In this document: one piece after another, positions 1-64,000 of the stretch | Layout of the letters: every line of letters starts with the position of its first letter | How positions within the stretch are numbered: the first letter of the stretch is position 1 | NCBI GenBank assembly: GCA_028289425.1 | Contig: JANQPL010000004.1 | Coordinates: 186,001-250,000, forward strand | Reading direction: 5' to 3' | DNA from: Alphaproteobacteria bacterium | Lineage (GTDB): Bacteria > Pseudomonadota > Alphaproteobacteria > JANQMY01 | Length of the DNA stretch: 64,000 nucleotides | Notes under the pieces: generated by a model | What the model saw: the letters and a program-made list of their open reading frames with translations, nothing else | The model's database searches: none | What the model was told of the DNA's origin: nothing | Made by a program: the position numbers and the translations under genes

Positions 1-67
1 CGATCTCGCCCTCCATCAGATCTGGCTGCCGCGAGTCTGGCTCTGTAACGCTCTGCTGATTGGACGA

Positions 68-106
68 CTCCCTGATTATTGCTTACGATCAGCCCGAATC
101 AGGGAG
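68..106 (+). promoter_or_regulatory. Inverted repeat covering the ribosome binding site of the first gene
   Basis: Ten-base arms CTCCCTGATT (68-77) and AATCAGGGAG (97-106) are perfect complements with a 19-base loop. The right arm contains the GGGAGG ribosome binding site of the gene starting at 116. In RNA the hairpin would hide that site; alternatively it is a hairpin ending an upstream transcript. No T-run follows, so a classical terminator is unlikely. Confidence 0.4.
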
Positions 107-115
107 GGCATGACG

Positions 116-592
116 ATGATGAGGGTTATCAGGGTCATTGGCTTGGTGCTCGTGGGCCTGATCGTGGTGGCGGCCTTGGCTTACCAATTCCGCACCGACC
201 CGATTGGTCCGCTTGCCGGAAAGCGCCTTTCCGGCGAGGAACGACCGTTTCCATCCGACTGGGCTTTTGCCAACGCCCACCCTTATTGTTTTTTCGAGAC
301 GCGACCGGCAGCACCCCATTCGGTGACGACAATCTGTTTCGTTGTCAACGGAAAGCTGATCGTGCCGTCACTAAACGCACCGGAAAAAAACTGGCCGCAC
401 TATGTGATGGAAGATCCGAATGTTCGGGTAAAGATTGGCGCCTTCGTTTATCCAGCCCGCGCCGGGCGCATCACGGAATTCTCGCAGGGCGACGTTCGCG
501 CTGCAATTTTGGGGAAGTACCCGGACTTTGCGGACCGCATTCCCGAAACGCTGCCCGACACCACATGGCTGTTTGAACTGGCGCAGCGGTAG
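116..592 (+). CDS. Hypothetical membrane-anchored protein
   Basis: Function not recognised. The protein is about 158 residues and begins with one hydrophobic helix (roughly residues 5-22, rich in V, I, L, G) that could be a signal anchor, so the rest is probably periplasmic. The remainder is a compact soluble domain of about 130 residues with many aromatics, loosely reminiscent of small flavin-binding split-barrel proteins, but I see no diagnostic motif. ATGs lie at 110, 116 and 119. GGGAGG at 102-107 is only 2 bases from the first but 8 from the second, so 116 is preferred. Its ribosome binding site lies in an inverted repeat. It stands alone, followed by a dispersed-repeat element. Confidence 0.6.
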   Translation: MMRVIRVIGLVLVGLIVVAALAYQFRTDPIGPLAGKRLSGEERPFPSDWAFANAHPYCFFETRPAAPHSVTTICFVVNGKLIVPSLNAPEKNWPHYVMEDPNVRVKIGAFVYPARAGRITEFSQGDVRAAILGKYPDFADRIPETLPDTTWLFELAQR

Positions 593-608
593 GCAGGCAA
601 GGCCGGCC

Positions 609-721
609 CGTCATTGCGAGGAGGCCCAAGTCAATCTGGGCCGACGAAGCAATCCAGGGCCACCTATGCGGTGCTGGCCGCTCTGGATCGCCGCGCCCGC
701 TAAAGCGGGCTCGCGATGACG
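609..721. repeat. REP-like intergenic repeat (GTCATTGCGAG type)
   Basis: The ends are CGTCATTGCGAG (609-620) and CTCGCGATGACG (710-721), inverted with 11 of 12 matches. Inside are GAAGCAATCCAGG and CTCTGGATCGCC, also roughly complementary, so the 113 bases can fold into a long interrupted hairpin. This pattern (GTCATTGCGAG, GAAGCAATCC, CTCGCGATGACG) is known as a dispersed intergenic repeat in many Alphaproteobacteria. It fills nearly the whole gap between two convergent genes. Copy number cannot be judged here: only one copy is in the window. Confidence 0.7.
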
Positions 722-726
722 TGTTC

Positions 727-1257
727 TTATTCACCGATCACAATCAGCTTGTCGCAGGATTTGCCTTCGGCGGCACACAGCGCGCGGTAGGTCTCCAACA
801 CGCCCTTGGCATCCACGATGCCGGTAACGTTGCCCTGTTCGTCCACATTCACGTTGCTGCCGTAAATGGCGAACCATACGATCGTATCTTCCGGGCAATC
901 TTCGGGAACCATCAGTGTATGGATGGAATGGGCGGGCTCAAAGAGATATGAGCCCGCTTTATTCACATAATCAGGATACTCTTTGTAGAACCATTGACCC
1001 GACTGGGTCACGGCGAACACCGGACCTGTGTGATAGTGCGTGTCCACTTTGTAGCCTGCCGGGAAATTGGTGCGCAGGATCCAGAGGTTTTGATTGAGAT
1101 CGATGTGGAGGACTTGAATGGACGCGCCATCAGGTGTTGCGATAAACGGCAGCTCTTCGATACCAATGTGGATTGCTTCACGGGCATGTCCCATGGGGAC
1201 GATGCCCGAATGCTGCATAGTTTCCACCATGGTTTGGGTATCGGCCGGCTCGTTCAT
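727..1257 (-). CDS. Cupin-domain protein, 2,4'-dihydroxyacetophenone dioxygenase-like
   Basis: A 176-residue single-cupin protein. The metal-binding stretch HYHTGPVFAVTQSG (about residues 77-90) and a later HSIHTL (about 111-116) fit the two cupin motifs of the ChrR / 2,4'-dihydroxyacetophenone dioxygenase family, whose members use Fe to cleave C-C bonds in hydroxy-ketones or act as metal sensors. Last gene of a minus-strand operon after the nitronate monooxygenase (27-base gap), with GGAGG five bases before the ATG. The operon context suggests a catabolic enzyme rather than an anti-sigma factor, since no sigma factor is near. The exact substrate cannot be read from sequence. Confidence 0.7.
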   Translation of the reverse strand: MNEPADTQTMVETMQHSGIVPMGHAREAIHIGIEELPFIATPDGASIQVLHIDLNQNLWILRTNFPAGYKVDTHYHTGPVFAVTQSGQWFYKEYPDYVNKAGSYLFEPAHSIHTLMVPEDCPEDTIVWFAIYGSNVNVDEQGNVTGIVDAKGVLETYRALCAAEGKSCDKLIVIGE

Positions 1258-1284
1258 CCTGTCCTCCTGGCGAAGTGCTATATT

Positions 1285-2262
1285 TTAAGCCGCCATTATA
1301 CCGGAAAGACGCTGATTGATAATCTCTTCCGCCTCACCCATGATCCGGTCGATCAGTTCTTTACACGTTGGGATGTCGTGGATGAGCCCGGCAACCATGC
1401 CGCAGCTCCAAGCGCCTGCGTCCATTTCGCCTTCTTTCATGATCCGCGGATAGACGCCGGCCACTTCTTCGATGATATCTTCAAACTTGATGTTGGCGCC
1501 AAGCTCCCGCTCTTTTTCGAGCAACCGCTCGACGGCGTCGTTCGTCAGCACACGTTCCGTATTGCGCAGAGGCCGCATGACCAGACGTGTGTCCAATTCT
1601 GACGCGGCGACGATGGCCTTTTTCACGTTCTCGTGGACCGGCGCTTCTTTGGTGGCAATAAAGCGCGTGCCCATATTCATACCCTCGGCACCCATGGCAA
1701 GCGAGGCGACCAAGGACCGCGCGTCGGCCATGCCGCCGGAAGCCACGAACGGAATCTTCAGCTCCTCCGCGGCACGAGGCAGCAGGATCATGTTGGGGAT
1801 ATCGTCTTCCCCTGGATGACCGCCGCACTCGAAACCGTCCACGGACACCGCATCGCAACCGATCTTCTCCGCCTTCAGGGAATGCCGCACCGATGTGCAT
1901 TTGTGAATGATCTTGCAGCCATTCTCTTGAAGTTTCGGCAGATGCTCCTGCGGGTTGCGCCCCGCCGTTTCCACGATCTTGATGCCGCCATCGATGATCG
2001 CATCGATATAGGCCGGGTAATCCGGCGGCGTCAGTGTGGGGAGGAAAGTCAAATTCACGCCAAACGGCTTGTCCGTCATTTCATGACAGCGGGCGATTTC
2101 CTTGGCCAGATCTTCAGCGGTCGGCTGGGTCAGACCCGTAATGATCCCAAGCCCACCGGCATTGGACACAGCGGCCGCCATTTCGGCAAAGCCCACATAG
2201 TGCATGCCCCCTTGGATGATCGGATGTTCGATGCCGAACATTTCCGTAATGCGTGTTTTCAT
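1285..2262 (-). CDS. Nitronate monooxygenase-like FMN flavoprotein
   Basis: 325 residues, the usual length for the NAD(P)H-dependent flavin oxidoreductase / nitronate monooxygenase family (TIM barrel, FMN). Visible family features: N-terminal IEHPIIQGGMHYVGFAEMAA, the central VDGFECGGHPGED stretch that binds FMN phosphate, and VASGGMADARSL followed by GAEGMNMGTRF. Family members oxidise alkyl nitronates or reduce enoyl or quinone-like substrates. In acyl-CoA operons the true substrate is often unknown. AAGGGG lies six bases before the ATG. It is the middle gene of the hydratase-flavoprotein-cupin operon, 44 bases after the hydratase stop. Confidence 0.85.
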   Translation of the reverse strand: MKTRITEMFGIEHPIIQGGMHYVGFAEMAAAVSNAGGLGIITGLTQPTAEDLAKEIARCHEMTDKPFGVNLTFLPTLTPPDYPAYIDAIIDGGIKIVETAGRNPQEHLPKLQENGCKIIHKCTSVRHSLKAEKIGCDAVSVDGFECGGHPGEDDIPNMILLPRAAEELKIPFVASGGMADARSLVASLAMGAEGMNMGTRFIATKEAPVHENVKKAIVAASELDTRLVMRPLRNTERVLTNDAVERLLEKERELGANIKFEDIIEEVAGVYPRIMKEGEMDAGAWSCGMVAGLIHDIPTCKELIDRIMGEAEEIINQRLSGIMAA

Positions 2263-2306
2263 GTCTATCCCCTTCTGGCGATGATCCGGTTGAAATGGTA
2301 AGGCGC

Positions 2307-3095
2307 TTACCGGCCTTTGAATTGAGCTTCGCGTCTTTCCATGAATGATGCAATGCCTTCGGCGGCGTCTTCAGACTGCATCACGCGATCGCGAATTCTA
2401 GGAATGTAGTCGATCGATGCTTTTTCGCCTTGTTCGATATATTTGAGTCCCGCTTCCTTGGTCACTTGGATGCCCAATGGAGCACACTTGGTGATCTGCT
2501 GCGCAATCTCCATGGCGCGATCCACTTGTGTCCCGTGAGGGACGACTTCTTGGACAAGACCAATGCGGAAGGCTTCCGCTGCGTCGAACTCATCGCATAG
2601 GAACAAGTGATACATGGAATTGCCCCAACCCGCGCGCGTCAGAAACCGGAAGTGCGCTCCGCCCAAGGGGGCAATGCCGCGTTTCGCTTCCATTTGGCAG
2701 AACCGCGCGCTGTCGGCCGCAATGGCGATGTCGCAGGCCAACATCATTTCAATGCCCACTGTAAAGGTGATGCCTTGAACGGCACTCACCAACGGCTTCG
2801 AGCAACGGTTGCGCAACCCGAATGGATCGATGTTGTCGTCGGGAACCGGAACGTTCTCTGCAGTTGGACCGAAGAATTTCGGCATGTTCAGTCCCGCCGT
2901 CGTGTGATCGCCTGCAGAACAAAATACCCCGACCCATAGATCCGGGTTGCGATCCAACTCCGTCAGCGCTTCCGACAAAGCCAGCATCATTCTGGGTTCG
3001 TAGGAATTCTTTTTGGCCTGATTGTCGACCGTGATTTTCATCACGTGGCCGTCGATGTCGGTCTTAATCCGCTCGTCGGAAGTCTGAAACGCCAT
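2307..3095 (-). CDS. Enoyl-CoA hydratase/isomerase family protein
   Basis: 262 residues, standard crotonase-fold length. The oxyanion-hole regions are recognisable: AGDHTTAGLNMPKF (about 60-73) and VQGITFTVGIEMMLACD (about 105-121). The usual catalytic glutamates are not at their canonical places (KRGIAPLGGAHFR at about 140), so the reaction may not be simple hydration. A shortened C-terminal region includes the motif ASFMERREAQFKGR typical of the family. First gene of a minus-strand operon, divergent from the HxlR regulator. GGAGG sits six bases before the ATG at 3095. Confidence 0.85.
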   Translation of the reverse strand: MAFQTSDERIKTDIDGHVMKITVDNQAKKNSYEPRMMLALSEALTELDRNPDLWVGVFCSAGDHTTAGLNMPKFFGPTAENVPVPDDNIDPFGLRNRCSKPLVSAVQGITFTVGIEMMLACDIAIAADSARFCQMEAKRGIAPLGGAHFRFLTRAGWGNSMYHLFLCDEFDAAEAFRIGLVQEVVPHGTQVDRAMEIAQQITKCAPLGIQVTKEAGLKYIEQGEKASIDYIPRIRDRVMQSEDAAEGIASFMERREAQFKGR

Positions 3096-3131
3096 GATGT
3101 TCCTCCAAGGGTTAGTTTAATTTTTAAACAC

Positions 3132-3156
3132 ACTAAGTATCAATACTGGACTTAGT
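3132..3156. promoter_or_regulatory. Candidate HxlR operator in divergent promoter
   Basis: ACTAAGT (3132-3138) and ACTTAGT (3150-3156) are perfect inverted arms separated by 11 bases, and a nested pair AGTAT/ATACT (3136-3147) lies inside. The site is in the 108-base gap between the hydratase operon (minus) and the HxlR gene (plus), where an autoregulator would bind. Assignment to HxlR is inferred from position. Confidence 0.45.
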
Positions 3157-3203
3157 CAAGTTCAAATTCTATTCTTGGATCAAGAATCGTGTTGGAGGTC
3201 TCC

Positions 3204-3704
3204 ATGCGTTGGGAAGAACTTGAAAAACAGCCCTGCTCCATTGCCCGGTCACTGGCCGTTTTTGGCGACCGCTGGACCCTGCTGGTTCTGCGGGAGTCCT
3301 TTATGGGAGTTAAGAAATTCGCGGATTTCCAGGCAAATCTGGGGATTTCCAAAACGATCGTGGCGGACCGCCTGCGGCATCTGACAGACCACGGCATTCT
3401 CGAGAAAGTGGCGTATCAAAAGAACCCCGTACGTTACAAATACAAACTGACACGCAAAGGATTGGATATCTATCCCGTCTTCCTATCGATCACGCGATGG
3501 GGCGACACGTACTATCCGGGGAAGAAAGGCGTACCGCTCGTCTACCATCACAAGAACTGCGATCACGATTTTAATGCGGTCAGCATTTGTTCCGAGTGCG
3601 GAGAACCAGTGGACGCCCGCGACGTCATCGCCCGCCCAGGTCCCGGTGCGGGCAGCTACGCACGGTCTGCCAACGAAACACTATCAGAGAAGAAGGTCGG
3701 CTAA
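3204..3704 (+). CDS. HxlR-family transcriptional regulator
   Basis: A winged-helix regulator of about 166 residues. Typical opening: C in EKQPCSIARSLAVFGDRWTLLVLRE, then the recognition region LGISKTIVADRLRHLTDHGILEK and wing RYKYKLTRKGLDIYPV. HxlR regulators often respond to aldehydes, quinones or other electrophiles. Unusual for the family, the C-terminus continues about 45 residues with H, C and D residues (HKNCDHDF, ICSECGEP) that look like a small metal-binding knuckle. ATG at 3204 has GGAGG five bases upstream and is preferred over GTG at 3189. The 3' end overlaps the convergent acyl-CoA dehydrogenase by 21 bases. It diverges from the hydratase operon it likely controls. Confidence 0.85.
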   Translation: MRWEELEKQPCSIARSLAVFGDRWTLLVLRESFMGVKKFADFQANLGISKTIVADRLRHLTDHGILEKVAYQKNPVRYKYKLTRKGLDIYPVFLSITRWGDTYYPGKKGVPLVYHHKNCDHDFNAVSICSECGEPVDARDVIARPGPGAGSYARSANETLSEKKVG

Positions 3705-4805
3705 CTTCTTTCGGTGATAGGCGCCGTCCCCTTGCATGGCTTCGCACCATATGGCACGGCGGCGGTAAAGCTGCGCATCGCAGTCATAGGTAAAGCCGAA
3801 ACCCCCATGAAACTGGATGGCCCGATCTGCCGCGAATGAGAACGCGTCGCTGGCGGTGGATTTGGCCATGCGCGTGGCGATCTCCCCTTCCCCTTGCTGG
3901 GTGAAGGTGTACGCCGCGCTGTAAAGATGTGAACGTGCCTTTTCATAGCCCACATGAGCATCCACGATCGGATGTTTCAGCGCCTGATATGATCCGATCA
4001 TCTTACCGAACTGTTTGCGGGTCTGCAGATAATCCACCGTGTAGTCGATGACGCTGGCCGTCCCGCCGCACATTTCCGCGGATAGAAGGAGATTTGAGGC
4101 GAGGTGCAGATGGGCAAGTGTCTCTGCGGTCTTCGATGAGTCCAGCAGTGACGTTTTTGGAACGCTTAGGCCGTCAAGGCAAAGCTGATAGGACCGGCGC
4201 GTTTCGTCGATCACGGTCTCTCTTCGGATCGCGCCGTCGGGAACCGTAGACCGGTTGATGACGATAAGGGCAGGCGCGCTATCCAAGTTGACGGAAGCGA
4301 TGATCCACTCGGCAGAGGCTGCATCCGTCACGAAAGTCTTTGTTCCCGAAAGCTGCAACGCATCTCCGTCCGCAAAAGCCGCGCAGTCGATATGCCCAAG
4401 ATCCCAATCGGCATGGTCTTCCGACAGGGCGAGCGTCGCCGCGGTCCCGGAGGCCATCGCCGGCAACAGGTCGGCTTTTTGGGAATCCGTGCCGCCCACG
4501 AGGATCGCCTGCGCCGCCAAGGTGGTAGAGACGAACGGACCCGCCATGAGGTTACGCCCCATTTGTTCCACCACGGGCACCACTTCGGCCAAGCCCAACC
4601 CTACGCCGCCGAATTCTTCCGGAATTGCGATGCCGAGCCAGCCGAGCTCCGCGATTTCGGACCACACCGCCGGGTCGTAGCCCAATTCATCGGTCAGCAG
4701 TGTACGGACCTTATCGACCGGGGATTTGTCGCGGCAAAAATTGACCGCCACGTCCAGCAAATCGGCCTGTTCTTCGCTGAAGCCAATCGCGCCTCTCAGT
4801 TCCAT
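3684..4805 (-). CDS. Acyl-CoA dehydrogenase (smaller partner)
   Basis: 373 residues; FAD-dependent alpha,beta-dehydrogenation of an acyl-CoA. The N-terminal helical domain (about 1-115), the middle beta domain with ALSEDHADWDL and TKTFVTDAASAEW, and the C-terminal helical domain with RKQFGKMIGSYQALKHPIVDA and IQFHGGFGFTYDCDAQLYRRR are all present. In the last motif the position often holding E (GFTWE/GYTEE) is D. It follows a second dehydrogenase by 18 bases on the same strand. Such adjacent unequal pairs are known from alpha2beta2 heteromeric enzymes acting on bulky acyl-CoAs (ChsE1/ChsE2 type); pairing here is inferred. Confidence 0.9.
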   Translation of the reverse strand: MELRGAIGFSEEQADLLDVAVNFCRDKSPVDKVRTLLTDELGYDPAVWSEIAELGWLGIAIPEEFGGVGLGLAEVVPVVEQMGRNLMAGPFVSTTLAAQAILVGGTDSQKADLLPAMASGTAATLALSEDHADWDLGHIDCAAFADGDALQLSGTKTFVTDAASAEWIIASVNLDSAPALIVINRSTVPDGAIRRETVIDETRRSYQLCLDGLSVPKTSLLDSSKTAETLAHLHLASNLLLSAEMCGGTASVIDYTVDYLQTRKQFGKMIGSYQALKHPIVDAHVGYEKARSHLYSAAYTFTQQGEGEIATRMAKSTASDAFSFAADRAIQFHGGFGFTYDCDAQLYRRRAIWCEAMQGDGAYHRKKLADLLL

Positions 4806-4823
4806 GATGACGTCTCTCTATTC

Positions 4824-6032
4824 TTAACTCTTGGGCAAGCCCAAAACGTGCTCGCCGATGATATTGCGCTGAATTTGGCTGGTGCCCCCGCCGATCGTCG
4901 CCGAAAATGCGTTCAAATAACCCCGCTGCCAGACACCGTCATCGTGAGCATCCGGCTCACCCACATAATAGGCTGCTTTTGTTCCCTGTATGCTGAGAGC
5001 GAATTGGTTGAGCTCGCGATAAAACTCCGACGATACAAGCTTGGACATGAGCGGCAGCGACATGGGCTTGTCCTGTGACAGCGGGCCGATGCGACTGCGC
5101 TTGTGGCACAGATCCATGCTGCGCGCTTCGATCAAAAACTTCACCAACTCATCGCGGATAAGGGGGTCGTCGATCGCCGGTGCGCCGCCGCGTTTTGCGT
5201 CTTTTGCCAGATCGAAAATCTCCGCGGCGTCGGGCATGGTGATGATGTAACCGCCGGCTTGCCCGGCCCGTGCGCCGCGCTCGTACTCCAAGGTGCGCAT
5301 GGCGATTAGCCAACCCTGACCTTCCTCACCCATCAAGCAGTCCGCCGGAATGCGAGCATCTGTGAAGAAGGTTTGGGTGAAACCATATTCGCCGGTCAAC
5401 TTTCTGATCGGCACCGTCTCAATGCCGGGCACATCCATGGGCGACAAAAAGAAACTGAGACCTTTGTATTTGTTTTCGGCATCCGGATTGGTCCGTGCCA
5501 AGAGGATCATGTATTTGGCGTAATTGCCCTGGGTCGTCCAGATCTTGCTGCCGTTGAGCACCCATTCGTCGCCCTCGCGGACGGCCTTCAACTGGGCATT
5601 GCCAAGATCCGATCCGTTTTCCGGTTCGGAAAACCCCTGACACCAAATGTCTTCCGCCGACAAGATGCGTTTGATGTAGCGCTCTTTCTCTTCATCGCTG
5701 CCCATATCGAGGATCAGCGGTCCCGCCCAATTAATGCCGATCGCATTCAACATGATCGGCCCGTTCGCCTTGCGCATTTCGTCGGTGGCGATGTTCTGAA
5801 ACACCTGTTCAAGACCGCCGCCGCCATATTGCTTGGGCCAGGCGGCACCCAAATAGCCGGCTTCCCAAACCTTGTTTTGCCAATCGCGCAGGAAATTGAA
5901 CTGCTGATCCGTGCCCACCTCCATAAAGGTGAGGGGCATCATGAAATCAGGCTCGGCTGGGGTGTTTTCCTTGAACCATGCGGCGGCTTCCTCGCGATAG
6001 TCCTTCAGCTCCTGTTCGCTCGCATTTGCCAT
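4824..6032 (-). CDS. Acyl-CoA dehydrogenase (larger partner)
   Basis: 402 residues with all three acyl-CoA dehydrogenase domains. Visible motifs: CQGFSEPENGSDLGNAQLKAV (flavin and substrate contact), WVLNGSKIWTTQGNYAKY, and the C-terminal IGGGTSQIQRNIIGEHVLGLP. In medium-chain enzymes the catalytic base is the E of YEGT; here that position is G (IGGGT), as in the isovaleryl-type and long-chain enzymes that carry the base in another helix. AGAGG lies five to six bases before the ATG. First gene of a two-gene operon with the smaller dehydrogenase. The 190 bases upstream hold the promoter and separate it from the divergent lipoprotein gene. Confidence 0.9.
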   Translation of the reverse strand: MANASEQELKDYREEAAAWFKENTPAEPDFMMPLTFMEVGTDQQFNFLRDWQNKVWEAGYLGAAWPKQYGGGGLEQVFQNIATDEMRKANGPIMLNAIGINWAGPLILDMGSDEEKERYIKRILSAEDIWCQGFSEPENGSDLGNAQLKAVREGDEWVLNGSKIWTTQGNYAKYMILLARTNPDAENKYKGLSFFLSPMDVPGIETVPIRKLTGEYGFTQTFFTDARIPADCLMGEEGQGWLIAMRTLEYERGARAGQAGGYIITMPDAAEIFDLAKDAKRGGAPAIDDPLIRDELVKFLIEARSMDLCHKRSRIGPLSQDKPMSLPLMSKLVSSEFYRELNQFALSIQGTKAAYYVGEPDAHDDGVWQRGYLNAFSATIGGGTSQIQRNIIGEHVLGLPKS

Positions 6033-6224
6033 GAGAAACCTCTGCTTCTGTCATGAAATCAGTTTTGCCAGGTGTTCAACCACGCTGAGCAGCAAAGTCA
6101 AGAGACCCACGAAATGTCCAATCGACCCCTACGTCGGGCGTCTTTTCGTTGAGAGAAGTGGGTTGTAGCGCGAGCGGAATTGCGCCTAGCATCCGCGGAT
6201 GCAAGAGCAAGACGTTGGAGCAAC

Positions 6225-7421
6225 ATGACACATTCGTACGCCACATGCTCATTCGTCTCCACACGGGCCTCCGCGTTGATTGTTGTTGCGTCGCTTCTGC
6301 TGATTTCCTGCAGCGCCATCGACTTTCGACCGGCAGGCGACCAATCGGCATGCACACCGTCCTTTCCGTTGAAAGACGGCTGGCTGGGCGGCGACGCGGC
6401 CTATTCCATCGCCCTATCTGAAACCGCGTCCCTTTGGTTTTTCGGAGACACGTTTATCGGAAAGGAGGGTGCGTCCGACCGCCATGGCGCCGATTTCATC
6501 GCCAACAGCGTCGCACGATCGGCCTGCACAAACGGCGATTGGTCGATTAGTTATACATGGCGCGTTGAGAAAGGCGAGACCGCACCAATATTCAGCCCAA
6601 ATTCCTCCGCATACAAATATTGGCCGCTTTCTAGTTTTTGGCACGAGGGCCAACTGCACATCCTTCTTGTGCGGGTCGAGAGTTTAGGGAACGGCAACGC
6701 GCTTTCCTTCCGCACCGTTGGCGTCGATCTGGCGCACATCGCAAACCCTTTCGATCCACCGGCCACTTGGCAAATCACATTCAGCCGGGTGTATTCCGGG
6801 ACGGACCTCATTCCCGGTGTCGCGAGCATTGTCGATGGGGATTACCTCTTAATCTACGCAACACTTGAGGGAGACCGTTTCCGCAAGTCGGCGGATTACC
6901 ATTCGATCATCCTTGGGCGCGTCCCTTTGCATCAAATCGGCAAGCGGCCAATGTCTTTTGAGACCTTAGGCAAGGACGGCGCATGGATTTCCGGATTGAA
7001 CGTTGAAAATGGCGCCCGCATCATGACGGGCGGCGCTACGGAAATGAGTCTGCGACCGTTGCAGAGTGGTGAAGAATGGCTTGCTGTCATGCCGGCTGTA
7101 GAACCGTTGGCGAGTTATGCTGTGACTAGGCGCGCGCCAACGCCGGATGGTCCCTGGGACGCCGGTGAGAAACTCATTGACTATTCTGAACAGATAGCAG
7201 CGGCTGCCCAAGGTGACCAAAACGTTTTCTGTTACGCCGCGAAGGAACACGGCCAGTTCGCCCGCTCGTCACGTCGTCTTCTGATTACCTATGTGTGCAA
7301 TACACTGGACGATGCCGTTCTCGACCGTATGGACCTTTATGCCCCCGTCGTTAAACGAGTCACTCTCTCGCGGGATAAGGGTGGAAACGGATTGGCGCGA
7401 TTCTTCAATACACTTTTTTAG
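6225..7421 (+). CDS. Exported lipoprotein, DUF4185-like beta-propeller
   Basis: About 398 residues. The N-terminus has a charged start, a hydrophobic stretch (ALIVVASLLLIS) and a lipobox-like LLISC, so it is a predicted lipoprotein with the mature cysteine near residue 30. The motif SLWFFGDTFIG and repeated blades (WPLSSFWHEGQLHILLVRV, GDYLLIYAT) resemble DUF4185 / glycosidase-like propeller proteins of unknown or sugar-related function. ATG at 6225 with GGAG four bases upstream is preferred to an earlier start at 6180. It ends 42 bases before the 2Fe-2S subunit gene and is probably co-transcribed with the molybdenum hydroxylase, although a functional link is not obvious. Confidence 0.7.
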   Translation: MTHSYATCSFVSTRASALIVVASLLLISCSAIDFRPAGDQSACTPSFPLKDGWLGGDAAYSIALSETASLWFFGDTFIGKEGASDRHGADFIANSVARSACTNGDWSISYTWRVEKGETAPIFSPNSSAYKYWPLSSFWHEGQLHILLVRVESLGNGNALSFRTVGVDLAHIANPFDPPATWQITFSRVYSGTDLIPGVASIVDGDYLLIYATLEGDRFRKSADYHSIILGRVPLHQIGKRPMSFETLGKDGAWISGLNVENGARIMTGGATEMSLRPLQSGEEWLAVMPAVEPLASYAVTRRAPTPDGPWDAGEKLIDYSEQIAAAAQGDQNVFCYAAKEHGQFARSSRRLLITYVCNTLDDAVLDRMDLYAPVVKRVTLSRDKGGNGLARFFNTLF

Positions 7422-7463
7422 GGGCCCTTATCTTTGGATCCTGCGCGCTTAGTGGAGGATCAC

Positions 7464-7925
7464 ATGAAACTGCGTATCAACGGCGAGCTAAGAGAAATCT
7501 GCGCGGCTTGGCGCGACGAGCCGCTTCTTTTTGTCCTAAGGGAGCATCTTGGCCTGGTCGGCACCAAGTTTGGCTGCGGTGTGGGCATTTGCGGGGCCTG
7601 CACGGTCATCATCGACGGTATCGCACAGCGCAGTTGTATCACCGCGACCGAGGATGTGACGGCCAGTGAGATCCGAACGATTGAGGGCCTTGCGGACAAC
7701 AATGGCAACCTACACCCGGTACAGCAGGCGTGGCTCGACGAAGCCGTACCGCAATGCGGCTATTGCCAAGCCGGGCAAATCATGGCCGCGGCGGCGCTGC
7801 TCGCAACAAATCCGCAACCAAGCGATCAAGACATAGACGACGCCATGTCCGACAATCTGTGCCGCTGCGGCACTTATCAACGCATTCGCAAGGCGATCAA
7901 GCGCGCAAGCGAGGCCGCCACATGA
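7464..7925 (+). CDS. iorA: 2Fe-2S subunit of molybdenum hydroxylase (isoquinoline 1-oxidoreductase alpha type)
   Basis: 153 residues, the standard size of the small subunit of xanthine-oxidase-family dehydrogenases. The plant-ferredoxin-like cluster motif [11 protein letters not shown] (about 40-50) and later C, then the second cluster motif CGYCQAGQ and CRCGTYQRI in the C-terminal helical domain, bind two 2Fe-2S centres that pass electrons from the molybdenum site. ATG at 7464 has GGAGG five bases upstream; an in-frame TTG at 7434 lacks one. It overlaps the large-subunit gene by four bases (ATGA), the usual translational coupling. The electron acceptor, normally a cytochrome c, is not encoded nearby. 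The symbol is by family resemblance, not proven substrate. Confidence 0.88.
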
Positions 7926-10000
7926 AGCGCCGCACTTTCCTCAAAGGCGGCCTTGCCGCCGGCCTCGTTGTCGCCTTGCCGGCTTGTTCCCTCATTCCGG
8001 TGACGCCAAAGCGGCCGCAGCCAACAGCCGAGGCCGCGATGGGATGGGTCAGTTGCGCGGATGGGCAATACCAATTGATCCTGCCACGGATCGAAATCGG
8101 TCAGAACATCGCCACGGCGATTAAGCAAATTGCGTGTGAGGAACTCGGCATTGAATGGGATGAATTATCACTAGACTTTCACTCGACGGCGACGATCGAT
8201 CAGGTCAAATCGACCGTGGGGAGCGAGTCGATCAAGGACTTTGCGGTGCCGTTGGCACAGGCTTGCGCAACCCTGCGCGACGCAATCGCTGCAGGTCGAT
8301 CTACCGGTGAGATAGGGCTTGTGGAACGCCCATTGAGCGACCTAAGAATTTTCGCGGCGGCGCCGAGATATATCGGCCGCCGGCCGCCGCTTGAACAGGG
8401 ACAAGACATCGTCCGCGGACAGTCCCTCTATGCCGCCGACATTCGGCGCGAAAACATGATCTATGGGCGCGTGCTGCGGGCACCGGTTTCACCGGAGCTA
8501 CCGTCGCAACCTGTTCGTTGGGATATGGACGCCGCTCGCGCAGTTCCGGGATTTGTGGACATTGTCGATGACCCGTCTCTGAAACAGGCGCAAAGCAAAG
8601 GCTTGGGCATTTTGGCCAAAACCCCCTCTACGCTTGACCGCATTGCGGACGCCCTCAACGTTCAATGGGACATCGACGGCACCTTCGAGCAACACGACAT
8701 CGACAATGCCGTCGACATCGAACGCCGACTCAATAGCGGCCGATTGGCGAATACAATTCAATCGGACTCTATCGAAGATGATTCGCGTTGGGATGTTGAT
8801 CTGCGGTTCGATATTCCCTTGGGTGCCCACGGCCCCATCGAACCGCGCGCCGCGGTCGCCGAATTCGATCAAAGCGGTGCACTGACGGTTTGGGCAGGCG
8901 TGCAAGACGTCTTCTTCGTGCGCGACACGATCGCCAGAGCCTTGTCTTTGGATTCCCGCGACGTTGATGTGAAAAGCCGCCGTGTAGGGGGTGCTTTTGG
9001 CGGCAAAACCATGTGCACTGTGGAGCTGGAAGCTGCGTTGCTGGCGCGCGCCGCCGGACACCCTGTGAAAGTTCAATGGACGCGCGCCCAGGAATACCGC
9101 CAAGGGTTTCACAGACCGCCGTCGAGCCACCGTATTCGCGCTACTCTGAAGGAAGATCGCCTTGACAGCTGGTGGCACGGCTTTGCCAGCAGTCACATTC
9201 TTTTCAGCAATGCCGTGCTGCCCGAATGGATGCAGCAAATCACCGACTTCATCGGCGATCCCGGTGTGGCGCGCGGCGCGGACATGCCCTATCGCGCCAA
9301 AAACCGCCGAACCGAATTCGATCTGGTCCGCATTCCCGTCTTTACAGGTCCTTGGCGTGGGCTGGGCGCCGGGCCCAACATGCTGGCCATCGAATCTGCG
9401 ATCGACGAATGTGCGATCAAAACGAACGCTGACCCGGTGGCGTTCCGGCGCTCTCACATTGAAGACCCGCGCCTCGCAGATGTGCTGAATAGCGTGGCTG
9501 AGATTTCGAACTGGCAAGGGGCAAAGCCGACCGAAGACACCCCCACATACCAGGGACGCGGCGTCGCCTGCGGGATCTACAAGGAAACGAGCTACGCCGC
9601 CGTGGTTGCGGATGTGAGCATATCGCGTGACGGAAACATTCAGGTGACGCACCTATGGTGCGCCCATGATTGCGGACATATCATTAACCCGGACCAAGTC
9701 CGCGCCCAATGCGAGGGCAATTTGGTATGGGGTCTTGGTATGGTGCTGTCCGACCAATTGCCTGTTGAGAACGCGCGTGTAGCGGCAGAAACATTCGCCG
9801 ATGCGCCAATTCCCAGGTTGGAGGATGTCTCGCCCATGACCATCGAATTAATCAGCAACCGGCTCCCGCCCACAGGTGCGGGGGAAACAGCGATTGTCGC
9901 GGCGTCCGGCGCCATAGCCAATGCCGTAAGAAATGCGACGGGCGTGCGCCCGACCCGCTTTCCCATTGACCCAAAGGAGCTTGTGCGATCTCAAGCATGA
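7922..10000 (+). CDS. iorB: Molybdopterin-binding subunit of molybdenum hydroxylase (isoquinoline 1-oxidoreductase beta type)
   Basis: 692 residues from ATG at 7922. The start [15 protein letters not shown] is a twin-arginine signal, and VVALPAC after it looks like a lipobox, so the enzyme is probably exported folded and perhaps lipid-anchored. Molybdenum-cofactor motifs: [37 protein letters not shown], and [20 protein letters not shown], whose GAGE glutamate is the catalytic base of the family. The enzyme hydroxylates N-heterocycles or oxidises aldehydes; the substrate is undetermined. A longer reading frame begins at 7730, but that segment overlaps the small subunit and lacks family similarity. 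It overlaps the small-subunit gene and the following AraC gene by four bases each. Confidence 0.9.
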
Positions 10001-10908
10001 ACGATTTTTCGGCAGCCGCCATGCTGCGGCTTATCCGTCTGGGCCTTAAGCGCCAGGGCCTGGCCGCACCCGATTTCCTTCCGCCCCGGTCAGCGCATAT
10101 TCCGTTATCTGACAAACGGAGCCTTCTGCACAATGTACTGACCACCTATGGGGCTATGACCGTGCTGCGCATCGGTGACGCGGTGAAAGATGCCCCCGAC
10201 GAACCCATGATGACGGCACTCATGTTGGCGAAAGATCCGCTAGATCTGTTAGCCCGGTGGCAACGACTTGAACGGTTCGTCCATTCAAAGCACCGCACAC
10301 GCATTTTAGACTCCGAACCCGGACGGCTCGTGCTGCAGCATTTCGCCTATCGGGGAAAGAAACCGCCCTGGCCGGAGGAAGACCTGCTCATCTTTGGCTT
10401 ATTGGTCGCGATGATAGAAAAAATTGAGATATCCGGTTTGAAGGCCCGCGCCATCGGTATCACCGATTGGCCGCGCGCTGATGGCGAATGGATAGACACC
10501 CAGCTCCCAAACGATGTTTCTACTTGGGAGTTGACTTGGCGGCCAGACCTTACCGGCAAGCGATCGGAACGCCCGCATGTGGGTACCGTGGACTGGTTGG
10601 ACATGGCCCGGCAAGCGCTGCAATCCGATCCGGGCCGCGCTTGGTCGATTGATGCATTGGCGGATGAGCTTCACACGTCGTCGCGCACGCTGCAGCGCCG
10701 CCTTAAATCGGAAAGCAGCAGCTTTTCGTCGCTGGTGGCCGAGGTTCGCATGGCAGCCGCGGCGGAACTGTTGGGGCGCACAGCCCAATCGCCGGCGGAA
10801 ATCGGTTATGTATGCGGATTTTCGGATCAAGCGCATTTTACACGCGACTTCAAACGCTACACCGCCTTCACACCGTCAGCTTTCCGAGAACAGTTCGTAT
10901 CCAGCTGA
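9997..10908 (+). CDS. AraC-family transcriptional regulator
   Basis: 303 residues. The C-terminal third holds the two helix-turn-helix units of AraC proteins: ALADELHTSSRTLQRRLKSE and IGYVCGFSDQAHFTRDFKRY followed by the family signature TPSAFREQF. The N-terminal 190 residues resemble the ligand-binding part of OruR/AraC-type regulators with long N-termini. The start overlaps the stop of the molybdenum hydroxylase large subunit (ATGA), so it is co-transcribed and probably regulates that operon in response to the substrate. The convergent molybdoenzyme gene ends 17 bases after it. Confidence 0.88.
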   Translation: MNDFSAAAMLRLIRLGLKRQGLAAPDFLPPRSAHIPLSDKRSLLHNVLTTYGAMTVLRIGDAVKDAPDEPMMTALMLAKDPLDLLARWQRLERFVHSKHRTRILDSEPGRLVLQHFAYRGKKPPWPEEDLLIFGLLVAMIEKIEISGLKARAIGITDWPRADGEWIDTQLPNDVSTWELTWRPDLTGKRSERPHVGTVDWLDMARQALQSDPGRAWSIDALADELHTSSRTLQRRLKSESSSFSSLVAEVRMAAAAELLGRTAQSPAEIGYVCGFSDQAHFTRDFKRYTAFTPSAFREQFVSS

Positions 10909-10925
10909 TTTGATTGAACCAGGCC

Positions 10926-13097
10926 CTACACCGCATCCTGCAGAGGTGTGACTTCGACCGGAATGCCATCCAGTAAGCAATTTCCGGAGACCGGCTCAAA
11001 ATCTTTCGGGTCGCTTGACGCCAACAGGTTGATGTTCGCTCCGTCCAGTTCGTTCGCCTTTTGCCATCCGCCCTTGTGCCCGAAACCATGGGGATAGCAG
11101 ACAGCGCCCGGCACCACGTCCGTGGTGATCTCGACCGTTACGTCCACCGACGCCGTCTTACTTCGTATACGAACGGATTTTCCATCGGTGATTTGCCGGT
11201 CGCGCGCATCGTCCGGATGCATCAACAAAGTGGGTTTTGAGTTGCGGATGACCCGGTCGCTGTTATGCAGCCAGGAATTCATCCCGTGCAGCAACCGCCG
11301 CCCAAACAGTTTCAACGCCGCGGGATCCGCCGATGCGGAATGAGCCTCCAGGCGTCCCAATTCCGCTTCGATGAGATCTGTCCAGAGCCTGGGCTTCTTC
11401 TCATCCAACGCAACACGGTCCCATGACCGGTCAGATGGCATACGGTCGGCAAGCTTCTTTCCGTGTGGAAACTCGCGCTGCAAACGCTCTAGGGTCAAGC
11501 CATCCGGATTCGCCCCGAACCCATCGCCAAAAGGTCCAATGCGCAGCGCCGCATCCACAAGATCCAAATGGGTGGGTTCGGATTGCCCCTCACTCGGCTC
11601 CGTCCCCATCAGCATAGAGGCAGGATTGGGCCTGCCCAGATGACTCAAGATCGACGAATAAATATCGAATTCGTGCCTTGCCTCGCCCAAGGGTTCGATG
11701 ACGGGCTGTACGTAATGCAACCAGGGCTCGGGCGCATTGGGGCTCCACAAGTCGTTGATGTCCGCCCGCTCGAAGAACGTCGTGGTCGGCAGGATGTAGT
11801 GGGCATAGCGCGCCGACTCGTTCATGTAGAAATCGAGCGACACAAAAAGGTCCAATGATTCAAGCGCGCGCTCCGTCTTCTCTCCGTCGGGATAGGACAG
11901 AACCGGATTGCCGCAATCCACAAAAAGCGCGCGCATTTGCCCGTCCCCCGGAACCAATATGTCATCGGCGAGGGTCCCGCCCGGCTGAACGCCGGAGACC
12001 AAAGGCAAGTCCCCGATGCGGCTGCGGCTTTCGCCATAACCGGGCGCCACATAGGATGAGTCCTTCGGCTCGAATGGCGCAATCCCGATCAAGCTGCCGC
12101 CATCTCGCCCAAAATTGCCGGTGGCCAGGTTGATTGCATCCATAAGGATGTTGGCGAGTGTTGAAAAGCTGCCGCGATTGGACCCGACACGCCCATAACA
12201 GGCAGCGGTTCGTGCCGATGCAAAACGACGCGCCAGTTCTTGCACCCGCGCCGTGTCAATACCCGTTTTGGTCTGAACCGTTTCGAGCTCCAGGTTCCTC
12301 AAACGGTCAAACAGCTTTTCCCAACCAACCACGCGTTCCGCCAGGAACTCGGTCTCAACCAATCCTTCGTCGATCATGACCTTGAGCATGCCCGCCAGCA
12401 GCCACGCATCCGAATCCGGCGCGATCGGCTGGTGTTCATAGCGTTTTGCCGTTTCCGTGTTACGCGGGTCCACGACAATGACCGAGCCGCGCTTGGCGAT
12501 GCCGTCCAGGTGCTGCATCGCCCGCGGTGCGCATATCAAGGACATTTTGGACACGACAGGATTGCCGCCGAAGATCATCAGGTGGTCACAGTCCAGAATG
12601 TCTGGAAACGGATAAACATGCCCATTACCGAACACCTGGTCGGAAGCAAGCACACGGGCGCCCGTGTCCACCTGCATGGCATTGTATCGTTTGTTAGACC
12701 CGAAACTCTGAATGAAGGCATAGCCATAGGCGTAATGCATGGTCGAAAACGCTGCCGGGTTGCCGATATAGGCCCCGAGCGCATCGCCGCCATGTCTTTT
12801 TGTGATCGTATCGACACGCTCGGCAATATCTGAGATGGCCTCATCCCAACTCACGGGCGCGAAGTCGCCAAGACCGCCCATCCGCTTCATTGGACTGAGG
12901 ATGCGGTCTTTGTCGTACGTCACATTGACCATGCCTGGCCCTTTAACGCACAGATGGCCGCGCGACACCGGATGGTCCCGGTCCGGCCCTACATGGACGA
13001 TCCGTCCATCCTTGACCTCGGCAATGAGGCCGCATTGGGCTTCACAAAGCCGGCAATAGGTAATGTGCTGTCCGTCCGCTCCCGGTTCCAAGGCCAC
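10926..13097 (-). CDS. Molybdopterin oxidoreductase, DMSO-reductase/formate dehydrogenase family
   Basis: 723 residues. The N-terminal 4Fe-4S binding motif C-x2-C-x3-C (CRLCEAQC) and a fourth cysteine in RGHLCVKG are present, followed by the molybdopterin domains (SWDEAISDIAERV; DHLMIFGGNPVVS; VVDPRNTETAKRY) and a C-terminal dinucleotide-binding beta barrel (LMHPDDARDRQITDGKSVRIRS; CYPHGFGHKGGW). No Tat signal is seen at the start, so it is cytoplasmic. No electron-transfer subunit is adjacent. Family members include formate dehydrogenases and many uncharacterised oxidoreductases of catabolic clusters. GTG start at 13097 with GGAG seven bases upstream. Confidence 0.85.
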   Translation of the reverse strand: MALEPGADGQHITYCRLCEAQCGLIAEVKDGRIVHVGPDRDHPVSRGHLCVKGPGMVNVTYDKDRILSPMKRMGGLGDFAPVSWDEAISDIAERVDTITKRHGGDALGAYIGNPAAFSTMHYAYGYAFIQSFGSNKRYNAMQVDTGARVLASDQVFGNGHVYPFPDILDCDHLMIFGGNPVVSKMSLICAPRAMQHLDGIAKRGSVIVVDPRNTETAKRYEHQPIAPDSDAWLLAGMLKVMIDEGLVETEFLAERVVGWEKLFDRLRNLELETVQTKTGIDTARVQELARRFASARTAACYGRVGSNRGSFSTLANILMDAINLATGNFGRDGGSLIGIAPFEPKDSSYVAPGYGESRSRIGDLPLVSGVQPGGTLADDILVPGDGQMRALFVDCGNPVLSYPDGEKTERALESLDLFVSLDFYMNESARYAHYILPTTTFFERADINDLWSPNAPEPWLHYVQPVIEPLGEARHEFDIYSSILSHLGRPNPASMLMGTEPSEGQSEPTHLDLVDAALRIGPFGDGFGANPDGLTLERLQREFPHGKKLADRMPSDRSWDRVALDEKKPRLWTDLIEAELGRLEAHSASADPAALKLFGRRLLHGMNSWLHNSDRVIRNSKPTLLMHPDDARDRQITDGKSVRIRSKTASVDVTVEITTDVVPGAVCYPHGFGHKGGWQKANELDGANINLLASSDPKDFEPVSGNCLLDGIPVEVTPLQDAV

Positions 13098-13371
13098 AGG
13101 CGTTCTCCCACTTCAGGTTTTGCTTTATTTCACCCATCAAACCATGTGGGGCGGGCACGGACAAACAACGGTGTCGTGAGTACCAAAGACATCGTCTATC
13201 TGATGGTCGCCCGGCGCGCCATTTATGCCCGCTCGTATTTGCGCAACCGCACTTGCATTTTGCAAGCCAAGCCAAAATGATGCATGAAACCACCACGAAA
13301 CGACACCGGAGGCATTCTTGGATTGGCCTTCCGATGGCAAGCAAAACAAAAGAAAAGGGAGCTGAGGCACC
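13098..13371. other. Divergent intergenic region
   Basis: 274 bases between the molybdoenzyme (minus) and the FadB-type gene (plus). It must hold both promoters. I see the ribosome binding site GGGAGCTGAGG before 13372 but no convincing gene, terminator or clear palindromic operator. Confidence 0.5.
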
Positions 13372-15477
13372 ATGAAAGGCACCGTCCATTACGAAAAGCG
13401 CGGCAACATCGCATTGCTCACCGTCGATAACCCGCCGGTTAATCCGCTATCGGGAGGCGTCCGCCAGGGTATGACCGATGGCGTCAACAAGGCGCTCGCC
13501 GACGATGAGGTTCAAGCCATTGTCATGACAGGCGCCGGACGCGCCTTCATCGCCGGAGCCGATATTTCCGAATTCGGCAAGGAACCCCAGGGCCCAAGCC
13601 TGTTTGATTGCCTCGATACGATGGATAACAGCTCTAAGCCGATCGTCGCGGCAATTAATGGCACGGCGTTTGGCGGCGGGTTGGAAGTGGCGTTGTGCTG
13701 CCATTATCGCGTCATTGCCGAAAAAGCACCGGTCGGTCTTCCGGAAGTGAAGCTCGGGCTGTTGCCGGGCGCCGGCGGCACCCAGCGCCTGCCGCGGCTA
13801 ATTGGGGCCGAGAAAGCCCTGCAGTTCATCGTGTCCGGCGATCCGATTCCGGGCCCCCAAGCGGTTGAGCTGGGGATCGCCGACGAGCTTGCCAAAGGCG
13901 ATGTGGTCGACGATGCCATCGCTTTTGCCCAGAAAATCGTGGATGCGGGCGGCCAGACGCGCCGCATTCGCGATGAGTCGGCCAAGCTTGAAGAAGCGCG
14001 CAAAAACCCCGCCATCTTCGATGAGGCCCGCAAGAATGCGGCCCGCAGAATGCGCGGCCGGTTCGCGCCCGAGAAGATCATTCAATGCGTGGAAGCCGCC
14101 GTTAATCTGGACGATTTCGATGCGGGCATGAAATTCGAGCGCGAGGCCTTTGGCGAATGCTTGAACCATCCGCAGCGCGCCGCGCTCATCTACAATTTCT
14201 TTTCCGAGCGGGAAGTGGCGAAGATCCCCGACGTACCCAAGGACACGCCGACCCAAAAGATCGAGAGCGCGGGCGTAATCGGCTGCGGCACCATGGGCGG
14301 CGGTATTTCCATGTGCTTCTTAAATGTGGGCATCCCGGTGACCGTTCTGGAAACGGACCAAGAAGCCCTCGACCGCGGCATTGGCGTCATCAAGCGCAAC
14401 TATGACATACAGGTGCAGCGCGGCCGCATGAGCGAAGACGATGTGGCACAGCGTATGGCCCTGCTCACCGGCACCACGGACCATGCGGATCTGGGCCAGG
14501 CGGACGTTGTGATCGAAGCGATTTACGAGAACCTCGACGTAAAGATCGAAACCTTCAAGAAGATCGATGCAGTTGCAAAGCAAGGCGCCATCTTGGCCAG
14601 CAACACATCGGGACTGGATATCGACAAGATCGCCGCGGCCACCGGGCGCCCTGAAGCTGTCATTGGCCTGCACTTTTTCAGCCCCGCCAATGTGATGCGC
14701 CTGCTGGAAGTGGTGCGCGGCGAAAAGACCGGCAAGGGAATCATCGCCACATCCATGAAGCTCGGCAAAACCCTGAAGAAGATCGCCGTCTTGTCGGGCA
14801 ACGCCCCCGGCTTCATCGGTAACCGCATGCTTGCTCAGTACACGCGGCAAGCGGGCGAGATGATTCTGCAAGGGGCAACGCCCTATCAGGTGGACAGCGT
14901 TATTCAGAAGTTCGGCATGCCCATGGGCCCCTTCCAAATGAATGACCTTGTGGGCCTCGACCTGGGGTGGCGCGCCCGGAAACTCGCCGGCATGAAGCCC
15001 GAAGATGTACCGATCACCGCGCGCGTGGCCGACAAACTTTGTGAAATGGACCGCTACGGTCAGAAGACCAACCGCGGCTTCTACATTTATCCGGAAGGCA
15101 GCCGGGCGGGCCAAGCCGACCCCGAAGTCATCGACATCGTCGAAGCGACGTCAAAGGAACTGGGTATCAAGCGGCGCGACATTAGCGATGAGGAAGTTCT
15201 CAACCGCTGCCTTTATGCCCTGGTGAACGAAGGCTGCCGCATCCTCGACGACGGCATCGCCTTGCGCCCCTGCGATATCGACATCGTCTACATCAATGGC
15301 TACGGCTTCCCGCAGATTACCGGTGGCCCTATGTTCTGGGCGGATCAGCAGGGTCTCGACAAAGTCCTCGATGGTGTGAAGCGTTTCCAAGCGGAATACG
15401 GCGCGCCATGGGAACCGGCGCCGTTGCTGGAGAAACTGGTCAAGGACGGTAAGAATTTCGCAAGCCTACAAGGCTAA
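13372..15477 (+). CDS. Multifunctional enoyl-CoA hydratase / 3-hydroxyacyl-CoA dehydrogenase (FadB/FadJ type)
   Basis: 701 residues, standard length. The N-terminal crotonase domain (about 1-190) shows AGRAFIAGADISEF (oxyanion hole) and the glutamate-containing PEVKLGLLPGAGGTQRLPRL. The NAD-binding domain starts at GVIGCGTMGGGISM (about 303) with LASNTSGLDIDKIA and GLHFFSPANVMRLLEVV. The C-terminal part has GNAPGFIGNRML and GPFQMNDLVGLDLGW, then the duplicated helical domain to GPMFWADQQG. It carries out two successive beta-oxidation steps. No FadA-type thiolase is adjacent, so the thiolase must come from elsewhere. It is a single-gene unit with a hairpin after the stop. Confidence 0.95.
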   Translation: MKGTVHYEKRGNIALLTVDNPPVNPLSGGVRQGMTDGVNKALADDEVQAIVMTGAGRAFIAGADISEFGKEPQGPSLFDCLDTMDNSSKPIVAAINGTAFGGGLEVALCCHYRVIAEKAPVGLPEVKLGLLPGAGGTQRLPRLIGAEKALQFIVSGDPIPGPQAVELGIADELAKGDVVDDAIAFAQKIVDAGGQTRRIRDESAKLEEARKNPAIFDEARKNAARRMRGRFAPEKIIQCVEAAVNLDDFDAGMKFEREAFGECLNHPQRAALIYNFFSEREVAKIPDVPKDTPTQKIESAGVIGCGTMGGGISMCFLNVGIPVTVLETDQEALDRGIGVIKRNYDIQVQRGRMSEDDVAQRMALLTGTTDHADLGQADVVIEAIYENLDVKIETFKKIDAVAKQGAILASNTSGLDIDKIAAATGRPEAVIGLHFFSPANVMRLLEVVRGEKTGKGIIATSMKLGKTLKKIAVLSGNAPGFIGNRMLAQYTRQAGEMILQGATPYQVDSVIQKFGMPMGPFQMNDLVGLDLGWRARKLAGMKPEDVPITARVADKLCEMDRYGQKTNRGFYIYPEGSRAGQADPEVIDIVEATSKELGIKRRDISDEEVLNRCLYALVNEGCRILDDGIALRPCDIDIVYINGYGFPQITGGPMFWADQQGLDKVLDGVKRFQAEYGAPWEPAPLLEKLVKDGKNFASLQG

Positions 15478-15482
15478 CAACG

Positions 15483-15509
15483 TGGCTGGACTTTAAACGG
15501 GTCCAGCCA
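15483..15509. terminator. Hairpin between convergent genes
   Basis: TGGCTGGAC (15483-15491) and GTCCAGCCA (15101-offset copy at 15501-15509) are perfect nine-base arms with a nine-base loop. It begins six bases after the FadB-type stop and lies before the stop of the convergent serine hydrolase. No T-run follows on either strand, so it may block transcription only weakly or stabilise mRNA ends. Confidence 0.45.
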
Positions 15510-15520
15510 AACCCCTCACC

Positions 15521-16663
15521 TTAATGCGTGATGATTTCCCGCACCGCGTCGATGAGGGCAATGGCGCGCTCATCCAAATAGGGACTCGGGCCCAGGCGGT
15601 TCATTACATAGCCGAACCCGATTTGATGTTCCGGAGATGCAAACCCGATGGAACCGCCCGCCCCCGGATGCCCGAAGCAATCCGGCCCGAACAACCGCAC
15701 ATGTTCTGAGTGCAAATGAAAGCCCAGACCAAATCTGGTCTCTATGATGCCGACGGTGGCATCAAGGCCGTCGCTGTGTTGTTCGCGTGCCATATCGATG
15801 GTATCCGCACGTAGGACTCGTTTGCCGTCCACCTCTCCGACCGTCGCTGCGTAAAGCTTGGCAAGTGAACGCGCGGTACAGATCCCGTTGACCGCCGGCA
15901 TTTCACTTGCATGGAGCGCGCGGGAATTCCAAATATAGTCGTCGCCCGAACCGGTCAGCGCGTGGCTCATCAACATGCGCGCCGGCAATGACTCCGGCTC
16001 CAACGCGATTCCTGGGTCGTCGCTCTGGATTTCGAGAAGCGTCGATACCCGCTGTTCTTCTTCGGCTGGGAGCCCAATCCAAAAATCCAGATCAAGAGGC
16101 TGTGCAAACTCCCGCTGGAAATAATCGCCAAGTGAGACACCGGTCACCCGGCGGACGATTTCTCCTACCAGCCAGCCCATGGTCAGACCATGATAGCCGT
16201 GTTTTGTATTGGGGTCCCAAATGGGGGACTGCCGCTCCAATGCTTTAACGACAGGGCGGCCGTCAAAAATCTGCTCCGCTGAAAGCTGCTCATCGACCAC
16301 CGGAATGCCGGCGCGGTGAGATAAAATCATCCGTAGGGTGATGTCTTCTTTTCCCATCTGGCCAAATTCCGGCCAGATGTGTGAGATCGGCCGGTCCAAT
16401 TCGATCAGACCGTCCTCTATTAGCTTCAACGCGCACAGCGCCGTGGCGCCCTTGGTGGTTGAAAACACTAACTGCAGAGTGTTTTCCTGCCAGGGCCGGT
16501 CGTTTTTCGCATCTGCCACCCCGCCCCAAAGGTCGACGACTTTTTGGCCCCGGTGATACAGACAAAACGCGGCGCCGACTTCATCGCGCCTCGAAAAGTT
16601 TTCCGCAAAAGCGTGTCGAACTGTTTCGTAGTCGGCTTCGCAAGTTCCTTTTACTTCCGGCAC
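15521..16663 (-). CDS. Beta-lactamase-fold serine hydrolase (EstB-type esterase)
   Basis: About 380 residues. The S-x-x-K nucleophile motif STTK (in LVFSTTKGATALCALKL) and the HGLTMGWLVGEIVRR segment, corresponding to the second active-site motif, place it in the class C beta-lactamase / esterase family VIII. FGHPGAGGSIGFASPE near the C-terminus matches the third motif region. Such enzymes hydrolyse esters or lactones; a cytoplasmic location is likely since no signal peptide is visible. A longer frame starts at 16741 inside the upstream gene; GTG at 16663 with AAAGGA upstream gives a more plausible start. Last gene of the receptor-ligase-monooxygenase operon. Confidence 0.85.
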   Translation of the reverse strand: MPEVKGTCEADYETVRHAFAENFSRRDEVGAAFCLYHRGQKVVDLWGGVADAKNDRPWQENTLQLVFSTTKGATALCALKLIEDGLIELDRPISHIWPEFGQMGKEDITLRMILSHRAGIPVVDEQLSAEQIFDGRPVVKALERQSPIWDPNTKHGYHGLTMGWLVGEIVRRVTGVSLGDYFQREFAQPLDLDFWIGLPAEEEQRVSTLLEIQSDDPGIALEPESLPARMLMSHALTGSGDDYIWNSRALHASEMPAVNGICTARSLAKLYAATVGEVDGKRVLRADTIDMAREQHSDGLDATVGIIETRFGLGFHLHSEHVRLFGPDCFGHPGAGGSIGFASPEHQIGFGYVMNRLGPSPYLDERAIALIDAVREIITH

Positions 16664-16724
16664 AGATGTTTCCTTTGCAATGATGATAATCCAGCGCGTC
16701 GGCCGCTCTTGCTTCGCGACACAG

Positions 16725-17771
16725 TCACGCTTGCTCGACAAGGTTTCGAAGCCGATCCACCGTCTTCACGCGATCGGCCGGTGTTTCGCCCGAGACCAAT
16801 ACATTCAGACACGTGACGCCGGCTTCGCGGAATGCCGACACGCGTTCCTTAACGAACCCTTCCGGCCCAACCAATGTGGAATCCCGCAAAAAGCTGTCGG
16901 GAATGGCGGCTTCCGCCTCCACCTTTTTCCCGGACAAATACAAATCTTGAATTTGTTTGGCCTCTCGCTCAAAACCGAAGCTGGAAAAAAGCTCGTTGTA
17001 GAAATTCTTCGATCGAGCCCCCATACCGCCCACATAAAGCGCCGTAACCGGACGGATCGTGTCGCGGAGGTGTTCCACATTATCCCCCACGGCAACCAAG
17101 CTGCCCGCATAGACTTCCAGCGGCGGGCGGTCCGGCGCGCGCTTCGCTTGGCCATTGTCCAATGCCGCTTTCCAATGCTTGTCGGAAACACCCGGCAGGA
17201 AGAATGTCGGCAACCAACCGTCGGCGAGTTCGGCGGTCATTTCGACGCTTTTTTCCCCCAACGATGCGACGATGATAGGAATGTCAGGGCGTACGGGTTT
17301 CGTAATCATCTTGAGCGGCTTGCCAAGCCCCACACCTTGATCAGGCGGCAGAGGGATTTGATACTTTTTGCCCAGATGATTTAGGTGCTCCCTGCGCCAC
17401 ACAGTACGGCAGATGGAAATGATCTCTCGAAGGCGTGCGATCGGCGCATCGTAGGGCACCCCATGCCACCCTTCGATGACTTGAGGCCCCGAAGCACCCA
17501 GGCCCAACATGGCCCGCCCGCCGGACAGATTGTCGAGACCAGCCGCGGTCATCGCCATAAGCGTCGGCGAGCGAGAGTAGATCGGCAGAATGCCGGAGGC
17601 GATACACACGGATGTTGTTTCGGCCGCGAGATAGCCCATCATGGTCGGCGCATCGAAACCATAGGCTTCCGGGACGAACAGAACATCAAGCCCGGCCCGT
17701 TCCAGATCTTTCACTTCTTCGACGACGCCGTGGTAGTCCCCCGCATAGTTCATCAACGTCGCTATCTTCAT
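16725..17771 (-). CDS. Luciferase-like (LLM) flavin- or F420-dependent oxidoreductase
   Basis: 348 residues with the bacterial-luciferase TIM-barrel pattern: MKIATLMNYAGDYHGVVEEV, GLDVLFVPEAYGFDAP, GGRAMLGLGASGPQVIEGWHG and VPIIVASLGEKSVEMTAELADGW-like core. The variant with G-A-S-G-P-Q-V-I-E-G-W-H-G is close to F420-dependent MER-type enzymes, but many proteobacterial members use FMN, and no F420 biosynthesis gene is in the window. Likely role: oxidation or monooxygenation of the substrate imported and activated by the same operon. 37 bases after the acyl-CoA ligase. Confidence 0.85.
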   Translation of the reverse strand: MKIATLMNYAGDYHGVVEEVKDLERAGLDVLFVPEAYGFDAPTMMGYLAAETTSVCIASGILPIYSRSPTLMAMTAAGLDNLSGGRAMLGLGASGPQVIEGWHGVPYDAPIARLREIISICRTVWRREHLNHLGKKYQIPLPPDQGVGLGKPLKMITKPVRPDIPIIVASLGEKSVEMTAELADGWLPTFFLPGVSDKHWKAALDNGQAKRAPDRPPLEVYAGSLVAVGDNVEHLRDTIRPVTALYVGGMGARSKNFYNELFSSFGFEREAKQIQDLYLSGKKVEAEAAIPDSFLRDSTLVGPEGFVKERVSAFREAGVTCLNVLVSGETPADRVKTVDRLRNLVEQA

Positions 17772-17808
17772 GAGTGAGTTCCGATTCTCATGGGTCTACA
17801 TTTCGCCG

Positions 17809-19365
17809 CTAGATGTGCCGCTCCCTGCCGCGCCAATACGGATCTCTCAAGACCCGTTTTTGGATTTTGCCGTTCTCTTGCCGGCCAAGGCTTTCCCTAA
17901 AGTCGACACTCTTCGGCGCCTTAAAACGCGCCAACCGTTCACGGCAATAGTCGATCAGTTCATTTGCCAATTGAGGTTGGGCGACAGTTTGATCAGTTAG
18001 CTGAACAACTGCTTTCACTTCTTCGCCAAATTCTTGATTGGGAATGCCGATAACCGCCACATCCGCCACGGCCGGATGAGTCATCAAAACATTTTCGATT
18101 TCGCGGGGATAGATGTTCACGCCGCCCGAGATGATCATGTCGATCTTGCGGTCGCTCAAATAGAGATACCCGTCTTCATCCAGATGCCCCACATCACCGA
18201 ACGTAAAAACACCCGGTTCCAGATGGGCTTTGCGTGTTTTGCTTGCGTCCTTGTAATATTCGAAGTCGGCACCCGTCGCGTTACGGAAGTAGAGGTCGCC
18301 AACCTTTCCCGCACCCAAACGCTGGCCACCTTCGCCCAACACAATTGCTTCTATATGGGGCAGCAGGCGACCCAAGCTGCCAGGTTTTTCCAGCCATTCA
18401 GAGGCGCGCATGATGCTGATGATCGACCCTTCCGTGGCGCCGTAATATTCATGCACGATCGGCCCCAGCCACTCGATCATTTGCCGCTTGGTCTCCGGCG
18501 GGCACGGCGCGCCGCCATGCCACACACATTCTAAGCTGGCGCCGCCGAAATGACTGCGCGCACTGTCATCCAATCTCAAAAGGCGAACCATCTGTGTGGG
18601 GACTAAATTCACGCTGTTAATCTTGTGCGTGTCTATGAGATCGAGTGTTTCCTGGGCATCGAATTTTCGTCGCATCACAATCTGTGCGCCTGCCAACAGC
18701 ATCGGCACAGTCAGCAGCCACTGAGCGGAATGATAGACAGGCCCCGCCAAGAGGATTGTGCCGTCCGGTCGTTGTCCAAAATGTTCGACCAGCGCTTCCG
18801 AAAGGAGACGGAGCGTGTCGAGCGGCCCGCCGATCTGCGCGCCGGTGCCGACAACACCTTTGGGGCGGCCCGTGGTGCCCGAGGTGTAGAACATGGGCAT
18901 GCCAAGGCTTTGGTCCGAAGGTTCATCGGCCACGGAAGAGGCGAGAAAAGGTTCGTAAGCGTTTGCCACTTCGCCCCGGCCGGCGCCGATAATCAGGAGA
19001 TCGATTGGGGTGGGGAGTTGCTTGATCGCGCGTAGTGCCTTGTCGGCATAGGCTGCTTCCACAAAAACGAGACGCGCCCCTGAATTCGACAGAATATAGG
19101 CGATTTCATCGGCCTGCAAATGCCAATTGACGGGTACATAGCGCCATCCACCATGTGTACCGGCCACGATGATCTCAAAGTATTCCCGCCGGTTAGAACA
19201 AATGACGGCGAATGTGTCCCCTTTGGCGAGACCGCGGTTACGCAAACCATTGATCAAGCGATTGCTTCGCGCGTTCAACTTGCCCCAAGTCGTGACGCAT
19301 TGATCATCCATCAGAGCCGTTCGATTGGGAAATTGATCCGCTTGCGGTTTAATGAGTTCACTCAT
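17809..19365 (-). CDS. AMP-forming acyl-CoA synthetase
   Basis: 518 residues of the ANL superfamily. The phosphate-binding loop YTSGTTGRPKGVVG (about 175-188), the adenine region YYGATEGS, the hinge DGYLYLSDRKIDMIISGG, and the C-terminal lysine region GKIQKRVLRDPYW are present. It converts a carboxylic acid to its CoA thioester with ATP. The position behind a TonB receptor suggests activation of an imported acid. The gap to the receptor stop is 156 bases, so it may have a separate promoter. Confidence 0.92.
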   Translation of the reverse strand: MSELIKPQADQFPNRTALMDDQCVTTWGKLNARSNRLINGLRNRGLAKGDTFAVICSNRREYFEIIVAGTHGGWRYVPVNWHLQADEIAYILSNSGARLVFVEAAYADKALRAIKQLPTPIDLLIIGAGRGEVANAYEPFLASSVADEPSDQSLGMPMFYTSGTTGRPKGVVGTGAQIGGPLDTLRLLSEALVEHFGQRPDGTILLAGPVYHSAQWLLTVPMLLAGAQIVMRRKFDAQETLDLIDTHKINSVNLVPTQMVRLLRLDDSARSHFGGASLECVWHGGAPCPPETKRQMIEWLGPIVHEYYGATEGSIISIMRASEWLEKPGSLGRLLPHIEAIVLGEGGQRLGAGKVGDLYFRNATGADFEYYKDASKTRKAHLEPGVFTFGDVGHLDEDGYLYLSDRKIDMIISGGVNIYPREIENVLMTHPAVADVAVIGIPNQEFGEEVKAVVQLTDQTVAQPQLANELIDYCRERLARFKAPKSVDFRESLGRQENGKIQKRVLRDPYWRGRERHI

Positions 19366-19521
19366 CTCGGTTCACGTCGTTGTCATTGTTCGATCAAGAC
19401 AAAACAGTCCTGTGCGGTGGCAAAGTCCTTGGCGAACCCCGTCACCGTTCTCAATTTGTTGGCGGGAGGGCAAAGGAATGCGGGCCTCGCCCTCCAACAT
19501 GCTTGCTTGGTCTGCGCTCTT

Positions 19522-21807
19522 CTAAAAGCGGCCCGTCAAAGTCGCGCCCCAGGTGCGTGGCGTCCCAACCACCTCAAAAGTCCCGGCAAGAAATCCCTCG
19601 AAAGCGAAGATTGAGTAATGTTTGTCCCCGCAATTGCGGCACCATAATGCGACCTCCCAAGCCTCGTCATTGCTCTGCAGCGCCAACCGGCCATTCACGA
19701 GGCTGTAGCCGTTCTGAATGGCGCTTGGGAGCAAGGCAGTGGAATCTAAATTCGTCCGAGACCTGAAAGAAATTTCGCCATGACCCACTAAGGTGACCCC
19801 GGTATTGGGAACCGGATAGCTGTATGTGCCGGACAAGTTGCCCGCCCATTTCGGCGAACTTGGCAGCTGTGAGTCGCCTAAAATGGCGAATCCGTTGGTG
19901 ACACCATCGTCGAAGTCCGCATCGACGAATGCCAGCCCACCAGCCAAAACCAAACCTTCCAAAGGTGACACCAACGCATCCACCTCGACGCCGCGGGACA
20001 ACACGCCGGACACATTGTCGAGGATGAAAGACACGCCGTCGAAAGACTGAAGCTGGAAATTCTTGAACTGGGTTCGGAATGCCGTGACATTTAGGGTCGC
20101 TCTGTCATCCCAAAACTGTGTGCGAATGCCGGCTTCAAAATTGTTGGAGGTTTCAGAGTCATAGATCGGATCTGCCGGGGTCAAGAGCGTCCCCGCGCCG
20201 CCCCCATCGATGTTTGCGCCACCAGCCTTAAAGCCATGGGCAAACTTGATGTAGGTCATGATGTCATCGGTCCAATTGTAGTGAAGCGCGACGTCGCCCG
20301 TCCACTCCTCATCGGTAAACCGTTCGTCCGTCAACGTCAGGAAATTGCCCTGAAAGCCAATCAGATTGTTGCCGATTCCGGCGATCGTATTGTCCAGCGT
20401 ATTGGCGATTTTGCGTTCGCGGTTGAAACGCGCACCACCGGTCAACGCCAAACGATCCGTCAAGTTGATGGTGGCATGGGCGAAACCTGCGTAGCTTGTT
20501 CCGTCCGAACTGCGGGTTTGAAATCCGCCCCCATTTGGCGGTCCCGCAAAAGCGGTCGGCGGAAGTACCAGGCCAAAAAGCGACGCAAAAAAGCTCAAAA
20601 CCGTTTGCGTCTGAGTTTGGGCCGGGAAGTTGGCCATGGAACCAATGGTTTCTTTAGAAAAGTAGAAGCCGGCAAGCCAATCGATGGAATCGATCAGCGG
20701 CGGATCTTCCCAGAGACCAGCAAGGCGCACTTCCTGTGTGAACATCTCCTGATCGAATGTGAAATCGGTCAGAAACAGGTCGACCGCCGTGTTGTCTCCA
20801 TCCTTGAGCGCAAATGACTCGTAGTTTCGATATGCGGAAATAGACGTGAGCGTAGCCGGACCCAGATCCCAATTCACTTCTGCTGAAATTCCCTGATCCG
20901 AAAATTCTCCCCGCGCGCCATCGTTCAGAGATGTCTCCAAACTAGGCGGATTGGGTGGATCGATGAGTACACCCCCGTTTGCCAATGACAGCGGTCCGAA
21001 CAAGGCCGACGTGACGGGTCCGTTTGCGCTGCGCAACGCTACTTGGGTCGTTTCGTCCGCTTCCGACCAATCTCCAATAACCAGAACGTCAATGGCGCTG
21101 GTTGGCTCCCATAATATCTTTGTACGAACATTCCACCGGTCCAAGTCATTGTAGTCGGCGCCCGACGTCACATCCGTAATCCAGCCATCGCGGCGGCTGT
21201 ACCCACCCGAGACCCGAAATGCCAGCTTGTCTTGTACCACCGGGGCATTGACGTAAGCACGCACGCGCTTGGCATCAAGATTGCCGAACGTGGCTTCGTC
21301 CATGCCGGAAAAATCATAGGACGGTCTTTGCGTAACGACGTGGATGGCACCCGCCGATGTGTTTTTGCCAAACAACGTACCTTGCGGCCCGCGCAAAACC
21401 TCTATGCGGTCGACGTCCACCAAATCGCCAACGCCCAAACCGGAGCGGCTTCGGTAAACACCATCCAAAAAGAATCCGACCGCGGCTTCCAAACCCACAT
21501 TTGTGGAACTGGTGCCGACGCCGCGCATGTTGATGATGGTCGATTGGCCGAAGATGTTCACACTCGATACCGACACGCTCGGCGATAGCTGCTGGAGATC
21601 TTCGATGGTCAAGAGGCCGGCCAGTCGAATGGACTCAGCCGAGACGGCCGACACTGCCCCCGGCACATCTTGAAGGTTCTGTTCCCGTTTTTGGGCGGTG
21701 ACGATGATCTCGTCCAATTGAGCGTGCGCCGCGTCGTGTCCCAATCCCACAGCCAAACCCGCGATCAAAAACGCAGCTGTTCTGCGCTTATTCTTGTTGG
21801 TTTTCAT
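19522..21807 (-). CDS. TonB-dependent receptor 1
   Basis: 761 residues. Signal peptide (RTAAFLIAGLAVGLGHDAAHA), then the TonB box/plug entry DEIIVTAQKREQNLQDVPGAVSAVSAES, plug motifs RVEVLRGPQGTLFGKNTSAGAIHV-like (LRGPQGTLFGKNT seen), and a C-terminal beta barrel ending WGATLTGRF with terminal F. It belongs to the catabolic group common in sphingomonads and Caulobacter rather than to obvious siderophore receptors; the ligand is unknown. ATG at 21807 follows AGGGGAG by six bases; a TTG six bases earlier is rejected. A clear palindrome lies 54 bases upstream. It heads the operon with ligase, monooxygenase and hydrolase. Confidence 0.93.
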   Translation of the reverse strand: MKTNKNKRRTAAFLIAGLAVGLGHDAAHAQLDEIIVTAQKREQNLQDVPGAVSAVSAESIRLAGLLTIEDLQQLSPSVSVSSVNIFGQSTIINMRGVGTSSTNVGLEAAVGFFLDGVYRSRSGLGVGDLVDVDRIEVLRGPQGTLFGKNTSAGAIHVVTQRPSYDFSGMDEATFGNLDAKRVRAYVNAPVVQDKLAFRVSGGYSRRDGWITDVTSGADYNDLDRWNVRTKILWEPTSAIDVLVIGDWSEADETTQVALRSANGPVTSALFGPLSLANGGVLIDPPNPPSLETSLNDGARGEFSDQGISAEVNWDLGPATLTSISAYRNYESFALKDGDNTAVDLFLTDFTFDQEMFTQEVRLAGLWEDPPLIDSIDWLAGFYFSKETIGSMANFPAQTQTQTVLSFFASLFGLVLPPTAFAGPPNGGGFQTRSSDGTSYAGFAHATINLTDRLALTGGARFNRERKIANTLDNTIAGIGNNLIGFQGNFLTLTDERFTDEEWTGDVALHYNWTDDIMTYIKFAHGFKAGGANIDGGGAGTLLTPADPIYDSETSNNFEAGIRTQFWDDRATLNVTAFRTQFKNFQLQSFDGVSFILDNVSGVLSRGVEVDALVSPLEGLVLAGGLAFVDADFDDGVTNGFAILGDSQLPSSPKWAGNLSGTYSYPVPNTGVTLVGHGEISFRSRTNLDSTALLPSAIQNGYSLVNGRLALQSNDEAWEVALWCRNCGDKHYSIFAFEGFLAGTFEVVGTPRTWGATLTGRF

Positions 21808-21860
21808 GACCAACTCCCCTGCGTATGTCTCCCGATATTATAAACTTCTATTTGTTAGTT

Positions 21861-21880
21861 AAACTACCATACGGTAGTTT
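21861..21880. promoter_or_regulatory. Palindromic operator before TonB receptor 1
   Basis: AAACTACC and GGTAGTTT are perfect eight-base arms around ATAC. Site 54 bases upstream of the receptor ATG. The size and symmetry suit a TetR-family dimer, and a TetR gene ends 188 bases away, so this regulator is the natural candidate. Binding is inferred. Confidence 0.65.
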
Positions 21881-22068
21881 CCGTGAAACTGTCAACAGGC
21901 ACTGCTTTTTGCCCACCGTTGGAAACGGCGACCACCAAGAAACTCTCGAAAAATCAGCAAGAAATTGAGGCGCCGCTTTGGGTGAAGCGCCCAGGCCACT
22001 CAGGGCGGATCTTTAAGATGAACCTTGACCCAATCTACCCGCGGCGAAATCTGCAGGAACGCACAAAG

Positions 22069-22701
22069 CTATCGGGCACGCAGACCATTGACGATAAACT
22101 CGTTCAAAGCCTTATGCACTTCATCTCCAGGCGGATGATTCCAAAGGCCGTGCCATTGGGTGAGGCACGCATAGGGAGACTCCGTCCCAAAAATCAGAAT
22201 GTCCGGATCGGATCTTCGTATGGACCCATCCTCCATACCCATTTCGAGAAGCGTGCTCATTCGATCAAGTTCGAAGTTTGCCAACTCCAGCGCCTTCTGC
22301 CCCTGCTGTGACTCTCGGTAGTCTTCCGGCACGTCAAACAACACCAGCAGCGGAAACATGGCCGGTTCGCCCCACAGAATCCGTCGAAACTCATCCAAAT
22401 AGGCGATGATTTTTTCGATCCCGTTTCCGGGACAGGTCAGCGCAAAATCCATAATTGCGCTGCGTGTTTCCAACGCCCGCATATGGCAAAGATACAAAAG
22501 CTCGTTCTTACTTTTGATGTAGTTGTACAAGGATGCCTTGCGTATTCCGAGTTCGGCGGCCACATCGTCCAGCGTGGTTCCGCCCACACCGCGTTTGTTA
22601 AAAAGCTCCGTCGCCACACGCAAAATGGCATCCAACCGCTCGGCAGCCGATGGCCGTCCAAATGGCGAGCTTGGTGACTTGGTCTTGGTCTCATTCTTCA
22701 T
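22069..22701 (-). CDS. TetR-family transcriptional regulator
   Basis: About 210 residues from ATG at 22701; the frame stays open to 22800 but the extra 33 residues do not look like TetR sequence. The N-terminal helix-turn-helix is clear: ILRVATELFNKRGVGGTTLDDVAAELGIRKASLYNYIKSKNELLY. The C-terminal ligand domain is unremarkable (TetR_C with FRRILWGEPAMFPLL). It lies upstream of, and on the same strand as, TonB receptor 1, so it is the likely regulator of that operon through the palindrome at 21861. No good ribosome binding site is visible, so the start is uncertain. Confidence 0.85.
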   Translation of the reverse strand: MKNETKTKSPSSPFGRPSAAERLDAILRVATELFNKRGVGGTTLDDVAAELGIRKASLYNYIKSKNELLYLCHMRALETRSAIMDFALTCPGNGIEKIIAYLDEFRRILWGEPAMFPLLVLFDVPEDYRESQQGQKALELANFELDRMSTLLEMGMEDGSIRRSDPDILIFGTESPYACLTQWHGLWNHPPGDEVHKALNEFIVNGLRAR

Positions 22702-23056
22702 GGAAGCAATCAAAACTCGCACAATCGTTTCGGCGGCCAGACCAACGCCGTTGATCCGCAATGCGAACAAAACCATATTTGCCGATTTGGTGAAAATCAA
22801 ATGGGTTCCACAACAGCCCTACCAAATGGGCCTCGACTCACATCCGCTCACCGGCTCGAGAGACCGGCGGACACAGCGAAGGCAGTTGCGTCCGAATGGT
22901 TTGTCCAAGCACACGAAACGGCCCTTTCCACGCTTAACAAAGCCGTTATCCAACGTTAAGTGATCGCTCCCGCTGCGCCCTCTATCTTTGGACTCATCAG
23001 ACATCAAAACCAACCCGAACCACTTTTGTTCGCTGTTCTATATGAGGAGTTCGTAT
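22702..23056. other. Intergenic region before the UrcA gene
   Basis: 355 bases between the divergent TetR and UrcA genes. Apart from the uncertain upstream extension of the TetR frame and AGGAG at 23045-23049, I see no gene, repeat or terminator. Confidence 0.4.
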
Positions 23057-23446
23057 ATGAGACGTTCATTCATTACCGCTGGCATAATTGCCGCCGCAAT
23101 CGTCAGCACACAGCCCTCCTTCGCTGGATCTTCAGTGACGTCCGTTAGCACGTCGGGGTTTGACCTTAGTACGGCACGCGGCGTGGACGCGGTTCATCGC
23201 GAGATCATCACCGCGGCAGCCGAGGTTTGCGAGCACGAACTTCGATTCTTTGACTATCCCGGTTACAAGGATAATGCGCTAAAACGGTGCATTCGCGGCA
23301 CGACGAACGATGCTGTTGCCGACAGTGGACATTCTGCCCTCGTTGCCTTTCACGATTCGCTCGAGCGTACCGTCCGATACGACGTGGCACGCGCACCTGT
23401 GGCCGGCCAACAAGACGACATGGTCATGGCAAAAGCAGGCCGCTAA
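23057..23446 (+). CDS. UrcA-family small exported protein
   Basis: 129 residues. Signal peptide MRRSFITAGIIAAAIVSTQPSFA with cleavage after AFA-type end near residue 23, followed by a short mature protein. The two cysteines in AAAEVCEHE and ALKRCIRGTTNDAV, about 22 residues apart, match the UrcA family (function unknown, common in sphingomonads and Caulobacterales). ATG at 23057 has AGGAG seven bases upstream and starts the signal peptide; earlier in-frame starts are rejected. Monocistronic. Confidence 0.8.
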   Translation: MRRSFITAGIIAAAIVSTQPSFAGSSVTSVSTSGFDLSTARGVDAVHREIITAAAEVCEHELRFFDYPGYKDNALKRCIRGTTNDAVADSGHSALVAFHDSLERTVRYDVARAPVAGQQDDMVMAKAGR

Positions 23447-23570
23447 ATCTTTTAGCGGCAACATTTCGAGGATTTGGGTGGGCAATCAGCGCGCCCATTT
23501 CCATTCTTGACAAAACCGGCATCACACGAAAACTGAGCTGAAAGCGGTTGCTGCAGTTTCAGGACGTAAG

Positions 23571-24485
23571 GTGACGCACGAAACCAAGCTTTTGGACCAA
23601 CCAGGCCCACCGACGACCGTTCGGTGGATGCTCTTCTATTCCCTCCAACCCATTCTATTGGCCTTGGTCGTGGCCTATTGGTATGTGGACCCCGGGCGCC
23701 CGGAAACCTATGTGGTGGTGATTGTCGCGGTGCAATTGATCCTTGGACTGACGGAGCACATCGTTCCCGCACGACCGAGCTGGAACACGACGCTGACGGA
23801 GAAGGCGGGCAACGCGGTATTGGTGGTCTTGCTCACGACGGTTGCGGGCTATGTTGGTGTGCTTTACTACGCTGTGCTCGCCGAGCCGCTGAGCGAACTT
23901 CGTGCCGCTCTCCATCTGGATGTTTGGCCGCACGAGTGGCCCCTGATCGCTCAACTCTTTTTGGTCTTTTTCTTGAGCGAGTTTCTTTGGTACTGGATGC
24001 ACCGCGCGGAACATCGCTGGAGCCTTGTGTGGCGGCTTTCGGGACACGGCGCACATCATTCGTTCAAACGTTTGGGTGCGTTGAATTTCGGCCTAAACCA
24101 TCCGGTCGAGTATTTCTTTATCGTGCTGCCGTCCGCAATTGTGGAATTGACCTTCGGGGTTGGCTATGCAGCGGCGGGAGCCGCCGTGTTCTCGGTAACC
24201 CAAGCCTCTATCGCCCACAGCAACATACATCTCAACACAAGATGGATCGGTCTGTTGTTTACAACAAACAAATATCACATCTGCCACCACTCCGCTGTGT
24301 TGGAGGAGAGCAATACAAATTATGGCTGCTCGGCGATCGTTTGGGATCGTGTATTCGGCACATTCCTCGACAAGCACATAGACGAGGCGGGGACCGGCCC
24401 GACCGAACCTTCCCTGTGGGAGAAATTCATCATGCCGATCAAAGATCCCGAAGACACCGCCATTGCACCAAACGCGGGCTCTTAA
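23571..24485 (+). CDS. Fatty acid hydroxylase / sterol desaturase family membrane protein
   Basis: 304 residues with four to five membrane helices (about 17-40, 48-62, 82-105, 128-143, 175-205). The diiron histidine clusters of the family are all present: HRAEH (about 144), HGAHH (about 158), HSNIH (about 216) and HICHH (about 238). Members hydroxylate or desaturate lipids at the membrane using O2. GTG start at 23571 with AGGA upstream. It is 124 bases after UrcA and could have its own promoter. The substrate may be a hopanoid, carotenoid or sphingolipid; sequence alone does not say. Confidence 0.88.
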   Translation: MTHETKLLDQPGPPTTVRWMLFYSLQPILLALVVAYWYVDPGRPETYVVVIVAVQLILGLTEHIVPARPSWNTTLTEKAGNAVLVVLLTTVAGYVGVLYYAVLAEPLSELRAALHLDVWPHEWPLIAQLFLVFFLSEFLWYWMHRAEHRWSLVWRLSGHGAHHSFKRLGALNFGLNHPVEYFFIVLPSAIVELTFGVGYAAAGAAVFSVTQASIAHSNIHLNTRWIGLLFTTNKYHICHHSAVLEESNTNYGCSAIVWDRVFGTFLDKHIDEAGTGPTEPSLWEKFIMPIKDPEDTAIAPNAGS

Positions 24486-24558
24486 GGCCGACGACGGAGG
24501 CGGATCAAGAGCGTGTCTTTTTTTGATTCTAAGCCCTTCGTGAAGTGTCGGTACCGGC

Positions 24559-25452
24559 TCATTTAGAATGCGGTCGCAAACTGGACGTTTGATCGCTTCT
24601 GTTTATCCGTTGCATGATTTCCGAAAGGCGCGACCATCCCTGAAGTGTCGTGGGCAGCATCAACGACGATTCCACAAACTCCCACGAATAACTGATGATC
24701 GAAAAGATCGTGCCGACGGTTACGGTCAGCGTGGTTGCGGCAAACCAAAGATTGAAAACCAAAAACCCCATCAAAACCGAATAAATCGATCCATAGACGT
24801 AGGCCTCTGTGTCGGACAGCTTGACCTCCACGCGCCGAAGGGTGGTGAAATGGGACAGAATCGCCTGCGGGGATTTCGTTGCAAGAACTCTTACCTGCTG
24901 TTCCGTTTGCTGATTATGGTCGGCATTTAGGCGAAAGAAGCGTCCATGAAAAGAGCCATAAATGGCAATCATCAAAACGGCGCCGCCAAGAGCTGCATAT
25001 GACAGGACTGGATGGAACATGAAGAGCACGCCAAACGAAACGGCCAATTGGACAACTGAATTCATCAGTGCCGGGGCTTCCTGCTCCAAGAAGTCAACAA
25101 GCTCGCGGCTCATCCCCAATCTGGCGTTCTGGCTTGAGAGGGGGATGTTATCCGTCCTTTCCGCAAGTTCATGACTGAGATCAACCCGGATCGTTCCATA
25201 AACGCGGGTGTCGTAGACACGTCGAGAGACGCTGACGGCAATCAGGCCGGCAAGGACAGATGCCAGCCAATACAAATCGTCCAGGCTTTGAGTCAACAAC
25301 CCATCGATGGCAAAACCGATGAACAGGGGGACAAGGGCCGTCAGCGTGGTTTCGGCTAGGGTCAAAATCCAAGTCAGGCTGATCGGTCGCCTGTATGCCC
25401 GAAGCAGCGTACCAATGGTCAGCGGCTCTCCTTTAAGCATGGGCGTTTGCAC
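24559..25452 (-). CDS. ABC-type six-transmembrane protein without ATPase domain
   Basis: About 297 residues. It matches the six-helix membrane domain of ABC exporters (helices near 20-40, 50-75, 125-145, 150-170, 225-245, 250-270; motif SHELAERTDNIPLSSQNARLGMSRELVDFLEQEAP), but the protein stops before any Walker A or signature motif. Such stand-alone proteins are a known family. Start alternatives: GTG at 25452 has GGAGG six bases upstream; ATG at 25440 overlaps the permease stop by eight bases. It is the last gene of the RND efflux operon, so a role in efflux or envelope stress is inferred. No partner ATPase is nearby. Confidence 0.8.
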   Translation of the reverse strand: MQTPMLKGEPLTIGTLLRAYRRPISLTWILTLAETTLTALVPLFIGFAIDGLLTQSLDDLYWLASVLAGLIAVSVSRRVYDTRVYGTIRVDLSHELAERTDNIPLSSQNARLGMSRELVDFLEQEAPALMNSVVQLAVSFGVLFMFHPVLSYAALGGAVLMIAIYGSFHGRFFRLNADHNQQTEQQVRVLATKSPQAILSHFTTLRRVEVKLSDTEAYVYGSIYSVLMGFLVFNLWFAATTLTVTVGTIFSIISYSWEFVESSLMLPTTLQGWSRLSEIMQRINRSDQTSSLRPHSK

Positions 25453-28400
25453 GGGCCGCCTCCGCAAAGAAATAGGTCTTCACGTCCTCGGTAATGGCGA
25501 TCAGTACGGGCACTAAGATCAGCATCAGGACGGTTGAGAATAACTCTCCAAAGGCCAGCGAAACAGCTGCCGGGATTAGGTATTGGGCCTGCTCGGACGT
25601 CTCTGTCAGCAGCGGCAACAGGCCGATAACTGTCGTCGCCGTGGTAAGGAAAATGGCACGAAACCGGCTGGTTCCCGCATCTTGAAGTGCATCGAAAACG
25701 GAAAGGTCCCCATTACGCGCCTGATTGTATCGGGTAATCAGAACCAGGCTGTCATTGACCACGACGCCACTGAGCGCCAGCATTCCGAAGAACGAAAGAA
25801 CCGACAGGGGCAGACCCATAATCAAGTGACCAAGGGCCGCTCCAATGAACGCAAACGGAATGATCGCCAAAATAATGAATGGCTGCCAGTACGATTTGAG
25901 CGGCACGGCCATCAGCACATAGATCAAAAGTGCCGCGAGCAACAGGGCGCGAATGAGGCCGCCTTGGATTTCCCCGATTTCTTCCAATTCGCCCGCCTTC
26001 TTGACCGTCACGGCGGGATATTGCGCGGCCAGTTTAGGCACCAGCTGTTGGAATACGGCCTGCCCCACCTCTTCCGGGGCGACGACCGCTCGATTGATGG
26101 AGGCGGCGACGGTGTTGACCAGCTTGCCGTTTTCACGATGCACGACACCGGAAACATAACCCCCTGTGATTTCCGCCACGGATTGAAATGGAATCCACTT
26201 GCCATCCCTGCTGCGCAGTTGCGATCGCAACAGGTCGTCCATCGTATCGCGCGCGGTCTCTGTGTTTTGGACGACCACGCGAATTTCGGATCCCTCCCGG
26301 CTGATCTTTTGAACTTCGGCACCGCCAAAGGCATTGCCAACTTGGGAGGCTAAAGTGGCCGTGTCGAAACCAAGGGACCGTGCTGCCGGTTTTACCCGAA
26401 CTTGCAACTCAGGCTGCCCTGTTGCCAGCGTCTCGCGGATATTGTTGACGCCGTCGATCGTGGCAAGAAAGGCACGGAGTTCCTTGCTGGCCCGTTCGAG
26501 AAGCTGAACGTCCTTGGAGAACAGCTGAATTTGAAAACCGCCACCCAGTTCTTCCGAGCCGGCGAATTGAAGCTGCGTCGCACCTTCTACCTGGCCGGTG
26601 CGTTCGCGCCATTGTTCCAAAATAGAAAGAATGCCCACATTGGGCCGCGCAGCGACGGGTGTCAGTTCGGCATAGATTTGGGCTGAGCCCGCATCGGAGC
26701 TTTGCAAGAACATGGATCGTATCGGCGCTGCCCGCAGAGAATGAGTCTCCTGAATTTCAACGCTCAACTGCTGGCCGATCGACCTGATGCGTTCCAGATT
26801 GGTTTTGGTGAGTTGGAAGGGTGCCCGCGCATCCATCTCCAGACTTACGGTAATCACCTGCCCGGGCACGTCTGGAAAGAAAACCGTTTTGACTTTCCCG
26901 AGCCCCAACAAGCCAAGGCCCAAAGTACCGGCCGCGACAAACAAGACGACAACCGCGTAGCGGTGCCGAATGGCCTCTTTCAGCAAGGGGGCGTAAACCC
27001 GGATTCGAATCCCGTCCAAGACGCCCCGGCAGAACCGTTGAACATGGGCCCACAGCCTGGAGATCCTGTTCCGGGGGCGGTCTGAGATATCCGTGCCCGC
27101 CAAATGTGAGGGCAGAATGAACTTACTTTCAATGAGCGAAAAAATCAGTGCAAGGATGACAATGCCGGAAAACCCCGCCAAAACTTTCCCCAGCGGGTTA
27201 TCCAACAGCAGCATGGGAAAGAAGGCCGCAATCGTGGTGAGAACGCCGAACACCGTGGCGAGCGCTACCTTCTCGACACCCCTTTCAGTGCCACTGATCG
27301 GATCGGGGTTGGAGCGCCGTTCTTCGAAAACGCTTTCACCGACCACCACCGCGTCATCAACCAGGATGCCCAGCACAATAATAAGACCAAACGTGGTGAC
27401 ATCGTTGAGGGAATAGTCCACCCACCGCGAGCCCGCGACCGCCAGAGCCCCCATCACGGAAATCGGGATGCCCAATGCCACCCAAAACGCCAATCGGACA
27501 TTGAGGAAAAGCGACAAGACCAACATGACCAAAAGCAAGCCTTGAATTCCGCTATTGGCCAACAAAGCGAGGCGATCGGAGATGTAATCGGCGCTGTCTC
27601 CCCAGATCGTCACACGAATATTGGGGGGCAGTTGACGCTCGAACGTTTGAACGACGTCGTGCACCACATCCGACACGCGAAGAAGGTTTTCCTTCCGGCC
27701 GATCAGCACCTCCATGCCCGCGGTCGGCTCGCCGTTGAAACGAAACAGATAATCTCCCTCTTTGAAGGTGTCGCGCACCGTAGCAATGTCGCCCAGTCGT
27801 ATAGACGTGCCATTGGTCCGTTCAATGATGGGAATATCGGCGAATTCGGAAGCAAACTTGGCCCGATTGTCGGCACGAAGTCGAATTGTACCGCCGTCGG
27901 TTCGAAGGGTGCCCGACTGAAAATTCAGCGAGCTTGCTTGCACCCTTTCCACGATGTCGGCCACGGTTAGATTGAAGCGGCGGAGAACGTAGGGCTCGAC
28001 CTCGATCTGCATTTCACGATCAAAGAGGCCCCAGATCGTCAGGCGAGAGAGTTCCGGCCGCGCGAGCAATTCGTCGCGAAGTTCCTCCGCTACTTTTTGC
28101 AACGTGACGGGGTCGGTTTCGCCGTGAAGGTTCACGTAAAGCGCCGGGAAGTCGAACGCATCGTCTTGGATAACCGGCCGTTGCGCGTCGGAAGGAAAGT
28201 CAGTAATGCCGTCGATCCTGATACGGACTTTGTCTAAGAGCTTCTGTAGGTCTTGACCGCCAGCACGCCGCACGGTCACAACGGAGAATTCTTCGGCGGA
28301 TTGCGACGACAAACTTCGCACGCCTTCCAGGCCTTCGAGCGCCTTTTCGATTTTTTGCGTCACCAGGTCGTCCATTTGCGCCGTGGACGCACCGAGATAG

Positions 28401-28552
28401 GTGGTCGAAATGGTGATACTCTCGGGCGGAATGCGCGGGAATCCTTCGATGCGCATCGACCAAAGCGTCATGGCCCCGAGACATAGGATCAGAATCATTG
28501 AAAGATTCGCCGCAACCGGATTGCGAATGAACCAGCCAGTGAGAGCGTGCAT
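25433..28552 (-). CDS. RND-family efflux permease (HAE1-like)
   Basis: 1039 residues, standard length. N-terminal helix WFIRNPVAANLSMILILC, large periplasmic loops, and the helix-4 proton-relay motif GILVDDAVVVGESVFEE (about 400) with paired aspartates, then a repeat of the layout with ALSGVVVNDSLVLITRYN in the second half. It pumps hydrophobic compounds using the proton gradient together with the adaptor encoded three bases upstream. No outer-membrane TolC-type gene is in the window. It is probably controlled by the divergent TetR gene at 29868. Confidence 0.94.
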   Translation of the reverse strand: MHALTGWFIRNPVAANLSMILILCLGAMTLWSMRIEGFPRIPPESITISTTYLGASTAQMDDLVTQKIEKALEGLEGVRSLSSQSAEEFSVVTVRRAGGQDLQKLLDKVRIRIDGITDFPSDAQRPVIQDDAFDFPALYVNLHGETDPVTLQKVAEELRDELLARPELSRLTIWGLFDREMQIEVEPYVLRRFNLTVADIVERVQASSLNFQSGTLRTDGGTIRLRADNRAKFASEFADIPIIERTNGTSIRLGDIATVRDTFKEGDYLFRFNGEPTAGMEVLIGRKENLLRVSDVVHDVVQTFERQLPPNIRVTIWGDSADYISDRLALLANSGIQGLLLVMLVLSLFLNVRLAFWVALGIPISVMGALAVAGSRWVDYSLNDVTTFGLIIVLGILVDDAVVVGESVFEERRSNPDPISGTERGVEKVALATVFGVLTTIAAFFPMLLLDNPLGKVLAGFSGIVILALIFSLIESKFILPSHLAGTDISDRPRNRISRLWAHVQRFCRGVLDGIRIRVYAPLLKEAIRHRYAVVVLFVAAGTLGLGLLGLGKVKTVFFPDVPGQVITVSLEMDARAPFQLTKTNLERIRSIGQQLSVEIQETHSLRAAPIRSMFLQSSDAGSAQIYAELTPVAARPNVGILSILEQWRERTGQVEGATQLQFAGSEELGGGFQIQLFSKDVQLLERASKELRAFLATIDGVNNIRETLATGQPELQVRVKPAARSLGFDTATLASQVGNAFGGAEVQKISREGSEIRVVVQNTETARDTMDDLLRSQLRSRDGKWIPFQSVAEITGGYVSGVVHRENGKLVNTVAASINRAVVAPEEVGQAVFQQLVPKLAAQYPAVTVKKAGELEEIGEIQGGLIRALLLAALLIYVLMAVPLKSYWQPFIILAIIPFAFIGAALGHLIMGLPLSVLSFFGMLALSGVVVNDSLVLITRYNQARNGDLSVFDALQDAGTSRFRAIFLTTATTVIGLLPLLTETSEQAQYLIPAAVSLAFGELFSTVLMLILVPVLIAITEDVKTYFFAEAARANAHA

Positions 28553-28555
28553 GGC

Positions 28556-29764
28556 CTAGTCCGCCGCTAAACGGGGCTGAACCTTTTGCCCCGGTAAGAA
28601 TGAAACGAGCGGCGTGATCGCGATCCGCAGGTTTTGTTGTTGGACAGGGGAGCGGACGATGACACGGTTGTGGCGCCGGAACAGAACCTCCGGTTCTAAG
28701 CGCTGCAAGCGGTCTTCGTCATCCACGTGCCAGACATAGCCGTCCTTGGTAAGGGCGGAAGCGGGTATGTCCAAAGCAGACGCCACGGCAATCCCAAGGA
28801 ATTGAAGGGTGACCAGGTCGCCCCCAAGGACGGCGTTGGCTCCACTGTTTTCCACATCCAGAAAGACCCTGTACTGACGGGTCGTCTCGTCGAGAAAATC
28901 GCCCCCCCTGCGGATACGCGCTTCCGCAATGACGTCGCCGCCTTGAGTCAAAACTTTCGCTGTTTGTCCGGAAATTGGCTTTTTAAGGTGCGCCCATTCG
29001 GTCGGGCTGATTTCGGCGATCAGTTCAAAATGGGTGTTGTCGGAAAGAGCCACCAATTGATCGCCCACATTGACCGACTGGCCCGGGCTGACAAAACGCT
29101 CCGTCACAAAGGCGGCAAACGGCGCCGCAATGATTGTGTCCTCCAATTGACGCTTGGCCGCATCGACTTGTGCCTGGGCGGAAGCAACTGTGCTTTCTGC
29201 GATGGCTAATTGGGGCAGCTTGAGCGCCAAATCGTTGGGCGGCTTTATCCCATTGCGCTCGAAATCTGCGCGCGCCACATAGGCGGCATTCTTCGTGTGC
29301 CAAAGACCAAGGTCTGCTTGTTTTAGCGCTAATTCTGCGGCCGCAAGTTCTGCAACATACCGGCTGTTTTCGATTTCGATGAGCGGCGTTCCCACCTCGA
29401 CCTGTTCGCCTACCAAGGCGCCGGGGAGGACATTGTCCACACGGCCGGCAACCGGCGCGCTGAGCACGGCGGACCATTTTGGCCGGGTTTCGGCGAACGC
29501 GCGGATTTCGACAGTCTCGGGGGCGGCAACAACCTGCTCGATCGAAACTGGTTGCAGCGCCAGAGGCGTCGTCACTCCGGAGACGTCAACGGCATCTTCG
29601 GAGTAACTCAGAAAAGTGAGCACCATTCCAAGGGTTGCAAGGGAAAGCAGAATCCAGAACCACCGGTTTCTGGGCTTTTCGTGAGATTCGGGGCCTTCCT
29701 GACCGGGTTCTAACGGATTTTGCACCGGTGCGGCGGGTCTTGGATCTCTTGGATTGACGTTCAT
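28556..29764 (-). CDS. RND efflux periplasmic adaptor (membrane fusion protein)
   Basis: About 402 residues from ATG at 29764 (424 if the ATG at 29830 is used). One N-terminal membrane helix (NRWFWILLSLATLGMVLTFL), then the lipoyl-like half motif SAPVAGRVDNVLPGALVGEQVEVGTPLIEI, a helical hairpin (LAAAELALKQADLGL), the second lipoyl half (IIAAPFAAFVTERFVSPGQSVNVGDQL) and beta-barrel. Neither start has a clear ribosome binding site. The 29830 start is unusual: a TATAAT lies seven bases before it, so it would make a nearly leaderless transcript. Tightly coupled to the permease (three-base gap). Confidence 0.88.
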   Translation of the reverse strand: MNVNPRDPRPAAPVQNPLEPGQEGPESHEKPRNRWFWILLSLATLGMVLTFLSYSEDAVDVSGVTTPLALQPVSIEQVVAAPETVEIRAFAETRPKWSAVLSAPVAGRVDNVLPGALVGEQVEVGTPLIEIENSRYVAELAAAELALKQADLGLWHTKNAAYVARADFERNGIKPPNDLALKLPQLAIAESTVASAQAQVDAAKRQLEDTIIAAPFAAFVTERFVSPGQSVNVGDQLVALSDNTHFELIAEISPTEWAHLKKPISGQTAKVLTQGGDVIAEARIRRGGDFLDETTRQYRVFLDVENSGANAVLGGDLVTLQFLGIAVASALDIPASALTKDGYVWHVDDEDRLQRLEPEVLFRRHNRVIVRSPVQQQNLRIAITPLVSFLPGQKVQPRLAAD

Positions 29765-29823
29765 CGTTTTCAGGCCAAAAAGCTTGGATTTTCCAAAAAA
29801 GGTGGCGCGACACCCCGATTTAT

Positions 29824-29874
29824 GAGACATATGTGTATTATAACTGGAATCAAGATGTAAGACAACAATGTCTC
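29824..29874. promoter_or_regulatory. Divergent RND/TetR promoter with inverted GAGACAT/ATGTCTC
   Basis: GAGACAT (29824-29830) and ATGTCTC (29868-29874) are inverted copies 37 bases apart, each overlapping an ATG of a divergent reading frame. A TATAAT on the minus strand lies at 29837-29842. The region between divergent pump and TetR genes is only 37 bases, so the repressor must bind here; the arms are candidate half-sites. Confidence 0.5.
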
Positions 29875-30458
29875 AAAAAAAGGATCGACGGGTCATTCAA
29901 TCGGAAGAGGCGATCATTGAAGCGGGCATCAAAACGCTGTTGATCAACCCATCCGCTGGCATGAGCGAAATAGCCGAGGCGGCCGGAATCGGACGAGCGA
30001 CGCTCTATCGGCATTTCGAGTCGCGCGAAGCACTCATTCGAGCGCTTACGCTGCGGTGCTACGGTGAAATCGAAGCAGCGCTGAACCCCTATGACCACCT
30101 TTTGGGCCGGGCCGCGATCGAGAAAATCATCGACGTTTTAATGCCGATCGCGAACCGATTCAGATTCTTAGGCGGGCTCTGGACCTATGTGGAAGGGGAT
30201 GAGGAGGTACGGCGCATCGAGTCTCAGGTGAACCAAGAGATGCGGCTATTGTTCGACCACGCGAAACTCATCGGCGATATCGATGACAGTTTGCCAACGC
30301 CGTGGTTGACGTCCTTTTTCGACAGTACACTGATGGCGGGATGGATGATGGTGGAATCGAACGATGCAAGCCCGGAGGATGCGGCAACATTTGTAAAACA
30401 GTCCTTCTTTAATGGATGCGGCAAACGAGACTTAAGTAAGGTCTCTCACGCCCGTTAA
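29868..30458 (+). CDS. TetR-family regulator of the RND pump
   Basis: 196 residues. N-terminal helix-turn-helix: SEEAIIEAGIKTLLINPSAGMSEIAEAAGIGRATLYRHFESREALIR. The remainder is a TetR ligand-binding domain. It diverges from the RND adaptor gene with only 37 bases between the outermost starts, the usual layout for a local repressor of an efflux operon. The ATG has no strong ribosome binding site. Confidence 0.9.
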   Translation: MSQKKDRRVIQSEEAIIEAGIKTLLINPSAGMSEIAEAAGIGRATLYRHFESREALIRALTLRCYGEIEAALNPYDHLLGRAAIEKIIDVLMPIANRFRFLGGLWTYVEGDEEVRRIESQVNQEMRLLFDHAKLIGDIDDSLPTPWLTSFFDSTLMAGWMMVESNDASPEDAATFVKQSFFNGCGKRDLSKVSHAR

Positions 30459-30671
30459 ACGCTTTGCGACCCATGGGGCATTAACCAAACCATCGATTCA
30501 TGGGACAAACGGCCGGGCGCCGCCTTGGCGCTATGAGAAACTATGCTTATCCTAAATCCGGAAGTGGGATCGGGGCCGCTGTTTGACATGTGAATAGTCT
30601 GTCGAGTCCGCTTGGATGGTCGCCAAACGCTCATTCCCCCGGCCTGTAGGGCGGGATGTTCCGAAAAACTT

Positions 30672-30820
30672 GGATGTACCCCATGCACCCATCTTTGTTG
30701 GGCACATCGCCAGCCCACTCCCCCTCCCAACCACCCGCAAGGGTACGGTATCCGGGTGGTTGGGAGGGGGTGCGGGTGGCCGGGCAATCCAAGATCGGAT
30801 GTACCCCATGCACCCATCTT
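30672..30820. repeat. Composite repeat: two 24-base direct repeats around a long hairpin
   Basis: A perfect 24-base direct repeat beginning GGATGTACCCCATGCACCC occurs at 30672-30695 and 30797-30820. Between them an 18-base inverted repeat (CCCCCTCCCAACCACCCG at 30720-30737; its exact complement at 30753-30770) encloses a 15-base loop. The 442-base gap between the TetR and GST genes has no convincing gene. The arrangement suggests a mobile or amplified intergenic element (REP/MITE-like). Not recognised from a known family. Confidence 0.6.
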
Positions 30821-30900
30821 ATTCAGGCGGCTCGCGCTATTCGGCCGGTTGGGAGACGGACCGCTGATCCCTGCCCAAGAATGGGCCCGCGCGACGCCGA

Positions 30901-31596
30901 TTAGTTCCCAGATGAAGGACTGAACGTCTGAAAGTTCACCATCAGATCGTTTCGCTCGAGCCAGTCATACGCTTCTTGCTCTTTCGCCAAAACACGTTCG
31001 ACACTCGGCCGCTTCAAAACACGGTCATACATATTTGCAAATCGCGGGTAGGGGGTCAGGTCGAATGACGTGCCGTTCAAGCGAAACCATGCCCAAGACA
31101 AGTATGCATCAACTAACGACCACTGTTCGCCGAAGAACCAAGGTCCGTTTCCCAACCGGTCCTCGATCTGCCGAAAATCTTGGGCCAACCGTTCCTTCGC
31201 CATTTCACGAACCCGCTCCATGCCAGATGGCACGTCACAAAAAAACTGGGGCAGGCGAATATGGAACACATTCGGGTGGATGCTCGTAGAACACCAAATG
31301 ACGTCCGCGATGACCTTGGCATCTGTCTCGCTCTGCCCATCAAACGGCAGCAGCTTGGCTTCCGGAAAAACTTTTGCCAGGTAAATCATCATCGCCGACG
31401 ACTCGGTGATCGACACGCCGTTCACCACCATGGTCGGCACTTTGCCATTGGGATTCAGACTTAGATACTCCGGGGACTTGTTGTCACCGCGAACGTAGAC
31501 GACAAGCTCGGTGTCGTATTCTGCACGGGCCTCTTCGAGTCCGACCATTGGACCTCGAGAACAAGTCCCCGGATAATAGTAGAGAGAAATGTTCAT
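30901..31596 (-). CDS. Glutathione S-transferase family protein
   Basis: 231 residues. Thioredoxin-fold N-terminal domain starting ISLYYYPGTCSRGPMVGLEEA, with cysteine and serine at the glutathione-contact position as in beta-class bacterial enzymes, then NPNGKVPTMVVNGVSITESSAMMIYLAKVFPEA (cis-proline VP and ESxA motif) and a helical C-terminal domain with GPWFFGEQWSLVDAYLSWAWFR. Roles range from detoxification to dehalogenation or ether cleavage in catabolic clusters. First of three minus-strand genes read after it is the exported 88-residue protein upstream, so it may be co-transcribed. Confidence 0.9.
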   Translation of the reverse strand: MNISLYYYPGTCSRGPMVGLEEARAEYDTELVVYVRGDNKSPEYLSLNPNGKVPTMVVNGVSITESSAMMIYLAKVFPEAKLLPFDGQSETDAKVIADVIWCSTSIHPNVFHIRLPQFFCDVPSGMERVREMAKERLAQDFRQIEDRLGNGPWFFGEQWSLVDAYLSWAWFRLNGTSFDLTPYPRFANMYDRVLKRPSVERVLAKEQEAYDWLERNDLMVNFQTFSPSSGN

Positions 31597-31622
31597 TGTT
31601 GAACCATGAACTCCAAAGGCGG

Positions 31623-31889
31623 CTATTCAGACTCGCCGACACATGGTTTTAAAAGTTCTTTAAGTTCAGCCGACCCATTCGCGATATACTCATCACGATT
31701 GGTGTAAGTGTATAGCTCCTCTGCAAGTGAGGGGTTTTGCTGAACCGTACTAATGACACATGCGCAGGGTTCGTCGGAAATGCCACTATTTTCCGTAAAC
31801 TGTTTACACCATGCTGCACCTTCCTCGTCGGCATGGGCCGGCATGAGAGCTGCTGCTGCGACTGCAACTGCAAAAAGAACCGATCTCAT
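31623..31889 (-). CDS. Small exported protein of unknown function
   Basis: 88 residues. Signal peptide MRSVLFAVAVAAAALMPAHA, cleavage predicted after AHA near residue 20. The mature part has four cysteines (AWCKQF, EPCACV, KPCVG) that could form two disulphides in the periplasm. AGGAGG lies about 11 bases before the ATG. It lies between the TAXI solute-binding gene (18-base gap) and the GST gene. Not recognised. Confidence 0.65.
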   Translation of the reverse strand: MRSVLFAVAVAAAALMPAHADEEGAAWCKQFTENSGISDEPCACVISTVQQNPSLAEELYTYTNRDEYIANGSAELKELLKPCVGESE

Positions 31890-31907
31890 AGCTGATACTT
31901 CCTCCTG

Positions 31908-32918
31908 TTACTGATTGTTTTCAACAATCGCCAAACCGTGCTTGTGATAAAACGCCAGAGCCGCCGGATGAATATACGCACCCGTCAACCCTGGCCAATT
32001 CGCCATTTCATGTAACTCGCTGTACAGATTATTGGACACGAACGCCCCGCTTGTTATGCAGGAAAGAATGTCATCAATCGTTTGGTCCGGTGTGGCTTCC
32101 CAAGCCGCAAGTGCCTGTCGAAATGAGAGCAGGGCGGTTTCGTCATCGGGAGAGCTTTTGATGACCGTTAGATCTACTTGGAATGCATTGGCATCATTTA
32201 TTGCCTGAACGGTGTCTGTATCCACCGGCACCCAGGCTGCATTATTCACTTCAAGTAGTCCCGGCACGGCCGCCGTAAGGCCGTCATCGGATTGTGTCGC
32301 CAAGTTCCAAGTTGTGGCGTCGATATCGCCGCTCTCGACGGCGTCGGCCAATGCCGGCGGATAAATATCGACGATTTCGACGTCTTCTAGAATGCCCCAT
32401 CCGTCTCGCAACAAAGCCTCCGTAAACACACGTACGGCACTTGGGCGCGGTGGTGCGCCAATACGTTTTCCCTTAAGATCCCCCGGCGTCGTGATGCCTT
32501 TGTCAAAGGCCAAAACGCCAAATGCAACGTCGTAAAGAGAGGCGACGAATTTCAGGTCCGCGTTCGGTTTCGAGTATGAGTGCCAATTCGGCCCCTGCTG
32601 ATGGATTGCAGGAAAGAAGTCGATCGTCGTGACGATCGGAAGTTCGGTCTTCTTTTTCTTGACGCTGGCATCCGAGAATTGATTGATCGACTCTGGCAGC
32701 GCCAAAGAGACGATCATGTTCTGAATTCCGCAAGTTTTCAGGGTCTCCCCAAACGCCAGATTGAATTGATGCAACATCACGCTAGGCGGTGCAGGCGAAT
32801 ATATTCTTAGGGTCTCGTTCGTTTCCGAGCCAGCCTCTGCCTCTTGGTGAGACGCGGAAGCTAATATGAGAGCCATCAACATTCCGCATACCAGCCTTGT
32901 AGAGAACAAGTAATGCAA
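31908..32918 (-). CDS. TAXI-type TRAP transporter solute-binding protein
   Basis: About 336 residues. Signal peptide near the start (LVCGMLMALILASASHQEAEA). The TAXI family pattern is visible: KFVASLYDVAFGVLAFDKG, TPGDLKGKRIGAPPRPSAVRVFTEALLRDGWG and a C-terminal IHPAALAFYHKHGL that matches the family's ending. It binds a small acid or other solute in the periplasm. The fused TRAP membrane protein that normally accompanies TAXI proteins is absent from the window, so it is an orphan here or works with a distant permease. TTG at 32918 with GGAGG five bases upstream is preferred over the TTG at 32930. Confidence 0.82.
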   Translation of the reverse strand: MHYLFSTRLVCGMLMALILASASHQEAEAGSETNETLRIYSPAPPSVMLHQFNLAFGETLKTCGIQNMIVSLALPESINQFSDASVKKKKTELPIVTTIDFFPAIHQQGPNWHSYSKPNADLKFVASLYDVAFGVLAFDKGITTPGDLKGKRIGAPPRPSAVRVFTEALLRDGWGILEDVEIVDIYPPALADAVESGDIDATTWNLATQSDDGLTAAVPGLLEVNNAAWVPVDTDTVQAINDANAFQVDLTVIKSSPDDETALLSFRQALAAWEATPDQTIDDILSCITSGAFVSNNLYSELHEMANWPGLTGAYIHPAALAFYHKHGLAIVENNQ

Positions 32919-32989
32919 TCGAGCCTCCAACTATTTCCGTCAGGTTGGGCTTACTAAAGATGGCTGAGAAATGCATGGCCCCGAAAGAT

Positions 32990-33032
32990 CCCAGCCGCGA
33001 CCTGACACTTCGCGATACAAGTCGCAGCTGGG
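32990..33032 (-). terminator. Terminator-like hairpin after TonB receptor 2
   Basis: CCCAGCCGCGAC (32990-33001) pairs with GTCGCAGCTGGG (33021-33032) at 11 of 12 positions, with a 19-base loop. On the minus strand it follows the receptor stop by 24 bases, and a short T-stretch comes after. A weak terminator is plausible. Confidence 0.4.
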
Positions 33033-33056
33033 TTTCATATCGCCGGGGAGGAGATA

Positions 33057-35300
33057 TTAGAATCTATAGTCCACTTTGACGCCGAAAGTCCGCGGCTTGG
33101 TATAGGCCGTCGTCGCACTTTCACCAATAAAGCCTGGCGTAATGTAGATGTTGTTTCTTTCGACATCGTCCTCCAGGTTTGTCGCAAACCCAGTTATGGA
33201 AACCCCCGTGTCGCCAGCCAGATAGGTCACCGTGACATCGGTTTTCGTATTGGGCCCAACGCGATCAATGTTTGGGTCATTGTATTCGCGCAGGAACATT
33301 TCACTGTGCCACGTCGTGTTAACCGAAGCGATGACACTTCCTATGCTGCCGATGTCAAACCCATATTGCAGACCACCCGTAATTGTATGTGCCGCCACAT
33401 ATGGGATTTTGTTGCCCGACAGATTGGTTAGTCCGCCTACTGGACATCCCGGATCACTTGGATCGGCAGCGCCGGGCGTCGGAAAACGCGGGTCAAGATT
33501 ACAATACTCGTCGAACTCCGCGTTGAGATAGGAATAGCTGAAATTCGCCAATAGATCGGATGTCACCTCGTACTGGGTATCAAGCTCAACCCCCCAAAGT
33601 GTCGCCTTACCGGCATTTGTGGTGAACTGGCCGGGCGCACCGCCGATGAAAAGCAAAGTGGTGAGCTGCAAGTCGGAATAATCATAGTAGAACGCATCTA
33701 GATTTATTTGCGCACGACCATTAAAGGGATTTGACTTGAGACCGACTTCATAGGCGATGACGTTTTCTTCATCATACGGATCGCCATTCGACGTAATGTT
33801 AAAGCCACCGGCCTTATACCCGCTGGAGACATTGGCATAGGCAAGCGCATTGTCGGTGACATCATATTCCACGCCGCCTTTCCAGGTGACTTTGGAGAAT
33901 GTCTCCTCAATACCGTCAAGATCGGGGCGCGTCGGCAATCCGAAATTCAATGCGTTGAACAACGACCCCGTCTTCTTGTCCGCCGTATATCTGGCACCGC
34001 CGGTCAGACGAAGAAAGTCGGTGATAGAATAGGTTCCGGAAGCGAAACCAGCTACCGTGCGGCTCTCACCAAACTCGTCGAGCAAGAAGTCCGGCAGACT
34101 TATCATTCCTGGGCCAACGACGAAGCCGTTTAGCCGCACGCGCCTAAAGATAAAAGTATCTTCGCGAAAATAGTAAGCGCCTAGAATCCATTCCAGTGGA
34201 CCATCATTGTTCGATGACAGACGAAATTCGAAACTATGGGCGTCGTTTTCCTGCTCTTTATTGAAAATACTGACGTCGATGGGCGATCCATCAAAGTCCT
34301 GTTGCAGGTTGGTGTCTTGCCAAAGTCTGCCGCCCTGTATCCAAAGATCGACACCTTCGAATGACTTTTCGAATCTTACAAAGGTTGAGATTGTCTCCGT
34401 GTCATTAAAGGCTGTCGCGTCATTGTTGACAATGAGTGGATCCGTTGGATCCGGTGGCACAAAGCCCGTTATGAGCGCTTGTACGGGCGGCGGCCCTCCG
34501 AGAACACGCTCAAGGAAATGATAGGCAACGCCTGTGCCCTTGAGATTGCTATATGTGGCACTTGCCAGAAGCGACCAGTCCGGGCCGCCTTCGAAAAGGA
34601 CTTGCCCGCGCACCGTTAAGTCGCCATCCGTTCCGAAAGGATCATCATTGGCGGAAGAGTTAAAGACGTTTTCCACGTATCCTTCTTCTTCCGTTCGGAC
34701 GATTGAAAATCTTGTAGCGACTTTGTCACTGATCGGAATGTTCCCGACACCTCTGACTTCCCAAAGATTGCGTGATCCGTAACTTGCGCCGATTTGACCT
34801 TCATATTCGAAGACCGGTTCGTTCGCGATCACGTTGACCACACCGCCCGTGGCATTGCGGCCGTAAAGCGTTCCTTGCGGTCCGCGCAGAACCTCAATTC
34901 GGTTGACGTCAAAGAAGATCGCACTGCCGCCGGCGGGCCGGGGTATGTAGAAATTGTCGATGTAGAAGGCGACCCCCGGATCGGTAATGGACGACGTCCC
35001 TTGCAATCCGATGCCGCGCAGAGACACTTTAAAGCCGTCTTGTTCCTGCCCGACATGAAAGCCCGGAACCAGAGACTGCATGTTCGAAAGGTCGTCAATC
35101 CCCCTATTTTCCAGTGACTCCCCTGAAAATGCCGAAATGGCGAGTGGTGTATCTTGAAGACTGCTTTCGCGTTTTTCAGCGGTGACAATGATGTTGTCGA
35201 TACCAATTCCCCTGTCCGACCCATCATCGTCCTGAGCCATTGGGACCCCAGGCAACAAAGCGACCGCAATCGCCAGCAAACTTGCTGTCGTAATCCGCAT
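33057..35300 (-). CDS. TonB-dependent receptor 2
   Basis: 747 residues. Signal peptide ending in VPMAQ, then IDNIIVTAEKRESSLQDTPLAISAFSGESL (TonB box and plug start), LRGPQGTLYGRNATGGVVNV in the plug, and a C-terminal barrel ending TFGVKVDYRF with terminal F. The same receptor group as receptors 1 and 3. A strong GntR-type palindrome lies 70 bases before the start, shared with the monooxygenase gene, so it probably imports the substrate or a related compound of the Baeyer-Villiger/meta-cleavage module. Ligand unknown. Confidence 0.93.
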   Translation of the reverse strand: MRITTASLLAIAVALLPGVPMAQDDDGSDRGIGIDNIIVTAEKRESSLQDTPLAISAFSGESLENRGIDDLSNMQSLVPGFHVGQEQDGFKVSLRGIGLQGTSSITDPGVAFYIDNFYIPRPAGGSAIFFDVNRIEVLRGPQGTLYGRNATGGVVNVIANEPVFEYEGQIGASYGSRNLWEVRGVGNIPISDKVATRFSIVRTEEEGYVENVFNSSANDDPFGTDGDLTVRGQVLFEGGPDWSLLASATYSNLKGTGVAYHFLERVLGGPPPVQALITGFVPPDPTDPLIVNNDATAFNDTETISTFVRFEKSFEGVDLWIQGGRLWQDTNLQQDFDGSPIDVSIFNKEQENDAHSFEFRLSSNNDGPLEWILGAYYFREDTFIFRRVRLNGFVVGPGMISLPDFLLDEFGESRTVAGFASGTYSITDFLRLTGGARYTADKKTGSLFNALNFGLPTRPDLDGIEETFSKVTWKGGVEYDVTDNALAYANVSSGYKAGGFNITSNGDPYDEENVIAYEVGLKSNPFNGRAQINLDAFYYDYSDLQLTTLLFIGGAPGQFTTNAGKATLWGVELDTQYEVTSDLLANFSYSYLNAEFDEYCNLDPRFPTPGAADPSDPGCPVGGLTNLSGNKIPYVAAHTITGGLQYGFDIGSIGSVIASVNTTWHSEMFLREYNDPNIDRVGPNTKTDVTVTYLAGDTGVSITGFATNLEDDVERNNIYITPGFIGESATTAYTKPRTFGVKVDYRF

Positions 35301-35369
35301 TTCTCCCTCCCAATCACCAGAGTACTATTCTGGCTTTCGCCTTTACTTATTCTGATAGTGCGCAATTAT

Positions 35370-35389
35370 TTAGCATGCTTGCATGTAAG
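35370..35389. promoter_or_regulatory. GntR-type operator 1 (receptor 2 / GlcG divergent promoter)
   Basis: TTAGCATGCTTGCATGTAAG with palindromic core CATGC-TT-GCATG. It differs by one base in 20 from the site at 36999. It lies between the divergent receptor 2 gene and the GlcG-like gene. Confidence 0.7.
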
Positions 35390-35581
35390 ATACAAAATTT
35401 GCGTCTCGCCGCCGGGAACGGCAATTCTCGAATTTTGAGAATTTCGGTTCCCACGGACCCGCGGACCAATTTCCAAAGAGTGAAAGTGAGGTGTAAATAA
35501 CACACCGCACGAAGCTGCTGTACGCCGGCCTGTGGGGTCTAGAAACTGGAAGAATCCTGGCGGCCGAGGCTACCCCACAAA

Positions 35582-35992
35582 GTGAAATACGAACTCGACT
35601 TCGACACCGCTCAGATCGCCCAACAACGCGCATTGACGGAAGCAAAACGGCACGGCGTATCCATTGCCCTAGCGATTGTTGATAATAGGGGGGTGCTTTC
35701 CAGCTTCTTTCGAATGCCGGAAAGTTTCCTTGCATCCGTAGACTACGCCCGGTGGAAAGCCTGGACGGCGGCAAGCTTCAAAATGCCCAGCGGAGATTTC
35801 GGTCAGCTTGTCTCCGGATTTGATTCCCTTACGCGCGACGGGCTTCTCGCGCATCCAAAGGTTACCGCGCTGCCGGGGGGGTTTCCCATCAAGAAAGACG
35901 GACATCTCATCGGTGCAATTGGCGTTTCAGGTGGCAGCGGCGAACAAGATGACGCCATCGCTAAAGCAGCACTTACAGCTTTTGAGGCGTGA
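35582..35992 (+). CDS. GlcG/HbpS-family heme-binding-like protein
   Basis: 136 residues of the GlcG/HbpS (DUF336) family: LTEAKRHGVSIALAIVDNRG near the start, LPGGFPIKKDGHLIGAIGVSGGSGEQDDAIAKAAL near the end, which is the family signature. Members occur in many catabolic operons; some bind heme or sense oxidative stress, most are uncharacterised. GTG start at 35582 without a strong ribosome binding site. It is divergent from TonB receptor 2 and may share the GntR operator at 35370. The neighbouring SDR is convergent, 15 bases away. Confidence 0.85.
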   Translation: MKYELDFDTAQIAQQRALTEAKRHGVSIALAIVDNRGVLSSFFRMPESFLASVDYARWKAWTAASFKMPSGDFGQLVSGFDSLTRDGLLAHPKVTALPGGFPIKKDGHLIGAIGVSGGSGEQDDAIAKAALTAFEA

Positions 35993-36007
35993 GTTTCGCT
36001 CGCGCCA

Positions 36008-36763
36008 TCAAAATGCGCCGGGGTAAAGCCCACCGTCCATCTGAATGTTTTGCCCGGAGATATAACCTGCGTTGTTGCTGCACAAAAACGCGCAGAGCGC
36101 GCCGAGTTCTGCCGGATCCCCCACACGGCCGGCTACCGAGTTTTTTGTAAGGTGACGTGTCAATTCTTTTGAATTGCGCAACCGATTTGTGTCGAACGGC
36201 CCCGGCAGAATGTTGTTTATGGTCACGCCTTTGCTCGACAATTCGGGAACAAGACCAAAAACAAAATTAGTTAATCCGGCACGCGCCGCATTAGACATAC
36301 CCAACACCGGGATCGGCACCCGAACTGTCGATGACGTTATATTGATAATGCGGCCAAACCCTCGACTGGCCATGCCATCGACCGTAAGGCGTATTAATTC
36401 AATTGCACTGAGCATGTTGGTCTCAAGCGCAGAAACCCATGCGTCGCGGTCCCAGTCGCGAAAATCGCCAGGCGGGGGACCGCCGGCATTGTTGAGAAGA
36501 ATGTCCGGCGTTTCCGCCGTCTCCACGAGAGCGTTTTGACACTCCCGATCCGTTACATCTCCAACGATCGTCTGTACAGATATTTTGGGTGCAGCCGCCC
36601 GAATTTCGTCGGCCGTCGCCTCGAGCGTATTTTTGTTCCGGCCGTTGATGACCACATCAACGCCTTCTTTCGCTAGTGCCATTGCACAGGCGCGGCCGAG
36701 CCCTTGGCTGGCGGCACACACAATCGCTGTTCGACCTGCAATTCCCAAATCCATCGCTGACAC
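36008..36763 (-). CDS. SDR-fold protein with altered active site
   Basis: 251 residues. The Rossmann motif is present in a slightly relaxed form (GRTAIVCAASQGLGRACAMALA), along with NNAGGPPPG and INITSST. The usual catalytic tyrosine-lysine pair (YxxxK) is missing: the aligned stretch reads VLGMSNAARAGL, with L and N at the two positions. This non-standard SDR subgroup is known among FabG-like annotations, and its chemistry may differ from ordinary dehydrogenases. C-terminal ISGQNIQMDGGLYPG is typical. GTG start with GGGAG upstream. It is transcribed away from the monooxygenase gene. Confidence 0.85.
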   Translation of the reverse strand: MSAMDLGIAGRTAIVCAASQGLGRACAMALAKEGVDVVINGRNKNTLEATADEIRAAAPKISVQTIVGDVTDRECQNALVETAETPDILLNNAGGPPPGDFRDWDRDAWVSALETNMLSAIELIRLTVDGMASRGFGRIINITSSTVRVPIPVLGMSNAARAGLTNFVFGLVPELSSKGVTINNILPGPFDTNRLRNSKELTRHLTKNSVAGRVGDPAELGALCAFLCSNNAGYISGQNIQMDGGLYPGAF

Positions 36764-37154
36764 CGGTCTCCCTAGAGCGCGATCAGGTTAAGTGGGTGAG
36801 GCGCCAAAGGCGCCGAACGTTAACCGTCCGTTCGCGCGACCAACGGTGAATCGTAGGCATGTTCATGTTTCCGTGAAAAATGATCATGCCCTAGTTGATG
36901 GTACGCCGCTTCATTCCAGTGATACGAAGCGTCGGCCGGCAGGCAAGCCATTTCAGCCACAGGCAAATCATAACACGTGAAAAACATCCGGATCTTTATT
37001 AGCATGCTTGCATGTTAGTTGTAAATGAGTAGAATAAATCAAGCCGCAAGACGGTTGGCCGTGCAATTGCCGCTGCGTGTCACGCGTCCAGTACAGGTTT
37101 TGTTTTGGGGGTGTCCGGCTCAATTGCATCGCACTGACAAGTGGGAGGATCAAA
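36764..37154. other. Divergent intergenic region before the monooxygenase
   Basis: 391 bases with no convincing gene. It contains a small hairpin GGCGCC-AAA-GGCGCC (36800-36814), the GntR-type operator at 36999-37018, and the ribosome binding site GGGAGG at 37143-37148. Confidence 0.5.
36999..37018. promoter_or_regulatory. GntR-type operator 2 (monooxygenase promoter)
   Basis: TTAGCATGCTTGCATGTTAG, 19 of 20 identical to the site at 35370, 137 bases before the monooxygenase ATG. Core CATGC-TT-GCATG is a perfect palindrome. Confidence 0.7.
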
Positions 37155-38981
37155 ATGACGGATGGGGAACGGACATCATCGGCGTTCGATTCACAGGCGC
37201 TTCATCAAAAATATGCCGCCGAAAAAAAGAAACGTCTTCGTGGCGATGGTGAAGGACAATATATCGACGCATCGGGTGAGTTTGAGGCGTTCAGCCAAGA
37301 TCCGTTTATCAAAGTCCCACTGCAAAGGGATTCAGTCTCAAAAGATATTGATGTGGCGGTAATTGGCGGCGGATTTGGCGGCTTGATCACGGCCATCAAA
37401 TTGCGGAAAGCAGGCATCAATTCGTTCGAGATCATCGATCAAGCCGGAGACTTCGGTGGCACCTGGTACTACAATCGGTATCCGGGCATTCGATGTGATA
37501 TCGAATCGCTCATCTACCTTCCCTACTTGGAAGAGTTGGGCATCAAGCCAAAAGAGCATTACGCCCACGGCGCTGAAATATATGCACACTGCCAGATGCT
37601 CGCACGTCATTTTGATCTCTATCGGCAAGCATTGCTGGAGACCAAGGTCACACGCATCTCATGGGACGAAACCTTATCGCGGTGGATCATAAACACGAAC
37701 CGTAATGACGAAATCCGCGCACGTTTTATCACGGTCAGCCAGGGCCCCTTATCCAAGGTGAAACTCCCCGGCATTCCGGGCATAAACAAGTTCATAGGAA
37801 AAATGTTTCACTCCAGCCGGTGGGATTTCGACTACACGGGGGGTGATTCAACCGGCGGTCTCGTTAACCTTGGAACAAAAAAGGTTGGGATCATCGGGAC
37901 GGGAGCAACGGCCGTCCAAATTATTCCAATTGCCGCGGACTACGCAAAACATCTTTATGTATTCCAGCGCACGCCGACAGCAGTAGATGTCCGCGACAAC
38001 AAGCCGATCGATCCGGAATGGTTCGCCGAACTGCCCAACGGGTGGCAGAAGAAGCGAATGGACAATTTCCTCGCAATACTCTCGAAAGTCTACCAAGAAA
38101 ACGATCAGGTTCATGATCAATGGACGGACTATTGGAAGCGCGTTGTCGCTTTGGGGATGGACCTTAAAAGCAAAGGATCGGACGAAGGTCCGCTTGCGAT
38201 CATGCAGCGCATTGACTACGCAAAAATGGAGGAACTCCGTACAAGAATCGATGAAACTGTAAATGACAGGGAAACCGCCGCATCGCTGAAGCCATGGTAC
38301 AATTATCTTTGCAAGCGGCCGCTGTTCAGCGACAACTACCTTCAAGCTTTTAACAAACCCAATGTGACGTTAGTCGATACGGACGGAGTCGGTGTTTCTG
38401 AGATCACCGAAAAAGGCGTTGTTGCGAACGGAAAAGAATTTGACATCGACTGTTTGATTTTTGCGACAGGTTTTGACGTGGCCGCTGCCGCTTACAAGGT
38501 CGGAGGCTACGATGTGATCGGCCGAAATGGACTGAGCATTGACGACAAATGGTCAAATAACTTTCAGTCCGTTCACGGCACCCAGCTCAATGGATTTCCC
38601 AATTTCCACATTGTCGGGGGCTTCTATCAAGGCACCACTGCATTCAACTTTATGCATGCCCTCGACATTCAAGCCGAGCATGCTGTCGACCTGATTGCCA
38701 AATGCGTCACAGGCAATATAGCGAGTATGGAAGTGACGCAAGCGGCCGAAGAAAAATGGATCGCCATGATGGAAGAACACCACAATGCGGCGCTCAATCA
38801 ATATTTTGAAGACTGTACGCCCGGCTTTTTGAACAATGAAGGTGATACGGAGTCGAAACCATCATTTCTTGGCGGAAATTTTGGCGGAGGTACAATCGAA
38901 TATGAACGCATTATTCGAAATTGGCGACAAGAGTGCATCGGCACCGACACGACAACAACGCAGGTAAATGAAAGGCGGTAG
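37155..38981 (+). CDS. Baeyer-Villiger monooxygenase (class I, FAD/NADPH)
   Basis: 608 residues from ATG at 37155, which has GGGAGG six bases upstream; the frame extends further upstream without support. An N-terminal extension (about 60 residues) precedes the FAD-binding VAVIGGGFGGLITAIKL. The Baeyer-Villiger fingerprint FxGxxxHxxxW[PD] is exact: FIGKMFHSSRWD. The NADPH-binding motif VGIIGTGATAVQIIP follows, then YVFQRTPTA and IDCLIFATGFD. Length and extension resemble enzymes acting on large cyclic or aryl ketones (cyclopentadecanone- or hydroxyacetophenone-type). It inserts oxygen next to a ketone to give an ester or lactone. The substrate is unknown; the adjoining meta-cleavage genes suggest an aryl ketone or a ring-bearing side chain. 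Confidence 0.92.
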   Translation: MTDGERTSSAFDSQALHQKYAAEKKKRLRGDGEGQYIDASGEFEAFSQDPFIKVPLQRDSVSKDIDVAVIGGGFGGLITAIKLRKAGINSFEIIDQAGDFGGTWYYNRYPGIRCDIESLIYLPYLEELGIKPKEHYAHGAEIYAHCQMLARHFDLYRQALLETKVTRISWDETLSRWIINTNRNDEIRARFITVSQGPLSKVKLPGIPGINKFIGKMFHSSRWDFDYTGGDSTGGLVNLGTKKVGIIGTGATAVQIIPIAADYAKHLYVFQRTPTAVDVRDNKPIDPEWFAELPNGWQKKRMDNFLAILSKVYQENDQVHDQWTDYWKRVVALGMDLKSKGSDEGPLAIMQRIDYAKMEELRTRIDETVNDRETAASLKPWYNYLCKRPLFSDNYLQAFNKPNVTLVDTDGVGVSEITEKGVVANGKEFDIDCLIFATGFDVAAAAYKVGGYDVIGRNGLSIDDKWSNNFQSVHGTQLNGFPNFHIVGGFYQGTTAFNFMHALDIQAEHAVDLIAKCVTGNIASMEVTQAAEEKWIAMMEEHHNAALNQYFEDCTPGFLNNEGDTESKPSFLGGNFGGGTIEYERIIRNWRQECIGTDTTTTQVNERR

Positions 38982-39011
38982 CCTTATAAACAAAGGCCCA
39001 GTCTCATCTAG

Positions 39012-39644
39012 CTAAAGGCCAGAAAGAACCGCACTAGCAATCGACGCAAAATGAGATTCAGCTTCCAGACGCGCACGGTTTGAGTCTTGCTTTGCCACTG
39101 CATCAATGATGCGATCATGCTCGCGAATGGCGTCGGCCATAATCGCGCCAAATCCAACAGAATGGGTAATGAAGAAGTCCGCCATGTTAAAGTTGTTGCG
39201 TTGTTTCCGGTCGAGCAACGGGGAATGGGCCATAAGATGTAAAGCGCGATGAAAATCCCGATTTAAGCGAACATATTCCCGTACGGAAGGGTTTTTGGAC
39301 TCCGATAGCACAACGATGCGCCGTTGAGCTGTCTGTAAGCGCTCAATGTCTTCTTCTGTCCGACGCTTAGCCGCAAGCTCAGCCAAGAGTCCTTCAATCA
39401 ACTGAAACAGTTGGAAAAAATCTGCTATTTCATCTCGGGATGGGCTGATGACTTCACAACCGACTTGCGGGACAATGCTGACAAAGCCCTCAACACTGAG
39501 CCGGTTCAAAGCGGACATGATCGGTTGACGGCTAGCGCCCGTTTCCGCGCTTAGTTCTTTCACCAACATCCGGTCGCCAAAACCGTAGTGAGCGTTCACC
39601 AGCCGGTCGACGACAAAGTCATAAACTTCGTTGCTTTTGCTCAT
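39012..39644 (-). CDS. GntR-family (FadR/FCD subfamily) regulator
   Basis: 210 residues. N-terminal winged helix (VKELSAETGASRQPIMSALNRLSVEGFVSIVPQVGCEV) and an all-helical FCD-type C-terminal domain (FFQLFQLIEGLLAELAAKRRT; REYVRLNRDFHRALHLMAHSP; IREHDRIIDAVAKQDSNRARLEAESHFASIA). It diverges from the hydrolase gene, and a CTAACATGCTAGC half-palindrome lies 17 bases before its ATG. It is the best candidate for the protein that binds the four CATGC-type sites of this region. Confidence 0.9.
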   Translation of the reverse strand: MSKSNEVYDFVVDRLVNAHYGFGDRMLVKELSAETGASRQPIMSALNRLSVEGFVSIVPQVGCEVISPSRDEIADFFQLFQLIEGLLAELAAKRRTEEDIERLQTAQRRIVVLSESKNPSVREYVRLNRDFHRALHLMAHSPLLDRKQRNNFNMADFFITHSVGFGAIMADAIREHDRIIDAVAKQDSNRARLEAESHFASIASAVLSGL

Positions 39645-39660
39645 ACGACATTTCGGTCAT

Positions 39661-39673
39661 CTAACATGCTAGC
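39661..39673. promoter_or_regulatory. GntR-type operator 3 (GntR gene promoter)
   Basis: CTAACATGCTAGC shares the ACATGCTWG core with the stronger sites at 35370 and 36999, but only one half is conserved. It lies 17 bases upstream of the GntR start, so autoregulation is plausible. Confidence 0.5.
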
Positions 39674-39787
39674 TTTTTTAAATGGTTTTTCGCCCGGATC
39701 AAGCGCGCCTCGCTAAGTAGTTTTATTTGTGGCCAAAAGCCAGCACTTGCTTCCCAAGCAGGCTAGAAAGTTCTTGAACATCCATAC

Positions 39788-39806
39788 TTACATGCTAGTA
39801 TACACG
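39788..39806. promoter_or_regulatory. GntR-type operator 4 (hydrolase operon promoter)
   Basis: TTACATGCTAGTATACACG shares TACATGCTAG with the other sites. It lies 22 bases before the hydrolase ATG. Confidence 0.5.
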
Positions 39807-39827
39807 CAACTCTGTTGGAGGACGTTC

Positions 39828-40688
39828 ATGGCGTTCATTTGGCCGGAAATCGCAAACGGGACGGTGAAACTGGGATTTGTCGATGCCGGTGGTGTTCGCA
39901 CACGCTATGTGGAAGCCGGCGATCTTACCTCTGACGAAGCCGTTATCTTTGTTCACGGCACCGGCGGACATCTCGAAGCCTTCACGCGCAACTTAATTCC
40001 GCATGCAGAACGTTACCGCACAATTGCACTGGATATGATTGGGCACGGTTTTTCAGAGAAACCGGATCACGATTACGAGATAAAGCATTATGTCCAGCAT
40101 CTGGCAGATTTCTGTGACGCTGTCGGTATCAAACGCGCCCACGTACATGGAGAATCCCTTGGAGGCTGGATCGTTGCTCAATTCGCAATCGATCATCCCG
40201 ACCGGGTCGGCACCCTAACGCTCAATACCGCAGGTGGGCTGAATACCGATCCGAAGGTGATGCAACGCGTTTACGAAATCACAATGAAGGCCGTGGCTGA
40301 GGCAAGCCCAAAAACCGTTCGAGCACGGCTGGAATGGTTGATGAATGATCCGGCACGCGTAACAGACGATCTCGTTGAGCTTCGCTACCGAATCTACACG
40401 CAACCGGGTTTCGTGAAATCCATGGAGCATATCCTGTGTTTGCAGCATATGGAAATTCGTATGCGGAACGTCCTCACCGAGGAAACACTTTCAACAATCA
40501 AAGCGCCAACACTTGTTGTCTGGACGGACCACGACCCAACGGCTCCAACCGCAACCGGTCAGCGTTTCGTCGATGCAATTCCAAATTCACGCATGGTTGT
40601 AATGAGCGACTGTGCGCACTGGCCTCAATGGGAGAAAGCAGACGAGTTCAATGCACTACATCTCAGCTTTCTCGCGGAACACGCATAA
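39828..40688 (+). CDS. Meta-cleavage product hydrolase (MhpC-like alpha/beta hydrolase)
   Basis: 286 residues. Oxyanion region VIFVHGTGGHLEAF, nucleophile elbow HGESLGGW, aspartate in VVWTDHDPTAP and the catalytic histidine in SDCAHWPQWEKADEFNALHLSFL, a stretch typical of MhpC/BphD-type C-C hydrolases. It cleaves the ring-opened 6-oxo-dienoate into a carboxylic acid and a 2-hydroxy-dienoate. ATG at 39828 has GGAGG six bases upstream; a start at 39729 would run through the operator. First gene of the plus-strand trio hydrolase, class III dioxygenase, VOC dioxygenase. Confidence 0.88.
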   Translation: MAFIWPEIANGTVKLGFVDAGGVRTRYVEAGDLTSDEAVIFVHGTGGHLEAFTRNLIPHAERYRTIALDMIGHGFSEKPDHDYEIKHYVQHLADFCDAVGIKRAHVHGESLGGWIVAQFAIDHPDRVGTLTLNTAGGLNTDPKVMQRVYEITMKAVAEASPKTVRARLEWLMNDPARVTDDLVELRYRIYTQPGFVKSMEHILCLQHMEIRMRNVLTEETLSTIKAPTLVVWTDHDPTAPTATGQRFVDAIPNSRMVVMSDCAHWPQWEKADEFNALHLSFLAEHA

Positions 40689-40714
40689 GGCATTGCCAGT
40701 GAGGAACAATTCTT

Positions 40715-41665
40715 ATGCCCATTAAACTGATTTGCGCTTCGCATACACCGTTGATGGACCATGTTGCTACCGATCCGGACGTCGATAGAGAAGTGCGGGG
40801 CCATTTTGACGACCTCGCAAAATTAGTTGACCGTTATGATCCCGAACTGGTCGTGATTTTTGCCCCGGACCACTTCAAAGGTTTTTTCTACAATATGCTG
40901 CCGCCATTCACCGTTGGCGTGAGAGCAACAGCGATCGGCGACTATGATATTGGGAGCGGGGACTTCAATGTCCCGGAAGACATTGCAATCGATTGTGTGC
41001 GCGCCATTCACAATGCGGAAGTTGACATCGGCCTTTCGTACCAAATGCAAGCGGACCACGGGTTTGCGCAGCCACTGGTTCTCCTTGGGAAAGCAGTGGA
41101 CGATTACCCGGTGCTTCCGATCCACATAAACTGTGCGGGGCCGCCTCTGCCCCCTTTTAAGCGTGTGCGAAAACTTGGCGAAGCCGTTGGCCGATGGGCG
41201 GGCCGACAAGAGAAGCGCATTTTGATCATCGGATCTGGCGGACTTTCACACGACCCACCTATCCCGTCGCTCAAGACGGCCCCACCCGAAGTGGCGGAAA
41301 GACTGATTGCGGGCAACCGGCCCACATTGGCGGAGCGGCGCGCACGGGAGCAGCAGAACTATGAAACCGCGAGAGCCCTTGCGCGCGGAGAAGGGAAGGC
41401 CTTGCCCTTATCTCCAGCTTGGGACAAGGAGTTTATGAACCAAATGGCGCGCGGGAACCTGTCTTTTTTGGACTCCATGACCGAGGATGAGATCACGTCG
41501 GTCGCCGGATGCGGTGGAAATGAAGTGCGGACCTGGGTCGCGGGATATGCCGCCCTTTCAGCCGCGGGCCCCTATCGGTCTAAAACGGTTTTCTACCGAG
41601 ATATCGCAGAATGGAATGCTGGAATGGGCATCGCTTTCGCTGATCCAGTTGCTCCCACGACTTGA
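40715..41665 (+). CDS. mhpB: 2,3-dihydroxyphenylpropionate 1,2-dioxygenase-like (MhpB, class III extradiol)
   Basis: 316 residues, the length of MhpB. It matches the MhpB pattern end to end: FAPDHFKGFFYNMLPPFTVG, SYQMQADHGFAQPL (catalytic histidine), RILIIGSGGLSHDPP (second catalytic histidine), WVAGYAALSAAGPY and the C-terminal IAEWNAGMGIAF. It uses Fe(II) to cleave 3-substituted catechols next to the hydroxyl pair. The flavin hydroxylase MhpA that normally makes the catechol is not in the window. It follows the hydrolase by 26 bases with GAGGA upstream. The symbol is by strong resemblance, and the actual side chain of the substrate may differ. Confidence 0.92.
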   Translation: MPIKLICASHTPLMDHVATDPDVDREVRGHFDDLAKLVDRYDPELVVIFAPDHFKGFFYNMLPPFTVGVRATAIGDYDIGSGDFNVPEDIAIDCVRAIHNAEVDIGLSYQMQADHGFAQPLVLLGKAVDDYPVLPIHINCAGPPLPPFKRVRKLGEAVGRWAGRQEKRILIIGSGGLSHDPPIPSLKTAPPEVAERLIAGNRPTLAERRAREQQNYETARALARGEGKALPLSPAWDKEFMNQMARGNLSFLDSMTEDEITSVAGCGGNEVRTWVAGYAALSAAGPYRSKTVFYRDIAEWNAGMGIAFADPVAPTT

Positions 41666-41735
41666 CCGAATGTCCAGTCTTTAACCCAAAGCGCGCGGGC
41701 GTCTAAAGCAGCAGTGTAAGATACGAGGTGAATAA

Positions 41736-42659
41736 ATGGTTCAATCACTCCAAAGATTGGCACTCGGCATACCTGACCTCCAGGTGGGTGCTGAGTTCTA
41801 CACCACCTTCGGCATGAATATGTACGAAGGCAAGGATATGCTTGCCTTTAGATGTGACAATCGAAAACACGATGAAATTGTCCTTATAGAAACTGGACAG
41901 TCTCGCAAATTCCATCACATTGCTTTTGCCACGGATGCGCCCGACCTTGAAGACCTGAAGGGCAGGCTTGGGAGCCGCGGTGTACAGCTTTTGGACCCTC
42001 CGTATGAGGATCAAGAAGACGGAATTTGGTTCCGAGATCCGGATGGCAACCTCGTCAATGTTCATATTGGACCAGCAGCCTCAATTGAGGCCGAGACGCC
42101 CCCTGTCATCAATACGCCGGGAATCACAAAGCGAGTGAACGAGCGCGGGTGCCCCCCCTTCGACATGAATCCCCGCCCCCGTCGTTTCGGCCATATGATT
42201 TTGTTTACGCCGGATGTTCCAGCTCAAACCAAGTTTTATATCGACGTTGTGGGCATGAAGCTGAGCGACTGGATTGCCGACGGTTACGCTGCCTTTCTTC
42301 GAACCGCCGGAGACAGCGACCACCATGTGCTAGGATTCTTGAACGCATCGACACCGGGATTTCACCATGCCAGTTTTGAAATGAGCTCGATCGATGAAAC
42401 TGAAATTGCCGCGAAGCGATTGCTCGGCAATGGTTTCAAACACGCATGGGGTCCGGGGCGCCACGGTGTCGGGTCCAACTACTTTCACTACTTCCGAGAC
42501 CCTTGGAACGGGATGGCGGAGTATTTCTTTGACATTGATTACCTGACGGAAGATTTTGATTGGGAACCGACCGAGTGGACGAAACAGTCGGGGATGTTCT
42601 TGTGGGCCGCAGACGGCCCTCCGCCACCCGACTTCGGAACGAACTACGAGGCGGAATAG
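41736..42659 (+). CDS. Extradiol ring-cleavage dioxygenase, VOC superfamily (type I)
   Basis: 307 residues with two vicinal-oxygen-chelate modules (about 5-110 and 148-265). The metal ligands of the catalytic second module are visible: H in FGHMILFTPD (about 153), H in TPGFHHASFEM (about 210-215) and E in NGMAEYFFDIDYL (about 265), the 2-His-1-Glu set of catechol 2,3-dioxygenases. It is unrelated in fold to the MhpB-like protein encoded just before it, so the operon carries two ring-cleaving enzymes of different origin. GAGGTG lies before the ATG. The 70-base gap to the previous gene still fits one operon. Confidence 0.88.
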   Translation: MVQSLQRLALGIPDLQVGAEFYTTFGMNMYEGKDMLAFRCDNRKHDEIVLIETGQSRKFHHIAFATDAPDLEDLKGRLGSRGVQLLDPPYEDQEDGIWFRDPDGNLVNVHIGPAASIEAETPPVINTPGITKRVNERGCPPFDMNPRPRRFGHMILFTPDVPAQTKFYIDVVGMKLSDWIADGYAAFLRTAGDSDHHVLGFLNASTPGFHHASFEMSSIDETEIAAKRLLGNGFKHAWGPGRHGVGSNYFHYFRDPWNGMAEYFFDIDYLTEDFDWEPTEWTKQSGMFLWAADGPPPPDFGTNYEAE

Positions 42660-42700
42660 AAGCCATTAATCTTGGAAGGCTTGTGGTTTACTGATCGGCT

Positions 42701-43477
42701 CTAAGTAAAGGTCGTTTGTACCTTTCCAAGACCCTCGACCCTCAACTCGTATGTCTTGCCCGCCTCAACATTGACGAATGGGCCCAGGGCACCCGACAGC
42801 ACGACATCTCCAGCCTTCAAGGGATTTCCGAACTTCGCCATATTTCCCGCAAGCCATTGGGTCGCAATGATCGGGCTCCCCAAACAAGCGGCGCCTTGGC
42901 CCGACGAAACCATTTCGCCGTTTTTTTCGAGCACCATCTTGCAGCCGACAAGGTCGAGTTGCACCAATTTCACCCGCTCCTCGCTCAGCACATATTTCCC
43001 AGATGATGCATTGTCCGCAATCGTATCGAATATGCTTATATTCCAGTCCTTAATCCGACTACCGACAATCTCAAAAGCCGCAACAGCATAGTCAATCGAG
43101 TTTTCTATCTCTTGTTGCGACGGCTCTTCCGACAAAATGTCTTTGCTCAAAACAAACGCAATCTCACCTTCGATCCGCGGCTGACAGATGTCGGCTGCGG
43201 CGGTTTCCTCAAAATTAGCAACCTCCATATCCTGAAAGAGAATACCGGAATCGGGCTGATCAACCCCAAGCTGTTCCTGAACGGCCTTCGACGTCAGACC
43301 AATTTTGCGACCGGCAATTTTGCGGCCCTCTTCAACCCATATTCGCGTGTTTAAGTCTTGAATGGCATAGGCCGTCTCGACGCTTGGATCGTCGAATTGG
43401 TCACGCAGGGGCGAGATGGGAGGCGCCCCACCGTAAACCGATCGCAATGCCCGTGCAGCTTCCTCAGTTTTGTTCAT
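42701..43477 (-). CDS. mhpD: 2-keto-4-pentenoate hydratase (MhpD-like)
   Basis: 258 residues, family length. Motifs: GRKIAGRKIGLTSKAVQEQLGVDQPDSG near the start (lysine and metal region), RIEGEIAFVLSKDI (acidic metal ligands) and GPFVNVEAGKTYELRVEGLGKV at the end. It adds water to 2-hydroxypenta-2,4-dienoate to give 4-hydroxy-2-oxovalerate, the step after the C-C hydrolase. Last gene of the minus-strand trio dehydrogenase-aldolase-hydratase, 32 bases after the aldolase; convergent with the VOC dioxygenase. Confidence 0.93.
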   Translation of the reverse strand: MNKTEEAARALRSVYGGAPPISPLRDQFDDPSVETAYAIQDLNTRIWVEEGRKIAGRKIGLTSKAVQEQLGVDQPDSGILFQDMEVANFEETAAADICQPRIEGEIAFVLSKDILSEEPSQQEIENSIDYAVAAFEIVGSRIKDWNISIFDTIADNASSGKYVLSEERVKLVQLDLVGCKMVLEKNGEMVSSGQGAACLGSPIIATQWLAGNMAKFGNPLKAGDVVLSGALGPFVNVEAGKTYELRVEGLGKVQTTFT

Positions 43478-43509
43478 GTGATTGCCTTTTGTCCGATGGC
43501 AGACCGTTC

Positions 43510-44547
43510 TTAGTCTGATTTTTCCTCTTTGGCCTTCAGAAGGTCCAGCGCGACATCGACAATCATGTCTTCTTGTCCGCCAACCATGCCGCGCCGGCCC
43601 AGTTCAACCAGGATTTCCCTCGTATCGAGGCCGTAGTCCTCCGATGCCTTTTCCGAATGCCTCAAAAAGGAGGAGTAGACACCTGCGTATCCCAAAGAGA
43701 GGGTTTCCCGGTCCACACGCACGGGGCGGTCTTGCAGCGGACGAACGAGGGTCTCTGCTGCATCCATGAGTGCAAACAGGTCACACCCATGTTGCCACCC
43801 TTTTCGGTCCGCTGCGGCGACAAAAATCTCCAAGGGCGCATTGCCGGCGCCAGCGCCCATGCCGGCGAGGGAGGCATCTACGCGGCGTGCGCCGTATTGG
43901 ACGGCAACGATCGAATTCGCAACTCCGAGCGAAAGGTTATGGTGAGCATGGACGCCCCGTTCGGTCTCCGGCTTCAAAACACCGTCGTAGGCATTAAGCC
44001 GCTCGGCATAACCATCCATATCCAGCGCGCCGCCACTATCCGTCACATAAACACACTGCGCTCCATAGGACTCCATCAGCTTTGCCTGTTCGGCCAGCTT
44101 TTCGGGCTCGATCATATGGCTCATCATCAAAAAACCGATCGTGTCCATCCCCAAATCACGCGCCATGCCGATATGCTGTTTTGCCACATCCGCTTCCGTG
44201 CAATGTGTTGCAATTCGAACAGAGCTCACCCCAAGCCGATGGGCTTGTCTTAAGTCCTCAACCGTACCGATCCCTGGGAGCAACAGAGTCGTAATGGTCG
44301 CGTTGGCAACAACGTCAGCGACGGCTTCGATCCATTCCCAATCCGTATGGGCTCCAAATCCGTAGTTGAAGCTGGAACCATTCAGTCCATCGCCATGCGC
44401 AACTTCGATTGCATCAACGCCAGCTTCATCAAGTGCTAAAGCGATATCTCGCACCGCATTGATGCCATACTGATGTCGAATGGCATGCATGCCATCTCTC
44501 AAAGTGACGTCCTGAATATAGATCGGTTCGCTTTCAGGCTTGAACAT
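43510..44547 (-). CDS. mhpE: 4-hydroxy-2-oxovalerate aldolase (MhpE-like)
   Basis: 345 residues from ATG at 44547; the upstream dehydrogenase stop TGA overlaps it by one base (TGATG). Signature: [19 protein letters not shown] (metal aspartate and arginine), VEVAHGDGL-like [31 protein letters not shown] and [13 protein letters not shown] (metal histidines). The C-terminal communication domain ([23 protein letters not shown]) contacts the acylating aldehyde dehydrogenase. It splits the substrate to pyruvate and an aldehyde that is channelled to the partner. The operon organisation with the partner fits this. Confidence 0.95.
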
Positions 44548-45515
44548 CACAATGCCGGATCCGCTTCGCATCGCGTCCGCGCCAATTTTTCCCCGGTCGC
44601 AAGCGCCGCCGATGTCATGATGTCTAAGTTTCCCGCATAAGCCGGCAGGTAGTCAGCCGCGCCTTCCACTTCCAGAAAAACGCTTGTCTTAATGCCCTCA
44701 TATTGGCCGACCCCAGGGATGTGGACAGGGTTATTGGACCCGAACCGTTCAAACTGCACTTTCTGCTTGAGGCGATAACCGGGAACATACGCCCGCACTT
44801 GTTCCACCATATCCACGATAGATTTTTCAATGGCCGCTTCGTCCGCACCACCAGACAGTGTGAAAATTGTATCGCGCATGATCATCGGAGGATCAGCCGG
44901 GTTAAGAACGATAATGGCCTTGCCTGTTGCGGCGCCTCCAACAATTTCGAGCCCCCTCGCCGTCGTTTCGGTGAATTCATCAATATTGGCGCGTGTCCCA
45001 GGACCGGCAGATTTCGACGCGATTGATGCAACGATCTCCGCATAGTGCACGTCTGAAACGGAAGACACTGCGGCAACGATCGGGATGGTTGCCTGCCCAC
45101 CACAGGTCACCATATTCACATTGGGCGCGTTGAGGTGTTCGTCCCCGTTTATGACAGGAACCACGTAAGGTCCAATCGCTGCGGGGGTTAGGTCGACCAT
45201 CTGCTTGCCGGCAGATCCGACAACGTCACTATGTTTTTTGTGCGCGGCTGCCGACGTGGCATCGAAAACGATGTCTATTTGCGGCCACGCTTCCATAGAC
45301 CGCAAGCCTTCGATGCCATTGTGCGTCGTGCTAACACCCAATTCTTCGGCGCGAGCCAACCCATCAGAAGTCGGGTCAATGCCAACCAGGGCAGCGACTT
45401 CAAGATGTTCGGAATGTCTGACAATTTTGATCATCAAGTCGGTCCCAATGTTTCCTGAACCGATGATCGCCACTTTGCTTTTCTTGAACACCAATCTCGA
45501 ACACCCGTTGATCAT
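44547..45515 (-). CDS. mhpF: Acylating acetaldehyde dehydrogenase (MhpF-like)
   Basis: 322 residues. NAD-binding start [17 protein letters not shown], the catalytic cysteine in [35 protein letters not shown] and [13 protein letters not shown] are all typical. It oxidises the aldehyde released by the aldolase to an acyl-CoA. The first codons are uncertain: the protein may begin at GTG eight residues in, closer to the usual [11 protein letters not shown] start. First gene of the minus-strand trio, divergent from the IclR regulator, so its promoter lies in the 45516-45594 gap. Confidence 0.95.
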
Positions 45516-45564
45516 TTCTGAGTGTCAAGCGTAGTCAATTCATTTGACCCGGCAAATCCGAGAG

Positions 45565-45599
45565 CGCATATTATTCTCATTTTTTGAGAACAATATGCG
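45565..45599. promoter_or_regulatory. Large palindrome overlapping the IclR start codon
   Basis: Arms CGCATATTATTCTCA (45565-45579) and TGAGAACAATATGCG (45585-45599) match at 14 of 15 positions around TTTTT. The right arm contains the ATG at 45595. It could be the IclR operator for autoregulation and for the divergent dehydrogenase-aldolase-hydratase operon, or an RNA hairpin hiding the start codon. Confidence 0.6.
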
Positions 45600-46362
45600 T
45601 ACCGGAAAAAACGAAAAAAACGTCCCAACATCAGACGCGCTGCTTGTTTTTCAAGAGGTTCTCTCTCTCCAAGGGGATCCGTTTCGCCCAACAGAAGCAA
45701 GCCGCCGGCTGGGCATACCCATACCCAATATTTACCGGCACATCGGTGTTTTGGTCAGTAGCGGTTGGCTCATCCGTACACGCAGAAGCCATTATCTGCC
45801 CCATCCGACATTTTTAAAGCTTCTGGAACCTTTCAAGATTCAATCAGTCCTCAGATTGATTATTCGACCAATACTCGAACGGGCCGGAAAGGAAGTGGAA
45901 GCGGCCTTCCACTTCGGCATGCTCGAGTCGGATATGGTGACCTACATCGCCAAAATCGATCATCACAATATGGGACTGTTCACGGAAGAGAACAGCCAAC
46001 TCGAAGCCTATTGCTCAGCCATTGGAAAATGCTTGCTGGCTTCTTTGTCGTCAGATGAATTAGACGCGTACCTGTCTGCTTCAGAATTCCCGAAGCTTAC
46101 TGACAACACAATTGTCGATCCGAAAGAGATCCGACGCGAGATCAGCAAAACCAAGAAACGCGGATACGGTATCGACAACCGAGAAATCCGAGAGGACTTG
46201 GTATGCATCGCGGTTCCGGTGAGCCAGGGGGATGGCTCGGTCATCGGTGCGGTTTCAGCTGCGTCGACCCGTGCCGACCTAACCGGCGCGCCTAAGAAAA
46301 AAACCATATCGACACTTCGACAAGTCAAAGCGGAAATCGCTAAGGTGCTTCAACCCCAATAG
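45595..46362 (+). CDS. IclR-family transcriptional regulator
   Basis: About 255 residues from ATG at 45595. N-terminal winged helix (ALLVFQEVLSLQGDPFRPTEASRRLGIPIPNIYRHIGVLVSSGWL) and C-terminal ligand domain with EAAFHFGMLESDMVTYIAKI, LEAYCSAIGKCLLASLSSDEL, REISKTKKRGYGIDNREIREDLVCIAVPV. IclR proteins often regulate aromatic catabolism (MhpR, PcaR). The upstream TTG at 45544 is rejected. The starting ATG lies inside a large palindrome. Divergent from the mhpF-like gene, which it probably controls. Confidence 0.9.
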   Translation: MRTGKNEKNVPTSDALLVFQEVLSLQGDPFRPTEASRRLGIPIPNIYRHIGVLVSSGWLIRTRRSHYLPHPTFLKLLEPFKIQSVLRLIIRPILERAGKEVEAAFHFGMLESDMVTYIAKIDHHNMGLFTEENSQLEAYCSAIGKCLLASLSSDELDAYLSASEFPKLTDNTIVDPKEIRREISKTKKRGYGIDNREIREDLVCIAVPVSQGDGSVIGAVSAASTRADLTGAPKKKTISTLRQVKAEIAKVLQPQ

Positions 46363-47137
46363 AAGGGCCATTGACCGGTTGCTAGGTTATGCCTCGACGC
46401 CCACATTTCGTCCTGACCCGCTGATCTCATCGAAATTGGACACAAGGATGACGCCATGGAGCAGAATTGAGCAACGAGAGGAAAGTAGACCAAGGTGGCT
46501 TGGTGCCCCTCAGCTCTTGGTACTTGGACCGATTTGGTGTTGCCTGGCATCGAACTGGTGTGTGAAGGCAGAAAGCGTCAAAGGGTGAAACCGGCGTCGT
46601 GCCTATGGCCAGCATTAAACTGCTCTATTACCTCATTGTCCTAAATCATAGGCGTCGTCGAGCTACCTCGTTTGACATTTCATCACACCCGACACCTGAA
46701 CGCGTCGCCCACCAACACGCAAAAAACGTTTCTATGGCCCACGCGCCGGAAAATATAAACCTATGTTGATCACAACAATAAAACTCGAACTCATTGGCCT
46801 TTGGGTAGAGGTTGTCTTTCAAGACAGGCGAGTCTAAGCAAGTGGCGCCATAAGAGCAATCCCGCCCGCATGCAGCCTCCACCGTCAGTAGATTCGGATA
46901 TGGTTTCTGTTGGAGTAAAGACTCCAGAACTCGCCTGGACTCCAGCGATCCGCAATCAAAAAATCGCCCAATACCCAATCATTTCAAGCCAGACGCTTTA
47001 GCCTAGCGAACAGTTCCTAGGCCCTTTCGTACGCGATTGACATTCTTTCGACCAGTCGGTAGTTTTTGACAGCTTTGCCTGAGCCTGGCTTTGCGTTCTC
47101 TAGGTTGAGTTACTCCTGGTTCACAGAAAGGCTGGAA
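46363..47137. other. 775-base gap without a convincing gene
   Basis: Between the IclR gene and the thiolase. Short open frames (for example 46646-46978 minus and 46379-46588 plus) have no recognisable motif, no good ribosome binding site and odd composition rich in W, C and R. It contains the TetR-type site at 47048-47060 close to the thiolase. It may mark the boundary between two acquired modules; no transposase or attachment repeat was recognised. Confidence 0.45.
47048..47060. promoter_or_regulatory. TetR-type site E (thiolase operon)
   Basis: TCGACCAGTCGGT, 77 bases before the thiolase start. Reverse complement ACCGACTGGTCGA. It matches the group consensus CGACYGGAYGGT at 10 of 12 positions and is the least typical member but the most symmetric. 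Confidence 0.5.
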
Positions 47138-48319
47138 ATGTCGAACAATGTGGTCGTTGCTGGTGTGGGAATGATACCATTCACAAAGCCAGGTAAAAGC
47201 GATGCTTATAGCGCGATGGGGGAACAAGCGGCACGGGCGGCGCTCGACGATTCAAACCTCCCTTACTGCGCAATTGAGCAGGCGTTTGTCGGATACATCT
47301 ACGCTGATTCCACAGCCGGCCAATCTGCTCTTTATGGCCTCGGATTGACTGGCATTCCGATTGCTAACGTAAACAACAATTGCTCAACCGGATCGACAGC
47401 GCTGTTTCTCGCTCGGCAAGCTGTCGAAAGCGAAACGGTGGAGTGTGCTCTCGCTTTGGGATTCGAGCAAATGGTGCCAGGAGCCCTCGGCGCTATTTTT
47501 ACGGACCGTCCCGGACCGACTGCGCGCTTCATCAAGGAGATGGCGTCGATCCAAGAGATTAACAAAAGGGCTCCTATCGCTGCGCAGTTTTTTGGGGGCG
47601 CGGGCCAAGAATACGCCAACAAGTACGGCACCAAAAATGAGACATTCGCGAAGGTTGCTGAAAAGGCGCGCCGTCACGCCTCAAGGAATCCGTTCGCTGT
47701 TTTCCGTGAAGAATTGACAACCGAAGAGATCCTCGAATCTCCGCACATTTATGGACCCTTAACCCGGTTCCAATGCTGCCCGCCGACCTGTGGGGCTGCT
47801 GCAGCGATCGTCTGTTCAGAGCGTTTCTCTCGAAAGCACGGTGTCGACCAGCCTATCAAGATTGTCGCGCAGTCAATGACGACAGATTTCGAAAACACAT
47901 TCGCGGAACACTCCATGATCAAGCTCATAGGATACGACATGTCGAAAGCAGCAGCCGTGCGCGTCTACGAAACATCCGGGATCGGCCCCGATGATGTTGA
48001 TGTTGTCGAATTGCACGATTGCTTCACGGCAAACGAGTTGCTTGCGTATGAAGCGCTTGGCCTGACACCGGAGGGAACGGCGGAACAATTCATTTGGGAT
48101 GGCGACAACAGCTATGGCGGGCGTGTCGTAACGAATCCATCGGGAGGGCTGTTATCCAAAGGGCACCCGCTTGGCGCTACCGGTCTTGCACAGTGTACGG
48201 AGCTTATTTGGCAACTGCGTGGCCAAGCTGGAGAACGTCAGGTTGATGGAGCGCGAATTGCCCTTCAGCACAATCTCGGGCTCGGCGGCGCTTGCGTCGT
48301 CACAATGTATCAGCAATAG
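47138..48319 (+). CDS. SCP2-type thiolase / lipid-transfer thiolase
   Basis: 393 residues from ATG at 47138; the frame extends upstream without support. Thiolase-fold motifs: nucleophilic cysteine in VNNNCSTGSTALF (about 85), GFEQM, VELHDCFTANELLAYEALG, and C-terminal NPSGGLLSKGHPLGATGLAQ. The HDCFT and GHPLGATG layout is of the SCP-x/Ltp group, which acts on branched or steroid-type acyl-CoAs as thiolase or aldolase, rather than the FadA group. First gene of a four-gene operon (thiolase, two MaoC-type proteins, SDR). Confidence 0.92.
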   Translation: MSNNVVVAGVGMIPFTKPGKSDAYSAMGEQAARAALDDSNLPYCAIEQAFVGYIYADSTAGQSALYGLGLTGIPIANVNNNCSTGSTALFLARQAVESETVECALALGFEQMVPGALGAIFTDRPGPTARFIKEMASIQEINKRAPIAAQFFGGAGQEYANKYGTKNETFAKVAEKARRHASRNPFAVFREELTTEEILESPHIYGPLTRFQCCPPTCGAAAAIVCSERFSRKHGVDQPIKIVAQSMTTDFENTFAEHSMIKLIGYDMSKAAAVRVYETSGIGPDDVDVVELHDCFTANELLAYEALGLTPEGTAEQFIWDGDNSYGGRVVTNPSGGLLSKGHPLGATGLAQCTELIWQLRGQAGERQVDGARIALQHNLGLGGACVVTMYQQ

Positions 48320-48335
48320 AGGCTCGTGAGTTTTC

Positions 48336-48776
48336 ATGATCGACCGTAAGTTCATCGGGACCCGGTCCACACCATTTACCCTAGACGTAGAGAAGGGGCA
48401 GCTGAGATCTTTCGCTAAAGCGGTCGGCGAAAGAAACCCTATTTATACGGATGAAAATGCCGCGGCTGCACACGGCTACGCGTCCTTGCCGGCACCGCCC
48501 ACATTTGCCTTTTGTTTGAACCTCGCGGCACCCCAACCTTCGACGCGATACAGGGATATGGGCGTCGATCCGAGTAAGCTGCTTCATGGCGAGCAACACT
48601 TTCACTATCTGAAACCCATTTTTGCTGGCGATGCCATCACGCTCCAAAGCGAGATAATCGATATCTATGACAAGAAAAACGGCGCACTTGAGTTCATTGT
48701 GACCGAAACAACGGGTACGAACCAAAATGGCCACGTGGTTGTCAAGATGCTTGCAACAACAGTGGTTCAACACTAA
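48336..48776 (+). CDS. MaoC-type dehydratase, N-terminal type (FAS1-like hydratase subunit)
   Basis: 146 residues of a single hotdog fold (DKRFIGTRSTPFTLDVEKGQLRSFAKAVGERNPIYTDENAA; LHGEQHFHYLKPIFAGDAI). It lacks the catalytic DHNPIH-type motif and so likely forms the non-catalytic or substrate-binding half of a hydratase dimer with the next gene product, as HadA/HadB or ChsH1/ChsH2 do. Starts 16 bases after the thiolase. Confidence 0.85.
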   Translation: MIDRKFIGTRSTPFTLDVEKGQLRSFAKAVGERNPIYTDENAAAAHGYASLPAPPTFAFCLNLAAPQPSTRYRDMGVDPSKLLHGEQHFHYLKPIFAGDAITLQSEIIDIYDKKNGALEFIVTETTGTNQNGHVVVKMLATTVVQH

Positions 48777-48787
48777 AGGAGACCGAA

Positions 48788-49201
48788 TTGGCCGTACTGT
48801 TTGAAGATATTTCAACTGGTTACGAGCTTGAACCCGTGCGCAAACCTCCGATCACCCGCACAACACTTGCCTTGTTCGGCGGCGCCTCAGGCGATCACAA
48901 TCCAATTCATATCGACATTGACTTCGCCAAATCGGCCGGAATGCCAGATGTTTTTGCACATGGCATGTTGTCAATGGCCTATTTAGGTCAGGTTCTCACA
49001 AACTGGGTTCCACAGGAAGCCATAATAACGTTTGGTGTTCGTTTCCAGTCAATCACTCACCTTAACGACGAAATCACTTGCTCCGGTCGAGTCATCGAAA
49101 AGACTGAGCAGGACGGTAAGAATAGAGTTCGCATCGAAATGCAGGCCGTTAATCAGCACGGAGACATTAAGCTCAAAGGTGAAGCGATCGTCGCGCTTTA
49201 A
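48788..49201 (+). CDS. MaoC-type (R)-specific enoyl-CoA hydratase subunit
   Basis: 137 residues of hotdog fold with the complete hydratase-2 motif GASGDHNPIHIDIDFAKSAGM (catalytic D and H) and FAHGMLSMAYLGQ. Start is TTG at 48788 with AAAGGAG six bases upstream. With the previous protein it probably forms a heterodimeric enoyl-CoA hydratase. Neighbours show it acts between the acyl-CoA dehydrogenase and SDR steps. Confidence 0.9.
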   Translation: MAVLFEDISTGYELEPVRKPPITRTTLALFGGASGDHNPIHIDIDFAKSAGMPDVFAHGMLSMAYLGQVLTNWVPQEAIITFGVRFQSITHLNDEITCSGRVIEKTEQDGKNRVRIEMQAVNQHGDIKLKGEAIVAL

Positions 49202-49234
49202 GCGTTTTAAACCCAAACAAAGTTAGGAGCAAAA

Positions 49235-50054
49235 ATGGGGAAACTCGATGGACGCACGGCCCTTGTAACCGGAGGCGGTCGTGGTATCGGTCGGTCCGTT
49301 TGCTATAGGCTGGCTGAAGAAGGGGCACATGTGGTCGTTAATGACCTCGACCCTGTTCCAGCCAACGAAACCGTTGAAAAGATTTGCTCAGTTGGCGGAC
49401 ACGCCATCGCATGTCCGGGTAGCGTGACAGACGCCGACTTCGCTTCCCGATTTGTCAACTGCGCGATCGATAGCTTTGGGGATATCCATGTCATCATCAA
49501 CAACGCCGGATACACTTGGGATTCAGTTATTCAAAAGATGACGGATGATCAGTTTGACGCAATGCTCGACGTTCACTTGAAGGCACCTTGGCGCATACTT
49601 AAGGAAGCTGCTGAATTCATTCGCCTGAAATCAAAGGAAGAAGCGCTCACAGGACAAGAAACATTTCGAAAGGTCGTGAATGTCTCGTCGATTGCCGGTT
49701 CACGCGGCAACGCCGGTCAAACCAACTTACGCGTCGGCGAAAGCGGGAATTATTGGCCTCACGATGGCTCTCGCAAAGGAGTGGGGGCGCTATAAAGTCA
49801 ACGTCAACACGGTGGCCTTCGGATACATCGCAACCAGATTGACCGAAGCCACAGACGAGAAGAAAGAGATTGAAATCGAAGGCCGCCGGATCGGCGTTGG
49901 CGTCCCGTCTGGAAATGTTGCCGCCCTAGCGCGGGCCGTCCCGCTTGGCCGCGGCGGAACAACCGACGAGGCAGCCGGATCGATTATCCTGTTTTGCTTG
50001 CCTGAGGCGGACTACGTATCGGGGCCATTGTTGGAGGTAACGGGCGGTCTGTGA
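49235..50054 (+). pseudogene. Short-chain dehydrogenase interrupted by a one-base frameshift
   Basis: Starts with GTGGGRGIGRSV Rossmann motif, NNAGYTWDS and VNVSSIAGSRGNAGQTN in one frame (49235 onwards); the continuation YASAKAGIIGLTMALAKEWG through VSGPLLEVTGGL lies in the next frame to 50054. The change occurs at the extra T at 49727/49728 in AACTTACGCG; removing it restores the Y of the catalytic YxxxK exactly. Otherwise the whole sequence is intact (about 272 residues), with no other decay. It is either a recent mutation or a sequencing error. The product would be a 3-hydroxyacyl-CoA dehydrogenase-type SDR. AGGAG lies eight bases before the ATG. Confidence 0.85.
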
Positions 50055-50212
50055 CGAATGAAACGACGTAAAGCCTCTCTTGCGCCCTCCTCTATCTCAT
50101 AACGATAAAACCGACCATCCCTGAATTGCTGTTTTGCCTCCAGGATTGGCGTTCGCATATTTACTCTAACGCGCGCCCCGCGCTTCCGTTGACGTCTGAT
50201 TATTGAATTATT

Positions 50213-50225
50213 CCGAACGGATGGT
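50213..50225. promoter_or_regulatory. TetR-type site C (dehydrogenase operon)
   Basis: CCGAACGGATGGT followed by ATAAT, 51 bases before the likely start of the acyl-CoA dehydrogenase. It matches the group consensus CGACYGGAYGGT at 11 of 12, with a following A/T-rich stretch as in the other sites. A TATAAT overlaps it. Confidence 0.55.
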
Positions 50226-50275
50226 ATAATTTCATCGGCCTCACCTGTTAGGTCAGGTCAAAAAGGGTGCCTTGG

Positions 50276-51406
50276 GTGAATTTTGATTTTTCTGATGAAC
50301 AAAAAATACTGAGAACGTCATTGCGTCGGGCCCTCGAAAATGCGTGTCCGTTAAGCGAAGTTCGGCGCATTTTCGAAGACGAGACTGAGACTTTCTCAAA
50401 CTCCGCCCTGTTAGCTTTTCGCGCGAGTGGCGCTGGTTTTGCTCCTTTAACAGTCGACTATGGCGGATTGGGCCTTGGATTCTTGGAGCTTTGCGTTGCT
50501 GCCGAAGAGCTTGGCAGGGCGTTGGCACCGACACCTGTCGGCTCGTCCTTGTATCTGGCTGCGCCTGCCTTGCAAGACTCGAAATCCGAAGCACTGAAGC
50601 AAGAGATATTGCCGAAACTCGCCACCGTAGAGGTTTCTGGCACGCTCGCGCTTGCTGAATCGCCAAGCTGGCGCATTGGTGACCCGATCGCTACTCAGTT
50701 GCACAATGGCCGGGTGTACGGCCGAAAAACTCTGGTCCCACACGGTTCGCATGCTGATTTCGCTATTGTTCTCGTCAATGAAGAAAACACCACTGACCCT
50801 CAAACTGGGCTTGCGTATGTCGACTTAAAAAGCTGCTTTGTTGAGAAGCGCAACCTTTCGAGTGTGGACCCCACACTCCCTGTGGCGGAGTTGGTGTTAG
50901 ATGGATGTGGCGCGGAGAAGCTTGAGTACGACTGTTCCGCAGACGTTGCATTAAGTCGCCTCTTGGATAAATCCGCAGTTCTGTATGCGTTTGAGCAGGT
51001 CGGCGGCGCCGGTCGCGCCCTTGAGCTTGGACGCGACTATGCGATGGATCGCCGTGCATTCGGCCGGACAATTGGATCGTACCAAGCCATCAAGCACAAA
51101 CTGGCAGATGTCTACGCCATGATCGAGATTGCGCGAGCTCATGCTTACTATGGAGCGTGGGCCCTTACGACAGCCGCCCAGGACTTACCACGTGCAGCGG
51201 CCGCAGCCAGACTTGCAGCAACCAACGCATTCATAGCAGCATCTTCTGTATCGTTGCATGTCCACGGCGGTTTTGGTTTTACCTGGGAAAGCGATTGTCA
51301 TTTGTTTTACAGGCGAGCAAGGCATCTTGCATCTTGTATCGGAAGCACTCTCGATTGGGAGAACCGATTGCTGACTGCGCTCTATCATGAAGAAGAAGTG
51401 AACTGA
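50276..51406 (+). CDS. Acyl-CoA dehydrogenase (smaller partner)
   Basis: 376 residues from GTG at 50276, giving the usual VNFDFSDEQKILR opening; a GTG nine bases earlier is less good. RAFGRTIGSYQAIKHKLADVYAMIE and HVHGGFGFTWESDCHLFYRRAR are typical; the E of TWE is retained. Two bases separate it from the next dehydrogenase gene. The layout repeats the pair at 3684-6032: one about 375-residue and one about 405-residue dehydrogenase, suggesting an alpha2beta2 enzyme for bulky acyl-CoAs. Confidence 0.9.
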   Translation: MNFDFSDEQKILRTSLRRALENACPLSEVRRIFEDETETFSNSALLAFRASGAGFAPLTVDYGGLGLGFLELCVAAEELGRALAPTPVGSSLYLAAPALQDSKSEALKQEILPKLATVEVSGTLALAESPSWRIGDPIATQLHNGRVYGRKTLVPHGSHADFAIVLVNEENTTDPQTGLAYVDLKSCFVEKRNLSSVDPTLPVAELVLDGCGAEKLEYDCSADVALSRLLDKSAVLYAFEQVGGAGRALELGRDYAMDRRAFGRTIGSYQAIKHKLADVYAMIEIARAHAYYGAWALTTAAQDLPRAAAAARLAATNAFIAASSVSLHVHGGFGFTWESDCHLFYRRARHLASCIGSTLDWENRLLTALYHEEEVN

Positions 51407-51407
51407 C

Positions 51408-52634
51408 ATGGACTTTGAGGACTCGCCCGAGGATGCACGTTTCCGATCCGAGGTGCGTTCTTGGCTGGAAAGTAACGCTGAGCCTTTGGGCTCATCGCCC
51501 GGAACGAGAGTAGCTCCGAAAATTGATGCAAAGTTTGTCCAGCACGCTAGAGCTTGGCAGCAAAAGAAAGCTCAAGCAGGATTTGCTTGCATTACGTGGC
51601 CGAAAGAATACGGAGGAGCAGCGGGGACCCCAATCCAAGATGTGATCTTCAAGCAGGAAGAAAGCAAATTCCGCACCCCACGTGGCGTTCTTGAGATCGG
51701 TCTTGGGATGTGCGTGCCAACAATTCTTGTTCATGGAACGCCGAAACAAAAAGACCGATTCGTACGGCACGCTGTGACCGGGCAACACATATGGTCCCAA
51801 CTCTTCTCAGAGCCCGGTGCCGGCTCCGATCTTGCCGGGATCCGTACGAGAGCTGTCAAGACGAATGAAGGTTGGTTGCTGGCCGGCCAGAAAGTCTGGA
51901 CGTCGGGGGCACACTATTCTGACTACGGATTGATTCTCACCCGGACGGACCTAGAACAGGCAAAGCACAAAGGCTTAACCATGTTCATTGTTGACATGCG
52001 CTCGAAGGGGATTGATATCCGCCCAATTAAGCAAATGACTGGGGAGTCCGACTTCAACGAAGTATTCTTTGAAGATGTATTTGTACCGGACGAAAACCGT
52101 GTTGGCGATGTTAATGATGGATGGAAGATTGCCATTACAACGCTCATGAACGAGAGGCTGTCAGTAGGCCCAAATCTCAGATTTCTAACGGTGGACGACG
52201 TTCGAGACATTGCCGTCGCAAGCAAACGCCTGTTTGGATCCAATCCCGCCGGAGATAGCACTATCGGTCATAGGCTTGCCTTTTGGCACCTAAACGCTAT
52301 GGGTCTGGAGCTGCTGAGCCGCAGAGCACAAACAGCAATCGCGAAGGGGGGCATACCGGGTCCGGAACTTTCCGTTTCAAAGCTGATTGCGGCCACCCAA
52401 GGTCAGGAGATGGGAAACTTCGCCATCGACTTAATGGGTATGGGCGGCATTCTCACACACCAAGAGTTGGGTGACGACTGGCGGATGGTGGAAAGATCTT
52501 GGGCGTGGGGAGCTGCAATGCGAATTGCGGGCGGCACCGACGAAATCCTTCGGAACATTATTGCCGAGCGCGTACTCGGACTACCTGCCGAACACAGATC
52601 TGACAAAGACGTCGCCTTTGGCGCTCTGGAGTGA
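51408..52634 (+). CDS. Acyl-CoA dehydrogenase (larger partner)
   Basis: 408 residues. Motifs: SQLFSEPGAGSDLAGIRTRAV, WLLAGQKVWTSGAHYSDYG, SFNEVFFEDVFVPDENRVGD-like EVFFEDVFVPDENRVGD and C-terminal RIAGGTDEILRNIIAERVLGLP. As in its counterpart at 4824, the position of the YEGT glutamate is G. FAD-dependent; electrons probably go to ETF. It is the last gene of the dehydrogenase pair and faces the convergent hydratase gene across 98 bases. Confidence 0.93.
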   Translation: MDFEDSPEDARFRSEVRSWLESNAEPLGSSPGTRVAPKIDAKFVQHARAWQQKKAQAGFACITWPKEYGGAAGTPIQDVIFKQEESKFRTPRGVLEIGLGMCVPTILVHGTPKQKDRFVRHAVTGQHIWSQLFSEPGAGSDLAGIRTRAVKTNEGWLLAGQKVWTSGAHYSDYGLILTRTDLEQAKHKGLTMFIVDMRSKGIDIRPIKQMTGESDFNEVFFEDVFVPDENRVGDVNDGWKIAITTLMNERLSVGPNLRFLTVDDVRDIAVASKRLFGSNPAGDSTIGHRLAFWHLNAMGLELLSRRAQTAIAKGGIPGPELSVSKLIAATQGQEMGNFAIDLMGMGGILTHQELGDDWRMVERSWAWGAAMRIAGGTDEILRNIIAERVLGLPAEHRSDKDVAFGALE

Positions 52635-52732
52635 TGTTTGCAAGCCACTTTCCTATCGCTTGCACACTTCAATATGGAGCGACTGTGCACAATGTCGAGA
52701 ATTAGAGCGTCGTGTGGTGAAATGGAACCAAA

Positions 52733-53635
52733 CTACTCTGCACCCGATTCTACTTTGCGCTTACTTATCGCCGACTCAACTGAATCGCGTATCTTTGGAT
52801 GCAAGTTTTCCGGTGAAATCGAGAACCCGTGTACAATCATATTATGCGCATGACAAAGTTCGTGTAGCGCGAATGATGTCTTCATCGCATTTTGACGCCC
52901 CATCGCGTCCTGCGCAGCGTTCAAGGCCTCTTTGGTCATCTTCAAACCAAACAACGGTTGCTTGGCAATACGCTTAGCAAGATCAAGCGTGAAGTCTTCC
53001 AGAGCATCTTCGCTGACGACATGATTCACCATTCCCCTTTTCTCAGCCTCACTCGCCGTCAGCCAATCGCTCGTGAAAAGCCACTCTTTGGCTTTACGGA
53101 TCCCAAGTTCGAAGGGGTGGTTGAAGAATTCAGCTCCACACACGCCCATGCTTACTGTGTGGTCCATGAATCGAGCATCTTCCGACGCAACAATCAAATC
53201 ACAAGCGAATGCCAACATATTGCCGCCCGCAATACAACGCCCTTGGACTTGAGCGATCGTTGGCTTGGGTAGATTTCGCCAACGTTCTGTTATGTCGAGA
53301 TAGATCTCTCTTTCTCTCCCGTAGCCCCACTCCCATCCAGGAGCTCGTGATTGGCTCCACATTCCAAGTGCTTCGAATTCGGATTCGCGAGAGCGTTCCT
53401 CAAAGCTCAAATCGTGACCCGAATTGAAGTCGGGACCGTCAGCTGACAGAATAATCACTTTGACTTTATCGTCGTGAGCAGCGAATTTGAACGCACTGTC
53501 CAGCTCATATGTCATTACGACACCTTGAGCATTTCGCTTTTCCGGACGATTTAAGACAATCCTCGCAACGTGTTCCGCAGGTGTTTCATATCGGAGTTGT
53601 TCGAAATTCGGCGGCCCACTTCGCGAGAGAGTCAT
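52733..53635 (-). CDS. Enoyl-CoA hydratase/isomerase family protein
   Basis: About 300 residues. Crotonase motifs: RIVLNRPEKRNAQG, SADGPDFNSGHDLSFEE (oxyanion hole) and VQGRCIAGGNMLAFACDLIVASEDARFMDHTVSMG. The usual second acidic residue is replaced by aromatic and small residues (CGAEFFNHPFELG), so substrate and chemistry may differ from simple hydration. Start ATG at 53635 is preferred to GTG at 53644. TetR-type site B lies 21 bases upstream, and it follows the TetR gene on the same strand by 81 bases, so it has its own regulated promoter. Confidence 0.87.
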   Translation of the reverse strand: MTLSRSGPPNFEQLRYETPAEHVARIVLNRPEKRNAQGVVMTYELDSAFKFAAHDDKVKVIILSADGPDFNSGHDLSFEERSRESEFEALGMWSQSRAPGWEWGYGREREIYLDITERWRNLPKPTIAQVQGRCIAGGNMLAFACDLIVASEDARFMDHTVSMGVCGAEFFNHPFELGIRKAKEWLFTSDWLTASEAEKRGMVNHVVSEDALEDFTLDLAKRIAKQPLFGLKMTKEALNAAQDAMGRQNAMKTSFALHELCHAHNMIVHGFSISPENLHPKIRDSVESAISKRKVESGAE

Positions 53636-53655
53636 TTGAATCACACCCTATTTGT

Positions 53656-53668
53656 TCGACTGGACGGT
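53656..53668. promoter_or_regulatory. TetR-type site B (hydratase)
   Basis: TCGACTGGACGGT followed by AACAT, immediately upstream of the hydratase start. It matches CGACYGGAYGGT at every position. Placed to block the start of transcription or translation. Confidence 0.65.
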
Positions 53669-53716
53669 AACATAACAAGGTGTGAAGGGCAAGAAACCGA
53701 GCAGCGGATCGGCCAG

Positions 53717-54544
53717 CTACCCTTTATTGATCCTAGAGGGAGTCTTTTTCTTCGCGCTCTGTGTACGCTTGTTTTTACTGGCCTTCGCCGAGTTGATGTT
53801 TGACGGTGCTTCAAGTCCTTTGAAGACTAACCGAATGTGGTTCTCAATGAGCTCATCAACACTCATTGGACCGGTCGGTCGGTACCATACCGCGATCCAA
53901 TTCAGCGAACCGAAAACCGTGTGGTATGCATGCATGTGATTAGCCGCAACCATTGAGCCGTCGGCCATACCTTCTTTGAAAAGACCGATTATGCGGCGTT
54001 CGGCCTCAATAACTCGATCTTCTACGAGTTGGCGGCTGTCTGGGTCTAAGTTATGCCTTCGCACAGTCACAAGGCACTTCCCGCAGTCCTCAGACATAAT
54101 TCTGATATAGTGCCCCATTAACCGGCGAAGCTTTGCCAGTCCAGTACCTCCTTCTAGCTCGACCACGTCAAGGGCAGCAATAATTTGCCCTTGAGCCCGC
54201 CTCTTTATTTGAAGCAGCAACTTATCCTTGTTCTTGAAATAGTAATAGAGAGTAGGCTTTGTTATCTGAATTGCGTTTGCAATTTCCGTCATTGAAGTGC
54301 GCTCAAATCCATTCTCGCAAAACAGTCGAGCGGCCGTAACCAGAACCTCTTCTTGTTTTGCATCGAAATTGGCACGTCGGCGCCGTTTTTGTTTTCCAAA
54401 TAGTGATTCTTCAACTTCGGCCAATACCTTGCTCCAAAAGTTCACCTTCGCTTCAATTTCAGCTTGATCGGAGAGCAAACCTATTTGCTCTTCCGAACGG
54501 CCGGTCAACCCACAATATTTAGTTTGTTTGAGCAGCCTCGGCAA
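53717..54544 (-). CDS. TetR-family regulator, probable controller of the 47-64 kb module
   Basis: 275 residues, long for TetR. A charged N-terminal region (about 1-60, KQKRRRRANFDAKQ just before the domain) precedes the helix-turn-helix ITKPTLYYYFKNKDKLLLQIK with AARLFCENGFERTSMTEIANAI. The C-terminal domain contains the usual helices and ends in a lysine-rich tail (KNKRTQSAKKKT). A TTG start is all that is found upstream. It is encoded inside the minus-strand operon downstream of the ligase gene (24-base gap), and no other TetR gene is in this half of the window, so it is the best candidate for binding sites A-F. Confidence 0.88.
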   Translation of the reverse strand: MPRLLKQTKYCGLTGRSEEQIGLLSDQAEIEAKVNFWSKVLAEVEESLFGKQKRRRRANFDAKQEEVLVTAARLFCENGFERTSMTEIANAIQITKPTLYYYFKNKDKLLLQIKRRAQGQIIAALDVVELEGGTGLAKLRRLMGHYIRIMSEDCGKCLVTVRRHNLDPDSRQLVEDRVIEAERRIIGLFKEGMADGSMVAANHMHAYHTVFGSLNWIAVWYRPTGPMSVDELIENHIRLVFKGLEAPSNINSAKASKNKRTQSAKKKTPSRINKG

Positions 54545-54568
54545 GCAAGGGCTGTTTGCGTCCGCATC

Positions 54569-56077
54569 CTATCCGGTCATGCGTTCCTCTCTCAATTTCG
54601 AGCGCCGGACCTTGCCGGCATCGTCCCGCACTGTTTCTAGAACGAACTCCAATGATCTCGGAATTTTGTATTTGGCGAGCCGCTGAGCCAGAAACTCGCG
54701 CATGTTGGACTCGTCGATTTGATCGAAAGATTCGCGCTTCACCTGAATAATAGCATGCACACGTTGACCGAGGTCATCATCGGGCAGGCCAATTGCCGCT
54801 GATGAAACCACCTCATTGTGTTGATCGAGTGCCGCCTCGATCTCGGCTGGGTAAATGTTTGCCCCGCCCGAGATGATCATGTCCGTGCGCCGATCCGCCA
54901 GATAAAGATATTCATCTTCGTCGAGCCAACCAATGTCGCCTAAGGACTCCCAGCCCCCTGAAGCCTGCTTTGCCTCTGCGCCGACATAGTGATAGGTCGA
55001 CCCAACGCCCGTTTCGGGCAAAAAGAATATCTCGCCAATCTCGCCCGGCTGACAAATTTGGCCACTATCATTGAGGACCATAATGCGTGCATCAGGTTGA
55101 ATGCGCCCGACGGAGCCCTTGTGCTCTAGCCATTCTGCACCTGTGATCCAAGTTCTGCCTTGTCTTTCGGTGCCACCATAAAGCTCAAATATTCTTTCAG
55201 CACCCAGCCAATCTATCCACTCTTGCTTTAGCCATTGCGGACAGGGAGACGCAAGATGAAGAACCCCCTCAAGGCTCGAAAGATCGAACGCAATTCGTCT
55301 TGTTTCGGGCAGCTTCCAGATCCGACTCATCATCGTCGGAACCATCGTCACCCATTGCACTTTGTATTCATCAATAAGTTGAAGAGCTTCATCGGCGTCA
55401 AATCGCGCCATATTAACAATATGATTACCACGGAACATTCCGTGAGTAATCACACTGAAAGGGGCGTTGTGATAAAGAGGGCCAGGGTTCAGTATGACGC
55501 CATCAATGCATTGACCAAGATAATGGGTTTCCGGATCAATTACCGACGGAAGATGATCCACGATGAGTTTTGGACGTCCAGTGCTTCCTCCGGACGTGAT
55601 TACTTTCCAATAATTCGCTATGGCTTCAGGCAATGGGTCAACGGAAAAATCCGTATCGACCTGGAATTCCGCAGGAAGGCATTGCCATTTCCTGTGCTCG
55701 TCTGGATCAATGCCAACGACAATCTGCGGATTGGCTAGATCAAGTATCGCCTCAAGCTCTGTATACGGCAGTTTGGGGGAGACGGGCATCGGCGTTGCAC
55801 CAATTTTCCAGGCTGCAAAGGCGCATTCAAGGAATGCAATGGAATTGGGAAGGGCAATGGTCACAATGCCGTTGCGCTTGACGCCAAGCTCTCGAAAATA
55901 CCGCGCCAGCCGGTTCGTCCGACAGTCAAATTCAGCCCGCGAAACCGTTGTTCCTTCTTGCGTAATGAGCGACTTGTTAGGACCACGTTCTACCCAATAG
56001 GCTATGACCTTCCCCATCGGTATTTGCGCCACAGTTTCCATCTCCTTATTAGCCAAGACTGTCGCCGTGTTCGACAC
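54569..56077 (-). CDS. AMP-forming acyl-CoA synthetase
   Basis: 502 residues of the ANL family. ATP-loop ITSGGSTGRPKLIV (about 158-171), adenine motif LYGGTERQGR, hinge EDEYLYLADRRTDMIISGGANIYPAEIE and C-terminal DDAGKVRRSKLREERM with the catalytic lysine. It activates a carboxylic acid to the CoA ester. GTG start at 56077, nine bases after the symporter stop; a GTG at 56032 with AAGGAG upstream is an alternative. It lies between the TetR gene and the MFS symporter in one operon. Confidence 0.9.
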   Translation of the reverse strand: MSNTATVLANKEMETVAQIPMGKVIAYWVERGPNKSLITQEGTTVSRAEFDCRTNRLARYFRELGVKRNGIVTIALPNSIAFLECAFAAWKIGATPMPVSPKLPYTELEAILDLANPQIVVGIDPDEHRKWQCLPAEFQVDTDFSVDPLPEAIANYWKVITSGGSTGRPKLIVDHLPSVIDPETHYLGQCIDGVILNPGPLYHNAPFSVITHGMFRGNHIVNMARFDADEALQLIDEYKVQWVTMVPTMMSRIWKLPETRRIAFDLSSLEGVLHLASPCPQWLKQEWIDWLGAERIFELYGGTERQGRTWITGAEWLEHKGSVGRIQPDARIMVLNDSGQICQPGEIGEIFFLPETGVGSTYHYVGAEAKQASGGWESLGDIGWLDEDEYLYLADRRTDMIISGGANIYPAEIEAALDQHNEVVSSAAIGLPDDDLGQRVHAIIQVKRESFDQIDESNMREFLAQRLAKYKIPRSLEFVLETVRDDAGKVRRSKLREERMTG

Positions 56078-56086
56078 AACAGAAAG

Positions 56087-57535
56087 TCAACGTCCGCTTA
56101 CCGTTGCCATTCGTCTCACAGTGAGTTCCTTCTGGATTTGAAGGTGACGCTCCCTCGAAATGGGATATTGAGCGCAAATGAGCGCCGCCAACGCGCCAAA
56201 TGCGGCAACGATTCCGCCTGCGCCCAATCCGAGCCAGATGACCGTATGCGACGTGACCTCCGCTGGATCGACTTGCTCGCTCAAACCGACAATCGAGAGG
56301 AGAAACCCGGTGACAATTGCTCCCATGCCGCTGCCCGCCTTCACTGACACGTGAATTCCGCCAAACATCACACCTGCCTGCTTTTCGCCGGTCCGGAGTT
56401 CATGGTCATCGGCAATGTCGGCCAACATCGACCCGCCAAGGATCGCTACAGCTCCTCCAAGGACGGCGGCCAAGAACGCGGCGGCAAATATCAAGCCTAA
56501 GTAGGCTGGTCCATCCGGTGACGGAAAAACACCGACCAGCTTGAGCACAATGGGTAGAATTGACAATACCGAAAACACCATCGCTCCGCCCACAAAGCAA
56601 ACCTTTTTGCTGGTTAGTTGCGAAAGAACCGGCCAGACAAACGCCGCCACCGTGAGGCCAGCCATGCTCGATAGAAGCAGGTTGAATGTGTGTTCTGTTG
56701 GCAGGCGCCAAAAATAGGTGGCCAGATAGATTTCCAGCCCGCGGCTGATTCCGAAGCCAATCATGTACGTTAGGCAAGCGGCAACGAAAATTCGGTACGC
56801 GGGATTAGCCAATAACCCAATTACCTCGTTGAAAAGCCTGCGCAGACTTATGCGCTCTGTGCGCGAACTAGTTTGAGGCAACCGACCGATGACGGAGTGA
56901 GTTCCGAAGGCCGATACTAGTATGACGAAACCGGCGATCAGTCCAAATACAAGGCCAACCACCGGATAGACGTCAGGGTTCATTTGACCGTTGGTGTACT
57001 CGTCTGTCGGCGAAAACAACAGCTTAGAGCCGAAAAAGAACCCCATCATGCCAACATAAGAAAAGAAGCCGCGAAACCCGGCAATTACGGTCCTCTCATG
57101 GTAATTCGAGCTGAGTTCTGCTCCAAGCGCGAGGTGGGGTACCGTGTAGAAAGTAATGACCAATCGCGCTAGTACAGTCGTCACTAACAACCAGCAAAAT
57201 AATCCCACCTGCCCCATTCCGGCGGGCGGCGAAAAAATCAAGAAGAACGAAATGGCGAACGGGATTGCAGATGCATACAAATAGGGATGTCGGCGCCCCC
57301 ATTTATGGCGCGTCCCGTCGGATATTGAACCAACGAGGAAGTCGCTCAAAGAATCAAAAACCAAACTGATCAGAATGGCTAGGCTTGCCAAAAATGGATC
57401 AAGGCCGAGCACCTGATTGTAGAAGAAGATCACAAGTGACCCAAGTGCCGCCGACTTTAAGCCGTTGGACAGATCTCCAAGTCCATATAGAACTTTGATG
57501 GGTATACTGACTTGGCGCTCGGGACTGCCGTGCAT
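56087..57535 (-). CDS. MFS transporter, GPH (melibiose/glucuronide) cation symporter family
   Basis: 482 residues, 12 predicted membrane helices. N-terminal KVLYGLGDLSNGLKSAALGS and the loop DSLSDFLVGSISDGTRHKWGRRHPYLY match the GPH-family signature (D-x-x-x-G-x(2)-S-D-x-T-x(4)-GRRRPY), then GELSS-like ALGAELSSNYHERT. Such symporters import glycosides, and homologues occur in catabolic clusters for hydrophobic acids. It probably moves the substrate, imported across the outer membrane by TonB receptor 3, into the cytoplasm. 11 bases after the hydrolase gene. Confidence 0.9.
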   Translation of the reverse strand: MHGSPERQVSIPIKVLYGLGDLSNGLKSAALGSLVIFFYNQVLGLDPFLASLAILISLVFDSLSDFLVGSISDGTRHKWGRRHPYLYASAIPFAISFFLIFSPPAGMGQVGLFCWLLVTTVLARLVITFYTVPHLALGAELSSNYHERTVIAGFRGFFSYVGMMGFFFGSKLLFSPTDEYTNGQMNPDVYPVVGLVFGLIAGFVILVSAFGTHSVIGRLPQTSSRTERISLRRLFNEVIGLLANPAYRIFVAACLTYMIGFGISRGLEIYLATYFWRLPTEHTFNLLLSSMAGLTVAAFVWPVLSQLTSKKVCFVGGAMVFSVLSILPIVLKLVGVFPSPDGPAYLGLIFAAAFLAAVLGGAVAILGGSMLADIADDHELRTGEKQAGVMFGGIHVSVKAGSGMGAIVTGFLLSIVGLSEQVDPAEVTSHTVIWLGLGAGGIVAAFGALAALICAQYPISRERHLQIQKELTVRRMATVSGR

Positions 57536-57546
57536 ATCAGTTTACC

Positions 57547-58929
57547 TCAATCTCTATTGGTCTGATTGAACACATCGTCGAGCCAATCCCAGGCCACTTC
57601 ATAGGCACGGCTAAGATTATTCACTTGGCAATGAAGATCGGCACCCGAATCCAAGTCAAATATGTGGCTATCCCAGTCGGTTCGAAGGTTTGAGGTGAAC
57701 TCTCGAAACTGCCGGTAGTGCTCCCGCCCTTCTCCCACTGAGAATAAGCAAAAGACGGGACACTTAATCTCTCGCTCAAGTCCGTTTAGGCGCATGGACT
57801 TCGTCTTCTCGACTGCATCTGCGATGGTGTCCGCCCCCATGATCCATTTCAGCTGTTCCGAAGCAAAGCGGGCACCCGCAGAGGCATCGGAAAACTTTAC
57901 AAAAATATGCTCCGCTTGCAGATCGGAGAATGAAACCCCCGTAGCCCGCTTCACTCCCCCCATCATGAACTTATAGAAATCTGTCATTGGTGAATTTGCA
58001 ATAAATGCGGACAAGCGGGGCTCGCAGGCGACGATTCGCGCACCGGTCAGCCCCCCCAAGCTCAAGCCGTAGAGGGCAATACGACTCTCATCGACTTCAT
58101 CAAGGGTCACGATGAAATCGATAACGGGCCGCATAACTTCCTCATACTCAATCCGAAACGGCTTGTCCGGATTGGCATAAAGAAAGCCACGCTGCCCTGG
58201 GCCTTCCATGGTAACGACCGTATAGCCGCGCGCTAAGGCTGCGGCAGCTCCCCAGAAATAGAGCTCTTCGCCACTCGCATCACCACCCCCTAAAAGAATG
58301 ATGGTCGCGTTCCGTCGTTTGTCTGATGAGGGCGTGTACACGTGGATTGGAATTGTCGTGTTTTCGAAGGGAATGGCATGATGTTGATACGACCATTGCA
58401 TCAATGGCAATGCGTTCCGAAAACAACGTAGACTGTCGAGATATCGCTCGTGCTTCAGCACGTCGTTGGGTGCGACAAAAAACTCAGCCGCTCTATAATA
58501 GTTGTATGCACGTAGAAACCCGCTGCGAGCTGAATGCACGTGCCCCCGGCCTAAAGCCTCCTCAGCCGACCGCTCTAAGCGGGCAGCCATCCATGACCAG
58601 GCCTCTTCCCAACTTTCGCGCCGGTTTTCGTCGATCTTGTCAGCAACCAAAAGGCATTCACCCACGGTTGCGCCTCCCCACTCCATAAAGCTTAGGGTAC
58701 GCACCCACTGATATTCGAACATGTAATCGGCAAATAGATGAGACCTTGCTGGGGTCTCCAAACCCGACGCAATCTGCGATTCAACCGGCTGTCCCACATC
58801 TTGAGGAGAGGAGGCTCGCCACCCCTTGCTGCGCGGGGAAGAACCAGTGCTTGTCCCCATACGTTTTTTGACCAGAGGAGCGGCCATCAGAATAAAGTAG
58901 TATTTCAATGTTGCTTCAATAGTAGACAT
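57547..58929 (-). CDS. Alpha/beta hydrolase, Ayg1/2,6-dihydroxypseudooxynicotine-hydrolase type (second copy)
   Basis: About 460 residues from ATG at 58929; the frame is open to 58989. The N-terminal helical part (about 100-190) with RAYNYYRAAEFFVAPNDV is followed by the hydrolase domain: LGGGDASGEELYFWGAAA, EGPGQRGFLYANPDKPFRIEYEE, nucleophile elbow YGLSLGGLTG and late D and H residues (LDSGADLHCQVNN). It is clearly a paralog of the neighbouring gene upstream (RAYNYYRSAEFF, GGGDASGEE, EGPGQRGFLYDNPGHPYRPDYE). The family includes C-C hydrolases that cut beta-diketone-like bonds and polyketide chains, so a retro-Claisen-type cleavage is a reasonable inference. It carries an N-terminal extension of about 90 residues absent from its paralog. 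Confidence 0.85.
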   Translation of the reverse strand: MSTIEATLKYYFILMAAPLVKKRMGTSTGSSPRSKGWRASSPQDVGQPVESQIASGLETPARSHLFADYMFEYQWVRTLSFMEWGGATVGECLLVADKIDENRRESWEEAWSWMAARLERSAEEALGRGHVHSARSGFLRAYNYYRAAEFFVAPNDVLKHERYLDSLRCFRNALPLMQWSYQHHAIPFENTTIPIHVYTPSSDKRRNATIILLGGGDASGEELYFWGAAAALARGYTVVTMEGPGQRGFLYANPDKPFRIEYEEVMRPVIDFIVTLDEVDESRIALYGLSLGGLTGARIVACEPRLSAFIANSPMTDFYKFMMGGVKRATGVSFSDLQAEHIFVKFSDASAGARFASEQLKWIMGADTIADAVEKTKSMRLNGLEREIKCPVFCLFSVGEGREHYRQFREFTSNLRTDWDSHIFDLDSGADLHCQVNNLSRAYEVAWDWLDDVFNQTNRD

Positions 58930-58943
58930 CACCCGTGCGGCCC

Positions 58944-60158
58944 TCACAAATTCACTGATGAACGCCGACCCAGAGTTTTGTCTAACCAATCATATTTCAC
59001 TTCATAGAGAAGGACATAGTTGTTCAGCATACAATGTGCATTTCCACCCGATAGTTCATCGAACTTATACACGTCGTAAGGAGCACTAAGATTGCTAACA
59101 AATTCATCGAACTGCCTCTGCCCCTCTTGTCCCTCTGCTTCGGCATAAAGACAAAGGACAGGGCACTGAATGTTCTTCTCGACTCCGGCGAGCCGAAACT
59201 CCTTCATTCGGGAGAAGGTTGACGGCAAAGTCTTTGTACCAAGTATCCAGTAGAGTTGATCGACTGCGAACTGAATTCCTGCAACGCCGTCGTCATACAG
59301 CTGAGTTAACGTTTCGGCCAGCCCCTTTTCCTCCACCTTCTGTCCGGTGAGTCTTTGAAACCCGGAGAGCAACAGCCGGTAGAAGTCGGTCATAGGGGCA
59401 TTGGCGACAAATGCCGCGATGCGATGGTCAAATGCTGCGGCTCGACTACCCGTGTAACCGCCAAAACTGATTGCGCTGAGAACCACTTGGTCTGCGTTGA
59501 CGGTTGGCTGTCTGACCGCCCAATCAATGACCGGCGTGATGGCCTTCTCGTAATCCGGCCGATATGGATGTCCGGGGTTGTCGTAAAGAAAGCCCCTCTG
59601 GCCGGGCCCTTCGAAACTGATAACATTGTATCCACGCTTCAGCGCAGCCACGCCACCCATCAAATACATTTCCTCGCCGCTTGCATCACCACCGCCATGG
59701 AGGATGACTGTCGGGCCAGGCTTCTCCTGATCATCGACGCGCCAGTAGAACACGGGCAGCTGCGTGTCTTCATATGAGACGTGAACCTTCTGTACTGGAT
59801 GGGGCGCCAGTTTCATCGCAGTTTCGAACGATGTCTGACTCTTGCGAAACATCGCCGATTTCTCTGGCATTCTTGGATTAATGAAAAACTCCGCAGACCG
59901 ATAGTAATTATAGGCGCGGAGATAACGACCGTAAGCACTTGCAACGTTTCCGTCCGCCTCCGCCGTCTGCGCCATCGTCTGAAGTCGATCTGCGGCCGCC
60001 GACCATGAGGCGGCCCATGTGTCCCGATCAGAACCATGCGTTGCTTCGGCAGCGACAAGACACTCGCCGTAAGCCGAACCCCCAAAGGCTTCGAACCCGA
60101 TCGCACGAGCAAGCTGAACATTCATTTGACGATCCTGAAAATGGTTTGGAAATGCCAT
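58944..60158 (-). CDS. Alpha/beta hydrolase, Ayg1/2,6-dihydroxypseudooxynicotine-hydrolase type (first copy)
   Basis: 404 residues, the common length for the family. Helical cap with SAYGRYLRAYNYYRSAEFFI (about 72-91), oxyanion region LHGGGDASGEEMYLMGG, EGPGQRGFLYDNPGHPYRPDYE, nucleophile LSAISFGGYTG, and aspartate and histidine near LDELSGGNAHCMLNN-type C-terminal stretch (FDELSGGNAHCMLNN). Relative of the following gene; the tandem pair may cut different intermediates or form one complex. ATG at 60158 has GGAG nine bases upstream. TetR-type site F lies 43 bases upstream and it is the first gene of the hydrolase-MFS-ligase-TetR operon. Confidence 0.88.
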   Translation of the reverse strand: MAFPNHFQDRQMNVQLARAIGFEAFGGSAYGECLVAAEATHGSDRDTWAASWSAAADRLQTMAQTAEADGNVASAYGRYLRAYNYYRSAEFFINPRMPEKSAMFRKSQTSFETAMKLAPHPVQKVHVSYEDTQLPVFYWRVDDQEKPGPTVILHGGGDASGEEMYLMGGVAALKRGYNVISFEGPGQRGFLYDNPGHPYRPDYEKAITPVIDWAVRQPTVNADQVVLSAISFGGYTGSRAAAFDHRIAAFVANAPMTDFYRLLLSGFQRLTGQKVEEKGLAETLTQLYDDGVAGIQFAVDQLYWILGTKTLPSTFSRMKEFRLAGVEKNIQCPVLCLYAEAEGQEGQRQFDEFVSNLSAPYDVYKFDELSGGNAHCMLNNYVLLYEVKYDWLDKTLGRRSSVNL

Positions 60159-60200
60159 TCCTAGTTCTCCAATTTCTGTTCGACTGTGACCGTAACCTGA

Positions 60201-60212
60201 CGAATGGACGGA
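60201..60212. promoter_or_regulatory. TetR-type site F (hydrolase operon)
   Basis: CGAATGGACGGA followed by TTTTG, matching CGACYGGAYGGT at 10 of 12. It lies 43 bases before the first hydrolase gene, downstream of the terminator of receptor 3, where the operon needs a promoter. Confidence 0.5.
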
Positions 60213-60224
60213 TTTTGGTGTTTA

Positions 60225-60258
60225 GAAAAAATACCGGCCAACAATTCTGTTGGCCGGT
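60225..60258 (-). terminator. Rho-independent terminator of TonB receptor 3
   Basis: ACCGGCCAACA (60233-60243) and TGTTGGCCGGT (60248-60258) are perfect 11-base arms with loop ATTC, followed on the minus strand by a run of T (A-run 60226-60231 on plus). It lies 70 bases after the receptor stop. Confidence 0.85.
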
Positions 60259-60327
60259 TAAGTCGTATCCAGCGGGAGGGAGGAAGATGCCCGCCGGAGC
60301 AGCAACATAAAGGAAACACCCGAGACC

Positions 60328-62586
60328 CTACCGCCACTGCCAACGTAGGCTCACGCCAGCACTCCGCGGTCGAGTGTAGACCGAGCGATAATACTCCAAT
60401 CCCCCAAGAACTTCGCCCAGTGTCCCGACCAGAGAGGAGACTTCTACCGAGCTTGTGATCGACTGTTCATCCGTTAGATTCTTACCCCATAAGGCCAATT
60501 CCCAGCGCCCCTCCGCAGTCCCAAGAGCAAGGCGTGCGTCAACGATGCCATCGTATTTTGTCTGGTTCCTGATGAAATCTGGGCGCTCATTTGTGGCTGT
60601 GAGAAAAACCGCACTCTTGTAGGAATAGTTTGCATCTAGACTGATGTTGAGAGATTCGTTGATCGGCGCTGAAAGATTGAAACCGATGTTTACAATGTGC
60701 TCAGGTGTTCCAGGGAACGTGTTGCCTGTGCAGTCGTCCCCGTTGTCAGTACAGTTACGAAAATCAGTGTACACTGCATCCATATACCCATAGCCGCCAT
60801 TCAGGGTTAGATATTGGTGGGGTTGTGCAACCACTTCAAGATCGAAACCCCTCACACGCGCTTTGCCGGCGTTGTCTTGCTGGAAAACCAGAGCAGATGT
60901 CAGAGATTCGACTTGCAGGTCCGTGTAATTGACCTGAAAGATCGAGGCGTTGACCTGCAGTCTATCGTCCAACCACCGAGTTTTAGCTCCAACCTCGTAG
61001 CTAAGTGCGAACTCGGGATCCAGCGGTACCGTCGCTTCAGCCGCAGTCAGACCAAACAGCGGGAAGCCGCCGCTGGTGAAGCCCCTCGAAACCGTCGCGA
61101 ACAACCTAGCATCATCCGTCGGGTCAAAGTTGAGCGCCGCGCGACCGGTGAAAGCACTCCACTCGTCGGAGTAGCTCACTGTGTATGTTTCTGTGTGCGT
61201 GATAGGGTTTGGACTACCGAATTTGAAAGTCGTTCCTTCTTTGCGGTCCCAGGTGTAGCGTGCACCCAATTCCAGACTCAATTTATCATTGATGTACGTA
61301 GTGATAGTACCAAAGCCGGCGAGGCTAGTGGTCTCAATCTCCTGGGCTTGGTTGGAGACAGTGATCCCTGTTGGTAGACCAAATAGACTCAACACCTGAC
61401 CTGGAAGTATGTTGAATGTGATCTCCGATTCGCGGCGACGGTCTTGATAAAGGCCGTACACACCTGCAATCCAGTCGAAGCGCTCGCCAATGCTAGAAGA
61501 TATCCGAAATTCTTGGGAGAACTGCTTATAAAGAGCTGTTGTGCCTACATCGACAGTGGGAATTGGCGAACCATCAGATTCCTGAAAAGAGTCATAGTCC
61601 GTGTAACGGAAGCCTGTCACCGATTTAAACGTGACGTCATTGAAGTCGACGCTCAAGTCGGCGTAGCCACCCCAAAGTTCTCGACGTATAAATCCTGCCC
61701 CCGACCCCTGCGCTACCGCGTCAGGACCACCAAAGACCGTGGTACCGGCCGGAAACAGCGAGGGAGTACCCCCCCTGACGTCCTGTGAGTAAACAACTGC
61801 GTCAGAGTCTTCCCACATATAGTCCGCACCAAGTGTCAATTCGGCGCCATTTAACGGTCCAATCAGGAGCTTTCCTCTAAGGGCCGTTTTGTCCCGAGCC
61901 CCAATAGAATCTCCGTCCACGATGTTATTGACGTAGCCATCGACATTGGTGGACATAAAAGAAAGGCGTCCGGCCACAGTGCTCGACACAGGCCCGGTTA
62001 CATAACCACGAACCTCTCGTAGGCTATCCTCGCCAACCGAGATTTGTACCATCGCATCCGGCTCAAACTCGGGCTGACGCGTAATAATGCTGACTGCCCC
62101 GCCAAGTGAGTTACGCCCAAAAAGAGTGCCCTGAGGCCCTCTCAGAACTTCGACCCTTTCGACGTCAAAAATCTCAGGATCAAAATCGATCATGCTGGCA
62201 TTGTAGATTTCATCGACAAAGATCGCGGTTGTCTGGTCTATGCCAGCGGAGTCATCTGTCTTGAAAGCGCCTCGGATAGAAACAAAGGTGTTAGCGCCTG
62301 CCGCCTGAACAAAAGTGAGGCCCAATACATTTTGCGCGATATCCGAGATTCCGAATAGGCGCCGCTTCTCAATGCTGTCACCGGTTAAAGCCGAGATAGA
62401 GATCGATGTTTTTTGAAGCAGGGTCTCGCGCTTCTGCGCGGTGACGACGATTTCATCAATTTGGGCTTGAGCCGGCACCGCCAGGCAAAGCCCCGACAAG
62501 GCAACCCCCACTTTCAGAACATCCCTAAGGCTCGCTCCGCGCCCAGGCAATTTGTCAGGTGTGGCAAATGATTGTCTTCCACGCAT
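60328..62586 (-). CDS. TonB-dependent receptor 3
   Basis: 752 residues from ATG at 62586; GGGGAG is seven to eight bases upstream. Signal peptide region (VGVALSGLCLAVPAQA), then QIDEIVVTAQKRETLLQKTSISISALTG (TonB box, plug), LRGPQGTLFGRNSLGGAVSI and a barrel ending AGVSLRWQWR. Its final residue is R, not the usual F, which can alter barrel assembly. TetR-type site A lies 52 bases upstream. It probably imports the substrate of the acyl-degradation module. Confidence 0.93.
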   Translation of the reverse strand: MRGRQSFATPDKLPGRGASLRDVLKVGVALSGLCLAVPAQAQIDEIVVTAQKRETLLQKTSISISALTGDSIEKRRLFGISDIAQNVLGLTFVQAAGANTFVSIRGAFKTDDSAGIDQTTAIFVDEIYNASMIDFDPEIFDVERVEVLRGPQGTLFGRNSLGGAVSIITRQPEFEPDAMVQISVGEDSLREVRGYVTGPVSSTVAGRLSFMSTNVDGYVNNIVDGDSIGARDKTALRGKLLIGPLNGAELTLGADYMWEDSDAVVYSQDVRGGTPSLFPAGTTVFGGPDAVAQGSGAGFIRRELWGGYADLSVDFNDVTFKSVTGFRYTDYDSFQESDGSPIPTVDVGTTALYKQFSQEFRISSSIGERFDWIAGVYGLYQDRRRESEITFNILPGQVLSLFGLPTGITVSNQAQEIETTSLAGFGTITTYINDKLSLELGARYTWDRKEGTTFKFGSPNPITHTETYTVSYSDEWSAFTGRAALNFDPTDDARLFATVSRGFTSGGFPLFGLTAAEATVPLDPEFALSYEVGAKTRWLDDRLQVNASIFQVNYTDLQVESLTSALVFQQDNAGKARVRGFDLEVVAQPHQYLTLNGGYGYMDAVYTDFRNCTDNGDDCTGNTFPGTPEHIVNIGFNLSAPINESLNISLDANYSYKSAVFLTATNERPDFIRNQTKYDGIVDARLALGTAEGRWELALWGKNLTDEQSITSSVEVSSLVGTLGEVLGGLEYYRSVYTRPRSAGVSLRWQWR

Positions 62587-62637
62587 TTTCCCTACTCCCC
62601 AAGGAATTTTGATTATAACGTCGCCTGTCATTATTCT

Positions 62638-62651
62638 ACCGACCGGACGGT
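62638..62651. promoter_or_regulatory. TetR-type site A (TonB receptor 3)
   Basis: ACCGACCGGACGGT, a palindrome in 12 of 14 positions, followed by TTTATT. It matches CGACYGGAYGGT exactly. It lies 52 bases upstream of the receptor start. Confidence 0.7.
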
Positions 62652-62876
62652 TTTATTTATCTTACTGGTTTTCCCGAATGTCAATAGAGCGATGAGTATG
62701 CGCCGCGAAATCTCCGAAAATCGCTGTCATTCAAAGGTATTGGAAAGGAAAAGGTGACCTTCGGTGCTATTTTTGCAACAGTGCCGAACTCACCCTCGGT
62801 GAGATTCAACACAACGATGCGAAAATTATCGGCAGTCCTCTCAACTGTCATATTGCCAGCCGATTTCTTAATTACT
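62652..62876. other. Divergent intergenic region
   Basis: The gap between receptor 3 and the hydratase gene holds promoters in both directions, with TetR-type sites at each end (62638 and 62877). No convincing gene seen. Confidence 0.5.
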
Positions 62877-62889
62877 ACCATCCAGTCGG
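62877..62889. promoter_or_regulatory. TetR-type site D (hydratase 2)
   Basis: ACCATCCAGTCGG; read on the minus strand CCGACTGGATGGT, followed by AGTAAT. It matches CGACYGGAYGGT exactly and lies 26 bases before the hydratase ATG. Confidence 0.65.
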
Positions 62890-62915
62890 ATTAATTGTAC
62901 TTTTTGGAGCTGGCC

Positions 62916-63761
62916 ATGCAAGAATTTCAGACGCTCAAGTTGGAACGGAGCGGCCCGATAGACATCCTGAGCCTCAATCGGCCCAAAAACCTTAACGCGA
63001 TTACCGGCACAATGGTCCGGGAGCTGTACAAATACTTTGTTGATCTCGAATCCACCCCAAGCTGCAGGGTCGTGTTGCTCAAAGGCGAAGGGAGTGCCTT
63101 CTGTGCCGGTCTCGATATAAAGCAACGTAGAAGCGGCGGTGACACGGTCGGCGGCGTCGCGCCCCTCGGCCGCGAAGCTTCGCTTTCTATGGTCGTTCGC
63201 CTAATGCGGAGATGCCCCCAGCCAATAATATCGCTAATTCACGGGCCGGCATGTGGAGGCGGTTTCGCGTTTGCCCTGGCAAGCGATGTTCGGATAGCTG
63301 GAACTTCCGCAAGAATGAACGACGCCTTCATACGTATCGGCGTTTCCGGTGGCGAACTTGGGCTTTCACATTTTCTACCGCGCTTGGTAGGTCTGAGCGT
63401 AGCATCCGAGTTGATGTTGACAGGCAACTTCATCGGAGCGGAACGGGCACTTAGTGTAGGGCTAGTCTCCGATGTCGTTGCAGACGATGAACTCAAAGCA
63501 GCTGGGCTACGAATGGCGCAAGATATGCTCCGCGCGTCTCCGATCGGGCTGAGGAAAACAAAAGAAGTAATCAATGCTTCGCAACGTCTAAATGATCTGG
63601 ACCTGACGATAGATCTTGAAGAACGAAATCAGATGCTCTGTATAGAGACAGGTGTTTATGCTGAAGCTATGGATGCCTTCCTCGAGAAACGCGATCCGGA
63701 CTACGCAGGATATCCACTTGAGCGGGAATTTGGCGGCACATCAAACGCGAACAATATTTAG
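62916..63761 (+). CDS. Enoyl-CoA hydratase/isomerase family protein
   Basis: 281 residues from ATG at 62916 with GGAG six bases upstream. Crotonase pattern: LSLNRPKNLNAITGTM, KGEGSAFCAGLDIKQRRSGG (oxyanion hole) and IHGPACGGGFAFALASDVRIAGTSARMNDAFIRIGVSGGELGLSHFLPRLVG. The EL of GGELG gives a glutamate near one of the catalytic positions. Divergent from TonB receptor 3 and preceded by TetR-type site D. A gluconolactonase-like gene follows on the same strand 99 bases later. Confidence 0.92.
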   Translation: MQEFQTLKLERSGPIDILSLNRPKNLNAITGTMVRELYKYFVDLESTPSCRVVLLKGEGSAFCAGLDIKQRRSGGDTVGGVAPLGREASLSMVVRLMRRCPQPIISLIHGPACGGGFAFALASDVRIAGTSARMNDAFIRIGVSGGELGLSHFLPRLVGLSVASELMLTGNFIGAERALSVGLVSDVVADDELKAAGLRMAQDMLRASPIGLRKTKEVINASQRLNDLDLTIDLEERNQMLCIETGVYAEAMDAFLEKRDPDYAGYPLEREFGGTSNANNI

Positions 63762-63860
63762 TGCCGACGATGGGCAATTTGAGTCTCTTTCCGGGCACTT
63801 GTAGGTTTGAGACAGAATCCGGCGCAGCAACGACCCGCTATTGCCAACAAAGGCAAAGAA

Positions 63861-64000
63861 ATGAAGATTGAAGTCGTAGTTGAATGTGAAAACTATCTCG
63901 GCGAGGGACCGGTCTGGGATGTTGAGGAGGCATGCCTTTACTGGGTTGACGGAACCGGGCGGCGCAAAAACCGCCCGTCCTTGTGGAAATTTGATCCGCA
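63861..64000 (+). CDS. SMP-30/gluconolactonase-type lactonase (partial, runs off the window)
   Basis: Only the first 46 codons are in the window. The start MKIEVVVECENYLGEGPVWD contains the GEGPVWD motif with the metal-binding glutamate of the SMP-30/gluconolaconase/LRE propeller family, followed by LYWVD. Start at 63861 has AAAGG upstream. The gene fits a module that makes lactones or sugar-lactone-like intermediates, but the rest is unseen. Confidence 0.8.
   Translation, partial: MKIEVVVECENYLGEGPVWDVEEACLYWVDGTGRRKNRPSLWKFDP

Follow-up and report, generated by a model that had tools for sequence, protein, structure and literature searches.

A predicted IclR operator in a palindrome that includes the start codon of the regulator gene

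The core of a long palindrome at the start of an IclR-family regulator gene is very probably the operator of the adjacent IclR protein, which would thereby regulate its own gene. The palindrome was found in the window, the whole 64-kb stretch of DNA that was analysed, beside a divergent mhpF-E-D operon. The initial annotation had proposed that a regulator bound there, or an RNA hairpin folding there, controls both the regulator gene and mhpF-E-D. As a prediction, the operator part of this proposal stands: the dyad recurs together with the divergent operon (including in a held-out locus, L115), it keeps a fixed spacing to the promoter, and a second site is present in the cluster. The part that concerns RNA folding and translation did not hold up.

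The palindrome and the neighbouring genes

The following features surround the palindrome.

45565-45599, no strand: full 35-bp palindrome; outer arms 45565-45573 and 45591-45599, with 8 of 9 positions paired
45574-45590, no strand: predicted core operator dyad TTCTCA-N5-TGAGAA, 17 bp; matrix match at 45573-45591, score 20.24
45595-46362, plus strand: IclR-family regulator gene, 255 aa (Pfam IclR_C)
44547-45515, minus strand: mhpF-type acylating acetaldehyde dehydrogenase (TIGR03215, 1.7e-138; AcetDehyd-dimer, 3e-59)
43510-44571, minus strand: mhpE-type 4-hydroxy-2-oxovalerate aldolase (HMGL-like, 1.3e-60; DmpG_comm, 2.7e-31)
42701-43477, minus strand: mhpD-type hydratase with the FAA_hydrolase fold (PF01557, 5.6e-13)

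The geometry is as first described. The left arm, CGCATATTATTCTCA (45565-45579), and the right arm, TGAGAACAATATGCG (45585-45599), pair at 14 of 15 positions around a 5-base TTTTT spacer. The ATG at 45595-45597 falls within the right arm, in frame with the gene that ends at 46362, and the centre of the palindrome is 13 bases 5' of it. Palindromes spanning a start codon had also been called uncommon. For the IclR family this fails: according to the available text of PMC8222616, the centres of sites in this family lie most often at -22 from the gene start, and -3 to +1 forms a further prominent peak. A site at the start codon therefore follows a known trend.

Chance occurrence was judged by counting palindromes with arms of 15 bases, at least 14 pairs and a loop of at most 12. 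The 64-kb window holds two at that threshold, and at least one was present in 6 of 100 dinucleotide-shuffled windows (mean 0.07). When a local region of 360 bp was shuffled, a palindrome of equal quality appeared in 2 of 3000 trials, which places the observed one above chance. In a scored palindrome search it ranks second in the window. The strongest palindrome, at 30720-30770, is G+C-rich, with 19 of 20 positions paired and a loop of 11, and is located between the open reading frames 28556-29830 and 30901-31596.

Only the inner 17 bp (45574-45590) recur in relatives, and the start codon lies outside this recurring part. No outer-arm extension comparable to that of the window was found by hand count in the two nearest homologues, L073 and L074. 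A given site would show pairing at 8 of 9 outer positions with a probability of roughly 1 in 10,000 (hand arithmetic, assuming equal base frequencies). The extension may possibly reflect extra contacts made by a tetramer, or a coincidence of the -10 box with the ATG region.

The C-terminal effector-binding domain of the family is present in the regulator (PF01614 IclR_C, 5.3e-33, 114.5 bits against a cut-off of 24). Its N-terminus scores below the cut-offs of two models, PF09339 HTH_IclR (19.9 bits, cut-off 22) and PF12840 (23.7 bits, cut-off 27), and this region aligns with the homologues. The closest NCBIfam model is TIGR02431 (PcaR/PcaU/PobR), at 105.3 bits and thus below its cut-off of 284.75. 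For mhpF, a GTG at 45491 fits the start in relatives, as read by eye, better than the ATG at 45515.

The stretch at 37077-42659, beside the mhp genes, carries genes for a monooxygenase, an HsaD-like hydrolase, and LigB-type and glyoxalase-fold ring-cleavage dioxygenases. Their predicted products point to a cluster for ring degradation in which extradiol dioxygenases of two kinds occur. Elsewhere in the window, two overlapping frames look like a short-chain dehydrogenase gene split by a frameshift: 49235-49795 matches the front part of models for this family and 49680-50054 the back part.

Recurrence of the dyad in homologues

Homologues of the regulator were gathered from searches of relatives, of the class, family and order, and of plasmids. 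Loci without a tblastn match at E<=1e-14 were dropped, leaving 61, and merging of near-duplicates gave 49 representatives: the window, 36 strong homologues (95 bits or more) and a more distant set of 12. Eight of the ten plasmid records at E<=1e-20 were fetched, the other two coming from strains or species already included. Two plasmid homologues, L114 and L115, were fetched after the matrix had been built and served as held-out cases. The nearest homologues are L073 (64% identical) and L074 (56%). A search of genome contigs gave one distant homologue, which lacks the dyad, and none was found in the viral contigs searched. A divergent hydratase, dehydrogenase or aldolase gene is present in the fetched locus of 26 of the 36 strong homologues.

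Recurrence was measured in two ways. The fixed pattern consisted of the window's own half-sites, with p-values obtained against shuffles of each gene's upstream region. With the window excluded, it reached p<=0.01 in 12 of the 36 strong homologues and p<=0.05 in 19, a weaker signal than that of the matrix; two of the 12 distant IclR controls also reached p<=0.01. The matrix is symmetric, has 19 positions, and was derived from the 26 homologues chosen for their divergent partner genes, again excluding the window. Three of its 26 sites (L048, L064, L070) were picked by eye. In a leave-one-out procedure the same site was found again as the best match at p<=0.05 in 25 of 26 cases, L077 being the exception (p 0.12). 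Neither the leave-one-out nor the pattern p-values are independent, since the sequences are related.

Two sites stand out when the 64-kb window is scanned with the matrix: 45573-45591 (20.24) and 35424-35442 (20.20). The third-best match scores 11.9, and the best score in 40 shuffled windows was 18.0. The held-out locus L115, on plasmid pANTQ-1, has divergent dehydrogenase and aldolase genes and carries a site (score 15.4, p 0.003). In the other, L114 from Cupriavidus, no such divergent genes were found and the matrix scan finds no site. Similarly, of the ten strong homologues whose locus has no divergent partner, seven lack the dyad and three have it (L043, L036 and L041, p 0.003 each).

The distant controls show that the matrix has false or unexplained matches, because some of these genes match: 2 of 12 at p<=0.01 and 3 of 12 at p<=0.05, scoring 9.2-12.1 where the window site scores 20.2. 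The three (L006, L022 and L013) are IclR genes outside the clade, 26% identical, and one of them, L006, has a perfect TCTCA-N5-TGAGA upstream. Either chance or a wider use of the motif would account for these weaker matches.

Promoter and start codon

A promoter for the regulator gene can be placed on the same stretch of DNA.

45544-45549, plus strand: probable -35 box TTGACC of the IclR gene (consensus scan, 9 of 12 over both boxes)
45567-45572, plus strand: probable -10 box CATATT, inside the left outer arm, after a 17-base spacer

By a rule of thumb applied to these predicted boxes, transcription would start near 45579-45581, in the middle of the dyad. The nearest homologue, L073, has CATAAT at the position that matches the window's -10 box (read by eye). 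A near subclade in the tree comprises the window, L073, L074, L048, L054, L055 and L067. In all seven, TTGAC occurs exactly 31 bases 5' of the first base of the 15-bp dyad; at that distance it is absent from the other 20 of the 27 members. Similarity continues 3' of the -35 box as a TTGACNCNNCAA-like stretch (45544-45558 in the window; also L073, L074, L048, L054 and L055, by eye); this stretch may correspond to an additional contact or to the divergent promoter.

The start codon is less constant in position. Candidate starts were defined as those upstream of the aligned part of the protein and within 70 bases of the dyad. Twelve of the 27 members, the window included, have a single candidate, and the rest have several. 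Relative to the dyad the single candidates lie at +9 (L044, L045), +17 (L002, L037, L071, L072, L077), +20 (window), +24 (L070), +25 (L059, L060) and +35 (L074). Because the TTGAC spacing is fixed in the near subclade while the position of the start codon varies, the dyad appears to be coupled to the promoter instead of the codon.

In some members the half-site itself resembles a translation signal. The right half-site holds the only candidate start in L043, L044 and L045 (the last on pCAR3, with GTG), and in L046, L040 and L057 the half-site RTGAGA provides one of several candidates. In L059, L060, L061 and L033 the half-site ends in GGGAG, which is Shine-Dalgarno-like. It is conceivable, as a rather speculative reading of these sequences, that one element in this IclR clade serves as operator, transcription start and part of the translation signal. 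In several relatives the RTGAGA half-site could then double as the start codon of a message that is probably leaderless, and the GGGAG end may act as the Shine-Dalgarno sequence in the four loci named. Where a start signal lies inside a half-site, operator and start could not evolve apart. The extended arms in the window would add a hairpin that silences any read-through transcript.

Second site and extent of the predicted regulon

The other high-scoring match lies between two divergent genes, within the cluster.

35424-35442, no strand: second predicted operator, ATTCTCGAATTTTGAGAAT, in a divergent intergenic region (matrix score 20.20)
33057-35300, minus strand: TonB-dependent receptor gene beside the second site (TonB_dep_Rec_b-barrel, 6.7e-35; Plug, 9.7e-16)
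35582-35992, plus strand: small HbpS-like gene beside the second site (PF03928, 4.1e-34)

A counterpart, ATTCCCATTATTCGAGAAC, was found in G683, the genome of the 64% identical homologue L073 (L095, 19484-19502, score 16.2); it too is located between HbpS-like and TonB-receptor genes. Further sites occur in wider flanks of other loci: L097 has them upstream of an HbpS-like gene and of a flavin monooxygenase gene, and L102 between a gene for an XylR/DmpR-type regulator and a ferredoxin-reductase-like gene. In L098 an additional site (14.0) lies 3' of iclR; the stretches scanned of L093/L094, L096, L099, L100 and L101 showed no second site above 11.1.

A large regulon elsewhere in the genome was considered and rejected, as relaxed patterns are not in excess over controls. 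In the window's own genome the relaxed motif has 7 matches against 7 in the control, two of the seven being the sites at 45573-45591 and 35424-35442, and at 2 mismatches there are 102 against 89, again no excess. The genomes of five relatives together gave 25 against 23. Each of four further one-mismatch sites (L080-L083) falls within a mechanically called open reading frame of 150 aa or more; in these loci the matrix finds no site above 12.5.

Another palindrome, TTACATGCAAGCATGCTAA, and a one-mismatch copy of it are present at 35370-35388 and 36999-37017; a flavin monooxygenase gene and the TonB-receptor gene lie downstream, one each. At up to 3 mismatches these are the only two places in the whole genome (control 0). 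Similar elements were seen by eye in L095 and L097. A second regulator of the cluster probably uses this palindrome as its operator.

Proposed mechanism and alternatives

An IclR dimer (or tetramer) would bind 45574-45590 and cover the transcription start of its own gene, resulting in autorepression. From the same site it would also regulate the divergent mhpF-E-D genes. The centre of the site is 67-91 bp upstream of the mhpF start, depending on whether ATG 45515 or GTG 45491 is used. Since the site lies outside the predicted mhpF promoter, inducer-dependent activation would be more likely than a steric block. Through the second copy at 35424-35442, the TonB receptor and the small gene divergent from it would belong to the same regulon and respond to the same signal; the inducer is presumably an aromatic or meta-cleavage compound. 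Operator, promoter and short leader are packed together, and the position of the start codon in the outer right arm would be a largely accidental result of this packing. According to the available text of PMC8222616, autoregulation combined with control of one or two neighbouring operons is the general habit of IclR proteins, and the control proposed here agrees with it.

A variant of the operator reading is that the protein represses both iclR and mhpF-E-D until an inducer releases it. IclR proteins of aromatic catabolism can repress, an example in the available text of PMC13273656 being PheR of Sphingobium. With its centre 44 bases upstream of the -35 box predicted for mhpF, the site is beyond the range of a simple steric block, although this argument is limited by the mhpF promoter being a consensus match only. 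Double repression is a possible variant, though not the favoured one.

A competing explanation for the palindrome as a whole is translational control by an RNA hairpin in which the ribosome-binding region and the start codon of iclR are masked. If the whole palindrome were transcribed, the 35-mer would fold at -15.8 kcal/mol (z -8.7, with 0 of 200 shuffles as stable), and the outer arms do pair at 8 of 9 positions beyond the recurring core. However, the predicted -10 box lies in the left arm, which should thus belong to the promoter and be missing from the main transcript. The 61-mer that begins at 45580 folds no better than shuffled sequences (171 of 200 as stable, z +0.9). What relatives conserve is a specific sequence instead of a long stem, and the position of candidate start codons differs among them. 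Finally, an Rfam search of 45000-46000 returned one microRNA match, which is not credible (E 0.79; 20.9 bits against a gathering score of 100). On promoter position, folding, start-codon variation and Rfam, the hairpin was rejected as the main mechanism, and we regard it as quite improbable.

The dyad could instead be the operator of a regulator other than the adjacent IclR protein. The TTACATGCAAGCATGCTAA palindrome suggests that at least one more regulator acts in the cluster, and binding of the IclR protein at this site is a prediction. Yet the dyad accompanies this IclR clade across many genomes, beside its gene, which makes a different regulator a similarly poor prospect. Even less credible is a chance palindrome without function. 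Palindromes of equal quality do turn up somewhere in a few shuffled windows, as counted above, but the rarity among local shuffles and the recurrence of the core, in homologues and within the cluster, led to rejection of a chance origin.

If the preferred reading is correct, that the core is the operator of the adjacent IclR protein, it supplies a candidate operator for an IclR clade tied to meta-cleavage operons, mainly in alphaproteobacteria, and adds a half-site variant to the recognition code of the family. Uptake, through the TonB receptor, and catabolism would be joined in one predicted regulon. The most striking feature of the site, a start codon inside a palindrome, would be its incidental part.

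Comparison with known systems

Full-text searches of the literature, which included half-site strings, found no description of the motif among the matches listed. Group 1 sites of the IclR family are given in the available text of PMC8222616 as GKTYCRYW3-4RYGRAMC, with four subgroups in the main text (TGT, GTT, WTT and NGT). The nearest is WTT-11-AAW, which has the same half-site layout (WTTYCRY-W3-RYGRAAW, against TTCTCAY-N3-RTGAGAA here) and is also alike in its A/T-rich centre, its position near the gene start and its aromatic-catabolism regulons. The clade differs in the third base of the half-site, which is C and not T, and this places it outside the four main-text subgroups. C has a frequency of 0.88 at this position in the clade matrix (pseudocounts included) and is also found in the window.

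In the clade matrix the three central bases are preferentially preceded by C/T and followed by A/G. In the window, TCAT-TTT-TTGA fits YCRY-W3-RYGR in the left half and centre, whereas the right half starts with T instead of R; the right half-site begins TT, where the clade has RT.

The PcaR/PcaU/PobR regulators, whose model is the best NCBIfam match (TIGR02431), share the N5 spacing between 5-base half-sites. The protein falls below the cut-off of that model, as noted above, and its predicted half-site is TCTCA, against the GTNCG listed for them in PMC8222616. MhpR of E. coli is likewise an IclR-type regulator of mhp genes, but its operator, reported in the same article as GGTGCACCTGGTGCACA, is unrelated in sequence to TTCTCA-N5-TGAGAA.

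PheR of Sphingobium SHPJ-2 is an IclR-family regulator of aromatic catabolism in a sphingomonad, with effects on TonB functions, and its footprint spans a transcription start, as is predicted here. It acts on the phnA1 promoter, and neither the footprint nor the core GCAACG, as given in the available text of PMC13273656, contains TCTCA-N5-TGAGA.

Further parallels are found on three plasmids: pCAR3 of Novosphingobium KA1, pSWIT02 of R. wittichii RW1 and pANTQ-1 of Sphingobium AntQ-1. Each carries a dyad at the start of an IclR gene whose product is 35-41% identical, together with divergent dehydrogenase and aldolase genes, joined by a hydratase gene in pCAR3 and pSWIT02. In pCAR3 the right half-site itself contains the annotated GTG start.
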